A stretch of DNA of 64,000 bases, taken from positions 1 to 64,000 of the forward strand of contig JAFGJV010000039.1 of the NCBI GenBank assembly GCA_016928955.1, written 5' to 3'. This document shows positions 1 to 64,000 of the stretch, piece by piece. Position numbers and translations under genes: made by a program. The stretch comes from Spirochaetales bacterium (GTDB lineage Bacteria; Spirochaetota; Spirochaetia; Treponematales; UBA12059). The notes beneath the pieces are model-generated. The model searched no databases, had not been told where the DNA came from, and saw nothing but the letters and a program-made list of their open reading frames with translations. How positions within the stretch are numbered: position 1 is the first letter of the stretch; each line of letters starts with the position of its first letter.

Positions 1-35
1 AAAAAAGGCAGGGGTGCCTCGTTGGCCCCCCTGCC
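1..35 (-). terminator. Intrinsic terminator, minus strand
   Basis: An 8-bp perfect stem (GGCAGGGG at 7-14 with CCCCTGCC at 28-35) is followed, when read on the minus strand, by a run of six U. It would stop leftward transcription coming from the response-regulator gene at 103-828. Confidence 0.75.
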
Positions 36-61
36 TCCCTTAAGTCGGCTTTTTCAGTGGC

Positions 62-88
62 CCCGCTCTCAGCGGGCAGCCTTTTTTT
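62..88 (+). terminator. Possible plus-strand terminator
   Basis: A stem CCCGCT/AGCGGG (62-67 with 71-76, loop of three) is followed after five bases by seven T (82-88). It is oriented for a plus-strand gene ending left of the window, and faces the minus-strand terminator. The 5-nt gap between stem and T-run makes it weaker than a textbook case. Confidence 0.45.
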
Positions 89-102
89 ATCGCCGTCAGG
101 CC

Positions 103-828
103 TCAGGTCTCCATGAAGGCCAGTACCACAAAGCCGGTGGCCCGGCCGTCGTCGTCGCGGAACGCGCTGACCTCAAGCGTTGCCCTGGCGTCGCTGGATT
201 TGAAGGCAAGCGTCTTCTTGGCCACGCCGCCTTTCAGGGACCCGGCCTCCGCCAGCAGGTCCGTGACCACGGCCGGCTCCGCGAACAGGATATGCAGGGC
301 CGTGCCCACGCGGCCGTCTCCGGCGCCGGGTACGTTCCCCTTGGCGGCGTCGTTGGAAAAACTGATGCGGCCGTAGGCGTCGGTCAGGAACACAGGCCGC
401 GGAAAGCGCGACAGGGCGTTTTTGTACCAGTCGTCATTCCCGCGCTCCCGGTATTCACGGGACCGTCGCAAGGCCAACTCCAGCGTTGTGCGCAGGGTCT
501 TTTCGTCGTAGGGCTTGACCAGGTAGCCGTAAGCCCGGGTGCCCAGGGCCCGGGACAAGGTTTCGTCGTCGGAATAGGCGGACAGGAAGATAAAGGGCAC
601 GTCGAACTCGCCGCCGACCATGTACGCGGTCTCTATGCCGTCCTGGAAACCCTTCAGGCGTATGTCCATAAGGATCAGGTCCGGTTTGTGGACGACTATG
701 GCCTCGGGTACGTCTTCACCCCGTTTGAGAACCTCAGGCACGCTGTAGCCGAGCCGCTCCAGGGTTTCCCTGAGCTCCATGCCCGCCAACGCCTCGTCCT
801 CCACTATCAAAATCACCGCTTGGGCCAT
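103..828 (-). CDS. Response regulator, REC plus PAS domains
   Basis: A 241-residue two-domain signalling protein. Residues 1-120 form a receiver domain: acidic pocket near residues 10-11 (VEDE), phosphoacceptor Asp55 in LILMDIRL, switch Ser83 in FLSAYS and Lys105 in YLVKPYD. Residues about 128-240 look like a PAS sensor domain (RPVFLTDAYGRISFSN and a C-terminal strand GFVVLAF). There is no DNA-binding, HD-GYP or GGDEF output, so the PAS domain is probably the interaction module. The start at 828 is chosen over an upstream in-frame start (858) because AGGAGGGG precedes it. No sensor kinase lies next to it; the nearest, at 37948-39699, is far away, so the partner is unknown. Confidence 0.85.
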   Translation of the reverse strand: MAQAVILIVEDEALAGMELRETLERLGYSVPEVLKRGEDVPEAIVVHKPDLILMDIRLKGFQDGIETAYMVGGEFDVPFIFLSAYSDDETLSRALGTRAYGYLVKPYDEKTLRTTLELALRRSREYRERGNDDWYKNALSRFPRPVFLTDAYGRISFSNDAAKGNVPGAGDGRVGTALHILFAEPAVVTDLLAEAGSLKGGVAKKTLAFKSSDARATLEVSAFRDDDGRATGFVVLAFMET

Positions 829-907
829 ACGCCCCTCCTGGTCACAGACCGCCCTCAAGGAGCATCAAGACAGCTCCACCGGGCACAAATAAGCTTATAT
901 GTTCAAG

Positions 908-937
908 ATTGTATCCCGTTTTTGTCGAAACCTACAA
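908..937 (-). promoter_or_regulatory. Promoter of the response regulator
   Basis: On the minus strand TTGTAG (932-937), an 18-bp spacer and TACAAT (908-913) make a good sigma-70-like promoter. The predicted leader is about 70 nt and contains the 10-bp palindrome ATAAGCTTAT (889-898), a possible operator. Confidence 0.55.
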
Positions 938-1031
938 GCAGATTTCGGTAACACGCGCCGGCTCGGACGGCCAGCATTTGCCGGTAGACCGTCCGAAATC
1001 GGCTAGCTGCGTTCCACCCACAGCGCGGACC

Positions 1032-1739
1032 TCAATAGTGGAACAGTTTTTTCAGCGTGGTGTTCCTGGCTAGGCGAAGATGGGCATAAAACAGGAAGCC
1101 TGCCACGGGTATCAGGGTGGACGCGGTTATGGACGACCAGAACAGGTTCAGTATGCCGTCCCGGTACAGGTCGATCGCGCCTTCTACCACCAGGCAGATG
1201 GCGGCCGCAGCCACAAAGGCATAGGCCAGCACATTGAGCCCGCGTATTTTTGACGCCTTGGCCGCCAGTATGGTTCCCAGTACCCCAAGCTCCACGGCGG
1301 CCGCTATGGGCGCTCCCAAGGTGAGGGACCAGGCAAGGGAACCGTTGATGGCGTCCAGGGCCACCAGAAAGCCAAACGGTGCCAGTGCCGACACCGCTAT
1401 GCCAAGGGCCGGCTTGCGCGTCGCCATCAGCGTGGGACATATCAGCCACCAGATAAAGCCCAGGGCCACCAGGGGATACAGCGACCACGCGATACCCGCC
1501 CCCATGATCAGGTCCAGTACCACCAGCGTGAGCGCGGCTATAGCCAGCGACACCGACAGGACCTCGGCGGCAACCTGCCGCCGCTGCCGGTTCTCGCCGG
1601 CGCCGTCCGCGGGAACAGGCACCGGGCCCGGGGCCCCGGCCCGGCCGGCGGCGTCCTTGTCGCCCAAAACCGCCCCGCACAGGGGACAACGCTCCGTACC
1701 CTCTGCAAGCTCAACTCCGCATTGATCGCAACGTACCAC
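1032..1739 (-). CDS. Zinc-ribbon multi-pass membrane protein (DUF6320-like)
   Basis: A 235-residue protein that begins with a treble-clef zinc ribbon (RCDQCGVEL then ERCPLCG, two CxxC pairs) followed by a Pro/Gly linker and about six hydrophobic segments. The GTG at 1739 is preferred over the start at 1766 because GGAGG sits 6 nt upstream of it and the zinc ribbon then starts at once. It resembles the DUF6320 family, which I recall as co-occurring with alcohol-acetyltransferase-like proteins; the adjacent upstream gene at 1821-3152 is such a protein, which supports the match. Function is not known. It may anchor or serve the acyltransferase at the membrane. Confidence 0.7.
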   Translation of the reverse strand: MVRCDQCGVELAEGTERCPLCGAVLGDKDAAGRAGAPGPVPVPADGAGENRQRRQVAAEVLSVSLAIAALTLVVLDLIMGAGIAWSLYPLVALGFIWWLICPTLMATRKPALGIAVSALAPFGFLVALDAINGSLAWSLTLGAPIAAAVELGVLGTILAAKASKIRGLNVLAYAFVAAAAICLVVEGAIDLYRDGILNLFWSSITASTLIPVAGFLFYAHLRLARNTTLKKLFHY

Positions 1740-1820
1740 GGCAGTCCTCCACATCATGGCGTCCACGGACGCATGTTCCCGCGTTCACCCGCCGGCCATG
1801 GCCGGGCAAATCGCCGGGAT

Positions 1821-3152
1821 TCACATATTCGACGATACCTCGACCCGGAGGCCGAGCGCCACAAGCCGCTTAAAAAACAGCCGCTCCAGTTCCCTGGACT
1901 GGGCCTGGCTCCCGAACGCGATATGCGTCTTGCCCTTCCAGGTACACAGCGCCGCGAAGGTCTTGAGCGTCGAGCTTGGCGCACCCAGAAAGTCAAAGCG
2001 CTCGAGATGGGGAGCTAGTTCCTCCGGCATCTGTATGGTGCCCAGGTTGGACAGGATGCCCGATATGAGCCCCTCGCCAAGGGCCACGTACAGGATCTTG
2101 GCAAAGAAATTCTTGATGAACAGGGGAATGAGCCTGACGACCAGCTTGCGTCCTCCGCCGGCGTTCCGCGATATCTGGGTGGCAATGCGCCGCTCGTCGT
2201 TTTCTATGCCCATATAGTGATGTACATAGGCCGCCAGCTCATCCAGGGTCCAGGTTCCCAGGCGGGTGTCTATGGTGGGCAGGACAAAAAGGCTGAAATT
2301 CCGCAGGCTCTTGGTCTTGTAGAAGCGCCTGAGATTGACCGGAACTTCGAGCGACACGTAGGGCGACAGCCGCCTAGCTCCGGCTTGCACCTGGACGGTC
2401 CGCAGCTCAATCAGCGAATCGAGGTACACGGCGGTCAGGAACTCGGTTACGGATACCTTGCGCGCCTTGGCCAGGGCCACAAGATCATCGGCCACCACGA
2501 TGCCCGTTATGGCCCGGCACTGGCCCACGGGCAGGAGCTTGGACGATAGATGGTAGGCCCTGGGCAGGGGACCGGGTATGGGTATGCGCGGCTTATAGAA
2601 CCTGTGGTAGGCGTCCTCATACTCCTCCGGATCCGGAGGGGCGGACACGTCGCAGGTGGGACTAGGCGGCGTGGCCACGATACCACGTTCCTTGAAATAC
2701 TCGATCAGGGTGGCCGTCAGAAAACAGCCGCCGCCGGCCCCGTCGGCCAGGATGTGGCTGAATTCGAAGGCTATACGGGCGCCCGCCACACGGACCCGGA
2801 GGAGGGGCGCGCCGCGTTTGTGCATGTTGTAGCCCATGCACGGCCAGCCGAGATCGCTCACGGCCTTGATAGGTTCTTTCAACGGCTGGAAGTAGTACCA
2901 GAAAAACCCGCGCCTGAGCTCGACCATGTAGTAGGGAAAGCGCTTGGCCACCCGTTCCAGGGCGGTGTTCAGGTCGTCCAGCCTGACCGGGTGGTCCAGG
3001 GTCACGGCCATGCGGAACAGGCTGGTGTTGCGGACGTTGCTGATGGCCGGCATGATGATGGCGGCGTTGTCCAGCTGATACCACTCGCCGGTTTCGTCCC
3101 GGAAACCGGTCCGGGCGTGCTTAACGTTTATCTCGTCGTGCGTCATCCTCAT
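1821..3152 (-). CDS. Alcohol acetyltransferase-like (BAHD/condensation fold) acyltransferase
   Basis: A 443-residue CoA- or carrier-dependent acyltransferase of the condensation-domain/BAHD superfamily. The catalytic HxxxD motif is visible as SHILADG, His133 and Asp137. The C-terminal half has the expected GTIQMPEE and late strand around GKTHIAFGS. Start at 3152 is chosen because GAGG lies 6 nt upstream; the upstream extension to 3275 runs through the preceding intergenic region. It is followed by the zinc-ribbon membrane protein, probably co-transcribed. Likely reaction: transfer of an acyl group to an alcohol or lipid hydroxyl; donor and acceptor cannot be read from sequence. Confidence 0.75.
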   Translation of the reverse strand: MRMTHDEINVKHARTGFRDETGEWYQLDNAAIIMPAISNVRNTSLFRMAVTLDHPVRLDDLNTALERVAKRFPYYMVELRRGFFWYYFQPLKEPIKAVSDLGWPCMGYNMHKRGAPLLRVRVAGARIAFEFSHILADGAGGGCFLTATLIEYFKERGIVATPPSPTCDVSAPPDPEEYEDAYHRFYKPRIPIPGPLPRAYHLSSKLLPVGQCRAITGIVVADDLVALAKARKVSVTEFLTAVYLDSLIELRTVQVQAGARRLSPYVSLEVPVNLRRFYKTKSLRNFSLFVLPTIDTRLGTWTLDELAAYVHHYMGIENDERRIATQISRNAGGGRKLVVRLIPLFIKNFFAKILYVALGEGLISGILSNLGTIQMPEELAPHLERFDFLGAPSSTLKTFAALCTWKGKTHIAFGSQAQSRELERLFFKRLVALGLRVEVSSNM

Positions 3153-3234
3153 CAAAGACCTCGCGGAGGGCCGCCGGTTGCACGCCGGCGTAAAATTCCT
3201 GGCCCGGAACGACGCCGCTCGCCCCGCCTGGCCA

Positions 3235-3942
3235 TCAGAGTACCCCAATATACTTGAACAGGGGCGCAAGCGCAACGATGACGACCAGGGCCGGCAGGAA
3301 GTCGCCCGTGCGTATCTTTTTGAGGCCCAGCAGGTTAATGCCTATCATGACCACCAGGGCTCCGCCCACGGCCGACAATTCCGTGATCAGCTCCTGGCTG
3401 ACCAGGGGAGCGACCCACACGGACAACAGGGTCAGGGCGCCCTGGTACACCAGCACGGAGAGGGCGGAAAAGCCCACGCCCACGCCCATGGTGCCCGCAA
3501 AGATGATGGCTATGAAGGCGTCCATGACGCTTTTGGCCAACAGCAGCGTATAGTCGCCCTCCACCCCCGCCTTGAACGAGCCGACCAGGGCCATGGCCCC
3601 CACGCAGAACAGCACGGACGCGTTGAGGAAGCCGTACGCAAAGGTACCGCCGTCGTTGGCCGCGCCCTTGCGGGCAAAGCGGCGCCTCAAGGCTTCCCCG
3701 AGCCGCTCTATGGCTCCCTCTATGTCCAGGGCGGTGCCCGCAAGCCCACCGGCGATCAGAGCTATGGCCATGGCCAGCACATGCCCGGTTTTTAAGGCCA
3801 TGGACAGGCCTATGACCAGGGACAGCACCCCGGTGGCGTTGAACACGGCGTCGCGGGCTCGGTCCTTGAACAGTTTCCCGAAGGCCAAACCTATAACCGT
3901 GCCGATTATTATAGCGGCCGCGTTGATTAGCGTAGCGAGCAT
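3235..3942 (-). CDS. DUF554 family membrane protein
   Basis: A 235-residue, seven-helix-like integral membrane protein matching the DUF554 (YdfK/YqgA) family, seen in the opening MLATLINAAAIIIGTVIG, the TGVLSLVIGLSMAL helix and the closing LPALVVIVALAPLF. These are small, widespread possible transporters of unknown substrate. The start is preceded by a GGGGGATGG stretch. It reads toward the acyltransferase with an 80-nt gap and may be in the same transcript. Confidence 0.85.
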   Translation of the reverse strand: MLATLINAAAIIIGTVIGLAFGKLFKDRARDAVFNATGVLSLVIGLSMALKTGHVLAMAIALIAGGLAGTALDIEGAIERLGEALRRRFARKGAANDGGTFAYGFLNASVLFCVGAMALVGSFKAGVEGDYTLLLAKSVMDAFIAIIFAGTMGVGVGFSALSVLVYQGALTLLSVWVAPLVSQELITELSAVGGALVVMIGINLLGLKKIRTGDFLPALVVIVALAPLFKYIGVL

Positions 3943-3978
3943 CGATCCATCCCCCGTGGCGGCCAGAGTGCCTTTGGC

Positions 3979-4005
3979 TTGACCGGTACCGAAGGATTAT
4001 ATACT
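3979..4005 (+). promoter_or_regulatory. Promoter of the Cys-rich protein
   Basis: TTGACC (3979-3984) and TATACT (4000-4005), spacer 15 bp. The predicted transcript starts near 4012, downstream of the ATG at 4006, so translation must begin at the ATG at 4030, which has GGAG in front. Confidence 0.5.
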
Positions 4006-4029
4006 ATGCTGAGCGGAAAGGCGGAGACG

Positions 4030-4359
4030 ATGAAGGAAGCAGTGCGCCCGGATACAAACCTCGTTGTGGACGAAGCGTCGACCGAGGGCAAGATCTATTG
4101 CGCCAACTGCATTCACTGCAAGCTCGTACCCGCCCCAGCCGGCCAAGGCCGCTACTACCTGCGCGTCCGCTGCGACGCCGGCAAATGGACCAAAAAATCG
4201 GGTGAGGAAAAGCTGTACAAGTATTTTACCGTGGCCCGCCGTAGCATAGAGCATTGTGATAGCTATGAGGACATGGGTGAAGGCCCGGAATTCCTCAAGG
4301 ACCTGCGCCAGACCCTCCCCGCGGCCGACGAAGTCTACACGTCCCCTGACCGATCCTGA
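4030..4359 (+). CDS. Small cysteine-rich protein of unknown function
   Basis: A 109-residue soluble protein with a compact CxxCxxC cluster (Cys24, Cys27, Cys30; CANCIHC) plus Cys48 and Cys76, spacing that suggests a zinc or Fe-S site. The middle is basic (residues 50-75), the tail acidic. I do not recognise the family. The start at 4030 is fixed by the promoter at 4000-4005 and by GGAG 6 nt upstream. The HD-domain gene starts 40 nt later on the same strand, so the two are probably co-expressed. Confidence 0.7.
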   Translation: MKEAVRPDTNLVVDEASTEGKIYCANCIHCKLVPAPAGQGRYYLRVRCDAGKWTKKSGEEKLYKYFTVARRSIEHCDSYEDMGEGPEFLKDLRQTLPAADEVYTSPDRS

Positions 4360-4399
4360 CCCATACCGCGTCACTTCCGCGGGTGCCGAAAGGTATGCC

Positions 4400-5425
4400 A
4401 TGGTATGCTCGTTCAGCGCCCTGGACGACTATTTCAGCGTCCCTCGCGCGCCCGTCGTCTTTTCCTGGTTTGACGGGGGCATGGTCGAGCTTGCACGTTC
4501 CCACGGCAACCTGAGCTACCCCGGCCTGCCTTACGCTGACGCATCCGACGACAGCGCTGAACCCCGCATCCGCTACGTGTGTTCGGACGGGGACTGGAAG
4601 CCCGCCTACCGGCCCCTGGGCCTGATCCATGATGCCGACCGCAAGCTCTACCGGGCCACGGGAGGCGTGTATGAGGCCCTCCGCGAGCCCAAGCCGTCGC
4701 CCGCCCCCGCCGAACCCGCCCAGATCCTGTTCGAGGCGGCCGTGCTTGCTTCCCGCTACGACTTCCAGCCGGATACCGACGGAGCCCAAGTTCCCGCCCT
4801 GGCCGATCCAGCCTGGCAGAGGGACCTCTTAGACCTGATCGTTACCGGACGCCGGCCGGAGCGTGGCCTGGAACTGCTCCGGGAATCCGGGTTCCTGGGC
4901 CGCTACTGGCCGGAACTTGCCTCACTGGCCGGGGTGGACCACGTCAAGGACTACCATCCCGAGGGCGACGTCTGGCGGCACACCATGGAAACCTTCAGCC
5001 ACCGCAAGGAACCGGGCCTGGTCCTGTCGCTTGCCCTGCTCCTGCACGACAGCGGCAAGCCTGACGCCGTGGCCAACGAGGGACGCCGCTTTGACCGCCA
5101 CTCTGAACTGGGTGAGCGCACGGCCAAGAGCTTCCTGGGGCGCCTGGGGTATCCGCCCGCCATCGTGGACCAGGTGGCCTTCCTGGTCCGCTACCACATG
5201 CTGCCCTCCGCCCTGCCTCGCATACCGCCGTCCGCCATGGAGGGCGTGCTTGACCATGCCGGCTTTCCCACCCTGCTCGAGCTGTACCGCTGCGACGAGT
5301 TGTCGACATTCCGCGGACCGGACGGCTATTATGAGGCTTGCGCCGCGTACAAAGCCTATCTCAAGAACAGGAAAAACCGCTTCCGGAACTCGGACGGCAA
5401 AAAGCGGCCCGTGGCCAGGGACTAA
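4400..5425 (+). CDS. HD-domain phosphohydrolase-like protein related to tRNA nucleotidyltransferases
   Basis: A 341-residue protein. The C-terminal half is an HD domain (DYHPEGDVWRHTMETF, then LLLHDSGKP with the metal-binding His-Asp pair, then DRHSELGERTAKSFLGRLG). The lead-in WPELASLAGVDH is typical of the HD half of CCA-adding and poly(A) polymerase enzymes, but the N-terminal 130 residues carry no GS/DxD nucleotidyltransferase motif, so this is an HD-only relative. The start at 4400 has GAAAGG 7 nt upstream; the in-frame ATG at 4256 lies inside the previous gene. Likely a phosphohydrolase on a nucleotide or RNA end; substrate unknown. Confidence 0.75.
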   Translation: MVCSFSALDDYFSVPRAPVVFSWFDGGMVELARSHGNLSYPGLPYADASDDSAEPRIRYVCSDGDWKPAYRPLGLIHDADRKLYRATGGVYEALREPKPSPAPAEPAQILFEAAVLASRYDFQPDTDGAQVPALADPAWQRDLLDLIVTGRRPERGLELLRESGFLGRYWPELASLAGVDHVKDYHPEGDVWRHTMETFSHRKEPGLVLSLALLLHDSGKPDAVANEGRRFDRHSELGERTAKSFLGRLGYPPAIVDQVAFLVRYHMLPSALPRIPPSAMEGVLDHAGFPTLLELYRCDELSTFRGPDGYYEACAAYKAYLKNRKNRFRNSDGKKRPVARD

Positions 5426-5455
5426 CAGCCTTGGCATTTGTCAGAACCCTACTAT

Positions 5456-5505
5456 TGGAGGCAGCCATGAACCCGTCAACTGGAGGCAGCCATGAACCCG
5501 TCAAC
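5456..5505 (+). repeat. Perfect 25-bp tandem duplication over an RBS and start codon
   Basis: Bases 5456-5480 are repeated exactly at 5481-5505. Each copy holds the Shine-Dalgarno TGGAGG, the ATG and the first codons (Met-Asn-Pro-Ser-Thr). Because 25 is not a multiple of three, the first ATG (5467) opens a different frame that runs to 5631, while the second ATG (5492) opens the amidohydrolase frame. Confidence 0.95.
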
Positions 5506-6664
5506 GCTCGCGACCCTCACCGAACGCGCCACCCTGCACCGGCGGGCTCTGCATTGCATGCCCGAACTCGGACTGGACCTGCCCCGCAGCCTGGACTACG
5601 TCCGCACGGCCCTCGCGGCGGCCGGCCTTGAGCCCCGCGACTGCGGTCCGGGACTAAGCTGTGATGTGGGCGACGCCGGACCCCTGGTGGCCATCCGCGC
5701 CGATCTGGACGCCTTGCCCGTGGCCGAGGAAACCGGGCTTTCCTTTGCCAGCGACACGCCCGGCAGGATGCACGCCTGCGGCCATGACGCCCACGGCGGG
5801 GCCCTGTTGGCAGCGGCCGAGCAGTTGGCCAAGACGCCGCCCTCTGGCTACCGTGTCCGGCTGATTTTCCAGCCCGGCGAGGAGGGAGCCTTTGGCGCGG
5901 TCAAAATGATAGATGCCGGCTGTCTGGACGGCGTTTCGGCCATCGTCGGCGGCCATGTGGGCGATCTGTCCGAGGAGCTGGCTCCGGGCCAGGCCGGCTT
6001 CCTGCCCGGACCCATGATGGCGGCCAGCGACCGGTTCTCCGGTACCTTTGTCGGTTCCGGCGGCCACGGCTCGGCGCCGCACCAGACCCTGGATCCCATA
6101 GCCGCGCTTGCCCAGTTCATCCAGGCTGTGTACGCCTTCCGCTCCCGGAGGCCGGACCAGCGCAAGCCCTTTGTGCTCAGCGTGTGTCAGGTGAGCGCGG
6201 GATCCGCGTTCAACGTCATACCCGGCAGCGCCGAATTCAAGGGCACGGCCCGTACCCTGGAACCGGCGGAGCGGGACTTGGCCAGGGCAGGCCTTGAGGC
6301 CGCTTGCTCGGGAGCCGCCTTGGCCTGCGGCCTGGAGGGTCGTTTTGAGTGGATAGACGGCTATCCGCCCCTGGCCAACCACCCGGAAGCCACCCGGCTG
6401 TCCATGAAGGCCGCGGAAGACGCGCTCGGACCGGGACGCGTGGTGGAATTGACCGTGCCGAGCATGGGCGGCGAGGATTTTTCCTATTACCTCATGAAGG
6501 TGCCTGGCTGTTTTTGGTTCCTCAACACCCAGGCGCCTGAGAGCGGCATCACCCACCCCAACCACCATCCCCGCTTTGACGTGGACGAGCGCTGGTTGGG
6601 GTCGCTGGCGGCCGTCAATCTGGCCGCGGCTGAAGCCCTGGCGCTCAAATTCGGCCGGACATAG
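5492..6664 (+). CDS. M20-family amidohydrolase (N-acyl amino acid or aminoacylase type)
   Basis: A 390-residue cytosolic metal-dependent hydrolase of the M20/peptidase D family. Visible signatures are the N-terminal RRALHCMPELGLDLP, the Asp ligand in AIRADLDALPV, the HACGHDAH motif near residue 93, the catalytic Glu pair in QPGEEG and a late His ligand in THPNHHPRF. Length fits amidohydrolases that cleave N-acetyl or N-acyl amino acids. The start is the second copy of a perfect 25-bp tandem duplication carrying the RBS; the first copy gives a competing out-of-frame start 25 nt upstream. It is 66 nt downstream of the HD gene. Confidence 0.9.
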   Translation: MNPSTLATLTERATLHRRALHCMPELGLDLPRSLDYVRTALAAAGLEPRDCGPGLSCDVGDAGPLVAIRADLDALPVAEETGLSFASDTPGRMHACGHDAHGGALLAAAEQLAKTPPSGYRVRLIFQPGEEGAFGAVKMIDAGCLDGVSAIVGGHVGDLSEELAPGQAGFLPGPMMAASDRFSGTFVGSGGHGSAPHQTLDPIAALAQFIQAVYAFRSRRPDQRKPFVLSVCQVSAGSAFNVIPGSAEFKGTARTLEPAERDLARAGLEAACSGAALACGLEGRFEWIDGYPPLANHPEATRLSMKAAEDALGPGRVVELTVPSMGGEDFSYYLMKVPGCFWFLNTQAPESGITHPNHHPRFDVDERWLGSLAAVNLAAAEALALKFGRT

Positions 6665-6685
6665 CGATTATGAGGGGCGGCCGTC

Positions 6686-6714
6686 TTTTCAACGCAAGCG
6701 CTGGCCATTATCAT
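6686..6714 (+). promoter_or_regulatory. Promoter giving a leaderless transcript
   Basis: TTTTCA (6686-6691), a 17-bp spacer and TATCAT (6709-6714), then only six bases to the ATG at 6721. No Shine-Dalgarno sequence is present in front of that ATG. Confidence 0.55.
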
Positions 6715-6720
6715 TAAGCC

Positions 6721-8703
6721 ATGGCCAGCTGGGGGGATATAGCCGACGAGCTCAAGCCGCGCCCGGAAGACCGTTCCGAGGCCGCGGCCCTTCTGGACGC
6801 ATGCCAGGCCGGATTGCCCCTGGCCCGGACGCAAAGCTCCCTGCTCCGCCTATCAGACGCAGCGGTGGCCTGTCTGTATGCGTCGCTTGAGGACATCCGA
6901 CCCGCCAGGTCCGCGGCCGCGGACGCCAAAAATCCATCCTGGATGGCGGCGTCCGATTTTTGCTACCTGAACGTGAGGGCCACCCAGCACGACGGACGTC
7001 CGGGCACCTTTTTGCAGGCGGCAAAGATTCTGCCTGCCATGGCCGCGGACGCCATACATCTGGCACCCTTCCACCCGGTCCATTTTGAGCTGGTACGCGC
7101 CCCGGAAAGCCAGGCTTTGATAGACCCTGAGCTGGCCGATTCCGCCTTAACGGCCGCCGGGCTGGGTCCAGCCGCCCAACTCAAGGCCCTGGTCAGCGCC
7201 TGCAAGCTCCTGGGCAAGGCCGTGGGCTTTGAGCTCCTGCCCTATCTGGCCCAATTCGGCCGCGACGTCCTTGAGCGGCCGGAGCTCTTCCATTGGATTC
7301 ACCTGGACGACGAGCGCGCCGGCCTGCTCTGCGACGATCAGCTCAAGCCCTACGGCAAGCCCGAGCGGCTGGCCAACGCGGATGCCGTGCGACGTTTGTC
7401 GCTTTCCGCCCTGTCAGACTACGGTGTGGCCACCCTCCTGCCCCAGCCCAAGGACAGGGACGCTGAAAAAGCCGCAAAGGACAAGGCATATTACGCCACC
7501 ATACACCGCTGCATAGACAACGGCCTGTGGCCGGTGCTCATGAACCCGTGGAACGGGGTCGGCCGGCCCGGCTTCCTGCGCTACGACCGTCCGGGCGACT
7601 TCCCCGTGTTCGCGTACCGCGATCTGGACGGGTCCGACGTCAGCGCCGAGGCGTCCGGAGTGATCGTCCCCTACGCCTTTTTTGACGGCCTCCCGCCCTC
7701 GCACGCCGGCCAGACGGACCAAACCTACGGCTTGCCCGGCCGCAACGAGCAGGCCATACGCTACTACACCCATCTGTTCGAGCGCTGGCGCGACGACTAC
7801 GGCTTTGACTTTGTCCGGTACACCGGCGTGGACCACAGCCTGGATTCGTGCGCGGACGACTCGGGCTGCGTACCCCTGTCCGACCGGCCCACGCCGGAAA
7901 TCCTCGCGGAGGCCATGAAGGCGTCCAGGCAGGGCGTTCCCGGCGTCGGGGCTTTGGCCGAGAGGGCAGGCAGGGATCCGCTTGACTACGCGTCGCTTGG
8001 CTTTGACCTACTCTCCGGCTCGGAGTCGTTGCGGCGCATAGACGCGCCCCTGCTCAGGGAATCGTTCCTGCTGTATGACCGGCTGGTGGGCCAGACCGGG
8101 GAAACGGCCAGGCGCTGGTCCGTGTGCTTCTCGGTGGACACCCACGACGCGGGAGCGCCGCACGGCTGGGGCACACCCCTGGCGGCCGTGCTTGGACGCG
8201 AGCGTATGCGCCTGCGCCATGCCGTGGCCCGCTTTCTGTCCGTCGGCCCGGTGCGCCGTCCCCTGTACGAGACGATGGGCTTCCAGGACCTGTCCACGGG
8301 CCTGTACGAGGCCGATGTGTCAGCCCGCGGCCTTGCCTGGAATGACGATGCCGAGTTCTCGGCCGGCTATGCCGCCATCGAGCGCCTGTACCGCCGCCTC
8401 CGGCCCTTCCTGGACTCGGCCGCCATAGCCGAGCGCCACGTGGAACCCGCCTGGGCCTGGTGGACCATCAAGGACCGCGCCCAGAGCCGCGTCGTGGTGG
8501 TTGCCTGCTCGCTTGAAACCGCAGACGGGCACGCCCCGGGGGACATCAAGGTAGCCTTGGATCGCCAGGCTGGCTGTTTTGAGGGCAGGACCTACCATCT
8601 GCCCGACGACTCCGGCGCTCCCGTCATAGCGGAAGGCTCACTGACCTTGAGCCTGGGATATCTGGACTGCCACGTGGTAGACTTGTCGCCGTCACTCTTT
8701 TAA
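6721..8703 (+). CDS. GH13-like (alpha-amylase fold) protein, probably catalytically degenerate
   Basis: A 660-residue cytosolic protein with an alpha-amylase-type TIM barrel. Recognisable landmarks are strand 2/3 (DAIHLAPFHPV), a region II equivalent (FDFVRYTGVDH), a region III equivalent (GALAERAG) and a region IV equivalent (FSVDTHDAGAP), then a C-terminal beta domain from about residue 590. Compared with GH13 region II (GxRxDxxxxH), the nucleophile Asp is replaced by Thr and the canonical DxxxNH of region I is not seen; the Asn of region IV is Thr. It may be a pseudoenzyme or a divergent enzyme. The start is set by a promoter whose -10 box ends 6 nt before the ATG. Confidence 0.65.
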   Translation: MASWGDIADELKPRPEDRSEAAALLDACQAGLPLARTQSSLLRLSDAAVACLYASLEDIRPARSAAADAKNPSWMAASDFCYLNVRATQHDGRPGTFLQAAKILPAMAADAIHLAPFHPVHFELVRAPESQALIDPELADSALTAAGLGPAAQLKALVSACKLLGKAVGFELLPYLAQFGRDVLERPELFHWIHLDDERAGLLCDDQLKPYGKPERLANADAVRRLSLSALSDYGVATLLPQPKDRDAEKAAKDKAYYATIHRCIDNGLWPVLMNPWNGVGRPGFLRYDRPGDFPVFAYRDLDGSDVSAEASGVIVPYAFFDGLPPSHAGQTDQTYGLPGRNEQAIRYYTHLFERWRDDYGFDFVRYTGVDHSLDSCADDSGCVPLSDRPTPEILAEAMKASRQGVPGVGALAERAGRDPLDYASLGFDLLSGSESLRRIDAPLLRESFLLYDRLVGQTGETARRWSVCFSVDTHDAGAPHGWGTPLAAVLGRERMRLRHAVARFLSVGPVRRPLYETMGFQDLSTGLYEADVSARGLAWNDDAEFSAGYAAIERLYRRLRPFLDSAAIAERHVEPAWAWWTIKDRAQSRVVVVACSLETADGHAPGDIKVALDRQAGCFEGRTYHLPDDSGAPVIAEGSLTLSLGYLDCHVVDLSPSLF

Positions 8704-8722
8704 CTGACCCTATGGAGGAATC

Positions 8723-10981
8723 ATGAAAAAATACCTGGCGCTGGCGCTCCTTATCCTGGCCGCGGGCACGGCCCTGGCCCTGGATCCGCGCGTTCTGGAC
8801 GCAAGCCTGACAGCCAGCATGGATTACTGGGACGCCGCCGTGCCCTGGATACGCCTGGGCTCCGCTCCGGCAGTCCGCGCTGTCGATCCCAGCCCCATTC
8901 TGAGGGGCCTGTACGGGGATTTTTCTGCGGTGGGCCGATACGAGGAATTTTCCTACCTGATAAGCTTTGTCGAGGACGGGCTTGAAGACGGCTGGCTGGA
9001 GGTCAGGGTGGTCAACGACCAGCCGCCCAGCCCGGGGTTCTGGCCCGCCCGTACCGGGCCCAAATCCGCGGCCATCGTCATATCGGAAAGCGACGAAAAA
9101 CTCCTTGCCTCCGATCCCAACATATACCGCTCGTCCTTCCTGCGGGCGGCCGCCACCCTCTATTTCATTGAGGAAGAACCGTCCCTGTCCGCCCTGTACC
9201 GGGGCCGGAACGTGCTCAACGAGTTTTCTGCCTTCATGTCCGGCTGTTGGGTGGAATCTATCTACCTGGGGGAAATCCGGGGGCTTAAGGGCCCGTCAGG
9301 CCCGGCCAGAAATTACATAGAATTCCTCGTGTCGTCCCTTGTGGGCGACAATTTGGCGTCCGTCGGCAAGAACCTGTTTTTCATGAACATGGACCTGGCC
9401 TACAGCACCATCAACGGCGTCAGCGACGTTGACTCGGCTCAGGCTGCTGTCAAGCTGCTGGAGGGCTTCTCCGGCTTTTACGCCGCGTTCGAGACGGACC
9501 TCAAGCGCTGCGTGTACGGCGACCGGCCCGGCGCCTACCTGCTTGACCGGGCCTTCAGCGCGCGCTCTGTCCTTGTGGCCGTGCCCTGGCTGGAGCTGTC
9601 CATCTGGCGCATGGCCGGCCGCGCAGACACCGAGGTGCAGGACAGCCTGAATAACCTGCAGGCCGAGCTGGCCGAACTCCTGGACGCTTACCGCTATGTG
9701 GACACTTTTGTCAGCGAGTGGCTCATAGGCGCGCACAACGACCTGGCCCTGAGGCCCCCGGAACCCGATGCCCCAGCCGCGAACTCCAGCCAGCTCGCGC
9801 CGGCCGGCATGGACAGCGCCGTGGCCGGAGCCGCCTCCGAGGAGTGGTACCGCTATTGCGTACCGGAAAGCCCCTTCTCCCTGAAAGGCTACCTGCCCCT
9901 TACACGAGAACAGGCAGCTGAGGGCACGGCCTACCGCCTGTCCATGGACGCGGAAGGACGCCTTGTGGCCATTGACCATTACATACACGGCCGCCCGCAG
10001 GGCGGTGAATCCCTGGATTGGGCGGCCAGGCTGGCCATCGAGCGGGATGGCGACACGGAAGTGTGGCGCTGGATCAACCAGGCCGGCGGTCTTGCCACCA
10101 ACCAGCAGGGCTGGAGCATGATGCTGACCCGGCCGGGATCGGGCGTTGCCGAAACCGAGTACCTGTTCTACTCGGCCGACGGACGCCGGGTGCGCGACGT
10201 AAGCGGGGCTTGGTCAGTGATCAGGCGCACCCTCCAGGAAAACTCGTTCGAATATGAATATCGTGACGCTTCAGGACGGCCATTCTCGGCGTTTCTGGGA
10301 TACGCGGTGGACAGGCGGATAGCGCTGACGCCAGATGCCGAGCTCAGGGTCCTGCTGTCTGATACCGGGCGCCCGGCTTTCAGTTCCAGCTGGGGCTACC
10401 AAAAGTCCTTGCACACGGTTACTTCGGAAACCGGTCGCATGCACTCCCGCCTGGAATTCTTCGACACGGACGGCGAGCCTTTCGATGTTCTGGGCGCGTA
10501 CGCCAGCCGGGTGTATTTTCTGTCGGAATCGGAACGCAGGGTGGAGCTTCTGAACAGGGTAGGCCTGCCGACGGACTACGGCTTTGGCTTTTCGTCGGAA
10601 ATCGCAGAACTGGACCGGGGCCTGGTAACGTCCGTCCGCCTGTTCGGGCCGGAAGGCCTGGCGCGTACCGGCGTGGACGGCTACCACAGCGTGGAAATCA
10701 GCCTTGACGCGCGCGGCCTGCCGGTCAGCAGCGCCTTCTTCGACGCTGATGGCAAGCCTACAAGCGGCCTGTACGGCTACCACCGGCGCGACGACACCTA
10801 TGACGAGCGCGGTTTCCTGGTTGAGGCGGTCTTCCTAGACGCTGAGGGCAAGCCCGCAACATCGGAGCTTGGCGCCGCGCGCATACGCTGGTCCCTTGAC
10901 GACCAGGGCACGCCCTACTGGGCGGACGCCTGGGACAAGAACGGCGCCCTGCTGTCCGGCCAGCAGCCCGGCGAACTCTAA
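8723..10981 (+). CDS. Secreted protein with C-terminal tandem DxxGxP/GY repeats
   Basis: A 752-residue exported protein: Lys-Lys then a hydrophobic signal segment ending near Ala-Leu-Ala at residues 18-20. Residues 20-400 resemble no family I know. From about residue 508 to the end there are about seven imperfect repeats of 30-35 residues built on a D-x-x-G-x-P ... G-Y/A pattern (RDASGRPFSAFLGYA, FDTDGEPFDVLGAYA, FDADGKPTSGLYGYH, LDAEGKPATSELGAA). Such repeats usually form beta-rich extended structures on the cell surface. GGAGG lies 6 nt before the start. It follows the GH13-like gene by 19 nt, so a shared transcript is likely. Confidence 0.75.
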   Translation: MKKYLALALLILAAGTALALDPRVLDASLTASMDYWDAAVPWIRLGSAPAVRAVDPSPILRGLYGDFSAVGRYEEFSYLISFVEDGLEDGWLEVRVVNDQPPSPGFWPARTGPKSAAIVISESDEKLLASDPNIYRSSFLRAAATLYFIEEEPSLSALYRGRNVLNEFSAFMSGCWVESIYLGEIRGLKGPSGPARNYIEFLVSSLVGDNLASVGKNLFFMNMDLAYSTINGVSDVDSAQAAVKLLEGFSGFYAAFETDLKRCVYGDRPGAYLLDRAFSARSVLVAVPWLELSIWRMAGRADTEVQDSLNNLQAELAELLDAYRYVDTFVSEWLIGAHNDLALRPPEPDAPAANSSQLAPAGMDSAVAGAASEEWYRYCVPESPFSLKGYLPLTREQAAEGTAYRLSMDAEGRLVAIDHYIHGRPQGGESLDWAARLAIERDGDTEVWRWINQAGGLATNQQGWSMMLTRPGSGVAETEYLFYSADGRRVRDVSGAWSVIRRTLQENSFEYEYRDASGRPFSAFLGYAVDRRIALTPDAELRVLLSDTGRPAFSSSWGYQKSLHTVTSETGRMHSRLEFFDTDGEPFDVLGAYASRVYFLSESERRVELLNRVGLPTDYGFGFSSEIAELDRGLVTSVRLFGPEGLARTGVDGYHSVEISLDARGLPVSSAFFDADGKPTSGLYGYHRRDDTYDERGFLVEAVFLDAEGKPATSELGAARIRWSLDDQGTPYWADAWDKNGALLSGQQPGEL

Positions 10982-10986
10982 CAGGA

Positions 10987-11760
10987 CTAGCGTCCCGTCC
11001 GCTTGCGGATGTATATCTGCTTGCCCGGGTCCAGGGGATTGGACCGTTCCTCGATATCGAACCAGCCGCAGGCCTTGATGAGTTCCCCGAATTTCCGGTA
11101 GCCGTAATTGCGTGGGTCGAATTCGGGCTGGCGGTTAGCCACGTACTGGCCCACCGGACCCAGGTATGCCCAGCCCGAGTCGTCCGCGCTGTCCTCCACC
11201 GCCTGTATGAGCAGGGCGCGCAGCTTCTTGTCCATCTTGAAATCCTGCGCGCTGGATTTTTTGCGCGGCTCATCCTTGGTCCCGGCCGCCTCTTCCTCCG
11301 GTTCGCGCAGGATGTCCGTGTATATGAACTTGTCGCAGGCCGCCACAAAGGGCTTGGGCGTCTTCCTCTCACCGAAACCAAGCACCAGCTTGCCGGCCTC
11401 GCGCATGCGGGCGGCCAGCCGCGTGAAATCCGAATCGCTGGACACCACGCAGAAACCGTCCAGTTTTTCCGTGTACAAGAGGTCCATTGCGTCTATGATC
11501 ATGGCGCTGTCCGTGGCGTTCTTGCCCGTGGTGTACGAAAACTGCTGGATGGGCTGGATGGCGTACTCCAGCAGGCGATCCTTCCAGTGCTTGAGGTTGT
11601 TCGTGGTCCAGTCGCCGTAGATACGCTTGACGCTGGCCACGCCGTACTTGGCCACCTCCGCCAAAAGCCCCTCGGTGATGCTGGACTGGGTGTTGTCCGC
11701 GTCTATGAGCACGGCCAGCTTGAGCTGGGTGCTACTGTATTCCTTGTTAACCGTTGCCAT
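10987..11760 (-). CDS. NYN (PIN-like) RNase with C-terminal LOTUS/OST-HTH domain
   Basis: A 257-residue protein. The NYN nuclease domain has the acidic metal-binding residues expected (Asp20 and Asp22 in VLIDADNT, Asp residues in NATDSAMIIDAMDLL and SSDSDF). A linker rich in Lys/Glu leads to a C-terminal winged-helix domain of the OST-HTH/LOTUS type (YLGPVGQYV ... YGYRKFGELIKACGWFDIEE). LOTUS domains bind RNA, and NYN-LOTUS proteins are predicted RNases. The start at 11760 has GGAG and lies inside the end of the helicase-partner gene (14-nt overlap), so translation is coupled. It is the last gene of the XPB operon. Confidence 0.85.
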   Translation of the reverse strand: MATVNKEYSSTQLKLAVLIDADNTQSSITEGLLAEVAKYGVASVKRIYGDWTTNNLKHWKDRLLEYAIQPIQQFSYTTGKNATDSAMIIDAMDLLYTEKLDGFCVVSSDSDFTRLAARMREAGKLVLGFGERKTPKPFVAACDKFIYTDILREPEEEAAGTKDEPRKKSSAQDFKMDKKLRALLIQAVEDSADDSGWAYLGPVGQYVANRQPEFDPRNYGYRKFGELIKACGWFDIEERSNPLDPGKQIYIRKRTGR

Positions 11761-13768
11761 AATGTTCTCCGTCTGAATAGTACTCCACAAGGCGTGCCTT
11801 GGCGATATGTTTTACGGGCACGCACACCGTTTCCCGCCCCGCCCGCATGACGACGTACAGGCCGTCTGGCCTGTTGTCCAGCGACTGGGGCAGGCCGAAT
11901 TCCCTGTACTCCCTGTTCCTCTCGGCGCATTTCAGCTCAAGGGCGGCACCCTCCTGTATGGCCCGCTCTATCAGGCGCACCTTGCCTGGATAATCCAGGC
12001 CTGACGCCGTGGCCACGTCCCGCCCTGCGGCTTCCAGCCCCGCCGGATCCAGCACCAGCCCGGCTTTGACGCGGTCACGAGCCGCCGCTTTTGCCGCTTC
12101 GTCCAGGTCCATGTCCTCAAGGCGGGCAAGGAGACCCCTCACCAGCTCACGGCGGCCGTCCTCAGCGCCAGCTCGGCCTGGAACCAGCTCAAGGGGCCCC
12201 ATCTGCCGGAGGACAGCGTCGCCCGGTGCCGCGGCCGGCATGGCCGGCAGGGTCCTGCGGCCAACGCCCCGGACGTCCACGTGGACGCCGATGTTCAGCA
12301 GGGCTTTTTCCGCGTCCTTCAAGGACGCCTGCTTGACCAGGTAGACGCCGTCAGCCAGCTTCTCGTCGACGAGCGACAAGGCCGAAGGCAGGCGCTCGAG
12401 CAGGGACGCGTGTTCGGCGTCCAGCACAACCACGATGCCCGAACGCAGCCGCACGGCCTTGCCCGCCCGTTCCCAGGACTCGAGCGAGAACTTGAGCCCT
12501 TGCGGCAGGGGCCGTCCCGACAAGCCCTCAAGCCTTGAGCCCAGGTCGCCGGCGCTGTACCCCCAGGCATAATCGGCCAGGACGGCGGCCTTGTCCAGCG
12601 TCGCTGTCCACACAAGGTCCGCGCTGTCCAGGCGCGCCAGGGCGGCCACCGTGGCACGGGCCAACGTTCCGGCCTCCGGGAGCAGCCGTATCTCGTGCGA
12701 TTCCTCAATGACGACGGCGGGCTTGTCCGGCTCCGGTCGGCCAAGGGCTGCCCGGGAATCCGTGGCGACAACGCGCCCGTTAGGCAATTCCGCGCACACC
12801 CCAAAATCCAGCAGGGCCGTCATGGTGTCCCGGATGGCCGACACCACGTCGGCCGCCCTGGCCGAGCACAACTCCGCCCCAAAGCCTGCGTACAGGACAC
12901 TTGCCGTAACCAGGAACCAGTCGCCGCGGTTCACCGCAATGCCGTCAGGCAGGGCTGACGCAGCTGCCGCGAACAGGTCGGCGGCGCGCAGGTCGGCGGG
13001 CAGACGTATCCCGTTGGAGGCAAGGTAGGCGACAAAGCTAGGTCCAAGGGACGTGGCCAGGTCCAAAAAGCTCCTCAGATCCAGCTCCGGCCTGGAAGCG
13101 CCGTCGGAAAGCAGGGCCCCCGCCCGCTCCAGCGCCCCAAGGTACAGCCATAGACCCCGGCCACGGTCGTCCATCAGCCAGGGCGCCGTCTTCATGATCC
13201 TTTCCGCGGCCGCTTTGGACAGGGCGTTCCTGCTCCTAAAGGCGGGTTTGGTCTGGCCGCAGGCCGACGCTATGGCGCAGAAACCCGCCAGCGGGTCGGG
13301 CGCAAGCGGGGGCTTGGCGGCAAGCGCGGACGGGGCAAGATCCGCGTCGCCTACCTCCTTGGCCATCGCGGTGGCAAGGGGCGGGCAGAGACCCACACGG
13401 TAACCGGCGGCGCCGGCCCTGTACCTGAAGATAACCATCCTGGACAGGAGGTTGCGCACGCGGGCGGCCGCCTGGGAATCGTCGCCACCAAAAAAAGCCT
13501 CCGACAGCGTGGCCTCAAACAAGCTGAGGGGCAGGTCCCCGGATTTGCCGAGCAGGGCCACGGCTGCCCGGTCGCAGGCGTCCAGCAGGGCGCAGGCGGC
13601 GGCCGCCACGTCGGGCTTGCGCACATACGATTCCAGCCTGGCTGCCAACTCGTGCTTGTTGAACGGCGTGCGTACCGGGCCGAGCCAGCGTTTGGCGGCA
13701 GTTATGAGGTGGTCGTCCGGATCGGCAATGAGGGCGTCTTTCCAGCGCCTCAGAGCGTCGGTTCCCAT
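11747..13768 (-). CDS. Helicase-associated protein (XPB/Ssl2 N-terminal-like domain), XPB partner
   Basis: A 673-residue protein without Walker motifs. The stretch from about residue 370 to 520 (LPEAGTLARATVAALARL through GVYLVKQASLKDAEKALLNIG) matches the helicase-associated domain often called the XPB/Ssl2-like N-terminal or Helicase_C_3 domain. The N-terminal third looks like a stack of winged-helix elements. Similar large partners sit beside bacterial XPB helicases in actinobacteria and spirochaetes. Its start overlaps the end of the XPB gene by 19 nt and its end overlaps the start of the NYN gene. Probable role: regulator or DNA-binding partner of the helicase; this is inference. Confidence 0.75.
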   Translation of the reverse strand: MGTDALRRWKDALIADPDDHLITAAKRWLGPVRTPFNKHELAARLESYVRKPDVAAAACALLDACDRAAVALLGKSGDLPLSLFEATLSEAFFGGDDSQAAARVRNLLSRMVIFRYRAGAAGYRVGLCPPLATAMAKEVGDADLAPSALAAKPPLAPDPLAGFCAIASACGQTKPAFRSRNALSKAAAERIMKTAPWLMDDRGRGLWLYLGALERAGALLSDGASRPELDLRSFLDLATSLGPSFVAYLASNGIRLPADLRAADLFAAAASALPDGIAVNRGDWFLVTASVLYAGFGAELCSARAADVVSAIRDTMTALLDFGVCAELPNGRVVATDSRAALGRPEPDKPAVVIEESHEIRLLPEAGTLARATVAALARLDSADLVWTATLDKAAVLADYAWGYSAGDLGSRLEGLSGRPLPQGLKFSLESWERAGKAVRLRSGIVVVLDAEHASLLERLPSALSLVDEKLADGVYLVKQASLKDAEKALLNIGVHVDVRGVGRRTLPAMPAAAPGDAVLRQMGPLELVPGRAGAEDGRRELVRGLLARLEDMDLDEAAKAAARDRVKAGLVLDPAGLEAAGRDVATASGLDYPGKVRLIERAIQEGAALELKCAERNREYREFGLPQSLDNRPDGLYVVMRAGRETVCVPVKHIAKARLVEYYSDGEHYGNG

Positions 13769-15432
13769 TCACCCTCCTCCCAGGCTTCTATGGTGTAGCG
13801 GTAGCCTTGTTCCGTCAGGAACCTGCGGCGGTTGTCCGCGAATTCCTCCTCCACCGTGTACCGGGTCACTATGGAATAGAAGTGCGAATTGCGGGCCTTG
13901 GGCCTGAGGATACGGCCCAGGCGCTGGGCTTCCTCCTGCCGCGACCCGAAGGTGCCCGACACCTGTATGGCAACCGACGCGTCCGGCAGGTCTATGGCAA
14001 AGTTGGCCACCTTGGACACCACCAGCACATGGATATGGCCCTCCCGGAATTCCCGGTACAGGCGCTCGCGCTCCGCGTTGGGCGTCTGCCCGGTGATCAG
14101 GGGCGCGTTCAGGGCCTTGGCCAGTTTCCTGAGCTGGTCCAGGAACTGCCCGATGACCAGGATCAGGTCCTCGCGGTGGTTGTCCAGGATGTCCCTCAAG
14201 GCCCTTTCCTTTACCGGGTTTTCCGCGGCCAGGCGGTGGCGGTCCCGCTGGCCCGCGCCGATATAACGGAGGCGCTCGGCATCGGGCAGGGGCACACGGA
14301 TTTCACGGCAGAAGGCCTCGGCTATGAAGCCCTTGGCCTCAAGGTCCTTCCACGGCACGTCGTAGCGCTTGGGCCCGATCAGGCTGAACACGTCCTCCTC
14401 CAGGCCGTCCTCCCTGATCAGCGTAGCCGTCAGTCCCAGCCGGCGTATGGCCTGGATCTCGGCCACCACCCTGAACACGGGAGCGGGCAGGAGATGCACC
14501 TCGTCGTATATGATGAGTCCCCAGCGCTCGCGGCGGAACAGCTCGAAATGCGGAAAGTCGGCGTCCTTATCCGGCCGCCAGGTCAGGACCTGGTAGGTGG
14601 CCACCGTGACCGGCCGCACGTTCTTGGCCGAGCCCGTATACTCGCCAATGTCGTCCGCGGACAGATCCGTCTTGTCCAGGAGCTCGTCTATCCACTGGTG
14701 CACGGCGGCCACATTGGTGGTGATGATGAGGGTTTTCCGCCCCAGGGCTGCCATTGCCGCCATGCCCACCACGGTTTTACCGGCCCCGCACGGCATGACG
14801 ATCACCCCGTACCCCGTGCCCCGCCCGCCCTGGCCCACAAAAGCCTTTACGGCGTCCTCCTGGTAGGGACGTAGGCCAAATATCTGCCCGTTGGGCCGCT
14901 GGTCCCTCAGGCGTATGTCGTGCGGGTCGCCGTCGACAAGCGGGGCCGCGTCCATAGCCGGCCAGCCAATCTTGATAAGCTCGCGCTTGACCGTGCCCCG
15001 GTCGGTCAGCCTGACCAGAAAGCCATCGCCGTCGGGCGACAGGAATTTGCCCAGCTTCTTGTGGGCGTCCAGTTCGCGGCGTACATAGGGGTCGGCGCAA
15101 CGCAGGGACAACAGCCCTGGTTCCGGGCCCGGACCCAGGACCAGGCGGCCGAACCTGGACATGGTTTCCCTGACGCCGCTGGCGAGCGACGGCGGGAGCT
15201 CGTAGCGCGACCAGCGCGACAGCGCGGCCACCACCTCGTCGGCGGACAGGCCGGCGCTTGCGGCGTTCCAGAGCGACAGGGCGTCCAGCCGGTAGCTGTG
15301 CATGTGCTCCGGGCTCTTTTCCAGCGTGGCAAAGGCCGACAGCTCGGCCCTGGCCTCGTCAAAGGACGGGTCGTGGGCGTCAAGGAGCAGGGACTGGTCG
15401 CTCTGGGCTATGAGGGGTCGGCCTTTTTGCAT
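13750..15432 (-). CDS. XPB-type superfamily 2 DNA helicase
   Basis: A 560-residue 3'-5' helicase of the XPB/Ssl2 type. Motif I is MPCGAGKT (near residue 211), motif II is IIYDEVHLLPAP (near 306), motif III LTATLIREDG (the RED motif characteristic of XPB), motif VI QRLGRILRPK. The N-terminal 150 residues correspond to the damage-recognition-like domain. Start: the ATG at 15432 follows TTGACA, 18 bp, TACAAC and six bases, with no Shine-Dalgarno sequence, so a leaderless mRNA is predicted. It heads a three-gene overlapping operon with the helicase partner and the NYN RNase. Bacterial XPB is thought to act in repair or transcription; its role is poorly known. Confidence 0.92.
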   Translation of the reverse strand: MQKGRPLIAQSDQSLLLDAHDPSFDEARAELSAFATLEKSPEHMHSYRLDALSLWNAASAGLSADEVVAALSRWSRYELPPSLASGVRETMSRFGRLVLGPGPEPGLLSLRCADPYVRRELDAHKKLGKFLSPDGDGFLVRLTDRGTVKRELIKIGWPAMDAAPLVDGDPHDIRLRDQRPNGQIFGLRPYQEDAVKAFVGQGGRGTGYGVIVMPCGAGKTVVGMAAMAALGRKTLIITTNVAAVHQWIDELLDKTDLSADDIGEYTGSAKNVRPVTVATYQVLTWRPDKDADFPHFELFRRERWGLIIYDEVHLLPAPVFRVVAEIQAIRRLGLTATLIREDGLEEDVFSLIGPKRYDVPWKDLEAKGFIAEAFCREIRVPLPDAERLRYIGAGQRDRHRLAAENPVKERALRDILDNHREDLILVIGQFLDQLRKLAKALNAPLITGQTPNAERERLYREFREGHIHVLVVSKVANFAIDLPDASVAIQVSGTFGSRQEEAQRLGRILRPKARNSHFYSIVTRYTVEEEFADNRRRFLTEQGYRYTIEAWEEGEWEPTL

Positions 15433-15438
15433 CCGATT

Positions 15439-15468
15439 GTTGTACCACGCGGCGGGATGCGCTGTCAA
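15439..15468 (-). promoter_or_regulatory. Promoter of the XPB operon, leaderless type
   Basis: Perfect -35 TTGACA (15463-15468), 18-bp spacer, -10 TACAAC (15439-15444), then six bases to the ATG at 15432. Confidence 0.7.
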
Positions 15469-15485
15469 AGAGCGGCCGCATACCC

Positions 15486-16523
15486 TTACGGCGCCGGACT
15501 GAGCACAGCCCGCAAAGGCAGATGGTCCGACCAGCCCTCACCCAGCCGGGAATTCCAAGCCACCGGGTTTCCGTCGTCGTCGACCAAAGGTTCCGTAATG
15601 ACGGCGCCGAACTCGGTCAACGTAAAGCCGCCCGGTCCCAGGGCGCCGGCGGTCATGAGCATGTTGTCTATCCGCTCGTCGACGCCCGCGTACCGGTAAC
15701 TGTAGCCCCGGGTCCAGGGGCAGTACAGCACGGGTCCCCCGGCTTGCCCCGGTTCCTGCCCGAGCACCGTGCCGGCGTTATCGGATATGAGGACGCAGGA
15801 ACCGGCGCCGGACCCGGCCGGCATGAGGGCCGTGGGATAGGCCATGGACACGCGCTCGTACTCGTCCGGGTTTTCGTTGAAATCGCCGGCCACGATCAGG
15901 GCCAGCGACGGGTCGGCGGCCAGCCGCTCTGCAAGCACGGCGCGGACCAGGGACGCGGCCAGGCGCCTGTCCCCCTCGGTCTCCTCCGCTCCGCCCAGCT
16001 TGCTTTTCCAGTGCACGGCCAGCACCACAAGGCGCTTGCCGCCCACGTCAAGCTCGGCCTCCAGCATGGTGCGCTGGCTCGACCCGTCGGCGGCGGCCGA
16101 ATCCTGCACGCGGTGGGCCCTGAGCGCGAGGACGGGATACCGGGACAGAATGCCGCACCCGAGGGCGGCTCCGTCCGGCGGGGCGTCGGCCAGGTAGGGG
16201 TAGCCGCCCAGCTCGTCGGCCAGGTCCGACACTACTCTCTCGTTCTCGGCTTCCTGGACCACAAGAATGTCCGGCCCGTCCGGCTCGGCCAGGAGTATGG
16301 CGTCGGCCATGAGACGGACGCGCTCCCGGTACAGGACCGCGCTCCAGTAGCCCTTGGCCACCGAAAAGTCGTCGTATTCATTGCCCTGGTCCACCGGATC
16401 AAAGAGGGTCATCAGGTTGTAGCTCATGACGACGACGTCATCCCGGGGGCTGAAATCCAGAAGACAGCCCGACACGGCCAGGCACAGCGGCATAAGCACG
16501 GCCGCATATACGCGCGTAGGCAT
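15486..16523 (-). CDS. Lipoprotein of the endonuclease/exonuclease/phosphatase family
   Basis: A 345-residue lipoprotein: signal peptide ending in LAVSGC (lipidated Cys18), then an EEP-fold domain. Family motifs are VVMSYNLMTLFDP, the metal-binding Glu in VVQEAENE, VHWKSKLGG, AGDFNENP and the final SDHLPL with the catalytic Asp-His. Substrate could be DNA, a phospholipid or a nucleotide. GGGAGG lies just before the start at 16523; an upstream in-frame extension to 16664 lies within purC and is rejected. It follows purC by 31 nt and is likely the last gene of the clpP-purC transcript. Confidence 0.85.
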   Translation of the reverse strand: MPTRVYAAVLMPLCLAVSGCLLDFSPRDDVVVMSYNLMTLFDPVDQGNEYDDFSVAKGYWSAVLYRERVRLMADAILLAEPDGPDILVVQEAENERVVSDLADELGGYPYLADAPPDGAALGCGILSRYPVLALRAHRVQDSAAADGSSQRTMLEAELDVGGKRLVVLAVHWKSKLGGAEETEGDRRLAASLVRAVLAERLAADPSLALIVAGDFNENPDEYERVSMAYPTALMPAGSGAGSCVLISDNAGTVLGQEPGQAGGPVLYCPWTRGYSYRYAGVDERIDNMLMTAGALGPGGFTLTEFGAVITEPLVDDDGNPVAWNSRLGEGWSDHLPLRAVLSPAP

Positions 16524-16554
16524 AGGCACCTCCCGAAAGGCCGGGAGTGGCGTG

Positions 16555-17553
16555 TTACCGCCCTGCCAGGCCTTCCTTGAGCACATACGCCACGGCGACG
16601 CCCGCCGATTGAGCATCCGGGCACACAGGCTCGAAAACCTGGCCCGTAATGGCCTCGAACGCATCCATGTAGCGCAGGGCCGTTTCCACGCGCACGTCGT
16701 CGTCTATGGCGGGAGGCGCGCCGTCGCCCGAGAAGCCGCGTTCGACCAGCCAGCGCCTGAAGGTTTCCTTGTCCAGCTCGCGCTGGTTGCTGTCAGCCCG
16801 GTAGCGTTCGGCGTAGCCGTCAGCGTACCAGTAGCGGCTGGAATCCGGCGTGTGTATCTCGTCCGCCACCACCAGGCGGCCGTCGGTCAGGCCGAATTCG
16901 TATTTTGTGTCGACCAGAATGAGTCCGCGGGACGACGCCAGCTCCTGGCCGCGGGCAAAGAGGGCAAGCGCCAGCCGCTCTGCCTCTGCCCACACGTCTG
17001 CGTCCACGGCGCCCGACGACACAAGTTCGTCGCCGGAGCAGGGCCGGTCGTGTCCGGACGCTTCCTTGGTGCTTGGCGTTATGACGGGGCGCGGAAGCCG
17101 CTGGTTGCGCCTGAGGCCCGCGGGGAAATCCGCGCCGGGCACGGGTCGGCCGGCCGCGTAATCCCGCCAGGCCGACCCGGTCAGGTAGCCGCGCACCACC
17201 ACCTCGACGGGGAGCATGTCGCAGCGCCTGGCCAGCACGCAGCGGCCAGATCGCGCCAGGGCGTCCAGTCCGCCGGTTTGGCGCGCGTCCAGCAGGTGAT
17301 TGGGAACAATGTCTGCCGTGCGCTCGAACCACCATCCGGACACCCGGCTCAGGATCTCGCCCTTCCAGGGCACGGTGGACAGGACGCGGTCAAAGGCCGA
17401 TATGCGGTCGCTGGCCACCAGGGCCACCGCGTTGCCCAGGCTGACCACGTCGCGCACCTTGCCTCGGTACAGGGCGGCGCCCGGCGGGACGTCGCCGTCT
17501 GCCAGGCCGCTGAAAGCGCCTCCGAGGGCGCCCCGGACGCGCTCTGCCGTCAT
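16555..17553 (-). CDS. purC: Phosphoribosylaminoimidazole-succinocarboxamide synthase
   Basis: A 332-residue SAICAR synthetase, the ATP-dependent ligase that joins aspartate to CAIR in purine synthesis. Signatures: YRGKVRDVV (ATP loop), DRISAFDRVL, VVRGYLTGSAWRDY, and the late DTKYEFGL ... VVADEIHTPDSSRYW. Longer than the E. coli enzyme (237) and similar to the eukaryote/other-bacteria long form. The ATG overlaps the clpP stop codon (ATGA), so it is translationally coupled to clpP. It is separated by about 36 kb from the purF-D group in this window. Confidence 0.95.
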   Translation of the reverse strand: MTAERVRGALGGAFSGLADGDVPPGAALYRGKVRDVVSLGNAVALVASDRISAFDRVLSTVPWKGEILSRVSGWWFERTADIVPNHLLDARQTGGLDALARSGRCVLARRCDMLPVEVVVRGYLTGSAWRDYAAGRPVPGADFPAGLRRNQRLPRPVITPSTKEASGHDRPCSGDELVSSGAVDADVWAEAERLALALFARGQELASSRGLILVDTKYEFGLTDGRLVVADEIHTPDSSRYWYADGYAERYRADSNQRELDKETFRRWLVERGFSGDGAPPAIDDDVRVETALRYMDAFEAITGQVFEPVCPDAQSAGVAVAYVLKEGLAGR

Positions 17554-18173
17554 AAGCCCAGTTCGTCCCGGCTTTTGACGATGCGGGACACCAGGCCGTA
17601 GCCCAGGGCGTCCTCCGCGTTCATCCAGTAGTCGCGGTCCGTGTCGCGGACCACGCGGTCCAGCGGCTGGCCGGTCTCCTCGGCGATCAGCTTGTTCAGC
17701 TTGTCACGGGTTTTCTCCAGCTCGCGCGCGTGGATCTCTATCTCCGTGGCCACGCCGCGGAGGCCGGATAGGGGCTGGTGTATGAGATAGTGGGAATTGG
17801 GCAGGGCCACGCGGCGCTCCTTGGGAGCTGCCAGGAGGATCAGCGCGCCGGCACTGGCCACCAGGCCCATGCCGACCATCCACACATCGGGCTTCACGAA
17901 GCGCGCCATGTCAAAGATGGCGTAACCTGCGTCAACGTCGCCGCCGGGGCTGTCTATCATCACCTTGATGGGGTCGGCGCTCTTGGACTCAAGAAGGATC
18001 AGCTGGCGTATCACGCGCTCGGCCAGTTCCTTGTTCACCTGTCCGGACAGCAAGATGGTCCGGGTTTCCAGAAGACGCTCGGCAAGGGCGTCCGGGAAAC
18101 GCTGCGGCGTATCGTCGTCATCGTCGTCGTCATCGTCATTAAAACGGCCATAACGTTGGCTGGATATGGACAT
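17550..18173 (-). CDS. clpP: ATP-dependent Clp protease proteolytic subunit with N-terminal poly-Asp tract
   Basis: A 207-residue ClpP serine peptidase. The catalytic triad is Ser107 (GLVASAG), His132 (LIHQP) and an Asp in RDTDRDYW (residues 176-181). Oligomer-contact and head-domain motifs (IDSPGGDVDAGYAIFD) are normal. The oddity is residues 13-21: nine consecutive aspartates encoded by a GAC/GAT run, just before the N-terminal axial-pore segment. GGAG lies 5 nt before the start. The stop overlaps purC. It works with ClpX or ClpA/C, not in this window. Confidence 0.93.
   Translation of the reverse strand: MSISSQRYGRFNDDDDDDDDDTPQRFPDALAERLLETRTILLSGQVNKELAERVIRQLILLESKSADPIKVMIDSPGGDVDAGYAIFDMARFVKPDVWMVGMGLVASAGALILLAAPKERRVALPNSHYLIHQPLSGLRGVATEIEIHARELEKTRDKLNKLIAEETGQPLDRVVRDTDRDYWMNAEDALGYGLVSRIVKSRDELGL
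18111..18140 (-). repeat. GAC/GAT trinucleotide run in clpP
   Basis: Nine in-frame Asp codons preceded by an AAT, in mixed GAC/GAT order. Gain or loss of units by slippage would change the length of the poly-Asp tract without shifting frame. Confidence 0.9.
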
Positions 18174-18222
18174 AGCTACTCCTAAGGCGGGGACTGGGAA
18201 CGCGATGGCGCGCCACGACTGC

Positions 18223-18345
18223 AGTATACTGAAAAACCGGGGACACGGCTACGCGTGGGCCGCGCGCCTACAGGCTGATTGCGCGTGGTCGGGGGTCGGC
18301 AGGGCTTTTCTTTTATATAGTTTTTCATATATTGTATACACCTGC
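18223..18345. promoter_or_regulatory. Divergent intergenic region clpP / tlpA-like gene
   Basis: A 242-bp non-coding gap separates the two genes. It contains TATACT toward clpP (18223-18228 on the minus strand) and a distinctly AT-rich block at 18305-18345 where the tlpA-ccdA promoter probably lies. Neither has a convincing -35, so exact promoters are not called. Confidence 0.35.
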
Positions 18346-18415
18346 GCTGGAGCAGATCCGCGCCGAATATCCCGGCCAGAGCGTCGCCCCGGTGAGCGGC
18401 GCCAAGGAGTCACCC

Positions 18416-19039
18416 ATGAAATACCCGACCGCGGCCCTTGCCACGGCCTTGTTGCTTGCCCTGGCTTCCTGCGACAAACCCGCCCAGGAGCCTCCCACAC
18501 CCGCGTCCACCCAGGCCCAACCGACAGCCGAGTTTTCCGTTACTCCCGCACAGACCGGCCCCTGGTACGCGGCCAAACTCGAGGCTCTGGGCTTTTACGT
18601 CTTTCCCACACCCGAACCCCTGCCCGCGCTGTCCGTACTCAACCTGGACGGAACGCCCACAACCAGCGCCGTAAGCCGCGGCAAGGTCACCTTGCTCAAT
18701 TTTTGGGCCACCTGGTGCCCGCCATGCCGCTCGGAAATGCCGTCTATACAGATTCTGTACGACAAGACCAGGGATGTGGCGTTTGACGTGTTCGCGGTCA
18801 GCGTGGCCGAGCCACGGGCCACGGTGGCCGACTTCCTCAAGAACAATCCGGACTTCAGCTTTCCCATGTACCTGGACGAGACGGGTGCCGCGTCCGCTCC
18901 CTTTGTCGGCAGGGGCATCCCGACCACCTTCATCCTGGACAAACAGGGTAACGCCATTGCCGGCATGGTCGGCGCGCGCATGTACGACGGCCCCGAGGTC
19001 ATAGCCCTGTTCCGCGAGCTGGCGGAGCGCCTGCCATGA
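18416..19039 (+). CDS. TlpA-like thiol-disulfide lipoprotein
   Basis: A 207-residue lipoprotein: signal peptide to LALASC (lipidated Cys near 17), a Pro/Thr-rich linker, then a thioredoxin-fold domain with the active-site motif WATWCPPC and the cis-Pro loop GIPTTFIL. Family members reduce or isomerise disulfides outside the cytoplasmic membrane, fed by CcdA, which is encoded immediately downstream with an ATGA overlap. AAGGAG lies 6 nt before the start at 18416, which is chosen over an upstream start in the promoter region. Confidence 0.9.
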   Translation: MKYPTAALATALLLALASCDKPAQEPPTPASTQAQPTAEFSVTPAQTGPWYAAKLEALGFYVFPTPEPLPALSVLNLDGTPTTSAVSRGKVTLLNFWATWCPPCRSEMPSIQILYDKTRDVAFDVFAVSVAEPRATVADFLKNNPDFSFPMYLDETGAASAPFVGRGIPTTFILDKQGNAIAGMVGARMYDGPEVIALFRELAERLP

Positions 19040-19974
19040 GCGAGCTGAACGCGTTCGTCGCCTTCGGCGCGGGAGTCTTGTCCTTCCTGTCGCCCTGCGT
19101 CCTGCCCCTCATACCCGGCTACCTGTCCTTTGTGAGCGGCAGGCGAGCCGCAGACGTGCGGGAGGGCACGGACCGCGCGGGAGTGTTTTTCCGCACCTTG
19201 TTCTTTACCCTGGGTTTCAGCGCGGTGTTTGTGATCCTTGGACTGGTGTTCTCAGGCGGCGGCATGCTGCTGGCAGGCAACTCAGCCCGCTGGTTGTCCA
19301 TTATCGCGGGTGCCGTGATAGCGCTCTTTGGCCTCAACATGATCTTTGACTTTATCAAGATCCTGAACCGCGAGGCGCGGGCCCATCCCACGTCCAAACC
19401 GGCCGGAGCCGCGGGGTCCTTCCTGGTGGGCATGGCCTTTGGCGCCGGCTGGACGCCCTGCATCGGTCCCATACTGGCGTCCATCCTGCTGATGGCCGCG
19501 CGGAGCGGAACGGCCTTGGCCGGAGCGTCCTTACTTCTGCTCTACTCGCTGGGACTGGCCGTGCCCTTCCTGCTCGCCGGCCTGTTCTTTGACAAGCTGA
19601 CACCGCTCATGGGCTGGTTTAAGAAACGCGGCAGGGAGATCAGGCTGGTATCCGGAATCCTGCTCATCGTCATCGGGCTGGCCATGGCCCTGGGCAAGCT
19701 GACCGCCCTGAACGGGTGGTTCATGCGCGCCGCCATGGGCCTGAAGTCCATGTCGGTGTCCAATCCGGCCCTTGCCCGGGCCGCTGGAGCTGGTTTCTGG
19801 TTTGTCCTGGCCGCGCTGACCGTGCTGGTGCCCGTCCTCCGGAAGAAACGGCTTCTGGTGTGGCGGCGCCTGGTCGTTATCGTGGGGCTGTTGACGCTGG
19901 CCGTACTGGACGCCGCGGGAATCACCAGCACCGTTGACGCCCTGGCAGGGTGGCTCCTCTTTCAGGGGGCGTAA
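19036..19974 (+). CDS. ccdA: CcdA/DsbD-type membrane thiol-electron transporter
   Basis: A 312-residue membrane protein with the two conserved Cys of the CcdA core, one in LSFLSPCVLPLIPGYLSF and one in GWTPCIGPILASI, each at the start of a three-helix repeat. Two further hydrophobic helices follow after residue 240, so the protein is longer than minimal CcdA (about 220-240). It carries electrons from cytosolic thioredoxin to exported thiol proteins such as its overlapping neighbour, the TlpA-like lipoprotein. Ends 10 nt before a convergent gene. Confidence 0.9.
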   Translation: MSELNAFVAFGAGVLSFLSPCVLPLIPGYLSFVSGRRAADVREGTDRAGVFFRTLFFTLGFSAVFVILGLVFSGGGMLLAGNSARWLSIIAGAVIALFGLNMIFDFIKILNREARAHPTSKPAGAAGSFLVGMAFGAGWTPCIGPILASILLMAARSGTALAGASLLLLYSLGLAVPFLLAGLFFDKLTPLMGWFKKRGREIRLVSGILLIVIGLAMALGKLTALNGWFMRAAMGLKSMSVSNPALARAAGAGFWFVLAALTVLVPVLRKKRLLVWRRLVVIVGLLTLAVLDAAGITSTVDALAGWLLFQGA

Positions 19975-19984
19975 AGGCCGCCCG

Positions 19985-20740
19985 TTACCTGGCCAGCTCC
20001 CGTTCGAGTTCACGGACGCGGCGGAAGCTGGCTTTGTCGTAGGTCACGCCAAGGCGCCTGAGCGCGTCCTCGTCGTCGCGCAACATGCGTATGACCTCGG
20101 CCGCTCCGGCCTTGTCGCCCGAGCTCGCCAGGAATTCGAGCCTCTGGACCTCAAGCTCGGTCTTGCCCAGTATTCCGCACACGCGCCGGTATTCGGCCGC
20201 GGCGTCCTCATGCGGAAGCACCTGTTCGAGCACCAGGAGCCTGAGCGAGTTCCAGTCCTGCCGGTCGTACACCCGCCGCGCGTCCATGGGCAGGCGGTCG
20301 AGCTCGGTCAGGGCTTCTGCATGGCGGCCGAGCCTGTGCAGGGCCAGGGCCACCTTGTAACAGAGTTCGGGATCGTCCTTGAATATGCCCGTACGGCAGC
20401 TTGTGTACAGGTCCAGGGCCTTGCCCCATTCGCCGTGGATGGCCAGGGCGTCCGCGTATTGGAGCTTGTTGCCCTGCGAGGGCGTGAAGGCGGCTTGCTG
20501 CCTGGCATCGGCCAATTTCCGACCCGGGTTGAAACTGTCCATCAGGCTGCCTGCCAGGCCGCGGATCCGGTTACTGGACACCAGAGACGGCAACAGCTCT
20601 ATGAGCATGTAGGCCAGGCCGCCAGCGTAGGGAATGATGATAATGATCCATATCCAGTAGGAATCGCGCCCTGTCTTGATCACGTGGATCAGGCACAAAA
20701 GCTGGATGGCGTAGGGTACGGCCAACAGAATATAGCTCAC
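19985..20740 (-). CDS. Membrane protein with PLDc_N-like helices and TPR-like repeats
   Basis: A 251-residue protein. Residues 1-55 are two hydrophobic helices (LLAVPYAIQLLCLIHVI and WIWIIIIIPYAGGLAYMLIELL) like the N-terminal PLDc_N domain; there is no HKD phospholipase motif. Residues 85-250 are helical hairpins of TPR type (YADALAIHGEWGKALDLYTSC, LCYKVALALHRLGRHAEALTELDRL). Such hybrids are usually membrane-anchored scaffolds. GTG start at 20740 with GGAGG upstream. Function unknown. Confidence 0.7.
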   Translation of the reverse strand: MSYILLAVPYAIQLLCLIHVIKTGRDSYWIWIIIIIPYAGGLAYMLIELLPSLVSSNRIRGLAGSLMDSFNPGRKLADARQQAAFTPSQGNKLQYADALAIHGEWGKALDLYTSCRTGIFKDDPELCYKVALALHRLGRHAEALTELDRLPMDARRVYDRQDWNSLRLLVLEQVLPHEDAAAEYRRVCGILGKTELEVQRLEFLASSGDKAGAAEVIRMLRDDEDALRRLGVTYDKASFRRVRELERELAR

Positions 20741-20799
20741 GACGTGACCTCCGGCGGGCGGATTGGCGACGCGGCCACGCGGCCACGCTTCTTGGCCTG

Positions 20800-21777
20800 T
20801 TAAACCGTGCCCACCTTGAACGAGCGCCTGAAACGGTGCCTCCGGGCCCGTTCAAACCACACCACCACAAGGGCTATGGCCAGCCTGGGCACGGTCAGCC
20901 AGAACAGCGACACGCCTATGAGCATGAACATGGCCGTGTCCTCGTACAGGCCGTGGCATACCGCGGCGTGGTGGTTGAAGAGGTCGGCTTCCTGCTTTTT
21001 CATCTCCCCGGCCTTGATGCGCTCGTCCAGCAGTTTGCTGGCCGCCCCGTAGCTCGCTGTATTCGCCAGCATCCAGGGCACGCTTTCCCGCGACGGCAGG
21101 CCGAACACCCGCAGGAAGGGGGCAACGACCTTGGTCAGCAGTTCAAGGACGACGAATTCCTCAAGCACCGCGCGGATCAGGCGGAGCGACAGGAGGAGCG
21201 CCGCCATGGTGCCGACCAGCCGCAGGGCATCGGGCGCCCAGGCGGCTATCAAGGCGCCCAGGTTTTCTGCCGCCAGGGGTTCCGGCACGATGAGCCAGTG
21301 GCTAGTGGCGGGCAGGATCCTGTTCAGGGCCAGTCCGGCAAGGATAGCCCACACCAGGCGGGTGAGCATCATCTTGGAGGCGGACGAGCCGGTGCGTTTC
21401 ATCAAGGCCGACTCAAGGGCCAGGTTGTGCGCCATCAGGGCCATCACGGCCACTATGGTCATGACGCGAAGATTGAGGCCGAGCGCCGCCACCGCGGCCA
21501 CGGCGCCGTACAGGTTCAGGAACACGGAAGCCAGGACGACCACGGCCGCTTTGCCGGGCAGGCCAAATACGGCCGCGGCGCCGTTCAGAGGCTCGCTGAG
21601 GCGGCCGAGTATTCCGCTCCACTCGGCGGCCGTCACCAAAAGATGCACGGGCACGGCCGTGGCCGCGAGCAGGAAAAAGCCTTTGACGCTGGACGCGAGC
21701 CCCCGGAAAACGGCCGACCCCAGACTGCGGGGCCGTGAACCAGGGCGATATATTTCAGGATCGTGATGTTCTTTCAT
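20800..21777 (-). CDS. Nucleoside-recognition (Gate) domain membrane protein
   Basis: A 325-residue polytopic membrane protein with two copies of the nucleoside-recognition/Gate fold, comparable to SpmA/SpmB and the core of Nup transporters (LGLPGKAAVVVLASVFLN... and NHHAAVCHGLYEDTAMFMLIGV). Substrate unknown. The start at 21777 has no Shine-Dalgarno sequence; a near-perfect promoter (TTGACA, 17 bp, GACAAT) ends 9 nt before the ATG. Despite lying downstream of the MBL gene it has its own promoter. Confidence 0.75.
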   Translation of the reverse strand: MKEHHDPEIYRPGSRPRSLGSAVFRGLASSVKGFFLLAATAVPVHLLVTAAEWSGILGRLSEPLNGAAAVFGLPGKAAVVVLASVFLNLYGAVAAVAALGLNLRVMTIVAVMALMAHNLALESALMKRTGSSASKMMLTRLVWAILAGLALNRILPATSHWLIVPEPLAAENLGALIAAWAPDALRLVGTMAALLLSLRLIRAVLEEFVVLELLTKVVAPFLRVFGLPSRESVPWMLANTASYGAASKLLDERIKAGEMKKQEADLFNHHAAVCHGLYEDTAMFMLIGVSLFWLTVPRLAIALVVVWFERARRHRFRRSFKVGTV

Positions 21778-21786
21778 TGCCGGGGC

Positions 21787-21815
21787 ATTGTCGCCGTGGC
21801 CGCGTCGGCTGTCAA
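21787..21815 (-). promoter_or_regulatory. Promoter of the Gate-domain gene
   Basis: TTGACA (21810-21815), 17-bp spacer, GACAAT (21787-21792) on the minus strand. The predicted transcription start is about 3 nt before the ATG at 21777. The -35 box lies directly behind the stop codon of the MBL gene. Confidence 0.7.
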
Positions 21816-21816
21816 G

Positions 21817-22740
21817 CTAGGGCAGCAGGGTAAGGGTCAAGCCTTCCCTGGCCGCTTCCACGCGCATGCCCGTCCTGCCCGCGACCTTGCCCTGGTAGAA
21901 CAGCTCGAGTTCCTGGAGCTCGGTATCCGTGCGGTTGGGGTCGTGGTGGAACAGGAGCAGGCGCTTGACGCGGGCCCGGTTGCCCGCGTTGATGGCGTGC
22001 TCGAACGACGAGTGGCCCCAGCCGCGTTTGCCGGCGGTGTATTCCTTGGCCGTGTACTGCGTGTCGTGGACCAGGACGTCGGCGTCGCGGAAGAAGGCTT
22101 CTATGCGCGCGTTCTCCTCCTGGGCCGCCTGCTCGCCCTCCTCAGCCACCGCCGCGTCGTAGTCGGGATCGGCCGGGTCGGACGGGAATACGTTGACAAA
22201 GGGCTCGTGGTCATAGGCAGAGACAAACACCTTGCCCTGGTACTCGACGCGGTAGCCGAGGCACAAAACGGGGTGGTTCAGGTACTTGGTCTTCACGGTA
22301 ACGCCGTCGCCCAGGTCCATCTCCGTTTCCTTGAGGCTCTGATATTTTATTTCCGCGGCCAGCTCGTCCTGGCGCACGGGCCAGTAGCGGTACGACAACT
22401 GCGTGCCGATGATCTGCTCCAGGGTCTCGTCCTCGAAATTGACCGGCCCGTGGATGCGCAGTTTTGTTCCGGGTATGTAGATGGGCGTGAACATGGGAAA
22501 GCCCATGATATGATCCCAGTGGGTATGGGTGATGAAGATGTCGGCGTCGATGGGCCCCTTCTTGAGGTCGTTGCGCGCCAGCCACTCGCCCAGGCCGCGT
22601 ATGCCCGAGCCCGCGTCTATGATGATGAGCCGCTTGCCGCAACGCACCTCGATGCACGCTGTGTTGCCGCCAAAGACCACGGTGTCCGGCCCGGGCACGG
22701 GCATGGAGCCGCGGTCGCCCCATATTTTAACGGTAAACAT
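21817..22740 (-). CDS. Metallo-beta-lactamase fold hydrolase
   Basis: A 307-residue cytosolic MBL-fold enzyme: THTHWDH at residues 71-77 (HxHxDH), further ligands in LNHPVLCLGY, YDHEP, VHDTQYT and the final FHHDPNRTD. The opening GDRGSMPVPGP ... FGGNTACIEV is typical of the group that includes cyclic-nucleotide and phosphorylcholine-type phosphodiesterases and RNase Z relatives. A cAMP role would fit the adenylate cyclase at 46136 but is only a guess. ATG at 22740 preferred (AAAGGCG upstream) over GTG at 22755. Confidence 0.8.
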   Translation of the reverse strand: MFTVKIWGDRGSMPVPGPDTVVFGGNTACIEVRCGKRLIIIDAGSGIRGLGEWLARNDLKKGPIDADIFITHTHWDHIMGFPMFTPIYIPGTKLRIHGPVNFEDETLEQIIGTQLSYRYWPVRQDELAAEIKYQSLKETEMDLGDGVTVKTKYLNHPVLCLGYRVEYQGKVFVSAYDHEPFVNVFPSDPADPDYDAAVAEEGEQAAQEENARIEAFFRDADVLVHDTQYTAKEYTAGKRGWGHSSFEHAINAGNRARVKRLLLFHHDPNRTDTELQELELFYQGKVAGRTGMRVEAAREGLTLTLLP

Positions 22741-22802
22741 GTTCGCGCCTTTCACTATCCGACGAGCAGGCTGTGTCCCGGCACCGGGTTTTCAGCATCC
22801 CG

Positions 22803-23678
22803 CTAGGCTTTGGCCGCACCCTTGAGGAACACCGAGGCCTTTTCTATCTCGGCCGCAACCGCGGCGTCTATGTCCTCAAGCCAGGCCTTGGGCACGCCCA
22901 GCCTTTCCCACGCGTCCGGCGCCGGCTTGTCGGGGTAGAGGCAGCCGGAAAAGCCTATGTTCTCCCGGTTGGCGTAGTGGTCGGCCACCGACACCGCCAG
23001 GAGGATCTGTTCGTTGGGACCCTCGTAGTCGGGTATGGAATGGTGAAAGCGGATGGCGTCCGCAATGGGGCCGTCCAGGTGCCACGCGTCGGCTATCATG
23101 CCGCCGGCCTCGGCGTGGTCCATATCGATGGCCTGGCGCTCGGCTGCGTACAGGGGTATGCGCTCGCGGTCGGCCAGGCCCATGGCCTTGACGTAATCCT
23201 CCGACAGCACGTTGTTGAGCGGGATTTTCCCGATGTCGTGCAGAAGCCCGGCGGCAAAATACTCGTCCAGGCGCTGGCTCTCCACGCCCTTCTTGCGGGC
23301 CAGCATCTTGGCCACAACGCCGACGCACAGGGAGTGCCGCCAGAAACCTTCCATGTTCAGGGCGCGGAAACCCGCCTTGTCGGCCAGGCGGTCCAGCACG
23401 GCCGTGCTCAGGGCCAGGTTCTTGACCGTGTTGACGCCCAGCATGATGATGGCGCGCACCAGGCTGGTCACCTGGTTCGGCAATCCGTAGTACGCCGAGT
23501 TGATCAGCTTGAGCACCTTGCCCATGAGCACGGGATCCAGGGATATGACCCGATCCAGGTCCACGGGGCTGGTGCGCGGATTGTTGCACACCTCAAGAAC
23601 CTTGGCCACCGTGGTCGGAAGGCTCGGCATGGATCCTATGTACTCGCGGACTCTCCGCTGGCCGTCAGGACCTGGCAT
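22803..23678 (-). CDS. HDOD-domain signalling protein
   Basis: A 291-residue HDOD protein (MPSLPTTVAKVLEVCNNP ... DPVLMGKVLKLINSAYYG ... LGVNTVKNLALS) that retains HD-type metal residues (FWRHSLCVG, GLLHDIGKIPL, MDHAEAGG, RFHHS), so it may be an active phosphohydrolase rather than a pure scaffold. HDOD proteins act in stress, motility or c-di-GMP signalling. AAGGAG lies before the start; the ATG overlaps the end of the giant TPR gene by 14 nt, so the two are translationally coupled. Confidence 0.88.
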   Translation of the reverse strand: MPGPDGQRRVREYIGSMPSLPTTVAKVLEVCNNPRTSPVDLDRVISLDPVLMGKVLKLINSAYYGLPNQVTSLVRAIIMLGVNTVKNLALSTAVLDRLADKAGFRALNMEGFWRHSLCVGVVAKMLARKKGVESQRLDEYFAAGLLHDIGKIPLNNVLSEDYVKAMGLADRERIPLYAAERQAIDMDHAEAGGMIADAWHLDGPIADAIRFHHSIPDYEGPNEQILLAVSVADHYANRENIGFSGCLYPDKPAPDAWERLGVPKAWLEDIDAAVAAEIEKASVFLKGAAKA

Positions 23679-26600
23679 CGCGTTTCTCCTTGCGCATGAA
23701 CGAAATCAACTTGGCCAGGCGCTTGGATACGGGCACGCCATGGATTTCCTCGGGTATGTCGTCCTCCCGCGGGGCCACATTCTCGATGATGTAGTCCAGC
23801 TTGGCGTCCACACCGCTGTCCGACATGGCCTTCTGCTTGTCAGCCGGCAGGCTGCGCGACAAGTCCCGCAGGTACACAAAGAGCTTGCCTGCTTCCGGCC
23901 CCAGGGGATCCAGCCAGGAGCGGGGCGGCCTGCTTTTGCCGTGGTCACCGGCTTCATCGTGTCCGGCTGGCTCTTGGTCCTCGGGACCGGACTCAATGAC
24001 CGCGGATTCAGGCTCGACGACCTCGAGCATGGGCTCATCGGCCTCGGCTGGCTGTGCGCCCGGAACGGGCTCTTCGTCCTCGTCCAGTATTAGCTCGGGC
24101 TCCTCGGGCGGGGGAGCTTCCGACCATATATCCTCGGCTTCTTCCTCCGACGACAATTCAGGTTCCTCGGAGGGCAGCCCGGCCAGGTCTTCCAGAAGCT
24201 CGTCCTCGTCCTCTTCGCCGGGCGGCTCTACCCCCAGGTCACCGTGGACTTCTTCTAGTTCGCTATCGTCCAGATATTCGGGAGCCTCTTCCAGGAAGTC
24301 GCCCTCGGCTTCCGGCTCGGCGCCCTCTGCAAGGCCGGAATCCTCTCCCAAGCCTGGTTCCGCCGCCTCGTCCAGGGGCAATTCTTCCAGGTCCAGTTCC
24401 TCGTCCGTGCCGAGCTCTTCCAATTCCGGCTCCGTGGACAGGACCTCGTCAAAATCGGTCGGCTGGTCAAAGGTATCCTCGTCTTCGGGAACAGGCTCGT
24501 CGGCCAGTTCGATGTCCTCGGACGGCTCGATGGGCTCCACCTCCGGCTCGGCCAGACCCAGCTCCTCGAAATCCTCCTCGGTTTCCATCGGTTCCTCGAG
24601 CAAGGGTTCGGGCTCGGGTTCGGGCCTGGCTTGGGCGCCGCGCCCTTCCCCACCGGCTGGGAACTGTGGATAGGGAGGATAGTTCGGATACTGGGGCGGA
24701 GCGGAAGCCGGCTGAGTGGGCGGCGGCGGAGCGCTCTGCTGGGCGGCGGCCGGTTCAGTATACGGCGCCTGGGGCTGACGCTGCGGTTCCGGCCAGGCAG
24801 GCTGGGGCGGAGGAGCCATCTGCGGCATGGGCGGCATCTGAGGCTGGGGCCAGGCCGGCGCGGCCTGCTGAGCCGCCGGGGGCACAGGCTGTTCCGGGAA
24901 GGGTTCCGGCGCCGACTGACGCGGGGCTTCCTGGGGCGTTCCCCCGCCCTGCCCGGGAGAGCCGCCGAGGGCGGGAGCGTCGGGATAGAGATCTTCCCCG
25001 CGGAGCAACTCGTCCACCTTGGGGATTTCCTCTTCCTCTTCCTGGAGGAAGGCGTCGTCCGGCACTTCCTCGTCCAGGGGCTCCTCACGCTCGTCCACAA
25101 AGAGTATTTCTTCCTGCTCGTCCACGGGTATGGTAGCCGAGCCAAGGCCCAACAGGGCTTCCGTCTCGGCGTCCAGGCCTTCGTCCAGGCGTATGGCCGC
25201 GCGCTCGGCGTCCGCGCGCAGGGATTCCCTGAGCACGGCTATATTGCGTTCCCAGGCGTCCCTCATGTCGCCGGAGTACGCCTTGACGGCCTTCTCGTAG
25301 GCTTTGAGCGACACGTCCAGACCGTCAAAGTCGCCCGCGCGGCCCCTGCTGCCCCTGAGGTTCACCAGATGGCCGGCCTGCTCCACCGCCGCGGCCTTGT
25401 TGCCCATGTTCTGGTAGGCTACCGAGAGCTCGAGCAGGGCTTCGGCGTCGTCCGGCCTGTCGTCCAGCACTTCCTTGAGTATCTGCGCGGCGTGCGCCCA
25501 GTCACCCTTGTCGCCATGGGCGCGGGCCAGCTCGACGCGGGCAGCGTAATCCTTGGGCCGGGATGTCAGGTATTCCTCGAGTTCGGCTATGGCCTCGTCC
25601 GGTTCGCCGGATTCCCGGTGCAGGCGCGCCAGTTCGACGCGGAAAGGCGCCTGGCGGGGATCCAGCCGCACGATTTTGCGGTACACGTCCTTGGCCTTGT
25701 CCGCCTGGCCGGAACCCTGGAGCAAGGCGCCGTACAGCTTCAAGGCTTCCACGTCGTTGGGCGAGCGCCTGAGCACGTCGGCCACAGCCGCCTGGGCCTG
25801 ATCCAGGTGGCCAAGCACGCGGTACAGCTTGGCCAGCTGAACCCTGAGGCCGTCGTTCTCCGGCATCAGCTCGACCAGGCTCTTGATCTCGTCCACGGCC
25901 TCGGCATAGCGGCCGGTCTTTTCCAGCACGTTCTGGATGTTCACCGCCGCCTCCAGGAAGGAGGGATCGGCGTCCAGGGCCTTGCGGAACCAGCGTATGG
26001 CCTCGTCGGGCTTGCCCTGCTCTGCGCAGGACAGTCCGATGCCGTTGCGCGCCTGGGCGTCCAGGGGCTTGATGGCTATGATCTGCGAAAAAATGTCTAT
26101 GGCTTTCTTGTGCTCGCCGGATCTGGCCAAGCAGGACGCGTAGCGGTTCATGGCCTCTATCCAGCCGGGCCTGGCCTTGACGGCGGCCTGGTACTCGCGC
26201 AGGGCGTCGTCATCCTTGCCCAGGGCCTCGTAGGCCACGCCAAGGTTGTAATGGAACGACGGATAGTTCGGATCCACGGCCAGGCCGCGCCAGTACACCT
26301 GCACGGCCCTTCCGGGGTCGCCCATGGACAGGTATACGTTGCCCAGGTTGTTGTAGGCGATGACGTGCTTGGCGTCCAGCTCGATGGCCTTGGCAAAGGA
26401 CATCTCCGCGGCCTTGAGCTTGCCCAGCGCCTTGTGGGCGTTCCCCAGGTTGAACATCAGCTCCGGATCGGTTGGCTGGTAGTCTATGGCGTGCTCGAGG
26501 GCCGAGAGGGCGTCCGAGGGCTTGCCGAGCCTGAGATAGGCCAAAGCCATGCCCTCCAACGCGCGGACGTCCTTGGCGTCCGATTCCACGGCGCTGGAAA

Positions 26601-26790
26601 AGGCCGCAAGGGCGTCCTTGGGCCTGTCCGTGCGCAGGTACACGTTGCCGAGCACCAGGCGGGCGTCGCGAGACTCGGGCTCCTCCAGGAGGCAGGCGCG
26701 GGCGTGCCGCTCGGCCGTCTCGAAATCCCTGAGCCTGAGCGCGTTCTCGGCCCGCGCAAGGGCATCCGGACGCTTGTCTGTCTTCCTCAT
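23665..26790 (-). CDS. Giant TPR protein with Pro/Gln-rich and acidic low-complexity region
   Basis: A 1041-residue protein. Residues about 10-480 are some 13 tetratricopeptide repeats (for example YNNLGNVYLSMGDPGRAVQVYWRGLAVDP). Residues about 615-720 are Pro/Gln-rich, 720-945 strongly Glu/Asp-rich, and the last 95 residues form a compact conserved-looking domain (LFVYLRDLSRSLPADKQ ... VPVSKRLAKLISFMRKE). No signal peptide. It resembles large treponemal TPR proteins of unknown role; a scaffold is likely. The start at 26790 overlaps the stop of the LamG gene (ATGA); the in-frame extension upstream to 27444 is a shadow of that gene. Confidence 0.85.
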   Translation of the reverse strand: MRKTDKRPDALARAENALRLRDFETAERHARACLLEEPESRDARLVLGNVYLRTDRPKDALAAFSSAVESDAKDVRALEGMALAYLRLGKPSDALSALEHAIDYQPTDPELMFNLGNAHKALGKLKAAEMSFAKAIELDAKHVIAYNNLGNVYLSMGDPGRAVQVYWRGLAVDPNYPSFHYNLGVAYEALGKDDDALREYQAAVKARPGWIEAMNRYASCLARSGEHKKAIDIFSQIIAIKPLDAQARNGIGLSCAEQGKPDEAIRWFRKALDADPSFLEAAVNIQNVLEKTGRYAEAVDEIKSLVELMPENDGLRVQLAKLYRVLGHLDQAQAAVADVLRRSPNDVEALKLYGALLQGSGQADKAKDVYRKIVRLDPRQAPFRVELARLHRESGEPDEAIAELEEYLTSRPKDYAARVELARAHGDKGDWAHAAQILKEVLDDRPDDAEALLELSVAYQNMGNKAAAVEQAGHLVNLRGSRGRAGDFDGLDVSLKAYEKAVKAYSGDMRDAWERNIAVLRESLRADAERAAIRLDEGLDAETEALLGLGSATIPVDEQEEILFVDEREEPLDEEVPDDAFLQEEEEEIPKVDELLRGEDLYPDAPALGGSPGQGGGTPQEAPRQSAPEPFPEQPVPPAAQQAAPAWPQPQMPPMPQMAPPPQPAWPEPQRQPQAPYTEPAAAQQSAPPPPTQPASAPPQYPNYPPYPQFPAGGEGRGAQARPEPEPEPLLEEPMETEEDFEELGLAEPEVEPIEPSEDIELADEPVPEDEDTFDQPTDFDEVLSTEPELEELGTDEELDLEELPLDEAAEPGLGEDSGLAEGAEPEAEGDFLEEAPEYLDDSELEEVHGDLGVEPPGEEDEDELLEDLAGLPSEEPELSSEEEAEDIWSEAPPPEEPELILDEDEEPVPGAQPAEADEPMLEVVEPESAVIESGPEDQEPAGHDEAGDHGKSRPPRSWLDPLGPEAGKLFVYLRDLSRSLPADKQKAMSDSGVDAKLDYIIENVAPREDDIPEEIHGVPVSKRLAKLISFMRKEKRDARS

Positions 26791-28304
26791 GGCGATACCC
26801 TCGATGGCCGCGCGTACAGCTCGGCGGAAAACTCGCCCACGTGCGGCGGATCCGCCCCGTCGTACGCCGCGAGAGCCAGGAAATACAGCCTGCCGTTCTC
26901 CAGGCCCGTGAGCGTGAACGACGTGACGTTCCGGCCCTCGATCACGACGGGGCTGGTGCCCTGGTCGGCTCCGCCCCCGAAATAGTCGCGGGAGGCGTAG
27001 CCATAGTATAGCACATAGCCGCGCACGTCCGCCTCGGCGGAAGCCGACCATTCGACGCGTATCGACCCGTTTCCGGCCGTGGCGAGCAGTTTTGCCGGCG
27101 GCGACGGGGCGTCGTCGGGCTCGTACACGATCACGGCCTGGGTAAGCGACGGGCTGCGCTCCCCGGCCGCGTCTGGGTACAGCTCCGCCCGAAGCTGGAT
27201 GTAGCGGCCGCGCGAGTCCATGGCGACGCCGGGCAGGAAGGGCACCCACGCAGGATCGCCGTCGCGCCAGCCAGCCGAGCTGTCCGCGCAGCGGTAGAAC
27301 CAGTGCACCGCTCCCTCTCCTGGCTCTATGGCCGAGCATTCCAGCCACAGGATGCGGGCGTTGGTCGAGCCAAGGTCGTATATGGGCGACTCGGCCCAAC
27401 CGCCTTCTGGTTGGTAGCGCCTGGTCGCCGGATTCTCGACCCATGACGGCAGGATGCGGAATTCGTCTATAAGGCCCGTGTAGTTGGCGCCCAGCTCCAG
27501 AAGGCCCGCCGAGCCAGCCCTGGGAGGAAACACCTCGCCGCCCTGCCTGCCGGTGGACGTTACGTAGGTGACGGCCTCAGGGACGCCGTCCATCAGGTAC
27601 TCCAGGAGGCCGGTGGCCGAGTCGAAACGCAGGATATGGTGGGACCAGCGGGCGGGCAGGAGCATGGAGCGGCCGCTCAGGCTGACCGTGGTGGCTTTTC
27701 CCGACGGATCCTCGAAAAAATTGATGAACCCGAAAACCAGGCGGTTTTTCTGGATCAGGACCGAGTATTGCTGTGAACGCCAGGACGTGCCGGAGCGTTT
27801 GGACGCCTTCCATATCAAAATGATCTCGCCGTTCTCGGCCCTGGACGGTTTGAGCCAGAAATCCATGCTGAAATCCCCGGCTTGGCTGCCGGGCAGGGCA
27901 AGGACGCTGCGTTCCGGCTTCAGGGCGAGCTTGCTTGAAGGAGCGCGAAACACGCCGGCGCCCTCGCCCAGGCGGGCCAGCTCGGCGCTCGAGCGCTCGT
28001 ACGAGCCGGACATGGTGACGGCCCAGTTGCCCGCCTCGTCCACGGGCGCCTCGCCGTCAAAACTCAGGCGCAGGTCCGCCGCCGCGTCGCCGTTCCCCCA
28101 GCCGGGCACCAGGACCAGGTCCATGCCTCCGGCCGGTCCCGGGACAGCCCGCACGCCGTGGAGTATCCACTGCCAGGGCGACGACGGGGACTCGACGGCG
28201 GCGTCCACCGCCAGGCGGGTCTGGGCGGCGGCCGGCCACAAGGCCGTGAACATCCCGAGCATTGTCGCGAGCGCTCGAGCTCGTAGGCGTACTGGAGGCA
28301 TCAT
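26787..28304 (-). CDS. Secreted LamG-like and fibronectin type III protein
   Basis: A 505-residue exported protein: signal peptide ending near LWPAAAQ, a concanavalin/LamG-like beta-sandwich (PGSQAGDFSMDFWLKP ... TGLIDEFRILPSWV) and a C-terminal Fn3 domain (PPAKLLATAGNGSIRVEWSASAEADVRGYVLYYG ... LTGLENGRLYFLALAAYD). Such proteins are surface or periplasmic glycan- or protein-binding factors. Start uncertain among GTG 28325, ATG 28313 and ATG 28304; the last has AAGGGA about 9 nt upstream. Its stop overlaps the TPR gene start. Confidence 0.8.
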   Translation of the reverse strand: MMPPVRLRARALATMLGMFTALWPAAAQTRLAVDAAVESPSSPWQWILHGVRAVPGPAGGMDLVLVPGWGNGDAAADLRLSFDGEAPVDEAGNWAVTMSGSYERSSAELARLGEGAGVFRAPSSKLALKPERSVLALPGSQAGDFSMDFWLKPSRAENGEIILIWKASKRSGTSWRSQQYSVLIQKNRLVFGFINFFEDPSGKATTVSLSGRSMLLPARWSHHILRFDSATGLLEYLMDGVPEAVTYVTSTGRQGGEVFPPRAGSAGLLELGANYTGLIDEFRILPSWVENPATRRYQPEGGWAESPIYDLGSTNARILWLECSAIEPGEGAVHWFYRCADSSAGWRDGDPAWVPFLPGVAMDSRGRYIQLRAELYPDAAGERSPSLTQAVIVYEPDDAPSPPAKLLATAGNGSIRVEWSASAEADVRGYVLYYGYASRDYFGGGADQGTSPVVIEGRNVTSFTLTGLENGRLYFLALAAYDGADPPHVGEFSAELYARPSRVSP

Positions 28305-28317
28305 GCTCTGCATTCCC

Positions 28318-28347
28318 TTCGACACGGAAGCTTCTATATCTTATTAT
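28318..28347 (+). promoter_or_regulatory. uvrC promoter, leaderless type
   Basis: TTCGAC (28318-28323), 18-bp spacer, TATTAT (28342-28347), then eight bases to the uvrC ATG at 28356. No Shine-Dalgarno sequence. No SOS-type operator noticed. Confidence 0.45.
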
Positions 28348-28355
28348 CGAACCCT

Positions 28356-30218
28356 ATGGACGATACTGTAGGACAGGCGCCCGAATCGCCCAACCAGAGC
28401 GAAAGCCCCCGAGACAGCGCTCGCAAGGCGCCGGCCAACCCCGGCGTGTATCTCTGGCGCGACGCCCAGGGTACCTGCATCTACGTGGGCAAGGCCCGGT
28501 CGCTCAAGGACCGCCTGGCGTCCTATTTTACCGGCCGCAGGGACGCGAAGACCAGGCACCTGGTGGAAAAGGCCGCCAGCCTGGAATGGATACGCACCGA
28601 CGACGAATACGAGGCCTTGTTGCTTGAGAACAACCTCATCAAGCGCCTGGGCCCACGCTACAACATAAACCTGAAAGACGGCAAAACCTACCCGTCCATA
28701 CGCATCACCAACGAGGAATTCCCCCGCGTGTTCCGTACGCGGACCATCGTTGACGACGGCAGCCGCTATTTCGGGCCCTATCCCAGCGCCGACGTTATAG
28801 ACCGTTACCTGGAGCTGATACGGCGGCTCTTTCCCCTGCGCCGCTGCGCCCGCATGCGCAAGCGCGATACGCCGTGCATGTACTACCACATAGGCCGCTG
28901 TTCGGCTCCCTGCGCCGGAAAAATCAGCAAGGAGGACTACGCCGAGCAGGTGGAGCGCGTGGCAGCCCTGCTATCAGGGAACAACGACGCGCTGACCTCA
29001 GCCATACGCGCAGACATGGACAAGGCGGCGGCCGCCCTGGAGTTCGAGAAGGCAGCGTCGCTCAGGGACACCCTGTCGGCCATCGAGGCCTTCAAGGGCG
29101 ACACTGTTGCCCAGGATTTCGGCTCGGGCGACCGCGACTATCTGGCCTGGGCCGCCGACGGATCCCTGGTCACCTTCGTCGTCTTCCAGACCCGCTCCGG
29201 CAAGCTGGTGGGCCGCGACCTGTTCCGCGAGCGCAGTTACGGCACGGAGGCCGAGGCCGCCGCTGAATTCCTGGCCGCCTACTACACCAAGGACCGCCTT
29301 CCGCCCCCCGAGCTGTTCGCCATGGACCCAGCGGGACTCGAGCTGGCGGCCGACTATCTTAAGCGCACCCTGGGCTCGGACTTTGCGCTCCTGGCCCCGT
29401 CCGAGCGCAGGCACCTGGCGTCCATGGCCATGGCCGCCATGAACGCCCGCGAGGACCTGGCCAGGCGCAGGCGCGAAGCCGGCGACCTGGAAGCCCTGGA
29501 GAGCCTTCGCGCGGCCCTGTCCCTGGACAGCCTGCCCGAACTCATACACGGCTTTGATATTGCCCAGCTTTCGGGCAAACACACCGTGGCCAGCCTGGTC
29601 GCCTTCCGCAACGGGGCGGCAGAAAAGAAATCCTACCGGATTTTCAAGATCCGCAGCCTGGACGGCGCGATAGACGATTTTGGCGCCATGAGGGAAGCCG
29701 TGGCCAGGCACTTTACCCATATAGCCAACGACGAAGCAGAAGCCCCGGACCTGCTTCTGATAGACGGCGGCCGCGGCCAGGTCAACGCGGCCAAGGAGGT
29801 GCTGGACGCCCTGGGCCTGGACGACCTGCCCGTGGTGGGTCTGGCCAAGGAAAACGAGGAACTCTGGCCGCACGGGGCCAAAAAACCCGTGGTGATGGAC
29901 AAGGACGCCCCGGGGCTGAGGCTCGTGGTGGCCGTGCGCGACGAGGCGCACCGTTTTGCCACGGCCATGAACCAGAAGCTCCGTGGCAAGGCCGTGGGCT
30001 TTGCCGTGCTGGAAGGCGTCAAGGGCGTGGGACCCGCCAAGGCAAAAAAACTGATGGATCATTTCGGCAGTCTGGGCGCCGTGGCGGAGGCCGAACCGGC
30101 CTACCTGGCCAGCACCGCCGGCATATCAGCCGAAGCCGCGGCCGCCATCAAGGACGCGGCCGCCGGGGCGGCTGTCCCGGAACCCAGGGCCTTGACCAGG
30201 GCCTCGCAGCCCGGCTAG
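28356..30218 (+). CDS. uvrC: Excinuclease ABC subunit C
   Basis: A 620-residue UvrC, the dual-incision nuclease of nucleotide excision repair. N-terminal GIY-YIG nuclease (GVYLWRDAQGTCIYVGKARSLKDR), central UVR motif (DMDKAAAALEFEKAASLRD), C-terminal RNase H-like nuclease (FDIAQLSGKHTVASLV, LLIDGGRGQ) and a tandem helix-hairpin-helix (GVKGVGPAKAKKLMDHFGSL). A hydrophilic extension of about 25 residues precedes the nuclease domain. The promoter's -10 box ends 8 nt before the ATG and there is no Shine-Dalgarno sequence. Confidence 0.97.
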   Translation: MDDTVGQAPESPNQSESPRDSARKAPANPGVYLWRDAQGTCIYVGKARSLKDRLASYFTGRRDAKTRHLVEKAASLEWIRTDDEYEALLLENNLIKRLGPRYNINLKDGKTYPSIRITNEEFPRVFRTRTIVDDGSRYFGPYPSADVIDRYLELIRRLFPLRRCARMRKRDTPCMYYHIGRCSAPCAGKISKEDYAEQVERVAALLSGNNDALTSAIRADMDKAAAALEFEKAASLRDTLSAIEAFKGDTVAQDFGSGDRDYLAWAADGSLVTFVVFQTRSGKLVGRDLFRERSYGTEAEAAAEFLAAYYTKDRLPPPELFAMDPAGLELAADYLKRTLGSDFALLAPSERRHLASMAMAAMNAREDLARRRREAGDLEALESLRAALSLDSLPELIHGFDIAQLSGKHTVASLVAFRNGAAEKKSYRIFKIRSLDGAIDDFGAMREAVARHFTHIANDEAEAPDLLLIDGGRGQVNAAKEVLDALGLDDLPVVGLAKENEELWPHGAKKPVVMDKDAPGLRLVVAVRDEAHRFATAMNQKLRGKAVGFAVLEGVKGVGPAKAKKLMDHFGSLGAVAEAEPAYLASTAGISAEAAAAIKDAAAGAAVPEPRALTRASQPG

Positions 30219-30293
30219 ATTCGTCCGGCCCGACCCGGCCTCCGCATCCTGTTCTCGTATCCAAGGGGCTTGTCGGAACGGAGCGTACATCCC

Positions 30294-30965
30294 ATGGACA
30301 TACACACCGTCCTCCCGCCGTCGCTGTTGCGCGAGCGCCTGCTTGCCCTGAGCGAGCTGTACGCCAGGGCTGACCGGGCCGTGGATATATTCCAGGCGGC
30401 GTCCGGCCTGGGCTGTCCCTTTGGCTGCGGCTCGTGCTGCGAGTCTTTCATTCCTGACATCCTGCCGGCCGAGGCAGAACTGGTCGCCCTGGACCTGGTT
30501 GCCAGGGACCGTGACCAGGCGTTCCGTCTGGCCGCCTCAGGCCTTGAGCCCCGGCAGTCGGCGTCGGGAACCCCGGGCTGCCCCCTGTACCGCGACGACA
30601 CGCCCTATCATTGTTCCGTATACGCGTCCCGGCCGCTGATATGCAGGTTGTTCGCCTTTTCGGCGGTCAGGGACAAGCACGGCACGGCGGCCTATTCTCT
30701 GTGCCGCTTGATGCCGGCAGGCCCGGGCACACCGCGCTCGGCCGCCAACGGAGACCTGGCAGCCGCCTTTGGGGCAGAACCTCCGGTCATGGGCGACTAT
30801 GGCGCCGAGCTGGCCGCCCTGGACCCAGGTTCTGCCGGCGGGCGCCTGCCCCTGCACGAGGCCCTGCCCCCGGCCATCATGCGCGTGCTGTTCATGGCCG
30901 GCTTGGGCACGAACCCGGAAAACGACGGGCCCAACCTGTCGCCGCCCCTGCCCCAGGCCAGCTGA
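30294..30965 (+). CDS. YkgJ-type cysteine-cluster protein
   Basis: A 223-residue protein of the Fe-S/zinc cysteine-cluster family (YkgJ-like). Cys ligands are CPFGCGSCC near residue 42 and a second set in GCPLYRDDTPYHCSVYASRPLICRLF. Family members are thought to bind a metal cluster; no reaction is established. The ATG at 30294 is preceded by GGAG 10 nt upstream; a TTG at 30270 is an alternative. It lies 75 nt after uvrC on the same strand. Confidence 0.75.
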   Translation: MDIHTVLPPSLLRERLLALSELYARADRAVDIFQAASGLGCPFGCGSCCESFIPDILPAEAELVALDLVARDRDQAFRLAASGLEPRQSASGTPGCPLYRDDTPYHCSVYASRPLICRLFAFSAVRDKHGTAAYSLCRLMPAGPGTPRSAANGDLAAAFGAEPPVMGDYGAELAALDPGSAGGRLPLHEALPPAIMRVLFMAGLGTNPENDGPNLSPPLPQAS

Positions 30966-30977
30966 CACTCCAGGCCG

Positions 30978-32060
30978 TTAAAAACGCGGCTGGTCGTCCG
31001 CGCGCAGCGACGACACGGGCAGATAGCGCTCGGGAACCTCCCAAAGCACCAGCCTCACGCCGTTTGCCTCCAGGGCGCCTCCGCCCAGGGCCTGGTCCAT
31101 CGGCGTGAACGGACCCGAACCCTCGGCCGCCAGGTTGAGCGTCCCGACGCCCAGCTCTGCCTGGAGAAAAGCCTCAAAGCCCCAACGGGCAGACGCGGTG
31201 TAGCTGGTGCCGACCAGGGCCACCGGCAGGACCTGGGCGCCGAACAGGGCGCTGGCCAGGTCAAAGGCGGCGGGTCCGCCCTCGGTCCATATGCTTTCCG
31301 GCAACGTATCCGGTTCGGGCAGCGCTCGGAAAAACGCGCCGCGCTCCGGGAGGTAGGCAAGCAGGTCGCCCGGGTACGGCGCGTCTGAGCCGCGTGCCAC
31401 GCTGAACGACGCTTCCGGTTCGGGCGCCAGTCCAGCCGAGCCCAGGTAGGCGCGCACGGACTCAGCCGCCCTGTGGGCCCCGAGCGGGCTCCAGTGCGTG
31501 TCCGTCCGCAGGAAGGTGTCGCCGCCCGCGGCTGTTGGGTCCATGGCAGGGCGCAGATCGACCGCCGGCACGCCGGCGCGCCCGAAGGCTTCCAGGGCCG
31601 CCTCGTAGCGCCGCGGCCAGGGCGCGCCCGACGGCAGGTTCCCGGCATACACGCGCGACTTGGACGGCACCAGGGCAATGACCAGGGTCATGCCGGCTTC
31701 AGCCAAGCGCCGTTGGTACGCGGCCGCCGCGGCCACGGGATCGGCCACCGAGAGACCGGGGTCGTCCTGGAATTCCTCGGCCGTGAACAGCCAGCCATCC
31801 GTGCCCACTACCACACCCCGGTAGCCCTGGCCGAACAGGGCCCAGCGCGCCCGCGCCCAGAGTTCGGCCGCCCCGCCCCTGAACGGCAGGGCCTTGTCGA
31901 ACGAGTCTTGAAACCGGGCGGCGGCGGTGTCCACGGTCAGGGGACCCTTTCCGTCAGGCGTCACGCGCGCGAGCGTCCACACGCCGAGCGCCCCGGCCAC
32001 GGCCAGGGCGCCGCCGAGCAGAATGGTTCGCCAGCCTTTTTTGTCAGCGTTTTCCGCCAT
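30978..32060 (-). CDS. AlgJ/AlgX-like SGNH O-acetyltransferase component
   Basis: A 360-residue protein with one N-terminal membrane anchor (residues 12-35) and an extracytoplasmic SGNH-like domain of the AlgX/AlgJ family. The Asp-His pair is in DTHWSPLGAH (near residue 185) and the nucleophile Ser in VGTSYT (near 283). In alginate systems these proteins move acetyl groups delivered by AlgI onto the polymer. GGAG lies 6 nt before the start. It is the last gene of algF-algI-algJ. The glycan acetylated here is unknown. Confidence 0.82.
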   Translation of the reverse strand: MAENADKKGWRTILLGGALAVAGALGVWTLARVTPDGKGPLTVDTAAARFQDSFDKALPFRGGAAELWARARWALFGQGYRGVVVGTDGWLFTAEEFQDDPGLSVADPVAAAAAYQRRLAEAGMTLVIALVPSKSRVYAGNLPSGAPWPRRYEAALEAFGRAGVPAVDLRPAMDPTAAGGDTFLRTDTHWSPLGAHRAAESVRAYLGSAGLAPEPEASFSVARGSDAPYPGDLLAYLPERGAFFRALPEPDTLPESIWTEGGPAAFDLASALFGAQVLPVALVGTSYTASARWGFEAFLQAELGVGTLNLAAEGSGPFTPMDQALGGGALEANGVRLVLWEVPERYLPVSSLRADDQPRF

Positions 32061-32080
32061 AATCGTCTCCAAGCGCGCCG

Positions 32081-33514
32081 CTAAAACTGGAAATACAGAA
32101 ACGGGGAATACGAATCGGCTGCCAGCCGTACCACGGCCAGCACCCCGACGGCCAGCCAGGCCAGGCGCGGAAGGACCGGCGCCCGCGTACCGTTTTCCGC
32201 CCGCTCGGCCTCGGCCTGGCGCTCCCTGGCCCTCGGCTCAACCACGATGAGCGCCACGCCCAGGGCAAGCACGGCCAGCTCCAGGCCGCCGGCAAGCCAG
32301 CCCAGACCGCCCGGCCGCGCCCAGCCATTGGCCCCGCCCAAGGCCGCGAACATCCTTCCCGCTGAGGCCAGATCCTGAGCCCTGAAGAGAACCCAGCCCG
32401 CCAACACGGCAAGTTGGGTCAGCACAACGCCAAAGAAGCCGGACAGGACGGCGCCGCGTCTTTTGGCCCCGGCCAGGCGTTCAAAGGCCAGAAGCGCGCC
32501 GTGCCAGCAACCCCAGAGCACAAAGGTCCACGCGGCCCCGTGCCACAGGCCGCCCAGCACCATGACCAGAAACAGGTTCAGGTAGGTGCGGGCCGGGCCG
32601 CGCCGGTTGCCGCCCAGGGGCAGGTACAGGTAGTCGCGCAGCCAGGACGAGAGGCTGATATGCCAGCGTCGCCAAAAATCGGTGATGGACGACGAGCGGT
32701 ACGGCGCGTCGAAATTTTCCATGAACGTAAAGCCCATCATGTGCCCCAGGCCCACGGCCATGTCCGAGTAGCCGGAAAAGTCGAAGTACAGCTGGACCGC
32801 GTAGGCAAAGAGGCCCAGCCAGGCCTCCGCGGCTCCGGGATCGGCCATGGAGAAGGCCGCGTTAGCCACCGGCCCCAGGGCGTCGGCTATCAGCACCTTG
32901 CGCCCCAGGCCCACGACAAAGCGCTTGAGCCCGAAGGCCGCCCGGGTCTCCGAGTGGACCCTCTGCCTGAGCTGGCCGGCCAGGTCCTTGTAGCGCAGGA
33001 TGGGTCCGGCCACCAGCTGGGGAAAGAGCGACACGTAGGCAGCCAGGTCGACAAAGTCGTGCGCGGGCGGCGCGTCGCCCCTGTACACGTCTATCACGTA
33101 GCTCATCGACTGGAATATGTAGAACGATATGCCCACGGGCAGGACAACCGACCAGGTTTCCAGGCCGCGGACGCCAAAGAGGCCGAGCACGGCGTTCAGG
33201 CTGTCCATGCCAAAGTTGAAATACTTGAAGTAGCCGAGCAGGGCCAGGTTGCCCGCCACGGCGGCCCCTACCACCAGTCGGCGATTCCGCTCAGCCCGCG
33301 GGGCCTCTGAGGCGCGCGCCAGGGCAAGGCCGGCCAGCCAGTTGCCAACGGTGACGCCCGCAAGCAGCAGGAGAAAATCCGCGCGCCAGAAACCGTAGAA
33401 AATCCAGCTGCCAGTCATTATCCACGAGGAGCGGAAGCGGGCGGGCAGGGCGGCGTATACCAGGAAAAAAGCCGGCAGGAAGAGAAAGATAAAGGCCGGT
33501 GAACTGAAAACCAC
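32081..33514 (-). CDS. algI: MBOAT-family O-acyltransferase
   Basis: A 477-residue polytopic membrane protein of the MBOAT family closest to AlgI/DltB. Diagnostic stretches are YGFWRADFLLLLAGVTVGNW, GYFKYFNF, PVGISFYIFQSMSYVIDVYRG, the RRWHISLSSWLRDYLYLPLGGNR loop and the catalytic His in GGLWHGAAWTF. It passes acetyl groups across the membrane to the AlgJ-like partner downstream (20-nt gap). AlgF is encoded 4 nt upstream. Confidence 0.93.
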   Translation of the reverse strand: MVFSSPAFIFLFLPAFFLVYAALPARFRSSWIMTGSWIFYGFWRADFLLLLAGVTVGNWLAGLALARASEAPRAERNRRLVVGAAVAGNLALLGYFKYFNFGMDSLNAVLGLFGVRGLETWSVVLPVGISFYIFQSMSYVIDVYRGDAPPAHDFVDLAAYVSLFPQLVAGPILRYKDLAGQLRQRVHSETRAAFGLKRFVVGLGRKVLIADALGPVANAAFSMADPGAAEAWLGLFAYAVQLYFDFSGYSDMAVGLGHMMGFTFMENFDAPYRSSSITDFWRRWHISLSSWLRDYLYLPLGGNRRGPARTYLNLFLVMVLGGLWHGAAWTFVLWGCWHGALLAFERLAGAKRRGAVLSGFFGVVLTQLAVLAGWVLFRAQDLASAGRMFAALGGANGWARPGGLGWLAGGLELAVLALGVALIVVEPRARERQAEAERAENGTRAPVLPRLAWLAVGVLAVVRLAADSYSPFLYFQF

Positions 33515-33518
33515 GGGG

Positions 33519-34148
33519 TCAGTCCGAGTCGACGCTCGCCGTTACCGCGAACACCCTGGGACCGCCCGCTGTGTCGGCCACGAACACCGACCAAGACGAG
33601 CCGCGTGTCAGGGTCAGGGTCACAGTCTGCCCTAGTTTGGCCGTGCCGAACACGGCCACGGGCACCGAGAGGGCGTTGACGGCCACCTGGGCCGACGACA
33701 GGGCGCCCAGCGGGCCGAGAATGCGCACCGAGCCGTCGGCGGTTTTGAGTTCCAGGCCGCCGGACGCCATGAGATTGTAGAAGTACAGCTGGGCCTTGGC
33801 CGGATCCTCATGGCGCTGGTCTTTGAGTATGACCAGGCGGTCGGGCAGGGCCACCAGGGTGTAGTAGCTGGACAGGTCGGGCACGAATTCCCAGCGCTTG
33901 CCCGCGTGGAACAGCGTGTATATGTCGGCGGCTATGGGCTTGTATGGCGTGGCGTCGCCAAAGGACGCGGCGGCCAGAAGCTGGGCCCCGATCCTGAGCT
34001 CCACGGGGGACGTGCCCGCGTTGACGGCCCTGACCAGTATGGCCGATTCCTCAACGCCGGCTCCGTACAGGGACGGGGCCTGGGCCCACAAGGGAGCGGC
34101 GGCGAACAGGGCGGACACGGCGAGCAATCCACGTTTGATGGCCTTCAT
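33519..34148 (-). CDS. algF: AlgF-like alginate O-acetylation adaptor
   Basis: A 209-residue exported protein: signal peptide (AVSALFAAAPLWAQ) followed by two beta-rich halves (ELRIGAQLLAAASFGDATPYKPIAADIYTLF, and SSAQVAVNALSVPVAVFG) as in AlgF. Pattern and gene order algF-algI-algJ support the call more than sequence alone. The start at 34148 lies 7 nt after a TATACT box without a Shine-Dalgarno sequence, so the operon mRNA is probably leaderless. Confidence 0.75.
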   Translation of the reverse strand: MKAIKRGLLAVSALFAAAPLWAQAPSLYGAGVEESAILVRAVNAGTSPVELRIGAQLLAAASFGDATPYKPIAADIYTLFHAGKRWEFVPDLSSYYTLVALPDRLVILKDQRHEDPAKAQLYFYNLMASGGLELKTADGSVRILGPLGALSSAQVAVNALSVPVAVFGTAKLGQTVTLTLTRGSSWSVFVADTAGGPRVFAVTASVDSD

Positions 34149-34155
34149 GCGCGTG

Positions 34156-34185
34156 AGTATAGCATCGGCGGGCCCTGCCCGTGAA
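34156..34185 (-). promoter_or_regulatory. alg operon promoter
   Basis: TTCACG (34180-34185), 18-bp spacer, TATACT (34156-34161) on the minus strand, then seven bases to the algF ATG. Confidence 0.5.
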
Positions 34186-34227
34186 CCTGTTCCCGCGGCC
34201 AATCGCCAGCGCCGGACGGAGGCAAGC

Positions 34228-34257
34228 TTGATTCCCCGGCGCCTTGCTTGCTACTGT
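34228..34257 (+). promoter_or_regulatory. Promoter of the first lipase-like gene
   Basis: TTGATT (34228-34233), 18-bp spacer, TACTGT (34252-34257), then six bases to the ATG at 34264. It is back-to-back with the alg promoter, the two -35 boxes being 42 bp apart. Confidence 0.5.
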
Positions 34258-34263
34258 AGCCCC

Positions 34264-35445
34264 ATGACACGACACCTGCCCGCCGCGCTGATCCTGGCCT
34301 GTTCCCTCGTCGCCATGCCCGCGTGGGCCACGCCGGGCGACATAGTGTCCGCCGAGCTCGAGCGGACCATGTCGCCCGCGGACGTGGACCTCTTCATAGC
34401 GACGCTGTACGACGGCTACGACAAACCCGCAGCCGTATGTTCCGTGGACGTGTGGGCGGTCAAATTCGAGAGCGTATACCCCGACGGCGAGCCGGCCGTG
34501 GCCTTTGCCCAGGTGTTCATACCCAGGCTAGACGGCGAACCGCGCACCACGGCCCTGTACGCCTTCGGTCCCGGCTCAACGGGCCTTACGGACGCGTGCA
34601 GGCCGTCCCGCGAGCACGTGGCCGGCATACGCTGGGGCCTCTACCGCGCCCACGTCCTATCGCATGTGGGCCAGGGCATGATAGGCGTCATACCCGACTA
34701 CCTGGGCTTTGGCGACCCCGAGCGCGACCAGTATTACATGGTGGCAGAGGCCGAGGCGTCGGCCATGCTCCACGCCATACGCGCGGCCACCCTGATGGCG
34801 CGGCGCGGCGGCTACGCCGGCATAGGCACCATCAAGAATTTCGTGGCCGGTTTTTCCCAGGGCGGTCACGCCGCCTTCGCCGCGGCAGACTGGCGGACGC
34901 GCCTGGCGCCGGACGTCCAGCTGGCCGGCATCATAGGCTACGGCCCCAGCACGGACTTGGTAGCCCTCTTCAAGGAATTCCCCGACGTGGCCCCCATGGC
35001 CCTGTATACCTTCCGCAACCTGTACGGCGCCGGCACGGTCGATCCGAACCTGGCACTGGCCTCGCGCTTTGCCCCCAGCCTGGACATAGACGTTACCCGG
35101 CAGTGCGTGGGCGGCATGCAGTCGTACTATCCCATCGATCCGACCAAGCTGTTCAACGAGCGCTTCTCGTCGGCCCTGCTTGGAAACAGGCTGGACGACG
35201 AATTCCCGGGCATAGCCCGGATCCTGCGCCTCAACTCCACCGGGCTCACGCGCCACGGCGTGCCCGCCCTGATACTCCAGGGCACGGACGACATCGTGGT
35301 CAGCGTGGCCAGCCAGACGGCCTTTGCCGAGGCGTCGCGCCGCGCGGGCAACGCCGTGGAGCTCCGCGTCATGCAGGACGTGCGTCATGACACCAGGCAG
35401 GCGGGCTTCTACCAGGCCCAGGAATGGATGAAATCCAAGCTCTGA
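34264..35445 (+). CDS. Secreted alpha/beta hydrolase (secretory-lipase-like), copy 1
   Basis: A 393-residue exported hydrolase: signal peptide ending WATPG, then an alpha/beta-hydrolase domain with the nucleophile elbow GFSQGGHAA (Ser near residue 196), a lid-like insertion, the acid Asp in LQGTDDIVV and a terminal His in VRHDTRQAGF. The pattern matches the LIP-type secretory lipase/esterase group. It is paralogous to the next gene (same ATAYxPDYLGF/ATLGHVVMFPDYTGF layout). A longer in-frame extension from 33898 overlaps algF and is rejected. Confidence 0.82.
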   Translation: MTRHLPAALILACSLVAMPAWATPGDIVSAELERTMSPADVDLFIATLYDGYDKPAAVCSVDVWAVKFESVYPDGEPAVAFAQVFIPRLDGEPRTTALYAFGPGSTGLTDACRPSREHVAGIRWGLYRAHVLSHVGQGMIGVIPDYLGFGDPERDQYYMVAEAEASAMLHAIRAATLMARRGGYAGIGTIKNFVAGFSQGGHAAFAAADWRTRLAPDVQLAGIIGYGPSTDLVALFKEFPDVAPMALYTFRNLYGAGTVDPNLALASRFAPSLDIDVTRQCVGGMQSYYPIDPTKLFNERFSSALLGNRLDDEFPGIARILRLNSTGLTRHGVPALILQGTDDIVVSVASQTAFAEASRRAGNAVELRVMQDVRHDTRQAGFYQAQEWMKSKL

Positions 35446-35488
35446 CCATATGAAAGCATTGCTTGCATCCGCTTTTGAAAGGACGACC

Positions 35489-36739
35489 ATGAAAACCAGA
35501 TTCCCGTTCCCGGCCATGACGGCGGCCCTGGCCGTTGCCCTGTCGCTCGGCATCCTGTCCTGCGCGCGGCCAGCACCCGAGCCCGCCGCCGTTCCGGCCG
35601 AGCCGGCGGTACAGGCGCCCCTTCCGGGCGACCTTGTAGGCACTGAACTGGTTGCCGTGTACGGGCCGGACGAACTGGCCCAGAGCATACCCAAGTTCTT
35701 TGAGCACTTCCCCGCCCCGGCGCCCGTCCATTCCGTCCGCCACCTGGTTGTCCGTTTCCACAGCGTCGATTTTGACGGCCAGCCCGTGGTCATCAGGGCC
35801 CAGCTCTTTGTGCCGGAAACCGGGGGCTCCTACCCACTCTACGTGTTCGCCTCAGGCACAACGGGCATAGGCGACGCCTGCGCCCCGTCGCTGGAGGTAC
35901 CCGAGGAACGGCGCTGGGGCTGGTACACGCAGAACATGCTGGCCTACGCCACCCTGGGCCACGTGGTCATGTTCCCGGACTACACCGGTTTTAACGACCC
36001 CGACCGGCCCCAGCGCTACTTCTCCAAGCTGGCCGAGGGCCGCATGATGCTGGACGCCATCCGGGCCGCCAACGCCGTCATGGAATTGGCCGTGTCGGAG
36101 GCGGGCCTTTCCGGAAACGTGTTCACGGCCGGCTATTCCCAGGGCGGACACGCCGCCATGGCCGCCGCCGACCTGCTCCCTGACTATGCCCCCGAACTGA
36201 GGATTCACGGCGTCATCACCTATGGCTCGACCAATGACGTAGAGGCCCTGGTCCGGGAAGGCCCCGCCTACGCTCCCCTGATCTTCTACTCGTACCTGTC
36301 CATGTACGGCACGGACGACATACAGCCCGAACGCTATCTCCAGGACCGCTGGCTTCCCACCTTTGAGGCCGACGCGTCGACCATGGCCGTGGACGTGTTC
36401 CAGGCACATTACGGCTTTGACTACAAAACCCTGTACCGGCCGGAATTCGCCGCAAGCCTGTTCGCGGGCACCCTGGCAATGGACTACCCCACCCTGGCCG
36501 CCCGGCTTTCGGAAAACCACACGGGCCTGTCAGGCCACGGGGTGCCCGCCCTGGTGCTCCAGGGCCAGACCGATTTTATCGTTACGCCAAAAAGCCAGAC
36601 CGTCTTTGTGGACGCCCTGCGCGCGGCAGGCAGCGAAGTGGAGTACATCGTGTATCCGGGCGTGAGCCACCGCTACACGCGCATGGCCGGCTTTGAGGAT
36701 TCCGTGCGCTGGATGGCCGCGCTGTCGGGGAACGACTAG
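35489..36739 (+). CDS. Lipase-like alpha/beta hydrolase lipoprotein, copy 2
   Basis: A 416-residue lipoprotein with signal LGILSC, an Ala/Pro-rich linker and the same hydrolase domain as its upstream neighbour: GYSQGGHAA (Ser near 218), LQGQTDFIV and GVSHRYTRMAGF. The two proteins share order and spacing of motifs through the whole domain, so the pair arose by tandem duplication, with one copy lipid-anchored and the other free. GAAAGGA lies just before the start at 35489. Substrate unknown; an esterified surface glycan made by the divergent alg operon is one possibility. Confidence 0.82.
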   Translation: MKTRFPFPAMTAALAVALSLGILSCARPAPEPAAVPAEPAVQAPLPGDLVGTELVAVYGPDELAQSIPKFFEHFPAPAPVHSVRHLVVRFHSVDFDGQPVVIRAQLFVPETGGSYPLYVFASGTTGIGDACAPSLEVPEERRWGWYTQNMLAYATLGHVVMFPDYTGFNDPDRPQRYFSKLAEGRMMLDAIRAANAVMELAVSEAGLSGNVFTAGYSQGGHAAMAAADLLPDYAPELRIHGVITYGSTNDVEALVREGPAYAPLIFYSYLSMYGTDDIQPERYLQDRWLPTFEADASTMAVDVFQAHYGFDYKTLYRPEFAASLFAGTLAMDYPTLAARLSENHTGLSGHGVPALVLQGQTDFIVTPKSQTVFVDALRAAGSEVEYIVYPGVSHRYTRMAGFEDSVRWMAALSGND

Positions 36740-36744
36740 TCGCC

Positions 36745-37860
36745 ATGGCCGGAAATATCCGGCTGCCACAGCCCAGGGCGCTGGCCCTTGTCGCCGCGTG
36801 GCGCTCGTTTTTTTGCGACGCTTCCGGGTCGGCGGCCTTGCCCTCGGCCCGCGAGCTGGACGCCCTGGCACGCGATGTGCTCGCGCTCCAGCGGGGCCTC
36901 ACCGGGGAGCGGAAGCTGGCCGGTTCGGGGTACATGGACAGCCCCGGCCTCCTGGGCGCCTACCTTCTGTACTATTGGCCCGTGTCGTGGGCCCAGGCCT
37001 CGCGCGCCATACGGCGCTCGGGCATGGCCGGCGCTCTCAAGGGCGCTCGCGTTCTGGACCTCGGCTCCGGGCCCGGCCCCGTGGCCGCCGCCGCCCTGGA
37101 CGCGGGGGCGGGATCTGCCTTCCTGGTCGACCGCTCCGAGCCGGCACTGAACCTTGCCGCGTCCCTCCTGGGCCCGGCCTTGGCGGGAAAAGCTGTCATG
37201 GACCTTGCCGACAAACTGGATGGCTTGCCCGGTCCCTTTGACCTGGTCACCATAGGCCATGCACTGAACGAGCTGTCCGGCGATCAGGCCCTGGACAGGC
37301 GTCTGGCAGTATTCCAGAACCTGATGCCCGTGCTGGCGCCGGGCGGCCGCGTGCTGGCCATGGAACCGGCCACCCTTGCCGCAAGCCGCGGTCTTATGGA
37401 ACTCAGGGACGCCCTCCTCTCGCGGGGCTGGTCGGTCCTGGCGCCCTGCGTCACCCAAGAGCCCTGCCCCGCCCGTGCCGCCGGGCCCCAGCACAGCTGC
37501 CATGACGAGGCCCCATGGACCATGCCCACAACGGTAGCCGAACTGGCGCGCCGGGCCGGTCTGGACCGGGACCTCATAAAACACAGCTGGATGGTGTTCC
37601 AGGCCCCCGGCCATGCGCTGCCGCCATCCTTTGCCTACAGGGTGGTGTCAGAGCAACTGGTCAACAAGGCGGGCAGGGCGCGGCGACTGCTGTGCGGGCA
37701 GGGCGGGCGCTTTCCCCTGTCGGCCAAGCTCGGCGACAGCGCGGCCGCAAAAACCGGCTTTTTCAGCCTGGAACGCTACGATCTTATACGCGTGGATGGC
37801 CCCGAAGCGCGGGAAGGCGGCTGGGGCGTGTCCGCCGACACGAGTATCACCCGGCTCTGA
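36745..37860 (+). CDS. Rsm22-type rRNA methyltransferase-like protein
   Basis: A 371-residue member of the Rsm22 family (bacterial relatives of mitochondrial METTL17). SAM-binding Rossmann motif VLDLGSGPGPVAAAAL near residue 101, catalytic-domain strand LVTIGHALNEL, then a Cys-rich segment CVTQEPCPAR ... GPQHSCHDE and a late LLCGQGG. In METTL17 such cysteines hold a 4Fe-4S cluster, so one may be present here. Role: small-subunit ribosome assembly or rRNA methylation. It follows the lipase gene by 5 nt. Confidence 0.85.
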   Translation: MAGNIRLPQPRALALVAAWRSFFCDASGSAALPSARELDALARDVLALQRGLTGERKLAGSGYMDSPGLLGAYLLYYWPVSWAQASRAIRRSGMAGALKGARVLDLGSGPGPVAAAALDAGAGSAFLVDRSEPALNLAASLLGPALAGKAVMDLADKLDGLPGPFDLVTIGHALNELSGDQALDRRLAVFQNLMPVLAPGGRVLAMEPATLAASRGLMELRDALLSRGWSVLAPCVTQEPCPARAAGPQHSCHDEAPWTMPTTVAELARRAGLDRDLIKHSWMVFQAPGHALPPSFAYRVVSEQLVNKAGRARRLLCGQGGRFPLSAKLGDSAAAKTGFFSLERYDLIRVDGPEAREGGWGVSADTSITRL

Positions 37861-37935
37861 GGACCCGCCGTAAAAATCGGATAGGAACAGTCGGGTTTTG
37901 CACCCTGTCGCATGGCACGGGCACGCCGCGGACAC

Positions 37936-37941
37936 TACACT
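37936..37941 (+). promoter_or_regulatory. -10 box of the sensor kinase gene
   Basis: TACACT is followed by six bases and a GTG at 37948 that begins a well-formed signal peptide. A -35 match 17 bp upstream (TGGCAC, 37913-37918) is weak. Confidence 0.4.
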
Positions 37942-37947
37942 GTGAGT

Positions 37948-39699
37948 GTGAAAGCAGCCATACGCCGCTGGGTAACGGCCATGTTCGTCGCCCTGAGCGC
38001 GTTCCCGGGAGCCCACGGATCGGACGCTCCGCCTGTCGTCATCCTCCTCGTGTCCTATCACCGCGCCGACTGGAGCAACTCGGTCATAGCCGGCGTGGAA
38101 TCCGTGCTCGGTCCCGGGGACGAGATCAGCGTGCGGCCCCACGACGGCGGCGTCCTGACCTATGCCCTGCGCACCGAGTACATGGACACCAAGTGGCTGG
38201 AAGACGACGAGTATTTCGGTTCCCTGGAAAACATCTACCGGAGAAAATACGCGGACCGGCAAGTGGTCGCCGTGCTGGCCGTTGACGACCACGCATACCG
38301 CTTTGCACTTACCCGCGACGCTTTTGGCCGGGCGCCCGTGTTTTTCTGCGGGGTAAACGACGTTCGGCCGGAACTGCACGGCGACCGGGCCGCGGGAGTC
38401 ACAGAAAGCGCCGACTGGGAACCCACCCTGTCGCTGGCCCTGCGCATGTTCCCGGATACCCGGCGCATCGTGCTCCTGGAGGACGACACGGCCACGGGCA
38501 TGTCCAATACCGCCGAATTTCTGGCAAACGTGGCGGAAAGCGCCCCGAGCGTGGAGATCGTGCGCAGCCTCGGGCTGTCCAAAACCCAGACGGCAGCCTT
38601 GCTCGCGTCGCCCGACCCACACACGGTTGCCATCTTCAACGCCCTGTGGCGCGACGGCTCGGGCAATGCCATTTCCGTCCAGGAACAGGCGACACTGCTC
38701 AGGGAATCCAGGATACCCGTATTCGGCCGCGCCCAGTGGATGATGGGGCATGGCCTTCTCGGCGGGCTCTGCGTCATCGGCGAGGAGCAGGGCGCGGGAG
38801 CCGCGGAGCTGTTGCTGTCGTACCTCCGGACAGCCGTCCTGCCGTCCAGCGTGCGTGAAAGCCCCAACCGTTTCATGTTCGACGACCAGGTGCTCCGCCG
38901 CTTCCGCGTATCGTCGTTTCCGCTGCCTGAAGGGTCCATCGTCCTCAACCGGCCGGAACCCTTCCTCAAGCGCTACGGCCGCGTGCTCGTGCCGTCCGTG
39001 CTCGTATCAAGCGCCCTCGGCGCCGTGCTCGTCGCTATGGTGCTGACACAGCGCAGGCTGAGAACCGCCGAGCTCACCCTGCGCGACAGCCTTGCGGAGA
39101 AGGAAACCCTCCTCAGGGAAATCCACCACAGGGTCAAGAACAATCTCCAGGTCATGAAGAGCCTGTTCAGCCTGCAGCGGCACGAGTCCGGCCAGAGCGT
39201 GGACCAGATTTTTGAGGCGGCCACGTCACGCCTCCACGCCATGGCCCTGGTGCACGAGCGCCTGTACAGAGACGGCCGCTTTGGCTCCATAGACCTCAGG
39301 GAGTACGCTGAGGACATAGTCGACGAGATAGCCAGGATATACGGCGCGGGCCCTGGAGACACGGACATCCACGGGCCATCCCTGTTCATCGACATAGACC
39401 ACGCCGTGCCGGTGGGCCTGTTCCTGAACGAGGCCCTGACCAACGCCTTCAAGTACGGGCAAACGGACAAGGGAGGGCCGGCACGCGTCAGCCTGTCCAT
39501 AGTCTCCTCGGGCCCTAGCGTGGAGATCGGCGTCAAGGACCATGGGCCCGGCTTTGAGCTCGGCGGCCCGGCCCGTGAAGGCCTGGGCCTGACCCTGATG
39601 AACGCCATGGCCGACCAGCTGGGCGGGAGCCTGCGGTATGGCCGCGACGACGGTTTTTCGGTATGCCTGTCCTTCCCCCTCAGCCGGACCACGGCGTAG
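37948..39699 (+). CDS. Sensor histidine kinase with periplasmic substrate-binding-like domain
   Basis: A 583-residue membrane kinase: signal peptide, a periplasmic domain of about 310 residues resembling ABC-transporter substrate-binding proteins ([35 protein letters not shown]), one transmembrane helix ([21 protein letters not shown]), then a HisKA_2-type kinase with phospho-acceptor box [13 protein letters not shown] (near residue 393), N-box NEALTNAF, G1 DHGPGF and G2 GLGLTLM. The GTG start is chosen because it yields a proper signal peptide and lies 6 nt behind a -10 box. No adjacent response regulator; the REC-PAS protein at 103-828 is a candidate partner. Confidence 0.88.
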
Positions 39700-39711
39700 G
39701 CTCCCGTCCCC

Positions 39712-39740
39712 TTGCCTCGCCCCTCGAGCCCGGATAGATT
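39712..39740 (+). promoter_or_regulatory. mobB promoter, leaderless type
   Basis: TTGCCT (39712-39717), 17-bp spacer, TAGATT (39735-39740), then six bases to the ATG at 39747. Confidence 0.55.
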
Positions 39741-39746
39741 GTTCCA

Positions 39747-40268
39747 ATGATCAGGGCCATGGCCAGTTTCATCGGTTGGTCGAATACGGGAAAAACCACG
39801 TTTATAGAGGCATGCGCGCGGGAGGCTAGCGCCATGGGCCTCCGGCCGGCTGCCCTCAAGCAGGTCCGGCATCCGGGCGCCTACAATCCGGACGGCAAGG
39901 ATTCTACGCGGTTTTTCAGCGCTGGCGCGGATTCAGCCCTGCTGTCGGCCAACGAGCTGGTCCTGACCAGGAAGCCTCCAGCAGCGCTGGACGCGTCCTT
40001 CCTGGCCTCCCTGTTTCCGGACGCAGACCTTGTGTTCCTGGAGGGTGCCGAGCCGGATGGATCGACGCTCGTGCTTGTGGCCGGCCCCGCGTGCCTTGAA
40101 TCCGAATGCAAGCGGCCGTTCCCGGGCTTTGACGCGATCGTGAGCGACGATGCCGCCCTTGGCGAGGAGGCCAGGCGCGCCGGGCTCAGGGTATACGGCA
40201 GCGGCGGCGCCGCCAGGTTCCTGGACGACATGCTGTCCGGAGTTTTTCAGAGGGAGGTAAGAGCGTGA
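39747..40268 (+). CDS. mobB: MobB-like P-loop protein
   Basis: A 173-residue GTPase-like protein of the MobB family. P-loop GWSNTGKTTF, then the family pattern LKQVRHPG ... GKDSTRFFSAGAD and the Asp/Glu strand DLVFLEGAE. MobB assists guanylation of molybdopterin, but no other molybdenum-cofactor gene is present in the window. No Shine-Dalgarno sequence; the -10 box ends 6 nt before the ATG. Its stop overlaps the GTG of a 55-codon gene, so the two products are made together. It lies beside the hydrogenase operon but on the opposite strand. Confidence 0.82.
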   Translation: MIRAMASFIGWSNTGKTTFIEACAREASAMGLRPAALKQVRHPGAYNPDGKDSTRFFSAGADSALLSANELVLTRKPPAALDASFLASLFPDADLVFLEGAEPDGSTLVLVAGPACLESECKRPFPGFDAIVSDDAALGEEARRAGLRVYGSGGAARFLDDMLSGVFQREVRA

Positions 40269-40432
40269 GGGACGTGCGCGTGACAAGCGGCGGAAACGTC
40301 GTGCCCATGATACCGTTTGTGAAGGAAATCATTGAGGGCGTCCTGTTGGGGATACTGAGGACGCTGAAAAAATGCGACCCGGACGCGGAGCTAGTCGTGA
40401 CCATAGGCCCTGCCGGGGACAAGGCCGACTAA
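40265..40432 (+). CDS. 55-residue protein coupled to mobB
   Basis: A short gene opening with GTG that overlaps the mobB stop (GTGA) and is preceded by GGGAGG about 7 nt upstream inside mobB. The product of 55 residues runs from RDVRVTSGGNVVPMIPF through an amphipathic helix (VKEIIEGVLLGILRTLKK) and a strand (AELVVTIGP). Coding character is supported by the coupled start, strong RBS and GC-rich third positions. I do not recognise the family; it is likely a partner of MobB. Confidence 0.7.
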   Translation: MRDVRVTSGGNVVPMIPFVKEIIEGVLLGILRTLKKCDPDAELVVTIGPAGDKAD

Positions 40433-40449
40433 CAGCCAGCTAAGGGGGC

Positions 40450-40478
40450 GGGCCGACCAGCGATATAGCCGACGGCCC
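40450..40478 (+). terminator. Weak hairpin after the mobB pair
   Basis: GGGCCG (40450-40455) can pair with CGGCCC (40473-40478) across a 17-base loop, with a T-rich stretch at 40490-40498. The distance to the T-rich stretch makes it a poor terminator. Confidence 0.25.
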
Positions 40479-40486
40479 GAACGAAC

Positions 40487-40696
40487 TCATTTTTCTTTCG
40501 TGCCGCGCGTGTCTATGCCAAAGGGCAGGTACAGCGGGCAGGTGCCCACCACGGACGTGGCAAGGAACACCAGGGCCACCACGCCGAACACGACGGCCAG
40601 GGCGCCGTCCACCACGCCCAGCGCAACCAGCAGAGCCAGCGCGGCCGCCGCAAGCAACCGGATGATTTTATCCACAAGGCCCATATTCTTCTTCAT
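40487..40696 (-). CDS. DUF2892 small membrane protein
   Basis: A 69-residue membrane protein with the DUF2892 layout: NMGLVDKIIRLLAAAALALL, a second hydrophobic helix and the conserved GTCPLYLPFGIDT with its single Cys. Family members are often fused to or located beside rhodanese domains; none is here. GGAGG lies 9 nt before the ATG at 40696; an upstream extension crosses the hydrogenase terminator and is rejected. Confidence 0.85.
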   Translation of the reverse strand: MKKNMGLVDKIIRLLAAAALALLVALGVVDGALAVVFGVVALVFLATSVVGTCPLYLPFGIDTRGTKEK

Positions 40697-40780
40697 GGTC
40701 GGGTCCTCCGTGTAGCCAATATACAGCCGCCCGCTCCCGCCGGCAAATATCCGGCGCCCGTTTACCGCTCTCCCCCGAAT

Positions 40781-40807
40781 AAAAAAAGGCGCCCCTGGCG
40801 GGGCGCC
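40781..40807 (-). terminator. Strong terminator of the hydrogenase operon
   Basis: A perfect 8-bp GC stem (GGCGCCCC at 40788-40795 with GGGGCGCC at 40800-40807, tetraloop) followed on the minus strand by seven U. It lies 18 nt after the hydA stop codon. Confidence 0.92.
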
Positions 40808-40824
40808 TCTCAGCACATGTTTTG

Positions 40825-42594
40825 TCAGACCTTGTACACCGAGCGCTTCTCGTAGTGCGTATGCAGGAGCTCGTGGGCCTTGTGGCTGTTCGGCTCGCCC
40901 AGGAAGTCAGCGTACACCTGGGTGATGTACGGGTTCTGGTGGGAACAGCGGTAGGTGCTCTTCTCGTCATCCGAGTAGATGCCGGCTATGCGCTTCTGGC
41001 GCATCTCGTCGGTGGCGCCGTAGGGCTGGCCGCCGCCGCCTATGCATCCGCCTCGGCAGGCCATCACCTCGATGAAGTGCCAGGGGGCGTCCTCTCCCTT
41101 GTCGCGGGCCGTGCGCACCATGTCCAGCACCTGGGCTATGTTGCCCATCTGGTGGGCCACCGCCACGCGCACCTCTATGCCCTTGACGTGGATGCGGGCT
41201 TCCTTGATGCCGGATATGCCGCGCACGCCGGTAAAGTTCACGTCCTTGAGGTCTTCCTTGGTTATCAGGTTGTAGGCCGTGCGCAACGCGGCCTCCATGA
41301 CGCCGCCCGTTGCGCCAAAGATGGTGCCGGCCCCGGTGTACGGTCCCAGGGGGCTGTCCGCTTCCTCGTCGGGCAGGTTCACCAGGTCGATGCCTGCCTG
41401 CTTGATCATGCGGGCCAGCTCGCGGGTTGTCAGGGTCGTGTCCACGTCCTTGTAGCCAGAGCTCCACATGTCCTTGTTGCGGCCGTTTTCCCATTTCTTG
41501 GCTGTGCACGGCATGATGGACACGGAGAAAATCTTTTTGGGGTCAACCTTGGCCTTCTCGGCCCAATAGGTCTTGATCATGGCGCCCATCATCTGCTGGG
41601 GGCTCTTGGCCGTGGAGAAGTTGGGGATCATGTCGTGGTAGTACTTCTCCATATAGTCAACCCAGGACGGGCAGCACGACGTGATCAGGGGCAGGAGTTC
41701 CTTCTTCTTGCCCGACGCGTAGTCGGTGAAGCGTTTCACGAACTCGGTGCCCTCTTCCATGATGGTCAGGTCGGCAGAGAAGTTCGTGTCGAACACCACA
41801 TCAAAGCCCAGCCGCCTCAAAGCCGCGTAGATTTTCTTGGTGATGACGGTGCCCGGTTCCAGCCCGAATTCCTCGCCCAAGGCCACGCGTACCGCGGGGG
41901 CTATCTGCACCACGCAGGTCATGTCGTCGGCTCCGGTCTTCATGAGGGCGTCCCAGACTTCCTTGGTCTGGTCGTTCTCGTAGATGGCGCCCACCGGACA
42001 GTGGGCGGCGCACTGGCCGCACTTGATGCACGGGCCGTCAGCAAGGGCCACGTCTGCGGCAGGGGCTATGCGGGTGTTCTCTCCCCGTCCGAGGAACTCG
42101 ATGGCCCACACGTTCTGCATCTCCTGGCACACCAGAACGCAGCGGCCGCAGCGCACGCATTTGTCCGGATTGAGCACCAGCGTGCCCGTGGACGTGTCCA
42201 GGGGCAGGTCGCGCAGGCGCTTCTCAAACGGCTGCTCGCGGATGCCGAACTCGGCGGCCAGGGTCTGCAGCTCGCACGAGCCGTTGCGCGGACACTGAAG
42301 GCAGTCGTCCGGATGGGTGGACAGGATGAGCTCTATAACGGTCTTGCGGACCTGCACGATTTCCGGATCGTGCGTGATGACGCTCATGCCCTCTTCAAGC
42401 GGGGTGCAGCACGCGCGGAGCATCTTGGGATTTTTCTCCACCTTGACCACGCATATTCCGCACGCTGCCCAGGGCGGCAGGTCGTCGTTGTAGCAGAGCT
42501 TGGGAATCTTGATATTAACCTTCTCGGCCGCCTCAAGGATGGTGGTTCCCTCGGCGACCTGAACCGGCACTCCGTTTATCTTGGCGTTGACCAT
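40825..42594 (-). CDS. hydA: [FeFe] hydrogenase catalytic subunit (HydA of HydABC type)
   Basis: A 589-residue catalytic subunit. N-terminal 2Fe-2S domain (CYNDDLPPWAACGICVV ... RACCTP), a His-Cys3 4Fe-4S site (HPDDCLQCPRNGSC), two 4Fe-4S ferredoxin motifs (CVRCGRCVLVCQ and CIKCGQCAAHCPVG) and the H-cluster loops L1 TSCCPSW, L2 MPCTAKKWE and L3 MACRGGCIGGGGQP. A final SLBB-independent tail ends with a short small-subunit-like region. Together with HydB and HydC it forms the trimeric, electron-bifurcating type that uses NADH and ferredoxin. Last gene of the operon. Confidence 0.96.
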   Translation of the reverse strand: MVNAKINGVPVQVAEGTTILEAAEKVNIKIPKLCYNDDLPPWAACGICVVKVEKNPKMLRACCTPLEEGMSVITHDPEIVQVRKTVIELILSTHPDDCLQCPRNGSCELQTLAAEFGIREQPFEKRLRDLPLDTSTGTLVLNPDKCVRCGRCVLVCQEMQNVWAIEFLGRGENTRIAPAADVALADGPCIKCGQCAAHCPVGAIYENDQTKEVWDALMKTGADDMTCVVQIAPAVRVALGEEFGLEPGTVITKKIYAALRRLGFDVVFDTNFSADLTIMEEGTEFVKRFTDYASGKKKELLPLITSCCPSWVDYMEKYYHDMIPNFSTAKSPQQMMGAMIKTYWAEKAKVDPKKIFSVSIMPCTAKKWENGRNKDMWSSGYKDVDTTLTTRELARMIKQAGIDLVNLPDEEADSPLGPYTGAGTIFGATGGVMEAALRTAYNLITKEDLKDVNFTGVRGISGIKEARIHVKGIEVRVAVAHQMGNIAQVLDMVRTARDKGEDAPWHFIEVMACRGGCIGGGGQPYGATDEMRQKRIAGIYSDDEKSTYRCSHQNPYITQVYADFLGEPNSHKAHELLHTHYEKRSVYKV

Positions 42595-42612
42595 GGGTCC
42601 TGCTCCTTCTTG

Positions 42613-44400
42613 TTAGTTCTTGAGGACGGCGCCGAACTTGCATACCTTGAAGCACTCGCCGCACTTGATGCAAGCCTCGGCGTTGATGGTGTACTTCTGG
42701 GTCTTGTCCCCCGTTATGCAGTTGACCGGGCACTTGCGAGCGCACAGGCCGCAGCCTATGCACTTGTCCTTGTCGATGGAGAACACGACCAGGTCCTTGC
42801 ACTTGCCGGCTCGGCATTTCTTGTCGACGATATGCTCAAGGTACTCGTCGCGGAAACGCCTGATGGTGGACAGCGTGGGATTCGGCGCCGTCTGGCCCAA
42901 GCCGCAGAGGGCGGCGCGCTTCATGGCGTGGCCGATCTTCTCCAGCTTGTCCAGGTCTTCCATGGTGCCCGTGCCCTTGGTGATGCGTTCCAGGATGGAA
43001 TGCATCTGGTTGGTGCCTATGCGGCAGGGCGCGCACTTTCCGCAGGATTCGTCCACGCAGAATTCCATGTAGAATTTGGACACGTCCACCACGCAGTCGT
43101 CCTCGTCCATGACGATGAGTCCGCCGGAACCCATCATGGATCCCAGGCCCGTAAGGCTCTCGTAGTCGATGGGCAGGTCCAGGAATTCCTCGGTGATGAT
43201 GCCGCCGGAGGGGCCGCCGGTCTGGGCGCCCTTGAACTTCTTGCCGCCCCGGATGCCGCCGCCGATGTCGTAGATGATCTCGCGCAGGGTGGTGCCCATG
43301 GGCACTTCGACCAGGCCGGAATTGTTCACCTTGCCCGTCAGCGCGAACACCTTGGTGCCCTTGCTGGTCTCGGTGCCGATCTTGGCGAACCAGTCTCCGC
43401 CCTTGGTGATGATCACCGGGATATTGGCCCAGGTTTCCACGTTGTTGATCACCGTGGGCTTGCCCCACAGGCCCTTGATGGCGGGGAAGGGCGGGCGCGG
43501 AATGGGCATGCCCCGGCTGCCTTCTATGGATTTGAGCAGGGCCGTTTCCTCGCCGCACACAAAGGCGCCGGCGCCCAGCCTGATCTCAAGGTCAAAGGAG
43601 AAGCCCGTGCCCAGGATGTTGTCGCCCAAGAGGCCGTAGTCCTTGGCCTGCGCGATGGCAATCTTCAGGCGCTCGATGGCCAGGGGATACTCGGCGCGGA
43701 TGTACACAAAGCCCTTGCTGGCTCCTATGGTGTAGCCGCATATGGCCATGGCCTCAATCACGGAGTGCGGGTCGCCTTCAACGGTGGAGCGGTCCATGTA
43801 CGCGCCGGGGTCGCCCTCGTCGGCGTTGCACACCACGTATTTCTGGTCCGCTTGCGGGCCGCGGGAGAATTCCCACTTGCGCCAGGTGGGGAAACCCGCG
43901 CCGCCGCGCCCGCGGAGGCCGGACTTCTTGAGCTCGGCTATCACGTCGTTCGGCTTCATGGACGACAGCACCTTCTCCAGGGCCGCGTAGCCGTCGCGCG
44001 CTATGTACTCGTCGATATTTTCCGGGTTGATGATACCGCAGTTGCGGAGGACGATGCGGAACTGCTTCTGGTAGAACTGGATGTCCTCTACCTTGATGCG
44101 GTCCTTCTGCTTGTCGTCCTTGTACAGAAGCCGGGTAACCTCGCGGCCCTTGACGATCTGCTCCGCGATGATCTCCTTGGCGTCGGACGGCTTGACCTCA
44201 ACGTAGAAGGATTCGGCGGGCAGGACCTTGACGATGGGACCTTTCTCGCAGAAGCCAAAGCAGCCGGTCTTTACGACCTGCACGTCGTCCTTGACCCCTT
44301 GGGCCTCCGCCTGGCTGATCAGTTCCTTGTATATGTCGTCAGCCTTGCTGGATTCGCATCCAGTGCCGCCGCATACCAGAATAAAATGCTTGTACGCCAT
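42613..44400 (-). CDS. hydB: Hydrogenase NADH-binding subunit HydB (NuoF-like)
   Basis: A 595-residue flavoprotein subunit. N-terminal thioredoxin-like 2Fe-2S domain (VCGGTGCESSKADDI ... KTGCFGFCEKGP), FMN/NADH-binding core (LRGRGGAGFPTWRKW, NADEGDPGAYMDR), SLBB segment, the 4Fe-4S site ESCGKCAPCRIG, and a C-terminal pair of 4Fe-4S clusters (CIGCGLCARKCPVN, CIKCGECFKVCKFG). ATG at 44400; a long in-frame extension upstream overlaps the ferredoxin gene and is rejected. It is the NADH and ferredoxin reaction subunit. Confidence 0.96.
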   Translation of the reverse strand: MAYKHFILVCGGTGCESSKADDIYKELISQAEAQGVKDDVQVVKTGCFGFCEKGPIVKVLPAESFYVEVKPSDAKEIIAEQIVKGREVTRLLYKDDKQKDRIKVEDIQFYQKQFRIVLRNCGIINPENIDEYIARDGYAALEKVLSSMKPNDVIAELKKSGLRGRGGAGFPTWRKWEFSRGPQADQKYVVCNADEGDPGAYMDRSTVEGDPHSVIEAMAICGYTIGASKGFVYIRAEYPLAIERLKIAIAQAKDYGLLGDNILGTGFSFDLEIRLGAGAFVCGEETALLKSIEGSRGMPIPRPPFPAIKGLWGKPTVINNVETWANIPVIITKGGDWFAKIGTETSKGTKVFALTGKVNNSGLVEVPMGTTLREIIYDIGGGIRGGKKFKGAQTGGPSGGIITEEFLDLPIDYESLTGLGSMMGSGGLIVMDEDDCVVDVSKFYMEFCVDESCGKCAPCRIGTNQMHSILERITKGTGTMEDLDKLEKIGHAMKRAALCGLGQTAPNPTLSTIRRFRDEYLEHIVDKKCRAGKCKDLVVFSIDKDKCIGCGLCARKCPVNCITGDKTQKYTINAEACIKCGECFKVCKFGAVLKN

Positions 44401-44417
44401 CTTGGGGAGCCTCCGGC

Positions 44418-44813
44418 TTATTTCTTGACGATATCGACCGCGGGCCGGTCGTAAATGTGCTTGTCCACAAGGGTCTTGCCGACGATATGCTTTTTCACGA
44501 TTTCGGCGGCCACATCCGCGTCCACCCTGCCGTATATGGTGGCCGGCATGCCGGGCATGACCACTTCCACGGTCGGCTCGACATGGCACAGTCCCATGCA
44601 TCCGGTCTGCCTGATGACCACCTGGGATGTCAGGCCGCTCTCGTCCACGGTCTTGACGATGGCGTCAAAGGCGGCCTTGGCCCCGGCGGCTATTCCGCAC
44701 GTGCCCATGCCGACGATAATCTGAATGGTTTTGCCTTCGGTCTCCCGTCGGGCCATATCGCCCTTCTTCTCCTCGCGGAGCTTCCGGAGCTGGTCCAGGG
44801 TCATCTTTGCCAT
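44418..44813 (-). CDS. Thioredoxin-like 2Fe-2S ferredoxin in the hydrogenase operon
   Basis: A 131-residue protein with the thioredoxin-like 2Fe-2S fold: first Cys pair in VGMGTCGIAAGA and second in RQTGCMGLCHVEP. Closely similar to the N-terminal domain of HydB, so an electron relay or assembly aid for the complex is likely. AGGAG lies about 10 nt before the start. HydB begins 17 nt downstream. Comparable small ferredoxins occur in other HydABC operons such as that of Thermotoga. Confidence 0.88.
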   Translation of the reverse strand: MAKMTLDQLRKLREEKKGDMARRETEGKTIQIIVGMGTCGIAAGAKAAFDAIVKTVDESGLTSQVVIRQTGCMGLCHVEPTVEVVMPGMPATIYGRVDADVAAEIVKKHIVGKTLVDKHIYDRPAVDIVKK

Positions 44814-44871
44814 ATCAGGCGTCTCCTTTCACGCAATCCAGGCGCCGTTACAGGCGCCATCAGCCGGCCAA

Positions 44872-45414
44872 TCACTCGACTTCCTCCTGCGAACGAAGGA
44901 AAGCATCGGCCAGGGCAATAGAGGCGGCGTCACTCAGCGGACCGACCGCGTCCAGTATGTCGGACCTGCGCACCTCGTACGAGCTGCCCCGGTCCGGGGA
45001 ATGGCGCGCGGCTACCAGTTCGTAGTCGCCATCAAAACACATGCAGGACAGAAAGCAGCCGGGAAGGTCGCCAACGGGCGGTGTATCCACGCCGTCCAGC
45101 GGGAACCAGAAGCGCACGTCCGTGCCCCGCCCCCTTGCCGACGAAATGTCCCAGCGCCCTCCGGCCTGCTCAAGCGCCTGTATCAGGAACGGCAGCCCTA
45201 GGCCAACCTTCCTGCCAGGATGTTTGTTCCCGTCCGTGTGAAACGGATCGGTGGCCCGCGCCACTTCCGCGCCGTCCATGCCCGACCCGTTGTCCAAGAC
45301 CGCCGCTTCCAGGCGGCCATCCGCCTCGCTCACGGACACCCGCACGACCGACGCCCCTGCTTCCAGGGAATTCTGGACCAGGTCCAGAAGGTAATCTGTC
45401 AGCGCGTAGTGCAC
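44872..45414 (-). CDS. GHKL ATP-binding protein in the hydrogenase operon
   Basis: A 180-residue ATPase-domain protein without a histidine-kinase dimer domain. N-box DLVQNSLEAGA, G1 DNGSGMD, G2 GRKVGLGLPF, so ATP binding is probably intact. After residue 120 comes a Cys-containing extension (LPGCFLSCMCFDGDYELVAARH). GTG start at 45414 with no clear RBS, 18 nt after hydC. Similar ATPases lie between hydC and the ferredoxin in related operons. Possible roles are regulatory kinase/anti-sigma-like or complex assembly; none is proven. Confidence 0.82.
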   Translation of the reverse strand: MHYALTDYLLDLVQNSLEAGASVVRVSVSEADGRLEAAVLDNGSGMDGAEVARATDPFHTDGNKHPGRKVGLGLPFLIQALEQAGGRWDISSARGRGTDVRFWFPLDGVDTPPVGDLPGCFLSCMCFDGDYELVAARHSPDRGSSYEVRRSDILDAVGPLSDAASIALADAFLRSQEEVE

Positions 45415-45432
45415 GGGCGGCCCATGCCGCGA

Positions 45433-45906
45433 TCAGCCGCGGTACTTGGCTATGATTTCCGGCACCTGCTCCTTGGTGAGCTTGCCGTACACATCGTTGC
45501 CGACCATCAAGACGGGGGCCAAACCGCAGCAACCCACGCAGCGGACGGCGTCTATGGAGAACAGCCCGTCGTCGGTCACCTCGTGGCCCTTGATGCCCAG
45601 GATGTCCTCGCATTCCTCAAGGAGGGTCTGGCCGCCCTTGAGGTAGCAGGCGGTGCCCATGCACACCGCGATGCGGTGCTTGCCGGGCTTGGTCGTCTTG
45701 AACAGATGGTAGAAGGTTATGACGCCGTATATCTTGGCAAGGGGCATGCTAAGCTCCTCGGCCAGGCGCTCGGCGGCTTCCCGGGGTATGTAGCTGAATT
45801 CCTGCTGGACACGGTGCAGGATCATGATCAGGTTACCGGGTTTGTCCTTCCACTCCTGGATGAAATCCTGGAGCCCCTTTGAGAACTCTATTCGAGCCGC
45901 CGGCAT
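45433..45906 (-). CDS. hydC: Hydrogenase subunit HydC (NuoE-like 2Fe-2S)
   Basis: A 157-residue NuoE-type subunit: helical N-terminus (LIMILHRVQQEFSYIPREAAERLA), then the thioredoxin-like 2Fe-2S domain with ligands CMGTACYLKGG and CVGCCGLAPV. First gene of the operon; AGGAGGG lies 4 nt before the ATG at 45906. It works with HydB as the NADH-side electron entry. Confidence 0.95.
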   Translation of the reverse strand: MPAARIEFSKGLQDFIQEWKDKPGNLIMILHRVQQEFSYIPREAAERLAEELSMPLAKIYGVITFYHLFKTTKPGKHRIAVCMGTACYLKGGQTLLEECEDILGIKGHEVTDDGLFSIDAVRCVGCCGLAPVLMVGNDVYGKLTKEQVPEIIAKYRG

Positions 45907-45951
45907 GGTCCCTCCTAAAAGGAAAAATATATCTATATAAAAGTTTCCCGC

Positions 45952-45980
45952 AGTGTATCGAATCGATAAAAAAATTGCAA
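45952..45980 (-). promoter_or_regulatory. Hydrogenase operon promoter
   Basis: TTGCAA (45975-45980), exactly 17 bp, TACACT (45952-45957) on the minus strand. The predicted leader of about 38 nt is A/T-rich and ends in the strong RBS of hydC. Confidence 0.65.
45956..45968. promoter_or_regulatory. Palindromic operator in the hydrogenase promoter
   Basis: TATCGA-A-TCGATA, a perfect 6-1-6 inverted repeat covering the spacer and the first bases of the -10 box. The position fits a repressor site. It does not match the usual Rex consensus. Confidence 0.55.
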
Positions 45981-46074
45981 CCACCCCCCCGGCAGATAGC
46001 GGGTCCAGAAATCGGTATTTATTTCATTTTTTGTTTAGCACGTTTCAATTACTGTAATTTTATGTCAAGAAGGG

Positions 46075-46086
46075 CTGGCATGCCAG
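46075..46086. promoter_or_regulatory. Palindrome upstream of the adenylate cyclase
   Basis: CTGGCATGCCAG is a perfect 12-bp palindrome about 37 bp upstream of the TACAAT box at 46123-46128, which itself ends 7 nt before the cyclase ATG. It could be an operator for the cyclase. Confidence 0.4.
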
Positions 46087-46135
46087 TCCTTTGTTGCCGT
46101 GGCGATATGCGCCAGGATGCATTACAATTACGACC

Positions 46136-47719
46136 ATGACAGACGGTTTTTTGGGTGCTTTGTACGAAAGAATCTCCAGCTCCGGGTTCTGGGCCGTATG
46201 CGCCGGCCCCGACGCTGCCGGCAGGGCAGCCGAATACGCCCTCTGGATAGCCGCGGTCGTCTTCATGGCCATTCTGGCCGTCTACAGAACCAGGCCCAGG
46301 CTGTACGGTCTGGCCGCTGGTTTTTTGGCGCTGAGTTCATCCGCGTGGTTCTTGGCCGTCCCACTGGAAGATCTATCCGGAGGTATCCTTCCCGCGGCCA
46401 GCATAGGCCTGGCCCTCCGCATAGCCGCCAACCTGAGCCTTACTGGCTACGCCCTTGCCCTTGGCGAACGTCCGGCAACCAAAGCGTCGCGGCTGGGCAT
46501 GGGTCTTCTGGGCGCGCTTGGACTGGCCGCGGTGACGGCGGGCGTGGTGTCGGCCCGCATCCGGCCATGGACGTCCTTGGTGGCGGTTCTAGCCCAACTG
46601 GGGCTGGCCATGGCCACGGTCGTTCTCCTGGCCGGCCGGTCCAAGGACCAGGCCCCCGTGCGCAGACTGCTTCCGCCGGCCGTCCTCTGGCTCCTGGGCC
46701 TTATTGCCAGGCTCGTACCCGTCAACGCTGCCGCCCCCTACCTGATGGCGGCCAGCGCCGCCTCGGAAACCCTGTTTGCCCTGTCTGTGATCCTGTCATC
46801 CATGATGGAGCTGGCCAAGCATTCCCATGAGGAAACCGTGTTGGACGAACGGGCCTTGAAGCTCAGCCAATCGGTCAAACGCTTCATACCGGCGGAATTC
46901 CTGGCCTACCTCCAGAAACAGGACGTGACGGACCTCAATCTTGGAGACCACGTCAAGAAGGAAATGACCATCTTCTTCTCCGACATCCGGGCCTTTACCG
47001 AGCTGGCGGAAAGCCTGACGCCGGAGGAAAGCTTTGCCTTTGTCAACTCGTACCTGTCCCGCGTGGTACCCGTGATCACCGCGCACCGCGGGTTTGTGGA
47101 CAAGTACATGGGCGACGCCATCATGGCCCTGTTCTCCGAGGACACCGGCGCGGACGACGCCATAGAAAGCGCCGTGGAAATGCAGCGGAAGATGCAGGAG
47201 TACAACGGCCACCGGGCCAAGGTAGGCTACCGGTCGGTGTCCATGGGCGTGGGCATCCATACCGGCCCCCTGATGATGGGCGTGGTCGGCGTGGGCGACC
47301 GGATGGAAGGCACGGTCATATCGGACTCGGTCAACCTTGCGTCGCGCCTTCAGAGCATCGCCAAGGCCTTCAACATACCGTTGGTGATCAGCGAGCGCAC
47401 TTTCATGTCCCTGTCCGACCCCGGCAAGTACAAATACCGCTTCATAGGCAAGGTCAGGGTCAAGGGCAAGGACGCCCCCGTGTCCGTGTTCGAGATTTTT
47501 GACGGCCTGGCCGACGAGCTGTTCGAACGCAAGATGCGTTCCAACACCTTCTTTGAGCAGGGCATGATGGCCTACTACCAGAAGGATTTCTCGTCGGGGA
47601 TATTCTATTTCCAGCGGGCCCTGGAGCACGTCCCGGAAGACGGCGCGTCGCGCTTCTACCTGGAGACCTGCATCCGCAAGGCCATGGCCGGCAAGAAGGC
47701 GGAGGCCGCCGGAGCTTGA
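46136..47719 (+). CDS. Membrane-bound class III adenylate/guanylate cyclase
   Basis: A 527-residue protein with a six- to seven-helix membrane domain (residues about 35-225) and a class III cyclase domain (about 265-450). First metal Asp in FFSDIRAFTEL (near 282), second in DKYMGDAIMALF (near 327), dimer arm HTGPLMMGVVG and the transition-state Asn region DSVNLASRLQ. A TPR-like C-terminal tail (DFSSGIFYFQRALEHVPEDG) follows. The N-terminal sensor is unlike CHASE2 domains and its ligand is unknown. Start at 46136 is 7 nt behind TACAAT and has no RBS. Confidence 0.88.
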   Translation: MTDGFLGALYERISSSGFWAVCAGPDAAGRAAEYALWIAAVVFMAILAVYRTRPRLYGLAAGFLALSSSAWFLAVPLEDLSGGILPAASIGLALRIAANLSLTGYALALGERPATKASRLGMGLLGALGLAAVTAGVVSARIRPWTSLVAVLAQLGLAMATVVLLAGRSKDQAPVRRLLPPAVLWLLGLIARLVPVNAAAPYLMAASAASETLFALSVILSSMMELAKHSHEETVLDERALKLSQSVKRFIPAEFLAYLQKQDVTDLNLGDHVKKEMTIFFSDIRAFTELAESLTPEESFAFVNSYLSRVVPVITAHRGFVDKYMGDAIMALFSEDTGADDAIESAVEMQRKMQEYNGHRAKVGYRSVSMGVGIHTGPLMMGVVGVGDRMEGTVISDSVNLASRLQSIAKAFNIPLVISERTFMSLSDPGKYKYRFIGKVRVKGKDAPVSVFEIFDGLADELFERKMRSNTFFEQGMMAYYQKDFSSGIFYFQRALEHVPEDGASRFYLETCIRKAMAGKKAEAAGA

Positions 47720-47744
47720 CGCCCCGGAGTGCCCGGTGTAGTCT
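47716..47744 (+). promoter_or_regulatory. prs promoter
   Basis: TTGACG (47716-47721), 17-bp spacer, TAGTCT (47739-47744). The -35 box overlaps the last codons of the cyclase gene; the leader of about 22 nt contains AAAGGCG in front of the ATG at 47773. Confidence 0.65.
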
Positions 47745-47772
47745 GGGATAACCCTCCTCAAAGGCGCGTACC

Positions 47773-49056
47773 ATGAACTATTCAGACCCTACCCGTCTTG
47801 GCATACTGGCCTGTCCCGGCGGCGAGCGCTTTGCTTCCCAGGTCGTGCACCGTCTGTCTACCATCTACCGTCGCCGGTTCGACCGCAAAACCCAGGTCCT
47901 GGCCGAACGCTACCACCTGTCCAGCGAGCTGGTGGCCAGGAAGATCAACTTTGCCGGCGACACGCAGTCGTCGCTGCTGTACATACCCGGCAACGTCAAC
48001 GAGTACAGGGCGCCCCGCTTCAAGGTCAACGCGCGCTTTACCTGGTTTCCCAACGGGGAGATCAAGGCGGAAATCCTGGACTCCATCCGCGGCAAGGACC
48101 TGTACATTTTCCAGGACGTGGAGAACCGCCAGCCGTGCTCGTTCAACGATGGGCGCGACGAGCGGGCCCTGTCGGTCAACGACCATTTTTTCAGCATGTT
48201 CACGGCCGTGGACGCGGCCATACAAGCCGGTGCCGGCCGCATCACCCTGGTCATGCCCGCCTATCCCTATTCGCGCCAGCACAAGAAAAAGGGAAGGGAA
48301 GGCCTGACCGCCGCCCGCATTGGGCAGATGATCGAGTACTTCGGCGTGTCGCGCATCATCACTCTGGACATCCACTCGAGGGAAATCGAAAACTGCTTCA
48401 ACAAACTGCGCCTGGAAAACCTGCACGCGTCGTACCAGGTAATAGAAAAGCTTGCGGGCATCGTGGACGTGGGCGACGAGAACCTGGTGGTGCTGTCGCC
48501 GGACACCGGGGCCGTGGACCGTAACAAATTTTACGCCAGCACCCTGCAGAAGCCCCTGGCCCTCCTGTACAAGGAGCGCGACTACTCCAAGGTCACCAAG
48601 GACGCCAACGAGTCGAACATAACGGAGATGAAGCTCCTTGGCGACGTGCACGGCAAGATCGTGTTCATGGCCGACGACATGCTGGGCACCGGCGGCACCC
48701 TGCTCAAGGCCATGCGCTACCTCAAGGAACAGGGCGCCGTCAAGGTGATATGCGCCGTGTCCCTGCCCCTCTTCTCCGCCACCGCGGTTGACGACTTTGA
48801 CCGGGCATACAACGACGGCCTCTTTTTCCGCATCATAGGCACCAACGCGGTGCACCACAACGAACTGCTCAAGAAAGAGTGGTACATAGAAGCGGACGTG
48901 ACCACCCTGTTCGCGCAGATCATATCGCTTTTGCACCACAACCGGAGCCTGTCGCCCATGCTGGACAACCGCGACCTGATAACAAAGAAAATCAAGAAGG
49001 CCATGGCCGCCCACGTCGCCCAGCAGCCGACCCAGCCCACGCTCGAGCTGGAGTGA
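47773..49056 (+). CDS. prs: Ribose-phosphate pyrophosphokinase, long form
   Basis: A 427-residue PRPP synthetase. Core motifs: FPNGEIKAEI, PAYPYSRQHKKKGREGLTA (ATP/R5P flexible region), LDIHSREIENCF, VVLSPDTGAVDR and the PRPP loop VFMADDMLGTGGTLLKA. It is about 110 residues longer than class I enzymes (about 315), with an added N-terminal 85-residue region and a longer tail, as I recall for treponemal enzymes. PRPP is the substrate of purF (58.8 kb). Confidence 0.92.
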   Translation: MNYSDPTRLGILACPGGERFASQVVHRLSTIYRRRFDRKTQVLAERYHLSSELVARKINFAGDTQSSLLYIPGNVNEYRAPRFKVNARFTWFPNGEIKAEILDSIRGKDLYIFQDVENRQPCSFNDGRDERALSVNDHFFSMFTAVDAAIQAGAGRITLVMPAYPYSRQHKKKGREGLTAARIGQMIEYFGVSRIITLDIHSREIENCFNKLRLENLHASYQVIEKLAGIVDVGDENLVVLSPDTGAVDRNKFYASTLQKPLALLYKERDYSKVTKDANESNITEMKLLGDVHGKIVFMADDMLGTGGTLLKAMRYLKEQGAVKVICAVSLPLFSATAVDDFDRAYNDGLFFRIIGTNAVHHNELLKKEWYIEADVTTLFAQIISLLHHNRSLSPMLDNRDLITKKIKKAMAAHVAQQPTQPTLELE

Positions 49057-49063
49057 CCAGGCC

Positions 49064-49714
49064 GTGCGGATTTACCGCCTGCCGGCCGCGACAAGGGCCA
49101 TCCTGTTTGACATAGACGGAACCCTGTACACCAACGCCGAGTACGGCCGCCGCCAGATAGACGTGCTGATAGAGGAGCTGGCCAGGGTCCGCGGCCAGGA
49201 TATAGACCAGACCAGGGCGGACGTGGAAAAAGCCAGGGCGACCATAGCCGGCAGGGACGGCGTCCAGACCAGTTTGGGCAACGCCATGGCGGCGCTGGGC
49301 GTGGACCTGCCCACCAGCGTGGCCTGGCGTGAACGCCTGATCGACCCGGCCGCCTTCCTTTCCCCGGACGCCAAGCTGCGCGCCGCCCTGGGTTCGTTCG
49401 TAGAAGCCGGCATACTCCTGGTAGCCGTCACCAACAATCCAAAATCGGTCGGCCTGGCAAGCATCCGCGCCTTAGGCGTTGACGGGCTGTTTTCCGCCGT
49501 GGTCGGCCTGGACGACACCCTGCGCTCCAAGCCGGCCCGCGAACCCTACGAGCTGGCAGCCAGGCTGGCCGACGCTCCGCCGGAAACATGCCTGTCCGTG
49601 GGCGACCGCTATGACGTGGATCTGGCCGTGCCCTTGGACTTGGGCATGGGAGCGGTGCTGGTGGACGGCGTGGAAGACGTATACGCCCTGCCTGAGATTC
49701 TAAGTAAGGCGTAA
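49064..49714 (+). CDS. HAD-superfamily phosphatase
   Basis: A 216-residue HAD hydrolase: motif I LFDIDGTLY, motif II VTNNPKS, motif III Lys in LRSKPAREPYELAARL, motif IV VGDRYDVDLAVPLDLGM. A helical cap domain lies between motifs I and II. GTG start 7 nt after the prs stop, with GGAG in the end of prs, so the pair is co-translated. Substrate unknown; phosphoglycolate or a sugar phosphate related to PRPP metabolism are possible. Confidence 0.85.
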   Translation: MRIYRLPAATRAILFDIDGTLYTNAEYGRRQIDVLIEELARVRGQDIDQTRADVEKARATIAGRDGVQTSLGNAMAALGVDLPTSVAWRERLIDPAAFLSPDAKLRAALGSFVEAGILLVAVTNNPKSVGLASIRALGVDGLFSAVVGLDDTLRSKPAREPYELAARLADAPPETCLSVGDRYDVDLAVPLDLGMGAVLVDGVEDVYALPEILSKA

Positions 49715-49721
49715 CGGGGCG

Positions 49722-50705
49722 TCAGCGCAGACCGCGATCCCTGAGTATGTCCAGAAGCTGGCTTGGCCGGTCGGTGATGATGCCGTCCACCCCAAAGCCG
49801 TCCTCCCGCCCCAGTTCGGCCAGCCGGATCATGTCCTCAGACCGGTTGATGGTCCAGTAGTGGATGGGTATGCCGCGGTGCCGGGCGTCTTCCCTGAAAG
49901 CCCGCGAGCACAGGTCTATCCTGAACGGCCCGAGCTTTGAGCCCAGCGGCAGGTTCAGCACGTTGAAGCCGGCGCCGTTGTTCACCGCCGACAGGCCCAG
50001 GGCGTGGAACGCCCAGAACGCCGTTGCCTCCGGAACCGGCGCCGAACGGGCCACCGAGCCGCTGGCCAGGCTTTTGAACGCCTTCATGGTGTCGCCATGG
50101 AACGACGCGACCAGCACGGTGTCACGGCGCCCGTACGCCTCTATAAGGCGCCACAGCTCGGCCGCGGCCAGCTCTCCGTCCGCCCCTGAGTCCTTGAGCT
50201 CGATCAGCATGGGCATGGCAGGATACGCCTTGAACAGCTCCTCGAGGTGCGGCACGTAGGCCCCCACCCCGATATAGGGATTGATGGCCGGATCGCGCAG
50301 CGGCGCGCCGTCCGGTCCTTCCAGGCCGTATCCCGCGTCCAGCTGACGTATGGCCTCGTAGCTCATGGCGCGCACGGGCCCCGAGCCGTTTGTAGTGCGG
50401 TCCAGGGACAGGTCGTGGATGACGGCCAGCATGCCGTCCGCCGTCAGGGCCACGTCCAGCTCGAACGCGTCCACTCCTATGGACGCCGCGTGCTCAAAGG
50501 CCAGGTTCGACTCGCTCGGGCGCTCCTGGTTGCCGCCCTGGTGGGCTATCACCAGCGGGGCGCCGTTCGCCCTGGCCGACCACACCCTTGGCGGCTCTGC
50601 GCGATGTTTGGGCCACGCGTACATAAGCGACCAGGCCAGGGCAAGGATGGCCAGCACCAGGAGCGCGGCCTTCCTGCCGCGGCGCCTCGGCTTGGGGGCG
50701 CTCAT
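49722..50705 (-). CDS. Glycerophosphodiester phosphodiesterase, membrane-anchored
   Basis: A 327-residue GDPD with one N-terminal transmembrane anchor (residues 13-30) and an extracytoplasmic TIM-barrel. Motifs: VIAHQGGNQERPSESNLAF (the usual His-Arg-Gly is His-Gln-Gly), FELDVALTADGMLAVIHD with Glu-x-Asp and the second catalytic His, and LIELKD. Cleaves glycerophosphodiesters to glycerol-3-phosphate. The ATG overlaps the stop of the Na/Pi transporter gene, so phospholipid head-group phosphate may be recovered together with phosphate import. Confidence 0.9.
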   Translation of the reverse strand: MSAPKPRRRGRKAALLVLAILALAWSLMYAWPKHRAEPPRVWSARANGAPLVIAHQGGNQERPSESNLAFEHAASIGVDAFELDVALTADGMLAVIHDLSLDRTTNGSGPVRAMSYEAIRQLDAGYGLEGPDGAPLRDPAINPYIGVGAYVPHLEELFKAYPAMPMLIELKDSGADGELAAAELWRLIEAYGRRDTVLVASFHGDTMKAFKSLASGSVARSAPVPEATAFWAFHALGLSAVNNGAGFNVLNLPLGSKLGPFRIDLCSRAFREDARHRGIPIHYWTINRSEDMIRLAELGREDGFGVDGIITDRPSQLLDILRDRGLR

Positions 50706-52354
50706 TTCATTTCCCTGAGGGCGCGGGCCACGTCAAAGGCGCCGTCGCCGATTTTCTCGATATGGCGGACCACGTCCATGTACAGCAGCTCCGTCTTGAC
50801 GTCCGCCCCGGCCTGTATCCTCTTGCGGGACTTTTTCCTGAGTGCCGAGCGGAATTCGTCTATGCGGTCCTCAAGCCGCTGGGCCGATTCCAGCTGTTCC
50901 CCGGATATGCCGCCGTTTATGTTGTCCTGCACAAAGCGCAGGAAATCGCTCACCAGCAGGGTGTAGGGGCCAAGCCGCTCGACCTCCGCGGGATCCAGCT
51001 TGAGCTTGCGCGACTCGGCCTTGTCCAGGAGCATCACCAGGCTGTAGCAGTCGTCGGTTATGTCCTCAAGGTCGCTGACCATGCGCATCATGACGCCTAT
51101 GTTCACCTGGCTGGACGCGCCGAGCTCGTGGCCGGCGCAATCCATCAGGAAGCGGGACAGCTCCTCGCGCATCTGGTCCGCGTAGTTCTCCATGTCGCGG
51201 AATTCTTCCAGCTCGTCCGCCAGGTCCTCCGGACGCTCGTCCAGCAGTTCCCGGAAACGCCCGAACATACGGCCGCACAGGCCGGCCATGTCGGCAATCT
51301 CCTTCTGGGCGCGCATGATGTTCAGTTCCGGCGTGTCCATCATGGGCGCTGCCACGTACTCCAGCTTGCCTATCATCGATTCCTCGCCGGGCCGGGCCTT
51401 GACGATGCGCTCCACCAGTTTGGTGAAGGGCACCACAAAGGGCGAGAACACGACCGCGTTGACCACGTTGAAGGTGGTGTGCATGAGCGCTATGTGCTGG
51501 GCTACCGTCGAGCCGCCGGCCACCGCGTTGACCAGGTGTATGAAGGGTTTGAAGAGGACGATGGCCCACGCAGAGCCCAGCACGTTGAACAGGATATGCA
51601 CCCAGGCCGCCCGCTTGGCCGCGGTCCGCGCGCCGATGGACGCAAGATACGCGTCTATGGTCGTGCCTATATTCGCGCCGAGCACCAGGCCGGCCGCCAT
51701 CTCGAAGCCTATCACGCCCTCCACGGCCAGCGTGATGATCACGGCCGTGGACGCGCTGGACGAGTGCATGAGCACCGTCAGCCCTATGCCGGCCCCGGCG
51801 GCTATCAGCACGGACAGGGCGCCCATGCCTGACAGGTCGGCCAGGAAGTGCATGACCTCGGCCGAGGGCTTGGGTATGGCGTGCGACAGGTACTCAAGGC
51901 CCAGGAACAGGAGGCCAAAGCCAACGGCCGCCTCGCCCCAGTCCCTGGTCCTCGACCGGCGCTTGCCGCTCATCATCATGATGAATCCTGCGCCGATCAT
52001 CGGGAGGGCCAGGGCGGCTATGCTGAACTTGAAGCCAATGAGCGACACTATCCAGGCGGTGACCGTGGTCCCTATGTTGGCGCCGAATATCACGCCGGCC
52101 GCCTGGACCACCGACAGGAGCCCCGCGTTGACAAAGGACACGACCATGACCGTGGTGGCCGACGACGACTGTATCAATGCCGTGACGCCCATGCCCGTGA
52201 GGAGCGAGCGGAAGGTATTACCGGTCATGGCGTTGAGGGCCTTCTTGAGCCGCTCGCCGGCCGCCCTCTGGATGGCCTCCGAGAGTATCTTCATGCCGAA
52301 GAGGAACAGCCCGAGGGCCCCGACCAGTTCTATGATGATGATAGCTACATCCAT
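50702..52354 (-). CDS. Na/Pi cotransporter (NptA/YjbB type) with PhoU-like C-terminus
   Basis: A 550-residue protein: two inverted Na/Pi-cotransporter repeats, each with the QSSSATT or SSSAST signature (ALIQSSSATTVMVV and LMHSSSASTAVII), then from about residue 340 a helical PhoU-like domain (PELNIMRAQKEIADMAGLCGRMF ... LEDRIDEFRSALRKKSRKR). It imports phosphate with sodium, with PhoU-like gating. AAGGA lies 8 nt before ATG 52354; the extension to 52444 is unlikely. Upstream partner in overlap with the GDPD gene. Confidence 0.92.
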   Translation of the reverse strand: MDVAIIIIELVGALGLFLFGMKILSEAIQRAAGERLKKALNAMTGNTFRSLLTGMGVTALIQSSSATTVMVVSFVNAGLLSVVQAAGVIFGANIGTTVTAWIVSLIGFKFSIAALALPMIGAGFIMMMSGKRRSRTRDWGEAAVGFGLLFLGLEYLSHAIPKPSAEVMHFLADLSGMGALSVLIAAGAGIGLTVLMHSSSASTAVIITLAVEGVIGFEMAAGLVLGANIGTTIDAYLASIGARTAAKRAAWVHILFNVLGSAWAIVLFKPFIHLVNAVAGGSTVAQHIALMHTTFNVVNAVVFSPFVVPFTKLVERIVKARPGEESMIGKLEYVAAPMMDTPELNIMRAQKEIADMAGLCGRMFGRFRELLDERPEDLADELEEFRDMENYADQMREELSRFLMDCAGHELGASSQVNIGVMMRMVSDLEDITDDCYSLVMLLDKAESRKLKLDPAEVERLGPYTLLVSDFLRFVQDNINGGISGEQLESAQRLEDRIDEFRSALRKKSRKRIQAGADVKTELLYMDVVRHIEKIGDGAFDVARALREMK

Positions 52355-52517
52355 GGAACAATCCTTGCACGGATCCAGAATGAGGTGGCTCGCGGCCTTA
52401 AAGGCGCCGCGGGTGGAGAACCCGACCTTGCGGGAGCGGGACAACGGAACCTTTATATTGTAAAACGGCTGTAAAAAAAAGGGGCCAGGGTGCTTTTTGC
52501 TCCTGTTGCCTCCGCGC

Positions 52518-52523
52518 TATACT
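52518..52523 (+). promoter_or_regulatory. -10 box, leaderless-type start of the DUF1232 gene
   Basis: TATACT followed by six bases and the ATG at 52530, with no Shine-Dalgarno sequence. The -35 (TTGCTC, 52497-52502, 15 bp away) is weak. Confidence 0.4.
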
Positions 52524-52529
52524 GCGACC

Positions 52530-52910
52530 ATGGTCCTGAAAAAGCTCAAGGAGCGGGCGCGGGCCGCCAAACAGGCCGCCGCCGTCCTGGTATACGCCCT
52601 CTGGGACAGGCGCACGCCCTGGTACGCCAAGGCGATCGTGGCCCTGACCGTGGGCTATGCCCTGAGTCCCATAGACCTGATACCGGATTTCATACCCGTC
52701 CTTGGTTACCTGGACGACCTTCTGATTGTTCCCGCTGGTGTGGCGCTTGCCCTGCGCCTCACGCCCCCGGATGTGCTGGCCGACTGCCGCGCCCGGGCAG
52801 AGGCCGACGACGGGGCCAAGGCCAAGGGCGTTGGCAGGTTCGCCGCGTTCTGGGTAGCCGCCCTGTGGTTGGCTCTGATCATGATTTTTGTGGTAAAGGT
52901 GATAGTATGA
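52530..52910 (+). CDS. DUF1232 (YkvA-type) membrane protein
   Basis: A 126-residue protein with the DUF1232 core: WYAKAIVALTVGYALSPIDLIPDFIPVLGYLDDLLIVPAGVALAL, followed by a C-terminal transmembrane helix (FAAFWVAALWLALIMIFVVKVIV). Role not known. The stop overlaps the start of the next gene (ATGA). Confidence 0.88.
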   Translation: MVLKKLKERARAAKQAAAVLVYALWDRRTPWYAKAIVALTVGYALSPIDLIPDFIPVLGYLDDLLIVPAGVALALRLTPPDVLADCRARAEADDGAKAKGVGRFAAFWVAALWLALIMIFVVKVIV

Positions 52911-53728
52911 CGCGCTTGCATGGGCCCTTTGTCTCCCGCCTGTCTACCCTGGCGTTGGCCGCGGCCGTGGCCTGCCTGTGGCCCGCCACGCTCGTTGCCC
53001 AGACGGCAGCCTCCTGGCTCAGCCCGGAAGCGGCGCGCGTCCTGGCGGCGGGCCAGGACCTCAGGGCCTCGTCCACCGGGAGAAACGCGTCGCTCAGCCT
53101 GGTCCCGTCCCATCCCGCCGCCAGAAGCTTGGCGGCGTCGGTCATGTCGGAAAAGCCTGACGTTGTGGTTGAGGCCCTGTTTTTGTGGAAGAAACCGGCC
53201 GTCAAGGACAAGGACACGGAGAAGCTGGCCGCATACAATGTGCTGCGCTCGATCGGCAGTCTCACGGGCATCGAGTACTACTCGGCCAGCCGGAAGACCA
53301 TGCGCCTGTTCTACGAGTCGTCGACCCTTATCTACGGGCCGGACGACAGGACCCCGTTGCCGGACCGTGCGCTATCGGCCCTACCCGCGGCGGAGCGTCT
53401 GTACGCGCGGCAGAAGGATTTGTCCTTTGGCGACAACGTTTACAGCTACGACCTGTCGTCGGGACCGGACTGGCTCCAGTCCCTGTCCGTCAACCTGACC
53501 ACCATGCGTTACGGCATCATACCGGTGGCCGGCCCCGGCGACCTCAGGGTCAGGGCCCTGGTCATTGTTGCGGACGACGCCGTCATTTTCTACGCCGTGT
53601 CCAGCGCCAAGGCGACGGTCATACCCGGCGTCCGCGCCAAGCTGGAAGCGTCGTTCGGCAACCGGGCGGCTGCCATATACTCATGGTTCGCGAAAAAGGC
53701 CCAGGCCGCGTGGGCGGCCCTCCCCTGA
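52907..53728 (+). CDS. Exported protein of unknown function (possibly DUF6675)
   Basis: A 273-residue protein with a signal peptide (LALAAAVACLWPATLVAQ) and a globular domain whose core (EALFLWKKP ... LRSIGSLTGIEYYSASRKTMRLFYESSTLI) resembles a spirochaete-restricted family that I recall as DUF6675; this name is uncertain. No catalytic motif visible. The ATG overlaps the stop of the DUF1232 gene. It ends 21 nt before the convergent purD. Confidence 0.65.
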   Translation: MTRLHGPFVSRLSTLALAAAVACLWPATLVAQTAASWLSPEAARVLAAGQDLRASSTGRNASLSLVPSHPAARSLAASVMSEKPDVVVEALFLWKKPAVKDKDTEKLAAYNVLRSIGSLTGIEYYSASRKTMRLFYESSTLIYGPDDRTPLPDRALSALPAAERLYARQKDLSFGDNVYSYDLSSGPDWLQSLSVNLTTMRYGIIPVAGPGDLRVRALVIVADDAVIFYAVSSAKATVIPGVRAKLEASFGNRAAAIYSWFAKKAQAAWAALP

Positions 53729-53749
53729 CACGGGGCAATCTGCGGCGCG

Positions 53750-55021
53750 TCAGTCCAGAAAGAACGCCTTGCCTATGTCCGGCCTGAACCAGGCGCCCTC
53801 AAAGCGCACCTTGCGGGCGGCCTCCATGGCATGGGTATGGGCCTCAAAGTAATCCGCGCCCAGCCCCACCACGGTAAAGCAGCGGCCGCCGCCGGTGACC
53901 AGCTTCCGGCCCTTGGACCTGGCCGTGCCCGCGTGGAAGACCAGGGCGTTGTGGTCCGATGGGGGTAGCTCGTCAACGGGTATGCCCTTGGCGTAGGCCC
54001 CCGGGTAGCCCCCTGACGCCACCGTGACGCCCACGGCCGCCTGGTCGCGCAAGCGAGCTTCCATGCCGGCCACCGATCCGGCCGCCGCGGCTTCAAGCAT
54101 GTCCAGAGGATCTGTGGCAAGCAGGGGAAACAGCGACTGGGTTTCCGGGTCGCCCCATCGCACGTTGTATTCAAGGAGCTTGGGTCCCGACTGCGTCACC
54201 ATGATGCCAAAGAACAGGACGCCGCGGTAGCCCAGGCCTTCCTTGGCCATCATCTTGAAGGTGGGAGCCACGATGTGCTTATCCACCATGGCCATCAGCG
54301 CCTTGTCCGCCGAGGGTACCGGGCAGATGGCTCCCATACCGCCGGTATTGGGACCCAGGTTGCCGGCCAGAGCCTTCTTGTGGTCGGCGCAGGGCGGAAG
54401 GATGGCGTAGTCCGTGCCGTCTGTCAGCGCAAATACGGACAGCTCGTAGCCGGACAGGTACTCCTCGACCAGGAGTTCGTCGTCGGCCAGCACCTGCGCC
54501 GCGAACGACGCGAGCTCGGACCGGTCGGCCGACTCGAACACGCCCTTGCCGGCGGCCAGGCCGCTCTTTTTCAGCACCAGGGTGCCCGACGCCCAAGCCG
54601 AGCGCCCGCCCCGGTGTGAACCAAGCCAGCGCTCGAAATCCGGCAGGGTCTTGAAACGTTCCGTACGGGCGCAGGGCACGCCGGCCTTGTCTGCCAGGGC
54701 CCGCCCGAAAGACTTGCTGGATTCCAGCATGGCGGCGCTTGCGCCCGGTCCGAACACCTTGGCGCCCTCCGCGCGCAGGGCGTCCGCGACACCGGCCGCC
54801 AGGGGAGCTTCTGGCCCCACGACCACCAGGTCGGCGCCCGACGACTTCCAGGCCTTGATGACGGTGGCCGGGTCTGCGGGGTCTCCGGGAAGGTTCAGGG
54901 CCAGGTCCTCGGTACCCGCGTTGCCCGGGAGGCAGAACAGCCCCGCGTTCCGTTTGCTGCGCTCAATGGCCCAGGCAAGCGCGTGCTCGCGGGCGCCCGA
55001 ACCGAGTATCAACACTTTCAT
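53750..55021 (-). CDS. purD: Phosphoribosylamine-glycine ligase
   Basis: A 423-residue GAR synthetase: N-terminal LILGSGAREHALAWAI, ATP-grasp domain (LVLKKSGLAAGKGVF, HKKALAGNLGPNTGGMGA, LLEYNVRWGDPETQSLFPLL) and a C-terminal domain (GVTVASGGYPGAYAKG). Second step of purine synthesis. Upstream AAGGCGG precedes the ATG. It is the last gene of the purF-M-N group, separated from purN by the Lys/Ala-rich protein gene. Confidence 0.96.
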   Translation of the reverse strand: MKVLILGSGAREHALAWAIERSKRNAGLFCLPGNAGTEDLALNLPGDPADPATVIKAWKSSGADLVVVGPEAPLAAGVADALRAEGAKVFGPGASAAMLESSKSFGRALADKAGVPCARTERFKTLPDFERWLGSHRGGRSAWASGTLVLKKSGLAAGKGVFESADRSELASFAAQVLADDELLVEEYLSGYELSVFALTDGTDYAILPPCADHKKALAGNLGPNTGGMGAICPVPSADKALMAMVDKHIVAPTFKMMAKEGLGYRGVLFFGIMVTQSGPKLLEYNVRWGDPETQSLFPLLATDPLDMLEAAAAGSVAGMEARLRDQAAVGVTVASGGYPGAYAKGIPVDELPPSDHNALVFHAGTARSKGRKLVTGGGRCFTVVGLGADYFEAHTHAMEAARKVRFEGAWFRPDIGKAFFLD

Positions 55022-55178
55022 CGCCGTTGCCGCCTTGGGGACGCCCCGCTGTGGAGGACGCCGGAAAGGGATGCATGGATACTAGCGCGAACGCGGGGCG
55101 CGCGTCCATGCCGCCCGGATCGTGAACCGCCGGAAAGCGCCTGTCCCAGGAGCGTCGCCTTAGCGTTTGGAGGAACCA

Positions 55179-55198
55179 CTAAAAACTTCAGTTTTTAG
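55179..55198. other. Hairpin overlapping a stop codon
   Basis: CTAAAAAC-TTCA-GTTTTTAG, a perfect 8-bp A/T-rich stem. On the minus strand the TGA of the 55188 gene lies in the loop. It may be a terminator or a regulatory site in front of purD; there is no U-run. Confidence 0.5.
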
Positions 55199-55781
55199 AG
55201 GCTCCCTTTATGGTGAAGGTCTTCCTGAGCAGAGCTGCCAGCTCCTTGAGCCTGGGATCGGCCAGGCCGGAAAAGGGCAGGTCCTGGAACACGTCGGAGC
55301 GCTCGGCCAGGAACCAGCGGTACAGCCGGGCGCCGGCCTGGGCCGCCGAGTCCGTGCCCTGAACCAGCCTGACCATGGACTTCATCTCGTCCGCGTTGAA
55401 CATTTTCCATTTGCCGGCGTACACCACGTGGTAGGTGCCGCCGTCCTCGCTGGCCTGTATGCTGAAGGCGTTGACCGCACGGCCTTCCGCCACGGCTTTT
55501 GCGCCGGCTGCCCGCCTGGTGCGCTCGGAACTGCGCTCCAGCGCCTGGGCTTCCTCTTCAAGCGCCGCTATTTTCATATTGTACAGGTGTACGCGCGCCT
55601 GCTCGATGAGGAACGCCAGGCCCTCCTCGTCCAGCTCCGGGATGAGCCCGGTCAGTTCTTTTGCCAGGGCGCTCCGGCCAGCAGACGCCGCCTTGGCCTT
55701 TTTGCCGGCTGAGCCTTTGCCGCCCGCCGCTGTTTTCTTGGCCGGCGTTTTTTTGGTAGCTGCGGTTTTTTCCTTGGCCAT
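55188..55781 (-). CDS. Lys/Ala-rich N-terminus plus conserved helical/beta domain, function unknown
   Basis: A 197-residue protein. Residues 1-45 are histone H1-like (TKKTPAKKTAAGGKGSAGKKAKAA runs), which suggests nucleic-acid binding. Residues 45-95 are a helical region (LAKELTGLIPELDEEGLAFLIEQ) and 100-150 a small beta domain (YHVVYAGKWKMFNADEMKSMV). The family is not recognised. GGAGG lies 7 nt before the start. It sits inside the purine operon between purN and purD, but no purine-related motif is visible. Confidence 0.72.
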   Translation of the reverse strand: MAKEKTAATKKTPAKKTAAGGKGSAGKKAKAASAGRSALAKELTGLIPELDEEGLAFLIEQARVHLYNMKIAALEEEAQALERSSERTRRAAGAKAVAEGRAVNAFSIQASEDGGTYHVVYAGKWKMFNADEMKSMVRLVQGTDSAAQAGARLYRWFLAERSDVFQDLPFSGLADPRLKELAALLRKTFTIKGASKN

Positions 55782-55799
55782 GTTCCCTCCTGCCCGATT

Positions 55800-55816
55800 G
55801 GCTCCCCGGGGGAGCC
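55800..55816. other. GC-rich dyad between purN and the Lys/Ala-rich gene
   Basis: GGCTCCCC-G-GGGGAGCC, 17 nt, in the 66-bp gap. It can fold with a shorter stem and small loop; without a U-run it may be a processing or attenuation signal rather than a terminator. Confidence 0.4.
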
Positions 55817-55847
55817 TCCAAGAACCATGGGGTATTCAGATGCCTTC

Positions 55848-56405
55848 TTAGTCTACCTCGTCCAGGAGCTCGACGACCAGCCGGGCGTACAAGCGGTGCT
55901 CGGCCTGATGGATGAGGCTCTCGGTTTCCGCCAGGGTGGCCGCGCGCCCGACCCGTTCCTGGCCGAGCACGGGACCCGTATCCATGCCCTCGTCCACCTG
56001 GTGCACGGTCACGCCCAGCACAGGGTCGCCGGCTTCATAGGCGCGGCGGATGGAATCCACACCGGCCCAGGCCGGCAGGAGCGACGGATGCACGTTCAGG
56101 ATGCGTCCGCGCCAACGCTCTATGACCGGCCGGCCAAGCAGACGCATGAAACCCGCCAGGGCCACCAGGTCAGCTCCCGCGTCCTCCAAGGCGGCCATGA
56201 TGTCGGCTTCCGCCTGTGCCCTGGGGCGGCCGCCATACTGTATCAGCCGGGCCGGCACCCCAAGGCGCTCCGCCCGCTCCAGGCAATAGGCTCCCGGTTT
56301 GTCGCATATCAGGAGGACCGCCTGGTGACCGGCGTCGCGCGCCGCCCGGACCAGCGCCGCAAAATTGCTTCCGTTGCCGCTGGCCAGCACGGCGAGCCTA
56401 GCCAC
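55848..56405 (-). CDS. purN: Phosphoribosylglycinamide formyltransferase
   Basis: A 185-residue GAR transformylase using 10-formyl-THF: VLASGNGSNFAALV, NVHPSLLPAWAG (catalytic Asn-His), and GVTVHQVDEGMDTGP with the catalytic Asp. Its ATG overlaps the purM stop by 8 nt. Slightly short relative to the usual 200-215, mostly at the C-terminus. Confidence 0.95.
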   Translation of the reverse strand: MARLAVLASGNGSNFAALVRAARDAGHQAVLLICDKPGAYCLERAERLGVPARLIQYGGRPRAQAEADIMAALEDAGADLVALAGFMRLLGRPVIERWRGRILNVHPSLLPAWAGVDSIRRAYEAGDPVLGVTVHQVDEGMDTGPVLGQERVGRAATLAETESLIHQAEHRLYARLVVELLDEVD

Positions 56406-57360
56406 GGACCAGGCGCCCCATCCTGAAGGCCTCTATGCCCTTGTCCGCCGCGTGGTGCAAGAGCTGGTCCGCGTCCTTGGCCCTGACGACCATGGCCACG
56501 CCGACACCCAGGTTGAACACCCGCCGCATCTCGTCCTCCGGCACCTGGCCGCCGCGCTGTATGGCGTCGAACACCGGCGGCCTGGGCCAGGACCAGGAGA
56601 AGTCGCCAACCAGCCCTTTGGGAACCACGCGCTCAAAGTTGCCAACCAAGCCCGACCCGGTAATGTGGGCGGCTCCAAGCACGGCGCCCGTGGATATGAG
56701 TTCCGCAAGCTCCCTGACGTATATGCGCGTGGGCTCGAGCAGCAGCTCCCAGGTCTTGTCGTCGCCTTCTGACACGCACTTGCGGGCAAGGGAGTATCCG
56801 TTTGAGTGCACGCCGCTGGACGGCAGGCCTATGATCTGGTCGCCCTCGGCCATGTCCGCAAGCCTGGGCAGGGCGTTGCCACGCTCCACCACACCGGCGC
56901 AGAACCCGGCCAGGTCAATATCGTCCGGACCGTACACGTCGGGCATCTCCGCGGTCTCGCCGCCTGTCAGCAGGCAGTCGGCCTGTTCGCAGCCCCTGAC
57001 CACTCCCCGGATAACGTCGTGGAGTTTGGCCTCGTCTATGCGGCCGCAGGCTATGTAGTCCAGAAAGGACAGCGGCTTGCACCCGCACACGGCCAGGTCG
57101 TTGACGTTCATGGCCACCAGGTCTATGCCGATGGTATCCCAGCGGCCCAGGCGCTTGGCCACCAGCAACTTGGTGCCCACGCCGTCAGTGGTCGTCATCA
57201 GGACGGGCTCCTTCATGCCGAGCATGGCCGACAACGGCACACCCCCGGCAAAGCCGCCTATGCCGCGGTCCACGGCCCCAGAGGCGATGCCCTTGATGAA
57301 GTCCGCAAACTCGTCGCCCTTTTCCATGTCCACGCCCGCGGCGCGATAGTCCAGTGCCAT
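56398..57360 (-). CDS. purM: Phosphoribosylformylglycinamidine cyclo-ligase
   Basis: A 320-residue AIR synthetase: DYRAAGVDMEKGDEF, the loop VLMTTTDGVGTKLLVAK, DLVAMNVNDLAVCGCKPLSFLDY, GGETAEMPDVY and the HITGSGLVGNFERVVP strand. ATG at 57360 has GGAGG 7 nt upstream, preferred over 57417 upstream. Together with purN it forms a translationally coupled pair. Confidence 0.95.
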   Translation of the reverse strand: MALDYRAAGVDMEKGDEFADFIKGIASGAVDRGIGGFAGGVPLSAMLGMKEPVLMTTTDGVGTKLLVAKRLGRWDTIGIDLVAMNVNDLAVCGCKPLSFLDYIACGRIDEAKLHDVIRGVVRGCEQADCLLTGGETAEMPDVYGPDDIDLAGFCAGVVERGNALPRLADMAEGDQIIGLPSSGVHSNGYSLARKCVSEGDDKTWELLLEPTRIYVRELAELISTGAVLGAAHITGSGLVGNFERVVPKGLVGDFSWSWPRPPVFDAIQRGGQVPEDEMRRVFNLGVGVAMVVRAKDADQLLHHAADKGIEAFRMGRLVRG

Positions 57361-57383
57361 GTCCGGCCTCCAGTTCTGGTTTG

Positions 57384-58796
57384 TTACGGCGCGTCCCCGG
57401 CGTGGCGCACGGGGCAAGGATAGTTTCCGTCAAAGCAGGCGCTGCAGAATTCCCCGCTCTCCGCGCCGAGGGCCTGCCGCATGCCGTCCACGGTGAGAAA
57501 GCGAACGCTGTCCGCGCCTATGTGGGCGGCTATCCCGTCCGCATCCAGGCGGTTGGATATGAGCTCGTCGCGCGTGGGTATGTCGATGCCGTAGTAGCAC
57601 GGCCATTTGAGCTCGGGGCTGGACAGTCTGAGGTGGACCTCCCGGGCGCCAGCTTCGCGCAGGAGCCTCACGATGATGCCGCTGGTTGTGCCCCGGACCA
57701 GGGAGTCGTCCACAATCACCACGCTTTTCCCGGCCACCACGTCTTCCACTGCGTGGAGCTTCATGCGCACGGCCAGTTCGCGCTCTCCCTTGGTGGGCAG
57801 GATGAAAGAACGCCCGGCGTAGTGGTTGCGCGTCAGGCCGAAGGCAAAGGGCCTGCCCGACACCTCCGCGTAGCCCATGGCCGCCAGCGTGCCCGAATCG
57901 GGCACCGGCACCACCACGTCCGGCGTGATGGTGTCGGCCGCCGCAAGGGCCGCCCCCAGGGCACGGCGCGACGCGTGCACGGAACGGCCAAACACCCAGG
58001 AATCCGGGCGGGCAAAGTAGATGGGCTCAAAAATGCATCGCGCCCTGCGAGGCCGCGGATCCAAAAAAAAGGAGCGCGTTCCGTCGTCGTCGACGATGAC
58101 GCACTCCCCGGGGGCTATTTCCCTCCAGTCCATGGGACCCAAGGCCCGCAGGGCGCAGGTCTCGCTGGCCACGTAGCTGACCCCGCCCTCCTCAGCCAGG
58201 TGCAGGGGCCTGAAACCCATGGGATCCCTGACCGCCACCATGGCGCCGTCCCAGATAAGGCAGAGGCTGTACGCGCCTTCCACGCCGGCAAGGGCCTCCC
58301 TGAGGACGCTTTCCTTGTCGCGCATTTTTGAGCGGGCTATGCGGTGCAGGATGATCTCTGAGTCGCTGGTCGTCTGGAAAATCGACCCGTCCGCCACCAG
58401 GCGGGCCCGGAGCTCGGCGCCGTTGGACAGGTTGCCGTTGTGGGCCAGGGCTATCCGGCCCTGGCTGCAGGATACGGCCAGGGGCTGGGCGTTTGCCAGG
58501 CCGCCCCCGCCCTGGGTGGCGTAGCGCACATGCCCGATGCCGGCCTTGGCGCTCACCGAGCCAGACAGCCAGTCGTCGGCCGCTCCGGCCACCATGCCCA
58601 GGCGCCTGTCCGAGCGCAGGCCGGTTTCGTCGCCCCAGGCCACGCCGCACGCTTCCTGCCCCCGGTGCTGCTGGGCGAACAGCATGTAGAAGAGGGGCCT
58701 CTGAACGTCCATTGCCTGGGGGGCGCGTATCCCGGCCACGCCGCAATGGTGGCCAAGTCGCCAGTTAGGGATGTCTCGGGTGTCGTGGGGTTTCAC
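57384..58796 (-). CDS. purF: Amidophosphoribosyltransferase
   Basis: A 470-residue PRPP amidotransferase, the first committed purine step. The N-terminal nucleophile Cys18 (HHCGVAGI) would be exposed by removal of a 17-residue propeptide. Glutaminase motifs VRYATQGGGGLANAQPL and HNGNLSNG; PRTase loop SVVIVDDSLVRGTTSG; C-terminal cysteines for a 4Fe-4S cluster (WPCYYGIDIPT, FCSACFDGNYPC), the B. subtilis-like type. GTG at 58796 is chosen over ATG at 58811: the -10 box TACAAA lies between them. Confidence 0.92.
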   Translation of the reverse strand: MKPHDTRDIPNWRLGHHCGVAGIRAPQAMDVQRPLFYMLFAQQHRGQEACGVAWGDETGLRSDRRLGMVAGAADDWLSGSVSAKAGIGHVRYATQGGGGLANAQPLAVSCSQGRIALAHNGNLSNGAELRARLVADGSIFQTTSDSEIILHRIARSKMRDKESVLREALAGVEGAYSLCLIWDGAMVAVRDPMGFRPLHLAEEGGVSYVASETCALRALGPMDWREIAPGECVIVDDDGTRSFFLDPRPRRARCIFEPIYFARPDSWVFGRSVHASRRALGAALAAADTITPDVVVPVPDSGTLAAMGYAEVSGRPFAFGLTRNHYAGRSFILPTKGERELAVRMKLHAVEDVVAGKSVVIVDDSLVRGTTSGIIVRLLREAGAREVHLRLSSPELKWPCYYGIDIPTRDELISNRLDADGIAAHIGADSVRFLTVDGMRQALGAESGEFCSACFDGNYPCPVRHAGDAP

Positions 58797-58801
58797 GGCT
58801 G

Positions 58802-58830
58802 TTTGTAGCATGCGCGACGGGGGCAGTCAA
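58802..58830 (-). promoter_or_regulatory. purF promoter
   Basis: TTGACT (58825-58830), exactly 17 bp, TACAAA (58802-58807) on the minus strand. The GTG at 58796 follows after five bases, predicting a leaderless mRNA. Confidence 0.6.
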
Positions 58831-58845
58831 GCCGAGTCGTCCTGA

Positions 58846-58859
58846 CTAAAACGTTTTAG
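58846..58859. promoter_or_regulatory. LacI/PurR-like palindromic operator upstream of purF
   Basis: CTAAAACGTTTTAG, a perfect 14-bp palindrome with a central CG, the shape of LacI-family operators (PurR sites contain AAACGTTT). It ends 15 bp upstream of the purF -35 box. Confidence 0.55.
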
Positions 58860-58915
58860 GAGCGAACGCCGCGGCAAAAAAATGACGGATTTGGGCGGTC
58901 CGGAGGGAACGCCGC

Positions 58916-60568
58916 TCAGGCCGACGGCAGGTCTTCCTCAAAATCGGTGGATGGATACCCGGCAACGGGGACCTCGGCCGGCACGGGCTCCTGGGCCGTC
59001 TCCGCCACTTTTTTGACGTAGGTGAAATTCTTCATGATCCTGACAAAGGTGTCTATGCGACGCCTGCCGTCGGTCAGCTGGTTGATTATTTCGCGGTTGC
59101 GCACCCCGCCCAGGCTACGTATGTTCGTGATGAGCTCGGGGCTGGATTTGCGGTAATCTGCCAGGAGCTCGCCCAGTGAATCGCCCAGCATCTGGAACAA
59201 GCCGGCCTCGTCCTCGCATATTTCCTTGGCCCGGTAGTTGATCTCGTCCACCACCTTGGTAAGGAAGGACATGATGTCCTTGCCGTGGCGCATTTCGTCA
59301 ACGTAGCGCTTGACCGACGCTATGCTGACCCTGCCGCCGCTCCTCAGGGACTCCTCAAAGGCCGTTATCCTGCCGGACGTGCGGTCGCACTGGTACAGGA
59401 TGTTGGCCAGGTTGTTCTGGTAGGTCTTGTTCTCGAAGTACCCTTCCACCAGCACCTTTTTGACCGTTTCCTTTATCTGCTGCTCGAAGATGCCCACGGC
59501 AAAAGTCTTCATGATGGAGAGGGCCTTGATATGCGTAAAGCCGCTGGGACATTCCTGCCTGAGGAAGGAGTCATTGTCCTCGTTGTACTCGTCCACGGCC
59601 GCCACGTCCACCGTTCCGAAAAGCTCCTGGATATCCTTGGCCACGGCGTTCTCGTGCCGTTCCCGCTGGAGGCGCTCCCTGTCCTTCTCGAATTGGGTGG
59701 TAAGGCGGCGGCGGTAGTTCTCCACATAGTTCACGCGCTCGCGCCTGAGATCCGGCTGGAACAGGGGGTCGCGCTTGCACAGGCGTATCACGGCCAGCAG
59801 GTTGTCCTCGGACAGCCGGTAGCGGAGTATCTTGTTCAACGTGGAAAAGATTTTTTCCATCTTTGGGCGCTGGCCCCTGGCGGCGTTCGGCGCGTGCTTT
59901 TCGAAAACGCGCATGACCTTGCCGAGCAGGGCGTCGGAAAACCAGAAATCCTGGGTCAGGTAGTAGGCGTCCACCAACTCGGGAAAAATGAGCTCACCGT
60001 CCGCAGGCTGGAAATCGGCGCGGTACCGGGCGTCGTCCAGGCTGACCCCCGGATCGAAAAACCCCAGCATGCGCTCCCAGTCATGCCGGCAGATTTCGAT
60101 AAAGCGGCTGACCTCGGCCAGCTCCTTGTTGAGAGGACCGGCCCCCAGCTCGTCAACCATGCCGAGGAAACGCTGGAAATCCCGGCCCAGGTGGTCCAGT
60201 TCCTCGTCGCCCTTGACCGCGTTCTCCACCCGGGACTTCATGCCGTCGTACACAAAGAACAGCTTGCGCTCCAGCTCGGCCGGCGGAAGTTCGCTCTCCA
60301 CCAGGAAGTCGAAAAACCTACGCGACACCCGGATGTCCGGATGGGACAGCGTGCGGTCCGACAGGTCCATAAGGGGTTTGAGAGCGCGGCAGAATAGGTA
60401 GAGGTCCTGGGCAAAGCCCTGCATCACCAGGTTGTTCTTGAAACGGTAATAAGGGGGCTTGAGGCGGGCTATGGGCGCGTACAGCCTCTTGAGCTCGCCC
60501 TTGGCGCTCGAGTCCTCGACCCCGAAGAGCTTCCTGAAGAATTCAACAATTGACGCCATGATTCCCAT
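58916..60568 (-). CDS. Conserved spirochaete-type protein of unknown function (DUF5312-like)
   Basis: A 550-residue, almost fully helical cytosolic protein with many Arg/Lys/Glu pairs (YRRRLTTQFEKDRERLQRER). No enzymatic motif. It resembles a treponemal family I recall as DUF5312; the number is from memory. The first ATG (60568) is 9 nt behind the TACAAT box; a second ATG at 60559 is possible. Ends 104 nt before purF on the same strand, separated by the purF promoter. Confidence 0.75.
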   Translation of the reverse strand: MGIMASIVEFFRKLFGVEDSSAKGELKRLYAPIARLKPPYYRFKNNLVMQGFAQDLYLFCRALKPLMDLSDRTLSHPDIRVSRRFFDFLVESELPPAELERKLFFVYDGMKSRVENAVKGDEELDHLGRDFQRFLGMVDELGAGPLNKELAEVSRFIEICRHDWERMLGFFDPGVSLDDARYRADFQPADGELIFPELVDAYYLTQDFWFSDALLGKVMRVFEKHAPNAARGQRPKMEKIFSTLNKILRYRLSEDNLLAVIRLCKRDPLFQPDLRRERVNYVENYRRRLTTQFEKDRERLQRERHENAVAKDIQELFGTVDVAAVDEYNEDNDSFLRQECPSGFTHIKALSIMKTFAVGIFEQQIKETVKKVLVEGYFENKTYQNNLANILYQCDRTSGRITAFEESLRSGGRVSIASVKRYVDEMRHGKDIMSFLTKVVDEINYRAKEICEDEAGLFQMLGDSLGELLADYRKSSPELITNIRSLGGVRNREIINQLTDGRRRIDTFVRIMKNFTYVKKVAETAQEPVPAEVPVAGYPSTDFEEDLPSA

Positions 60569-60577
60569 GATGAGGCT

Positions 60578-60607
60578 ATTGTACGGCAGGGTTGCCTAAA
60601 GCGGCAA
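60578..60607 (-). promoter_or_regulatory. Promoter of the DUF5312-like gene
   Basis: TTGCCG (60602-60607), 18-bp spacer, TACAAT (60578-60583), then nine bases to ATG 60568. Confidence 0.5.
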
Positions 60608-60621
60608 GCACGGGCGGAAGG

Positions 60622-61098
60622 TCATGCCTCGGCCGTCTGGCCGGGCCTGTAGAACAGTTCCGTCTCCATGTAGCTTGAGTCTTCCGGAATGTCGGGATTG
60701 GACGGGCTGAGGAGCGACGCGTGGGCGTACAGCGGCGCGCCCAGCGCCAGGGCCAGGGCTATGGCGTCCGACGGCCGCACGTCCATGACCTTGCGCCGGA
60801 AACCCTTGCCGTACACGATGCGGGCAAGGAAGCCGTCCTCCTCAAAACCGTACACGCCGTATATTTCCACGCGGACCAGTTCCAGGCCCTGGTCGCGGAA
60901 AATACGCGCGAGCAACTGGTGGGTGAGCGGCCGGGGCGTGGACAGGCCCTCGATCTGCATGATGATGGCTCCGGCCTCGTACGCGCCGACGCTGACAGAC
61001 ACCCGCCCTCCGTCGCCGGAAAGGACAACGACCGGCATTGAATCTTCCGATGGCAAGGCGACGCCGCTGACTCGTACGGGAAGCATCTCTTCCTTCAT
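60622..61098 (-). CDS. Bifunctional nuclease (BFN/DUF151) domain protein
   Basis: A 158-residue BFN-domain protein with the pattern RPLTHQLLARIFRDQGLELVRVEIYGV and the diagnostic DVRPSDAIALALALGAPLYA. Family members show DNase/RNase activity in plants and are widespread in bacteria with unclear targets. The ATG follows TATACT (61107-61112) by eight bases with no RBS, again a leaderless layout. Confidence 0.88.
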   Translation of the reverse strand: MKEEMLPVRVSGVALPSEDSMPVVVLSGDGGRVSVSVGAYEAGAIIMQIEGLSTPRPLTHQLLARIFRDQGLELVRVEIYGVYGFEEDGFLARIVYGKGFRRKVMDVRPSDAIALALALGAPLYAHASLLSPSNPDIPEDSSYMETELFYRPGQTAEA

Positions 61099-61106
61099 AT
61101 ATACCT

Positions 61107-61112
61107 AGTATA
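61107..61112 (-). promoter_or_regulatory. -10 box of the BFN gene
   Basis: TATACT on the minus strand, eight bases before the ATG at 61098. A convincing -35 is not visible. Confidence 0.4.
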
Positions 61113-61159
61113 GCGACCCGCCGGCAAAAATCACGTTTTTGGCTGAGCAAGCGCTTCTA

Positions 61160-61188
61160 TTGACGCCCGTATGGGCCAGAACTAGACT
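61160..61188 (+). promoter_or_regulatory. cheR promoter
   Basis: TTGACG (61160-61165), exactly 17 bp, TAGACT (61183-61188). Leader of about 30 nt with AAAGGCGGGG before the ATG at 61224. Nearly identical to the prs promoter in box sequences and spacing. Confidence 0.65.
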
Positions 61189-61223
61189 TTTCCGCAGCAT
61201 CAAAAGCACGGAAAGGCGGGGAC

Positions 61224-62033
61224 ATGGCGGATTTCCTGTCCGACAGCGATTTTGAGCTGTATCGCAAGCTCATATACGACGAGAGCGGCATCCACTTTTC
61301 GTCCACCAACCGCTCTATCCTGGAGAGCAGGCTCAGGGAACGCCTCCGGGAGAAGAAGCTGGACACCCCGGGAGACTATTACGTCATCCTGATCAGGGAC
61401 AAGGAAGAGCTCAAGGTTCTTCTGGACTCCGTTACCACCAACCTTACGCGCTTTTTCCGCAACCAGGCCCACTTTGACGCCCTTGAGCATTTTGTGATTC
61501 CCGAACTGCTTAAGATCCGCGCCCAGGAGCGCAAGCTCAGGGTCTGGAGCGCCGGTTGCTCCACGGGCGAGGAACCGTATACCATAGCGATGTTGCTCAG
61601 CCACATCCTGCCCGCCGGGTGGTCCTACGAGGTGACGGCCAGCGACATAAGCCTCAAGTCCCTGATGGTCGGCAAGGAAGGCTTTTACGCCGACACAAGA
61701 ATCCAGGGAGTCCCTGACGACTACCTGGCCAAGTACTTTGAAAAGCGCCAGGGCGGGTACCAGATCCTGGATGACGTGAAAAAGAACATCCGCTTTGACT
61801 ACCATAACCTGAGGAACGACTCGGGCCAGCGCGGGCTGGACGTGGTATTCTGCCGGAACGTGCTGATCTATTTTGACGAAGCCGCCCAGAAAGCCACCAT
61901 AGAACGTTTCTGGGAAGCCATGGGCCCTAAGTCGTTCCTGTTTATCGGGCATTCCGAGTCCCTGTTCGGCATGAACACCAAATTCGAGTTCGTGAAAACC
62001 GACTGGGCCTGCTTCTACAAAAAATCGCTGTAG
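61224..62033 (+). CDS. cheR: Chemotaxis protein methyltransferase
   Basis: A 269-residue CheR: N-terminal helical domain (LSDSDFELYRKLIYDESGI), LDSVTTNLTRFFRNQAHF, SAM site VWSAGCSTGEEPYTIAMLL, and DVVFCRNVLIYFD ... LFIGHSESLF. Adds methyl groups to receptor glutamates. It pairs with CheB, encoded 75 nt downstream. No receptor gene lies in the window. Confidence 0.96.
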   Translation: MADFLSDSDFELYRKLIYDESGIHFSSTNRSILESRLRERLREKKLDTPGDYYVILIRDKEELKVLLDSVTTNLTRFFRNQAHFDALEHFVIPELLKIRAQERKLRVWSAGCSTGEEPYTIAMLLSHILPAGWSYEVTASDISLKSLMVGKEGFYADTRIQGVPDDYLAKYFEKRQGGYQILDDVKKNIRFDYHNLRNDSGQRGLDVVFCRNVLIYFDEAAQKATIERFWEAMGPKSFLFIGHSESLFGMNTKFEFVKTDWACFYKKSL

Positions 62034-62073
62034 GAAGCACACAACCGCGCCCTGTGGGCGGATATATACAAAC

Positions 62074-62091
62074 CGCCCGACAAAACGGGCG
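62074..62091 (+). other. Hairpin just upstream of the cheB RBS
   Basis: CGCCCG (62074-62079), loop ACAAAA, CGGGCG (62086-62091). The stem ends 7 nt before GAGG of the cheB ribosome-binding site, so it may act on cheB translation or mRNA processing. Confidence 0.5.
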
Positions 62092-62108
62092 ACCGAGTGA
62101 GGATAACC

Positions 62109-63233
62109 GTGGCCGATCCAATTTCCGTCCTCGTTGTGGACGACTCAGCCCTCATGCGCAACCTAGTGTCGCGCATAGTCGAGTCCACGCCGGGACTCAC
62201 CGTAGCCGACCGCGCCATGAACGGAGTGTTTGCCCTCCAGAAGATCCCGCGCTGCAATCCGGACGTCATAGTCCTGGACATAGAGATGCCCCAGATGAAC
62301 GGCATCGAGTTCCTCAAGGAACGCAAGAAGCTTGGCATAGACATCCCGGTGGTCATCCTGTCCAGCGTGGCCAAGCGCGGCGCGCAGATCACCATGGAAG
62401 CCCTGGCCCTTGGCGCGGCGGACTTCATTACCAAGCCTTCCGGGTCAGTGTCGTCGGACATACACACGGTGGCGGGCGACCTGGCCCGGCTCCTGGTTGC
62501 CTACGGGTCGCAGTACCGCAAGGTCAAGGGCAAGGAGCCGCCGCACTACAACTTTGAGGCGCCCGAACAGCTGTTCGATGTTCCCCTGCCGGACGCCCGC
62601 CCCCGGCCGGCCGCGCCCACAAGGGAAAAGCCCGTCCGACGCCGCGACGCCGGCCCCACCGAGCTCATAGCCATAGGCATTTCAACCGGCGGGCCAAACG
62701 CCCTCCGGGACGTGTTTTCCAACATCGATCCGGGACTTGCCCAGCCCGTGGTGGTTGTCCAGCACATGCCGGCAGGCTTCACGGAAGAATTCGCGTCAAG
62801 CCTGGACCGCATCTGCCCCCTGGACGTCAAGGAAGCGGCGGAGGGAGACATACTCAGGCCCGGGCGCGTTCTCATAGCGCCGGGCGACTGGCACATAACC
62901 GTGGAAAAACGCGCCTTGGCCGGCGTGGTGCATCTTTCCCAGGATCCCACGGAAAACGGTCACCGGCCCAGCGCCGACGTCCTGTTCCGCAGTGTGGCCA
63001 GCGAGTACGGCAACCGCTCCATGGCGGTCATCATGACAGGCATGGGCAAGGACGGCGCCCGGGAAATGGGAACCATATTCAGGGAAGGCGGCATCACATT
63101 GGGACAGGACGAGGCCAGCAGCGTGGTGTACGGCATGCCCAAGGTAGCCTTCGAGCTTGGCCACGTGATGGAGCAGGTGCCCCTGTCCCTGATGGCCAGA
63201 CGCATCAGTGAGCTGGCGGCAGAGCGGCGCTAG
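62109..63233 (+). CDS. cheB: Chemotaxis protein-glutamate methylesterase
   Basis: A 374-residue CheB: receiver domain with VVDDSALMR, phosphoacceptor Asp in VIVLDIEMPQM and Lys in FITKPSG; a linker; then the esterase domain with Ser in AIGISTGGPNAL, His in VQHMPAGFTEEF and Asp in MTGMGKDGA. The GTG at 62109 has GAGG 7 nt upstream and is preferred over GTG 62097, whose own codons include that RBS. Works against CheR in adaptation. Confidence 0.95.
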   Translation: MADPISVLVVDDSALMRNLVSRIVESTPGLTVADRAMNGVFALQKIPRCNPDVIVLDIEMPQMNGIEFLKERKKLGIDIPVVILSSVAKRGAQITMEALALGAADFITKPSGSVSSDIHTVAGDLARLLVAYGSQYRKVKGKEPPHYNFEAPEQLFDVPLPDARPRPAAPTREKPVRRRDAGPTELIAIGISTGGPNALRDVFSNIDPGLAQPVVVVQHMPAGFTEEFASSLDRICPLDVKEAAEGDILRPGRVLIAPGDWHITVEKRALAGVVHLSQDPTENGHRPSADVLFRSVASEYGNRSMAVIMTGMGKDGAREMGTIFREGGITLGQDEASSVVYGMPKVAFELGHVMEQVPLSLMARRISELAAERR

Positions 63234-63248
63234 GACGACGCCTTAAGC

Positions 63249-63278
63249 TTGCCTACCGGTCACGATAATCATTATCTT
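63249..63278 (+). promoter_or_regulatory. Promoter of the 43-codon gene
   Basis: TTGCCT (63249-63254), 18-bp spacer, TATCTT (63273-63278). The -10 overlaps the Fur-like box, so repression by steric block is plausible. Confidence 0.4.
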
Positions 63279-63289
63279 ATTAATCATAA
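63264..63289. promoter_or_regulatory. Fur-like box with adjoining second dyad
   Basis: GATAAT-C-ATTATC (63264-63276) is the 6-1-6 core of the classical Fur box. It is directly followed by an imperfect dyad, TTATTAATCATAA (63277-63289), related to Fur/PerR half sites. No other such site was seen in the window. Confidence 0.55.
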
Positions 63290-63374
63290 ATGACGCTGGC
63301 TCGCCGTTTTTTTTCGTAAGCCGGCGCTGGGGTCGGAGCAAGCCCGATCTTGAGCCGAGCCCGAGGAGGAACGT

Positions 63375-63506
63375 ATGCATATTGTCGTGGATGACGAACG
63401 TGAACAGGATGAGTACAAAACCCTGCCGCCCTGCGACAAGCCCCACGTATCGGAAACCCACCGGACGGAGGACAAGGACGACGCCTGCGACGACGGGATA
63501 GGTTGA
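63375..63506 (+). CDS. 43-residue acidic Cys/His protein under a Fur-like box
   Basis: A short gene with a very strong RBS (GAGGAGG, 4 nt before the ATG). The product is highly acidic (about 14 Asp/Glu against 5 Lys/Arg) and carries Cys20, Cys38 and His2, His24, His29, possible metal ligands. No membrane segment. The GC-poor promoter region 90 bp upstream contains a Fur-type palindrome. The family is not recognised; the RBS and operator context are the main support for it being real. Confidence 0.55.
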   Translation: MHIVVDDEREQDEYKTLPPCDKPHVSETHRTEDKDDACDDGIG

Positions 63507-63521
63507 GCAGAGGGGCGACCG

Positions 63522-63539
63522 GGCCGGAACACGCCGGCC
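63522..63539. terminator. GC-rich hairpin between convergent genes
   Basis: GGCCGG-AACACG-CCGGCC lies between the stop codons of the 43-codon gene and the NifU-type gene. It lacks a U-run on either strand, so it is at best a weak or factor-dependent bidirectional terminator. Confidence 0.35.
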
Positions 63540-63553
63540 GCCCGTGCGGACGC

Positions 63554-63781
63554 TCAGCCCTGAACCACTTCCTTGACGCCCGGCACGACCTTTTTGAGGT
63601 AGGCCTCAACGCCCTGCTTGAGGGTCATGATGGCCATGGGGCAGGAACCGCAGGCGCCTGTCAGGCGCACGGTTACCGTACCCGTGTCGGCCACCGACAC
63701 CAGCTCTATATCGCCCCCATCCGCCTGGAGGGAAGGGCGCACGTCCTGTATGGCCCTGCGAACGCTTTCCTGGTCTACCAT
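63554..63781 (-). CDS. NifU-type Fe-S scaffold (C-terminal domain only)
   Basis: A 75-residue stand-alone NifU C-terminal domain: [15 protein letters not shown] and the cluster-binding CGSCPMA motif, as in NfuA's Nfu domain or plastid/bacterial Nfu proteins. It holds and passes on 4Fe-4S clusters; the hydrogenase, HydB, purF and the Cys-cluster proteins in the window are possible clients. GAGGAG lies before the ATG. Confidence 0.93.
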
Positions 63782-63790
63782 GAATACTCC

Positions 63791-64000
63791 TCACAGGCCG
63801 TAAACGGAGGCTCCCCTGTATACGGCTTCCATAATGTCGACCGAACGCGGGCGGCGCCAGCTCGCACAGCGCGGGGTTTCAAAAGCCCGCCGGGCCGGAC
63901 ACCATACATCCAATCCCGCGATAAGATAGCCATTGGCCCGGGCCGGGTCAAGCTGGCTCCGGTGGCAAGGCGCTCGGCTCCACTTCCGGTAGCCCCAAAC
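63791..64000 (-). CDS. Partial gene, C-terminal end, runs off the window
   Basis: From the right edge a minus-strand frame is open for 69 codons to a TGA at 63791-63793, nine bases before the NifU-type gene. The last residues (RRPRSVDIMEAVYRGASVYGL) read like a real C-terminus, although the stretch is unusually rich in Trp, Arg and Cys. No family recognised; no start can be assigned. Confidence 0.4.
   Translation of the reverse strand, partial: VWGYRKWSRAPCHRSQLDPARANGYLIAGLDVWCPARRAFETPRCASWRRPRSVDIMEAVYRGASVYGL

Follow-up and report, generated by a model that had tools for sequence, protein, structure and literature searches.

What does a MobB protein do when its gene stands apart from the other genes for the molybdenum cofactor and overlaps a gene of only 55 codons? 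The question is raised by a locus in a 64,000-nt stretch of spirochaetal DNA (hereafter, the window), for which a first-pass annotation suggested that a constant small partner would point to a role other than guanylating molybdopterin, perhaps metal-cofactor insertion for a neighbouring hydrogenase. MobA is the guanylating enzyme; MobB is a GTP-binding adaptor and not the guanylating enzyme, and members of its family bind GTP and dock on MoeA or on the pterin. The function of MobB and the way in which cells equip pterin enzymes with tungsten instead of molybdenum are little understood, and a small MobB partner that follows tungsten-dependent, aldehyde-oxidising enzymes of the aldehyde:ferredoxin oxidoreductase (AOR) family in two phyla, as described below, offers a compact and genetically testable handle on tungsten-cofactor assembly.

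The mobB gene and its overlapping partner

The mobB-type gene (39747–40268, + strand) starts with ATG and encodes a 173-aa P-loop protein with the motifs GWSNTGKT, GKDS and EG. Its last four nucleotides, read from the sequence as GTGA at 40265–40268, are shared with the start of the 55-codon gene (40265–40432, + strand; GTG start), which we refer to as the tail gene. The Shine–Dalgarno sequence of the tail gene, GGAGG at 40253–40257 (+ strand), lies within mobB, 7 nt upstream of the GTG. Both the overlap and the internal ribosome-binding site of the original description were thus verified. The tail gene is a real and conserved partner of mobB, because its conservation is far beyond chance (the window tail matches a 17-row tail profile, its own sequence among the rows, with an E-value of 7.8e-21) and its GC content, 0.78 at the third codon position versus 0.38 at the second, is of the coding type. 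The separate tail genes of relatives also have an SD-like sequence upstream of their starts. In the window, no stop codon closes the −1 frame at the mobB/tail junction; a −1 frameshift fusing the two reading frames was rejected, as no canonical slippery heptamer was found by eye and separate tail genes with their own Shine–Dalgarno sequence occur widely, which makes such a reading unneeded.

The window MobB passes the gathering cut-off of PF03205 (57.3 bits versus 26.6) and is the sole match to this family in its genome. MobB relatives in the PDB are 1np6, 1p9n, 4nkr and 2f1r, and the MobB motifs are canonical. The window MobB falls short of the cut-off of the TIGR00176 equivalog model (60.5 versus 76.2 bits), with model positions 3–99 of 155 aligned, and the C-terminal half diverges from canonical MobB.

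Conservation within the order and internal start signals

We analysed 78 genomes of the order, the window's own and its relatives. PF03205 was matched at E ≤ 0.001 in 39 of them, and 12 were dropped as P-loop-only proteins or GTPase look-alikes (G011, G027, G028, G030, G036, G037, G049, G054, G067, G070, G072 and G076; G030 and G036 reach this cut-off only with neighbouring pieces), leaving true MobB in 27. A search with a tail profile located the tail in every one of these 27 genomes, either next to mobB or fused with it, including G016, where the tail is cut by a contig end and still matches with an E-value of 1.4e-5. The two are fused in 12 genomes and separate in 15. The expectation of a constant small partner, when followed into other genomes, is therefore borne out across the order.

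The fused genes keep an ATG at the fusion point, preceded at 4–15 nt by an SD-like sequence in 10 of the 11 scanned (all of the 12 fused genes of the order except that of G009), against a background of 142 of 2304 other codons (binomial p 8e-12, ignoring relatedness). In the single miss, L020, the wrong Met had been taken, and by eye the right one is also preceded by GGAGG. Since these Shine–Dalgarno sequences are read in differing frames as differing residues (e.g. LED, SGG, GRK and HEE), the pattern points to selection on an internal ribosome-binding site rather than on amino acids. The fused genes probably continue to yield free tail protein, given that they retain both an internal Shine–Dalgarno sequence and an ATG. 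By eye, one fused gene from the other phylum discussed below (L183) has a Met near the fusion, and three others (L171, L184 and L190) have no such Met there.

The tail domain

The window tail matches the C-termini of NF011062 and NF011065 (PRK14494) with E-values of 1.7e-5 and 1.5e-4, covering positions 181–225 of the 231 in NF011062; the whole-protein cut-off of that model, 323 bits, is missed by both MobB (15.6 bits) and the tail (24.5 bits). Judged by this alignment, the small gene encodes, as a protein of its own, a domain that in other genomes is joined to MobB. Pfam gave no match for the window tail (E-values up to 1) or for three other tails (up to 0.1). An AlphaFold2 model of the tail (55 aa, 10 sequences; pLDDT 86, pTM 0.63) has a hairpin and one long helix, for which Foldseek found no fold match in the PDB library. 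A search of solved structures with the tail returned only designed helical proteins at an E-value of 0.001 or weaker, which we took as chance helix matches. The aligned tails show no conserved cysteine or histidine and no evident catalytic residues, and an adaptor or docking role would suit them better than catalysis. A model of fused MobB-tail is uninformative on docking because confidence in its tail part is low.

Short proteins are also encoded in tungsten oxidoreductase clusters: in the accessible part of the source, WorX is described as a ThiS-like protein encoded near WOR genes (PMC13328260). The tail, a short protein that can be found beside AOR genes (see below), has a predicted hairpin and helix that recall the start of a beta-grasp, and might on these grounds be a truncated sulfur carrier of the ThiS/MoaD type. 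None of the 16 aligned tails ends in GlyGly, however, and neither the Pfam nor the Foldseek PDB search connects them to that family, so we regard this origin as very improbable.

Hydrogenase and Rsm22 neighbours

Upstream of the pair lies a gene for an Rsm22/METTL17-type methyltransferase (36745–37860, + strand; PF09243, 40.4 bits), which in the order usually precedes mobB. Between the two, the window has a sensor histidine kinase gene (37912–39699, + strand; HisKA_2 and HATPase_c) that belongs to no cluster common to other loci and is absent from most other loci of the order. The convergent downstream neighbour encodes HydA, a group A6 [FeFe] hydrogenase (40825–42594, − strand; NF040763, 809 bits, cut-off 765). 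In some loci of family f4, an RF-1-domain (ArfB-like) gene follows rsm22.

The suggestion that the pair serves to mature the adjacent [FeFe] hydrogenase draws on the presence of HydA within the fetched stretch in 16 of the 27 loci and on the distribution of PF02256, found in 26 of the 27 MobB-tail genomes and in 39 of the 51 others (p 0.028). Those 39 genomes, however, have the hydrogenase without MobB, the MobB-tail genome G006 has no PF02256 match, and no association is seen within families f1, f4 and f5. Moreover, rsm22 and a hydrogenase match lie within ∼ 6 kb on a single contig, with no mobB, in at least eight genomes (G028, G030, G036, G041, G044, G049, G067 and G076). On co-occurrence and synteny we rejected the hydrogenase link, which has next to no chance of being correct; metal-cofactor insertion, the more general part of the same proposal, was a fair guess.

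A translation or ribosome-assembly module with Rsm22 would fit the 24 of 27 loci in which rsm22 occurs in the same fetched stretch as mobB, the 4-nt overlap of the two in L034 and L037, and the RF-1-domain gene that some f4 loci have close to or between these two genes. Of the three loci without rsm22 in the stretch, two lie at contig ends and the other is that of G050, where mobB sits in a Moco operon beside AOR. Against such a module, Rsm22 is found in 74 of the 78 genomes, mostly without mobB and often beside an [FeFe] hydrogenase, and neither the G050 stretch nor the surroundings of the tail in 30 loci from the other phylum gave an Rsm22 match. This distribution led us to reject it as highly unlikely. 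Because rsm22 and the hydrogenase gene neighbour each other also without mobB, their adjacency in the window looks like inherited synteny, an old neighbourhood that mobB and its tail have entered or left.

Cofactor genes and pterin enzymes of the window's genome

The first annotation saw no other molybdenum-cofactor gene in the window, which is true of those searched for: MoeA, MoaA and MoaC have no match in the part of contig C52 that the window covers, nor do PF00384 and AFOR_N. The label 'orphan' holds for mobB at this scale but not for the genome, in which contig C50 carries, at L031:2777–8169, genes for a PBP/permease/ATPase transporter and, directly downstream, a cluster of moeA, moaA (its product being a radical SAM protein of the MoaA type), moaC and a gene of the MoCF_biosynth (MoaB/MogA) type. 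Judged by its position, the transporter would take up tungstate or molybdate. The genome, which is 99.5% complete, has no PF00384 (DMSO-reductase-type) protein and has three AFOR_N (AOR-family) matches. One AOR, of 721 aa, is encoded behind a 152-aa 4Fe-4S ferredoxin-type protein, a pair of the kind that follows mobB-tail in the Aminicenantes locus L200.

Because there are three AFOR_N matches but no PF00384 protein, the MobB of this genome is unlikely to serve MGD enzymes and, going by gene content, probably serves enzymes of the AOR type instead. It is accordingly likely that MobB does something here other than help to supply DMSO-reductase-type enzymes with MGD, in line with the first-pass annotation; the cofactor genes elsewhere in the genome weigh against that annotation's reading and the conservation of the small gene weighs for it.

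Co-occurrence with AOR in the order

Among the 78 genomes, AOR (PF02730) is present in all 27 with MobB-tail and in 13 of the 51 others (Fisher p 2e-11; this and the other co-occurrence tests ignore shared ancestry, and the co-occurrence is phylogenetically clumped). The associations of PF00384 (22/27 versus 13/51), MoaC (20/27 versus 19/51) and the hydrogenase with MobB-tail are weaker than that of AOR; MoeA is found in 20/27 versus 16/51. By family, AOR is present in 9/9 f4 genomes with MobB-tail and 5/10 without (p 0.033) and in 1/1 and 2/16 f5 genomes, respectively (p 0.18), whereas f1, the window's own family, is uninformative, as all of its 23 genomes have AOR.

Within the order, the pair is near AOR only in G050 and not in the window. 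The G050 cluster consists of AOR next to moeA, moaA, moaC, moaB, mobB and tail, and an RF01055 Mo/W-cofactor riboswitch (59 bits; L049:4089–4213, − strand) is located directly upstream of AOR. Four f4 genomes (G033, G047, G052 and G061; loci L034, L043, L050, L051 and L059–L062) are harder to accommodate. MoaA, MoaC and MoeA were not detected in them despite the presence of MobB-tail and AOR, and their PF00384 matches are long open frames that look intact. The absence may be a true loss or a gap in the MAGs, and unless the MAGs miss the relevant region a cofactor role explains these genomes poorly.

The tail in Aminicenantes

A wide scan, from which 80 loci of 546 confirmed matches were kept, revealed three loci beyond the order in which a tail follows mobB, all of them in Aminicenantes. 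Among MobB genomes outside the order, AOR was found in all three with the tail and in 17 of the 47 without a detected tail, the search covering 50 of 72 loci (all but L123–L129, L131–L139 and L141–L146). With the extended profile A3, the tail was detected in 80 of 142 genomes of one Aminicenantes class (that of G078), where it may stand alone, be part of a fusion or occur in tandem. In G140, G141, G146 and G147, a tandem double tail domain is encoded by a single ORF of 98–122 aa.

In the 30 loci of this class that were fetched, MobB is adjacent or fused to the tail in 26, AOR lies within 1.5 kb of the tail in 17, and moaB adjoins a fused MobB-tail in six. Positions computed for 16 more genomes put AOR 2.4–5.9 kb from the tail, so that tail and AOR gene are less than 6 kb apart in at least 33 of the 80 tail-bearing genomes. 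The gene order in L140 and L200 is mobB-tail-ferredoxin-AOR. AOR is present in 80/80 tail-bearing and 48/62 tail-less genomes of the class (p 3.6e-6), a contrast that rests on 14 AOR-less genomes, several of them probably related. Thus, the tail has been seen only together with AOR, both in the order (27/27) and in the class (80/80). The 13 AOR genomes of the order without MobB and the 48 of the class without the tail indicate that the pair is not essential for AOR.

A split AOR is encoded downstream of mobB-tail in an Aminicenantes MAG (L140:1241–5657) and at L201:2041–6436. The first gene joins the N-terminal AOR domain (AFOR_N) with NuoE/NuoF-like domains and the second combines a NuoG-like ferredoxin part with AFOR_C, which places an electron-input module between AOR domains 1 and 2/3. 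The two genes are ∼ 70% and 84% identical between the two genomes, a similarity that makes an assembly chimera unlikely.

In a tree of MobB proteins (built by a quick method and containing several long branches; L163–L165 removed as duplicates and L177, L179, L180 and L187 without a MobB row), the tail-bearing MobBs need two label changes. The tail-bearing form may have arisen once or twice.

The frequency of PF00384 in MobB-tail genomes, the apparently intact PF00384 enzymes of G033, G047, G052 and G061, the canonical MobB motifs and the moaB genes next to fused MobB-tail would also be expected of an ordinary MobB that serves as adaptor for molybdoenzymes of the MGD type (DMSO-reductase family) and has an extra C-terminal domain, its link to AOR being a by-product of the anaerobic lifestyle. 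Five MobB-tail genomes, however, have no PF00384 match, among them the nearly complete genome of the window and G013 (98%), the universal companion of the pair is AOR and not PF00384, and tail genes are found directly upstream of AOR operons. We consider such an ordinary adaptor unlikely, if less so than the hydrogenase and Rsm22 readings.

A proposed role in tungsten-cofactor assembly

That the pair tracks the tungsten AOR rather than the hydrogenase suggests a small accessory protein for tungsten-cofactor assembly. We propose, with a probability of roughly 60%, that mobB and the tail encode one two-part accessory factor for a pterin-bound metal cofactor, chiefly for tungsten enzymes of the AOR/WOR family. 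The cofactor of Pyrococcus furiosus AOR carries no nucleotide, so that MobA, the classical partner of MobB, is not obviously needed, which counts against a role in AOR maturation. From the gene anatomy, the conservation, the internal start signals, the co-occurrence in two phyla and the gene clustering in Aminicenantes and G050, we infer a scheme of binding, transfer direction and metal choice in which MobB would be the GTP-binding part that handles the pterin or docks on MoeA. The tail, free or tethered, would act as a small adaptor to specify the target or the tungsten branch (tungsten AOR), and it might help tungstopterin to form at MoeA or to pass into apo-AOR.

A more specific version can be offered only tentatively, as something that may well prove wrong: the tail could be an unrecognised tungsten-specific adaptor of ∼ 50 residues, made either on its own, as a free subunit, or as an extension at the C-terminus of MobB; it would direct tungstopterin bound to MobB/MoeA into AOR-family enzymes and so set the choice of metal or target in organisms that have both Mo and W enzymes.

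Comparison with known systems

The window MobB shares with canonical MobB (TIGR00176; Escherichia coli MobB, 1np6/1p9n) the P-loop domain, the GKDS and EG motifs and membership in PF03205. It differs in missing the TIGR00176 cut-off, in its divergent C-terminal half, in having a tail as an extra partner and in following AOR.

A functional parallel comes from Methylorubrum extorquens, for which the accessible part of a 2026 article reports a MoeA1-MobB platform and describes MobB as essential for W-FDH and not for Mo-FDH (PMC13197769). That W-specific branch likewise ties MobB to a tungsten enzyme, but its target is a W-bis-MGD formate dehydrogenase, not AOR, and the same part of the article mentions no tail.

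AOR neighbourhoods, according to the accessible part of another study, hold MoaD, MoeB, MoaA, MoaE, MoeA and ferredoxin genes (PMC1779556). As far as the accessible parts of the sources go, WorX and the AOR-linked MoaD resemble the tail in being small proteins that are encoded beside AOR and thought to serve its pterin cofactor (PMC13328260; PMC1779556), and differ in being ThiS/MoaD-like, whereas the tail lacks a terminal GlyGly and gave no match to a known family. The term 'MobB' is absent from the main text of both these papers and from the accessible parts of PMC12096430 and PMC10609526, and in a partial library of titles and abstract beginnings we found no description of a small MobB partner.

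The tail domain itself is already contained in the NCBI PRK14494 models (NF011062–NF011065, 'MobB/FeS domain-containing protein'), whose last ∼ 50 positions match both fused and separate tails. The window pair falls far below the whole-protein cut-offs of these models and is encoded by two overlapping genes. The models carry a putative name and no further function. The domain is known to annotation; its probable part as a tungsten-accessory partner is largely undescribed, and the name 'MobB/FeS domain' may hide a tungsten accessory domain.

Follow-up and report, generated by a model that had tools for sequence, protein, structure and literature searches.

Between cheB and a convergent nfu-like gene, the 64,000-nucleotide stretch of spirochaete DNA analysed here (the window) holds a 43-codon open reading frame with a palindrome over its promoter. 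Is this microgene a real gene, to what does its product belong, and which metal regulator, if any, controls it? A sequence-only reading had proposed a Fur-like box upstream of a peptide of no known family. The coordinates of the features are given in Table 1. The GAGGAGG ribosome-binding site and the 43 codons with two Cys and three His described in that reading are present.

Table 1. Features of the microgene locus in the window (strand given as. where none applies)
Feature	Position	Strand	Remarks
cheB	62097..63233	+	Upstream neighbour, conserved
Promoter TTGCCT-18-TATCTT	63249..63278	+	TTGCCT 63249-63254, 18-nt spacer, TATCTT 63273-63278; read directly
Core of the very probable Fur box, GATAATCATTATC	63264..63276	.	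13 bases; overlaps the -10 of TTGCCT-18-TATCTT
5' leader (approximate)	63286..63362	+	Contains an 8-bp hairpin around U8
Ribosome-binding site GAGGAGG	63363..63369	+	Sequence read
Microgene, 43 aa, short family member	63375..63506	+	ATG 63375, stop 63504-63506
Conserved tail LPPCDKPHVSETHRTEDKDDACDDGIG	63423..63503	+	
GC-rich inverted repeat	63515..63545	.	In the gap between the microgene and convergent nfu; judged by eye
nfu-like gene	63554..63781	-	Convergent neighbour, separate operon

A translated search with the microgene found relatives in many genomes (best E-value 1.6e-10, others weaker). In 11 close family pairs, where it was measurable, dN/dS ranged from 0.02 to 0.22; in pairs with the window gene the synonymous sites are saturated, and the ratio speaks for the family and not for this copy. 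This conservation indicates that the 43-aa microgene is a real small-protein gene and not an orphan. A strong ribosome site is found in nearly all family members. The window protein has no Pfam or NCBIfam match and its tail is uncatalogued, in agreement with the earlier statement that no known family came to mind.

We read 49 members of the family. Profiles of the tail and of the full-length protein found members across the phylum Spirochaetota (other phyla were searched with close-relative patterns only). The tail follows the pattern C-x6-E-x2-R-x7-C-[DNHK]-[DEN], which the window protein fits. Among the 48 listed tails, which come from searches favouring the motif, C4, E11 and C22 are invariant (48/48) and R14 is found in 47/48. 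The 49th member, G068, has lost both tail cysteines, a single case of co-loss. Since both cysteines are kept elsewhere and lost together in G068, the residues point to a cysteine pair. In the full-length members, which are 60-67 aa long, a ribbon containing CxxC and CC precedes the tail. In the short members, including the window protein, a charged, low-complexity start replaces the ribbon. The microgene product is a short member of this undescribed Spirochaetota protein family. The cheB-nfu locus of G005 and others carries the full-length form and therefore the window gene is a ribbon-less ortholog. In f1, f4 and f39, short forms coexist with full ones inside the same family, pointing to repeated loss of the ribbon. 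An uncatalogued small-protein family with a defined cysteine tail is added, spread over many families of one phylum.

The gene is not bound to one position. In some relatives cheB adjoins nfu with no microgene between them. Elsewhere the neighbours are thpR-like, diacylglycerol-kinase-like and other genes (named by eye), and nothing iron-related was found next to family members outside the nfu locus. An operon or functional link with nfu was rejected because the two genes are convergent, the microgene sits elsewhere in other genomes and its neighbours change. A FeoC identity was also rejected, as the microgene does not adjoin feoAB and its product has no Pfam match. Four loci (L082, L086, L088 and L089) and f4 relatives have short members in the gap between the thpR-like and diacylglycerol-kinase-like genes, which is a second stable position of the gene. 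A search for relatives on plasmids gave three weak matches, none of them convincing.

The desulforedoxin-like domain of the family, with the window gene as its short form, was unforeseen in the earlier reading. The Pfam desulfoferrodoxin N-domain (PF06397) matched 12 of 22 full-length members at E <= 0.1 (best 1.2e-6), and the ribbon also matched NCBIfam TIGR00319 (best E 2.1e-5). The full-length profile also finds the true desulfoferrodoxin in the genome of the window and, against PDB, desulforedoxin at E 0.007. PDB zinc-finger matches were discarded: they add up short, repeated CxxC matches, and none is the match of a domain. The CxxC...CC ribbon is common to the full-length members and to desulforedoxin and the desulfoferrodoxin N-domain (PF06397, TIGR00319), whereas the conserved tail lies outside those models and the window protein has no ribbon at all; the CxxC...CC cysteines of the desulforedoxin-like (PF06397) site are absent from it. 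AlphaFold models of the full form show a short beta ribbon at moderate confidence and an unstructured tail. The model of the window protein is of low confidence. A PDB fold search, with a model of low confidence, gave no significant E-value; desulforedoxin had the highest listed probability (0.77) and was second by E-value (1.3). The literature library searched here gave no paper on desulforedoxin in spirochaetes. A 44-codon open frame at L192 1016-1147 (G253:C50) looks like a desulforedoxin standing alone, with no tail.

The promoter of the microgene was absent from a sigma-70 scan because its hexamers fall below the scan threshold. Similar TTGxxx-17/18-TATATT or TATCTT elements were seen by eye upstream in several relatives. 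The core GATAATCATTATC covers the -10 hexamer, where a repressor site is expected. The earlier reading had described this core plus an adjoining dyad; the core is exact, but the second dyad is AT-rich and weak. Two exact copies of GATAATCATTATC are found in the 2.87-Mb genome, the one at 63264-63276 and another at C54:21462-21474; Markov models built on the window predict 0.0014-0.007 exact sites per genome. The reversed control pattern has no match in the genome. With up to two mismatches, the window gives two matches (0.18 expected), both being the same site on its two strands. The second exact copy lies directly before feoA-feoB, downstream of a Fur gene. None of the other checked genome sites with <=2 mismatches is in a promoter-like gap; they lie within, or a few bases from, a larger open frame.

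The search for exact copies was extended to 58 relatives. In the family of the window's species (f1) and in the nearest one (f4), 17 other genomes together carry 18 exact copies. Of these copies, seventeen are beside fur, feoA or feoB and one is beside a likely iron ABC transporter gene, whose product reads like an iron-binding protein of such a transporter (name from sequence only). Most exact copies in family f5 are inside open frames, as chance predicts, and one is in the gap separating an Rrf2-like regulator gene from another gene. In G054 (L123, around 1500) the same 13-mer is part of a longer perfect palindrome, CTGGATAATCATTATCCAG, flanked on one side by an Rrf2-like regulator gene and on the other by a cysteine-rich gene resembling carbon monoxide dehydrogenase; this palindrome is probably the site of a different regulator. 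The 15-base box of the relatives is mostly TGATAATCATTATCA. Compared with this 7-1-7 box, the window core matches at 13 of 15 positions and both outer bases differ. It was concluded that GATAATCATTATC over the microgene promoter is very probably a Fur box, as first proposed, and Fur control of the microgene in this species is well supported by the placement of the operator copies. The comparison also defines the Fur box for this group of uncultured spirochaetes. Since the operator is common to the microgene and feoAB, we predict repression by Fur and induction at low iron. A second Fur-family gene (L118 3253-3642, minus strand; G000:C19) overlaps a znuB-like permease gene and is therefore probably Zur. 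Zur was rejected as the regulator of the microgene: the Zur-like gene is present, but the box matches that of feoAB.

The sequence-only reading had suggested looking for the microgene and the box together in relatives. Many of them have the peptide, and its gene often lies between cheB and nfu, but a conserved box does not accompany it: none of 36 upstream regions of other family members has a convincing Fur box. G016 reached 13/19 matches (p 0.003) and G234 12/15 (p 0.007), before correction for 37 regions, and their sequences are unlike the core. Iron control is therefore not the general rule of the family, and would be confined to this lineage or to few. The missing boxes, the two mismatched outer bases and the kinship of the ribbon to desulfoferrodoxin would also fit a coincidental box over a constitutive promoter, the role of the family then being in redox chemistry, connected with desulforedoxin or superoxide reductase and unrelated to iron. 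We consider this improbable, given that about 0.005 exact sites are expected genome-wide and that the other copy sits at feoAB.

What the probably Fur-controlled protein does may be approached from known systems. In Bacillus subtilis, the small proteins FbpA, FbpB and FbpC serve the iron-sparing response under Fur control. They are not known to have a cysteine tail, and the likeness is one of description, not sequence. MntS of E. coli (42 aa, MntR-repressed) is a metal-repressed small protein of similar size which does not need to bind metal for its action on manganese (PMC4361602); its metal and regulator differ from those proposed here, and it is likened by description, not sequence. MtrI of Methanosarcina is a small protein in which an N-terminal zinc ribbon is joined to a segment docking on an enzyme complex (PMC12774963), a plan like that of the spirochaete family by description, in an archaeal protein with another partner. 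In the literature considered, we regard MntS and MtrI as the nearest precedents.

In the reading we prefer, Fur with iron would repress the microgene, and iron scarcity would induce it together with feoAB through the shared operator. The small protein would most likely be made when iron runs short. The tail would be its working part, its two cysteines acting as a pair that binds ferrous iron or another metal, or docks on a partner protein, and in this species the protein probably assists in allocating iron or in sparing it under starvation. We judge the chances about even that the product is a Fur-repressed, ribbon-less form of the family, binding a metal or a partner through its cysteine/acidic tail. 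The metal-sensor function suggested at first is possible. More tentatively, and with some doubt, the tail may be a new portable iron- or thiol-dependent Spirochaetota motif, repeatedly freed from a desulforedoxin-like domain and placed here under Fur as an iron-starvation effector. Another explanation, on balance unlikely, is that the tail docks on an enzyme or transporter and binds no metal, Fur control being a local addition as with MntS. The tail is predicted to be unstructured yet is conserved, the short forms have only two Cys, ribbon-less members in several families imply that the tail is able to act alone, and MntS (PMC4361602) and MtrI (PMC12774963) offer precedents; the conservation and joint loss of both cysteines, however, point to metal or disulfide chemistry. 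Iron, acting through Fur, would offer a concrete regulatory handle on one member of the family by which function can be tested.

The Fur box and the roughly 75-nt leader with its hairpin could also belong to a transcript that acts chiefly as a RyhB-like small RNA under Fur repression, the peptide being secondary. This is very improbable: the leader structure is no better than shuffles, the sole Rfam match is far under the gathering score and outside the leader, and the family shows selection at the protein level. A structured leader or riboswitch was rejected on the same folding result (z -0.77 against shuffles) and the sub-threshold Rfam match. That match is to the L31 leader (window 63543-63600, 20.7 bits, cut-off 33.2); it overlaps the end of nfu and is most likely due to chance. 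The GC-rich inverted repeat that separates the microgene from nfu is possibly a two-way terminator without a U tract.
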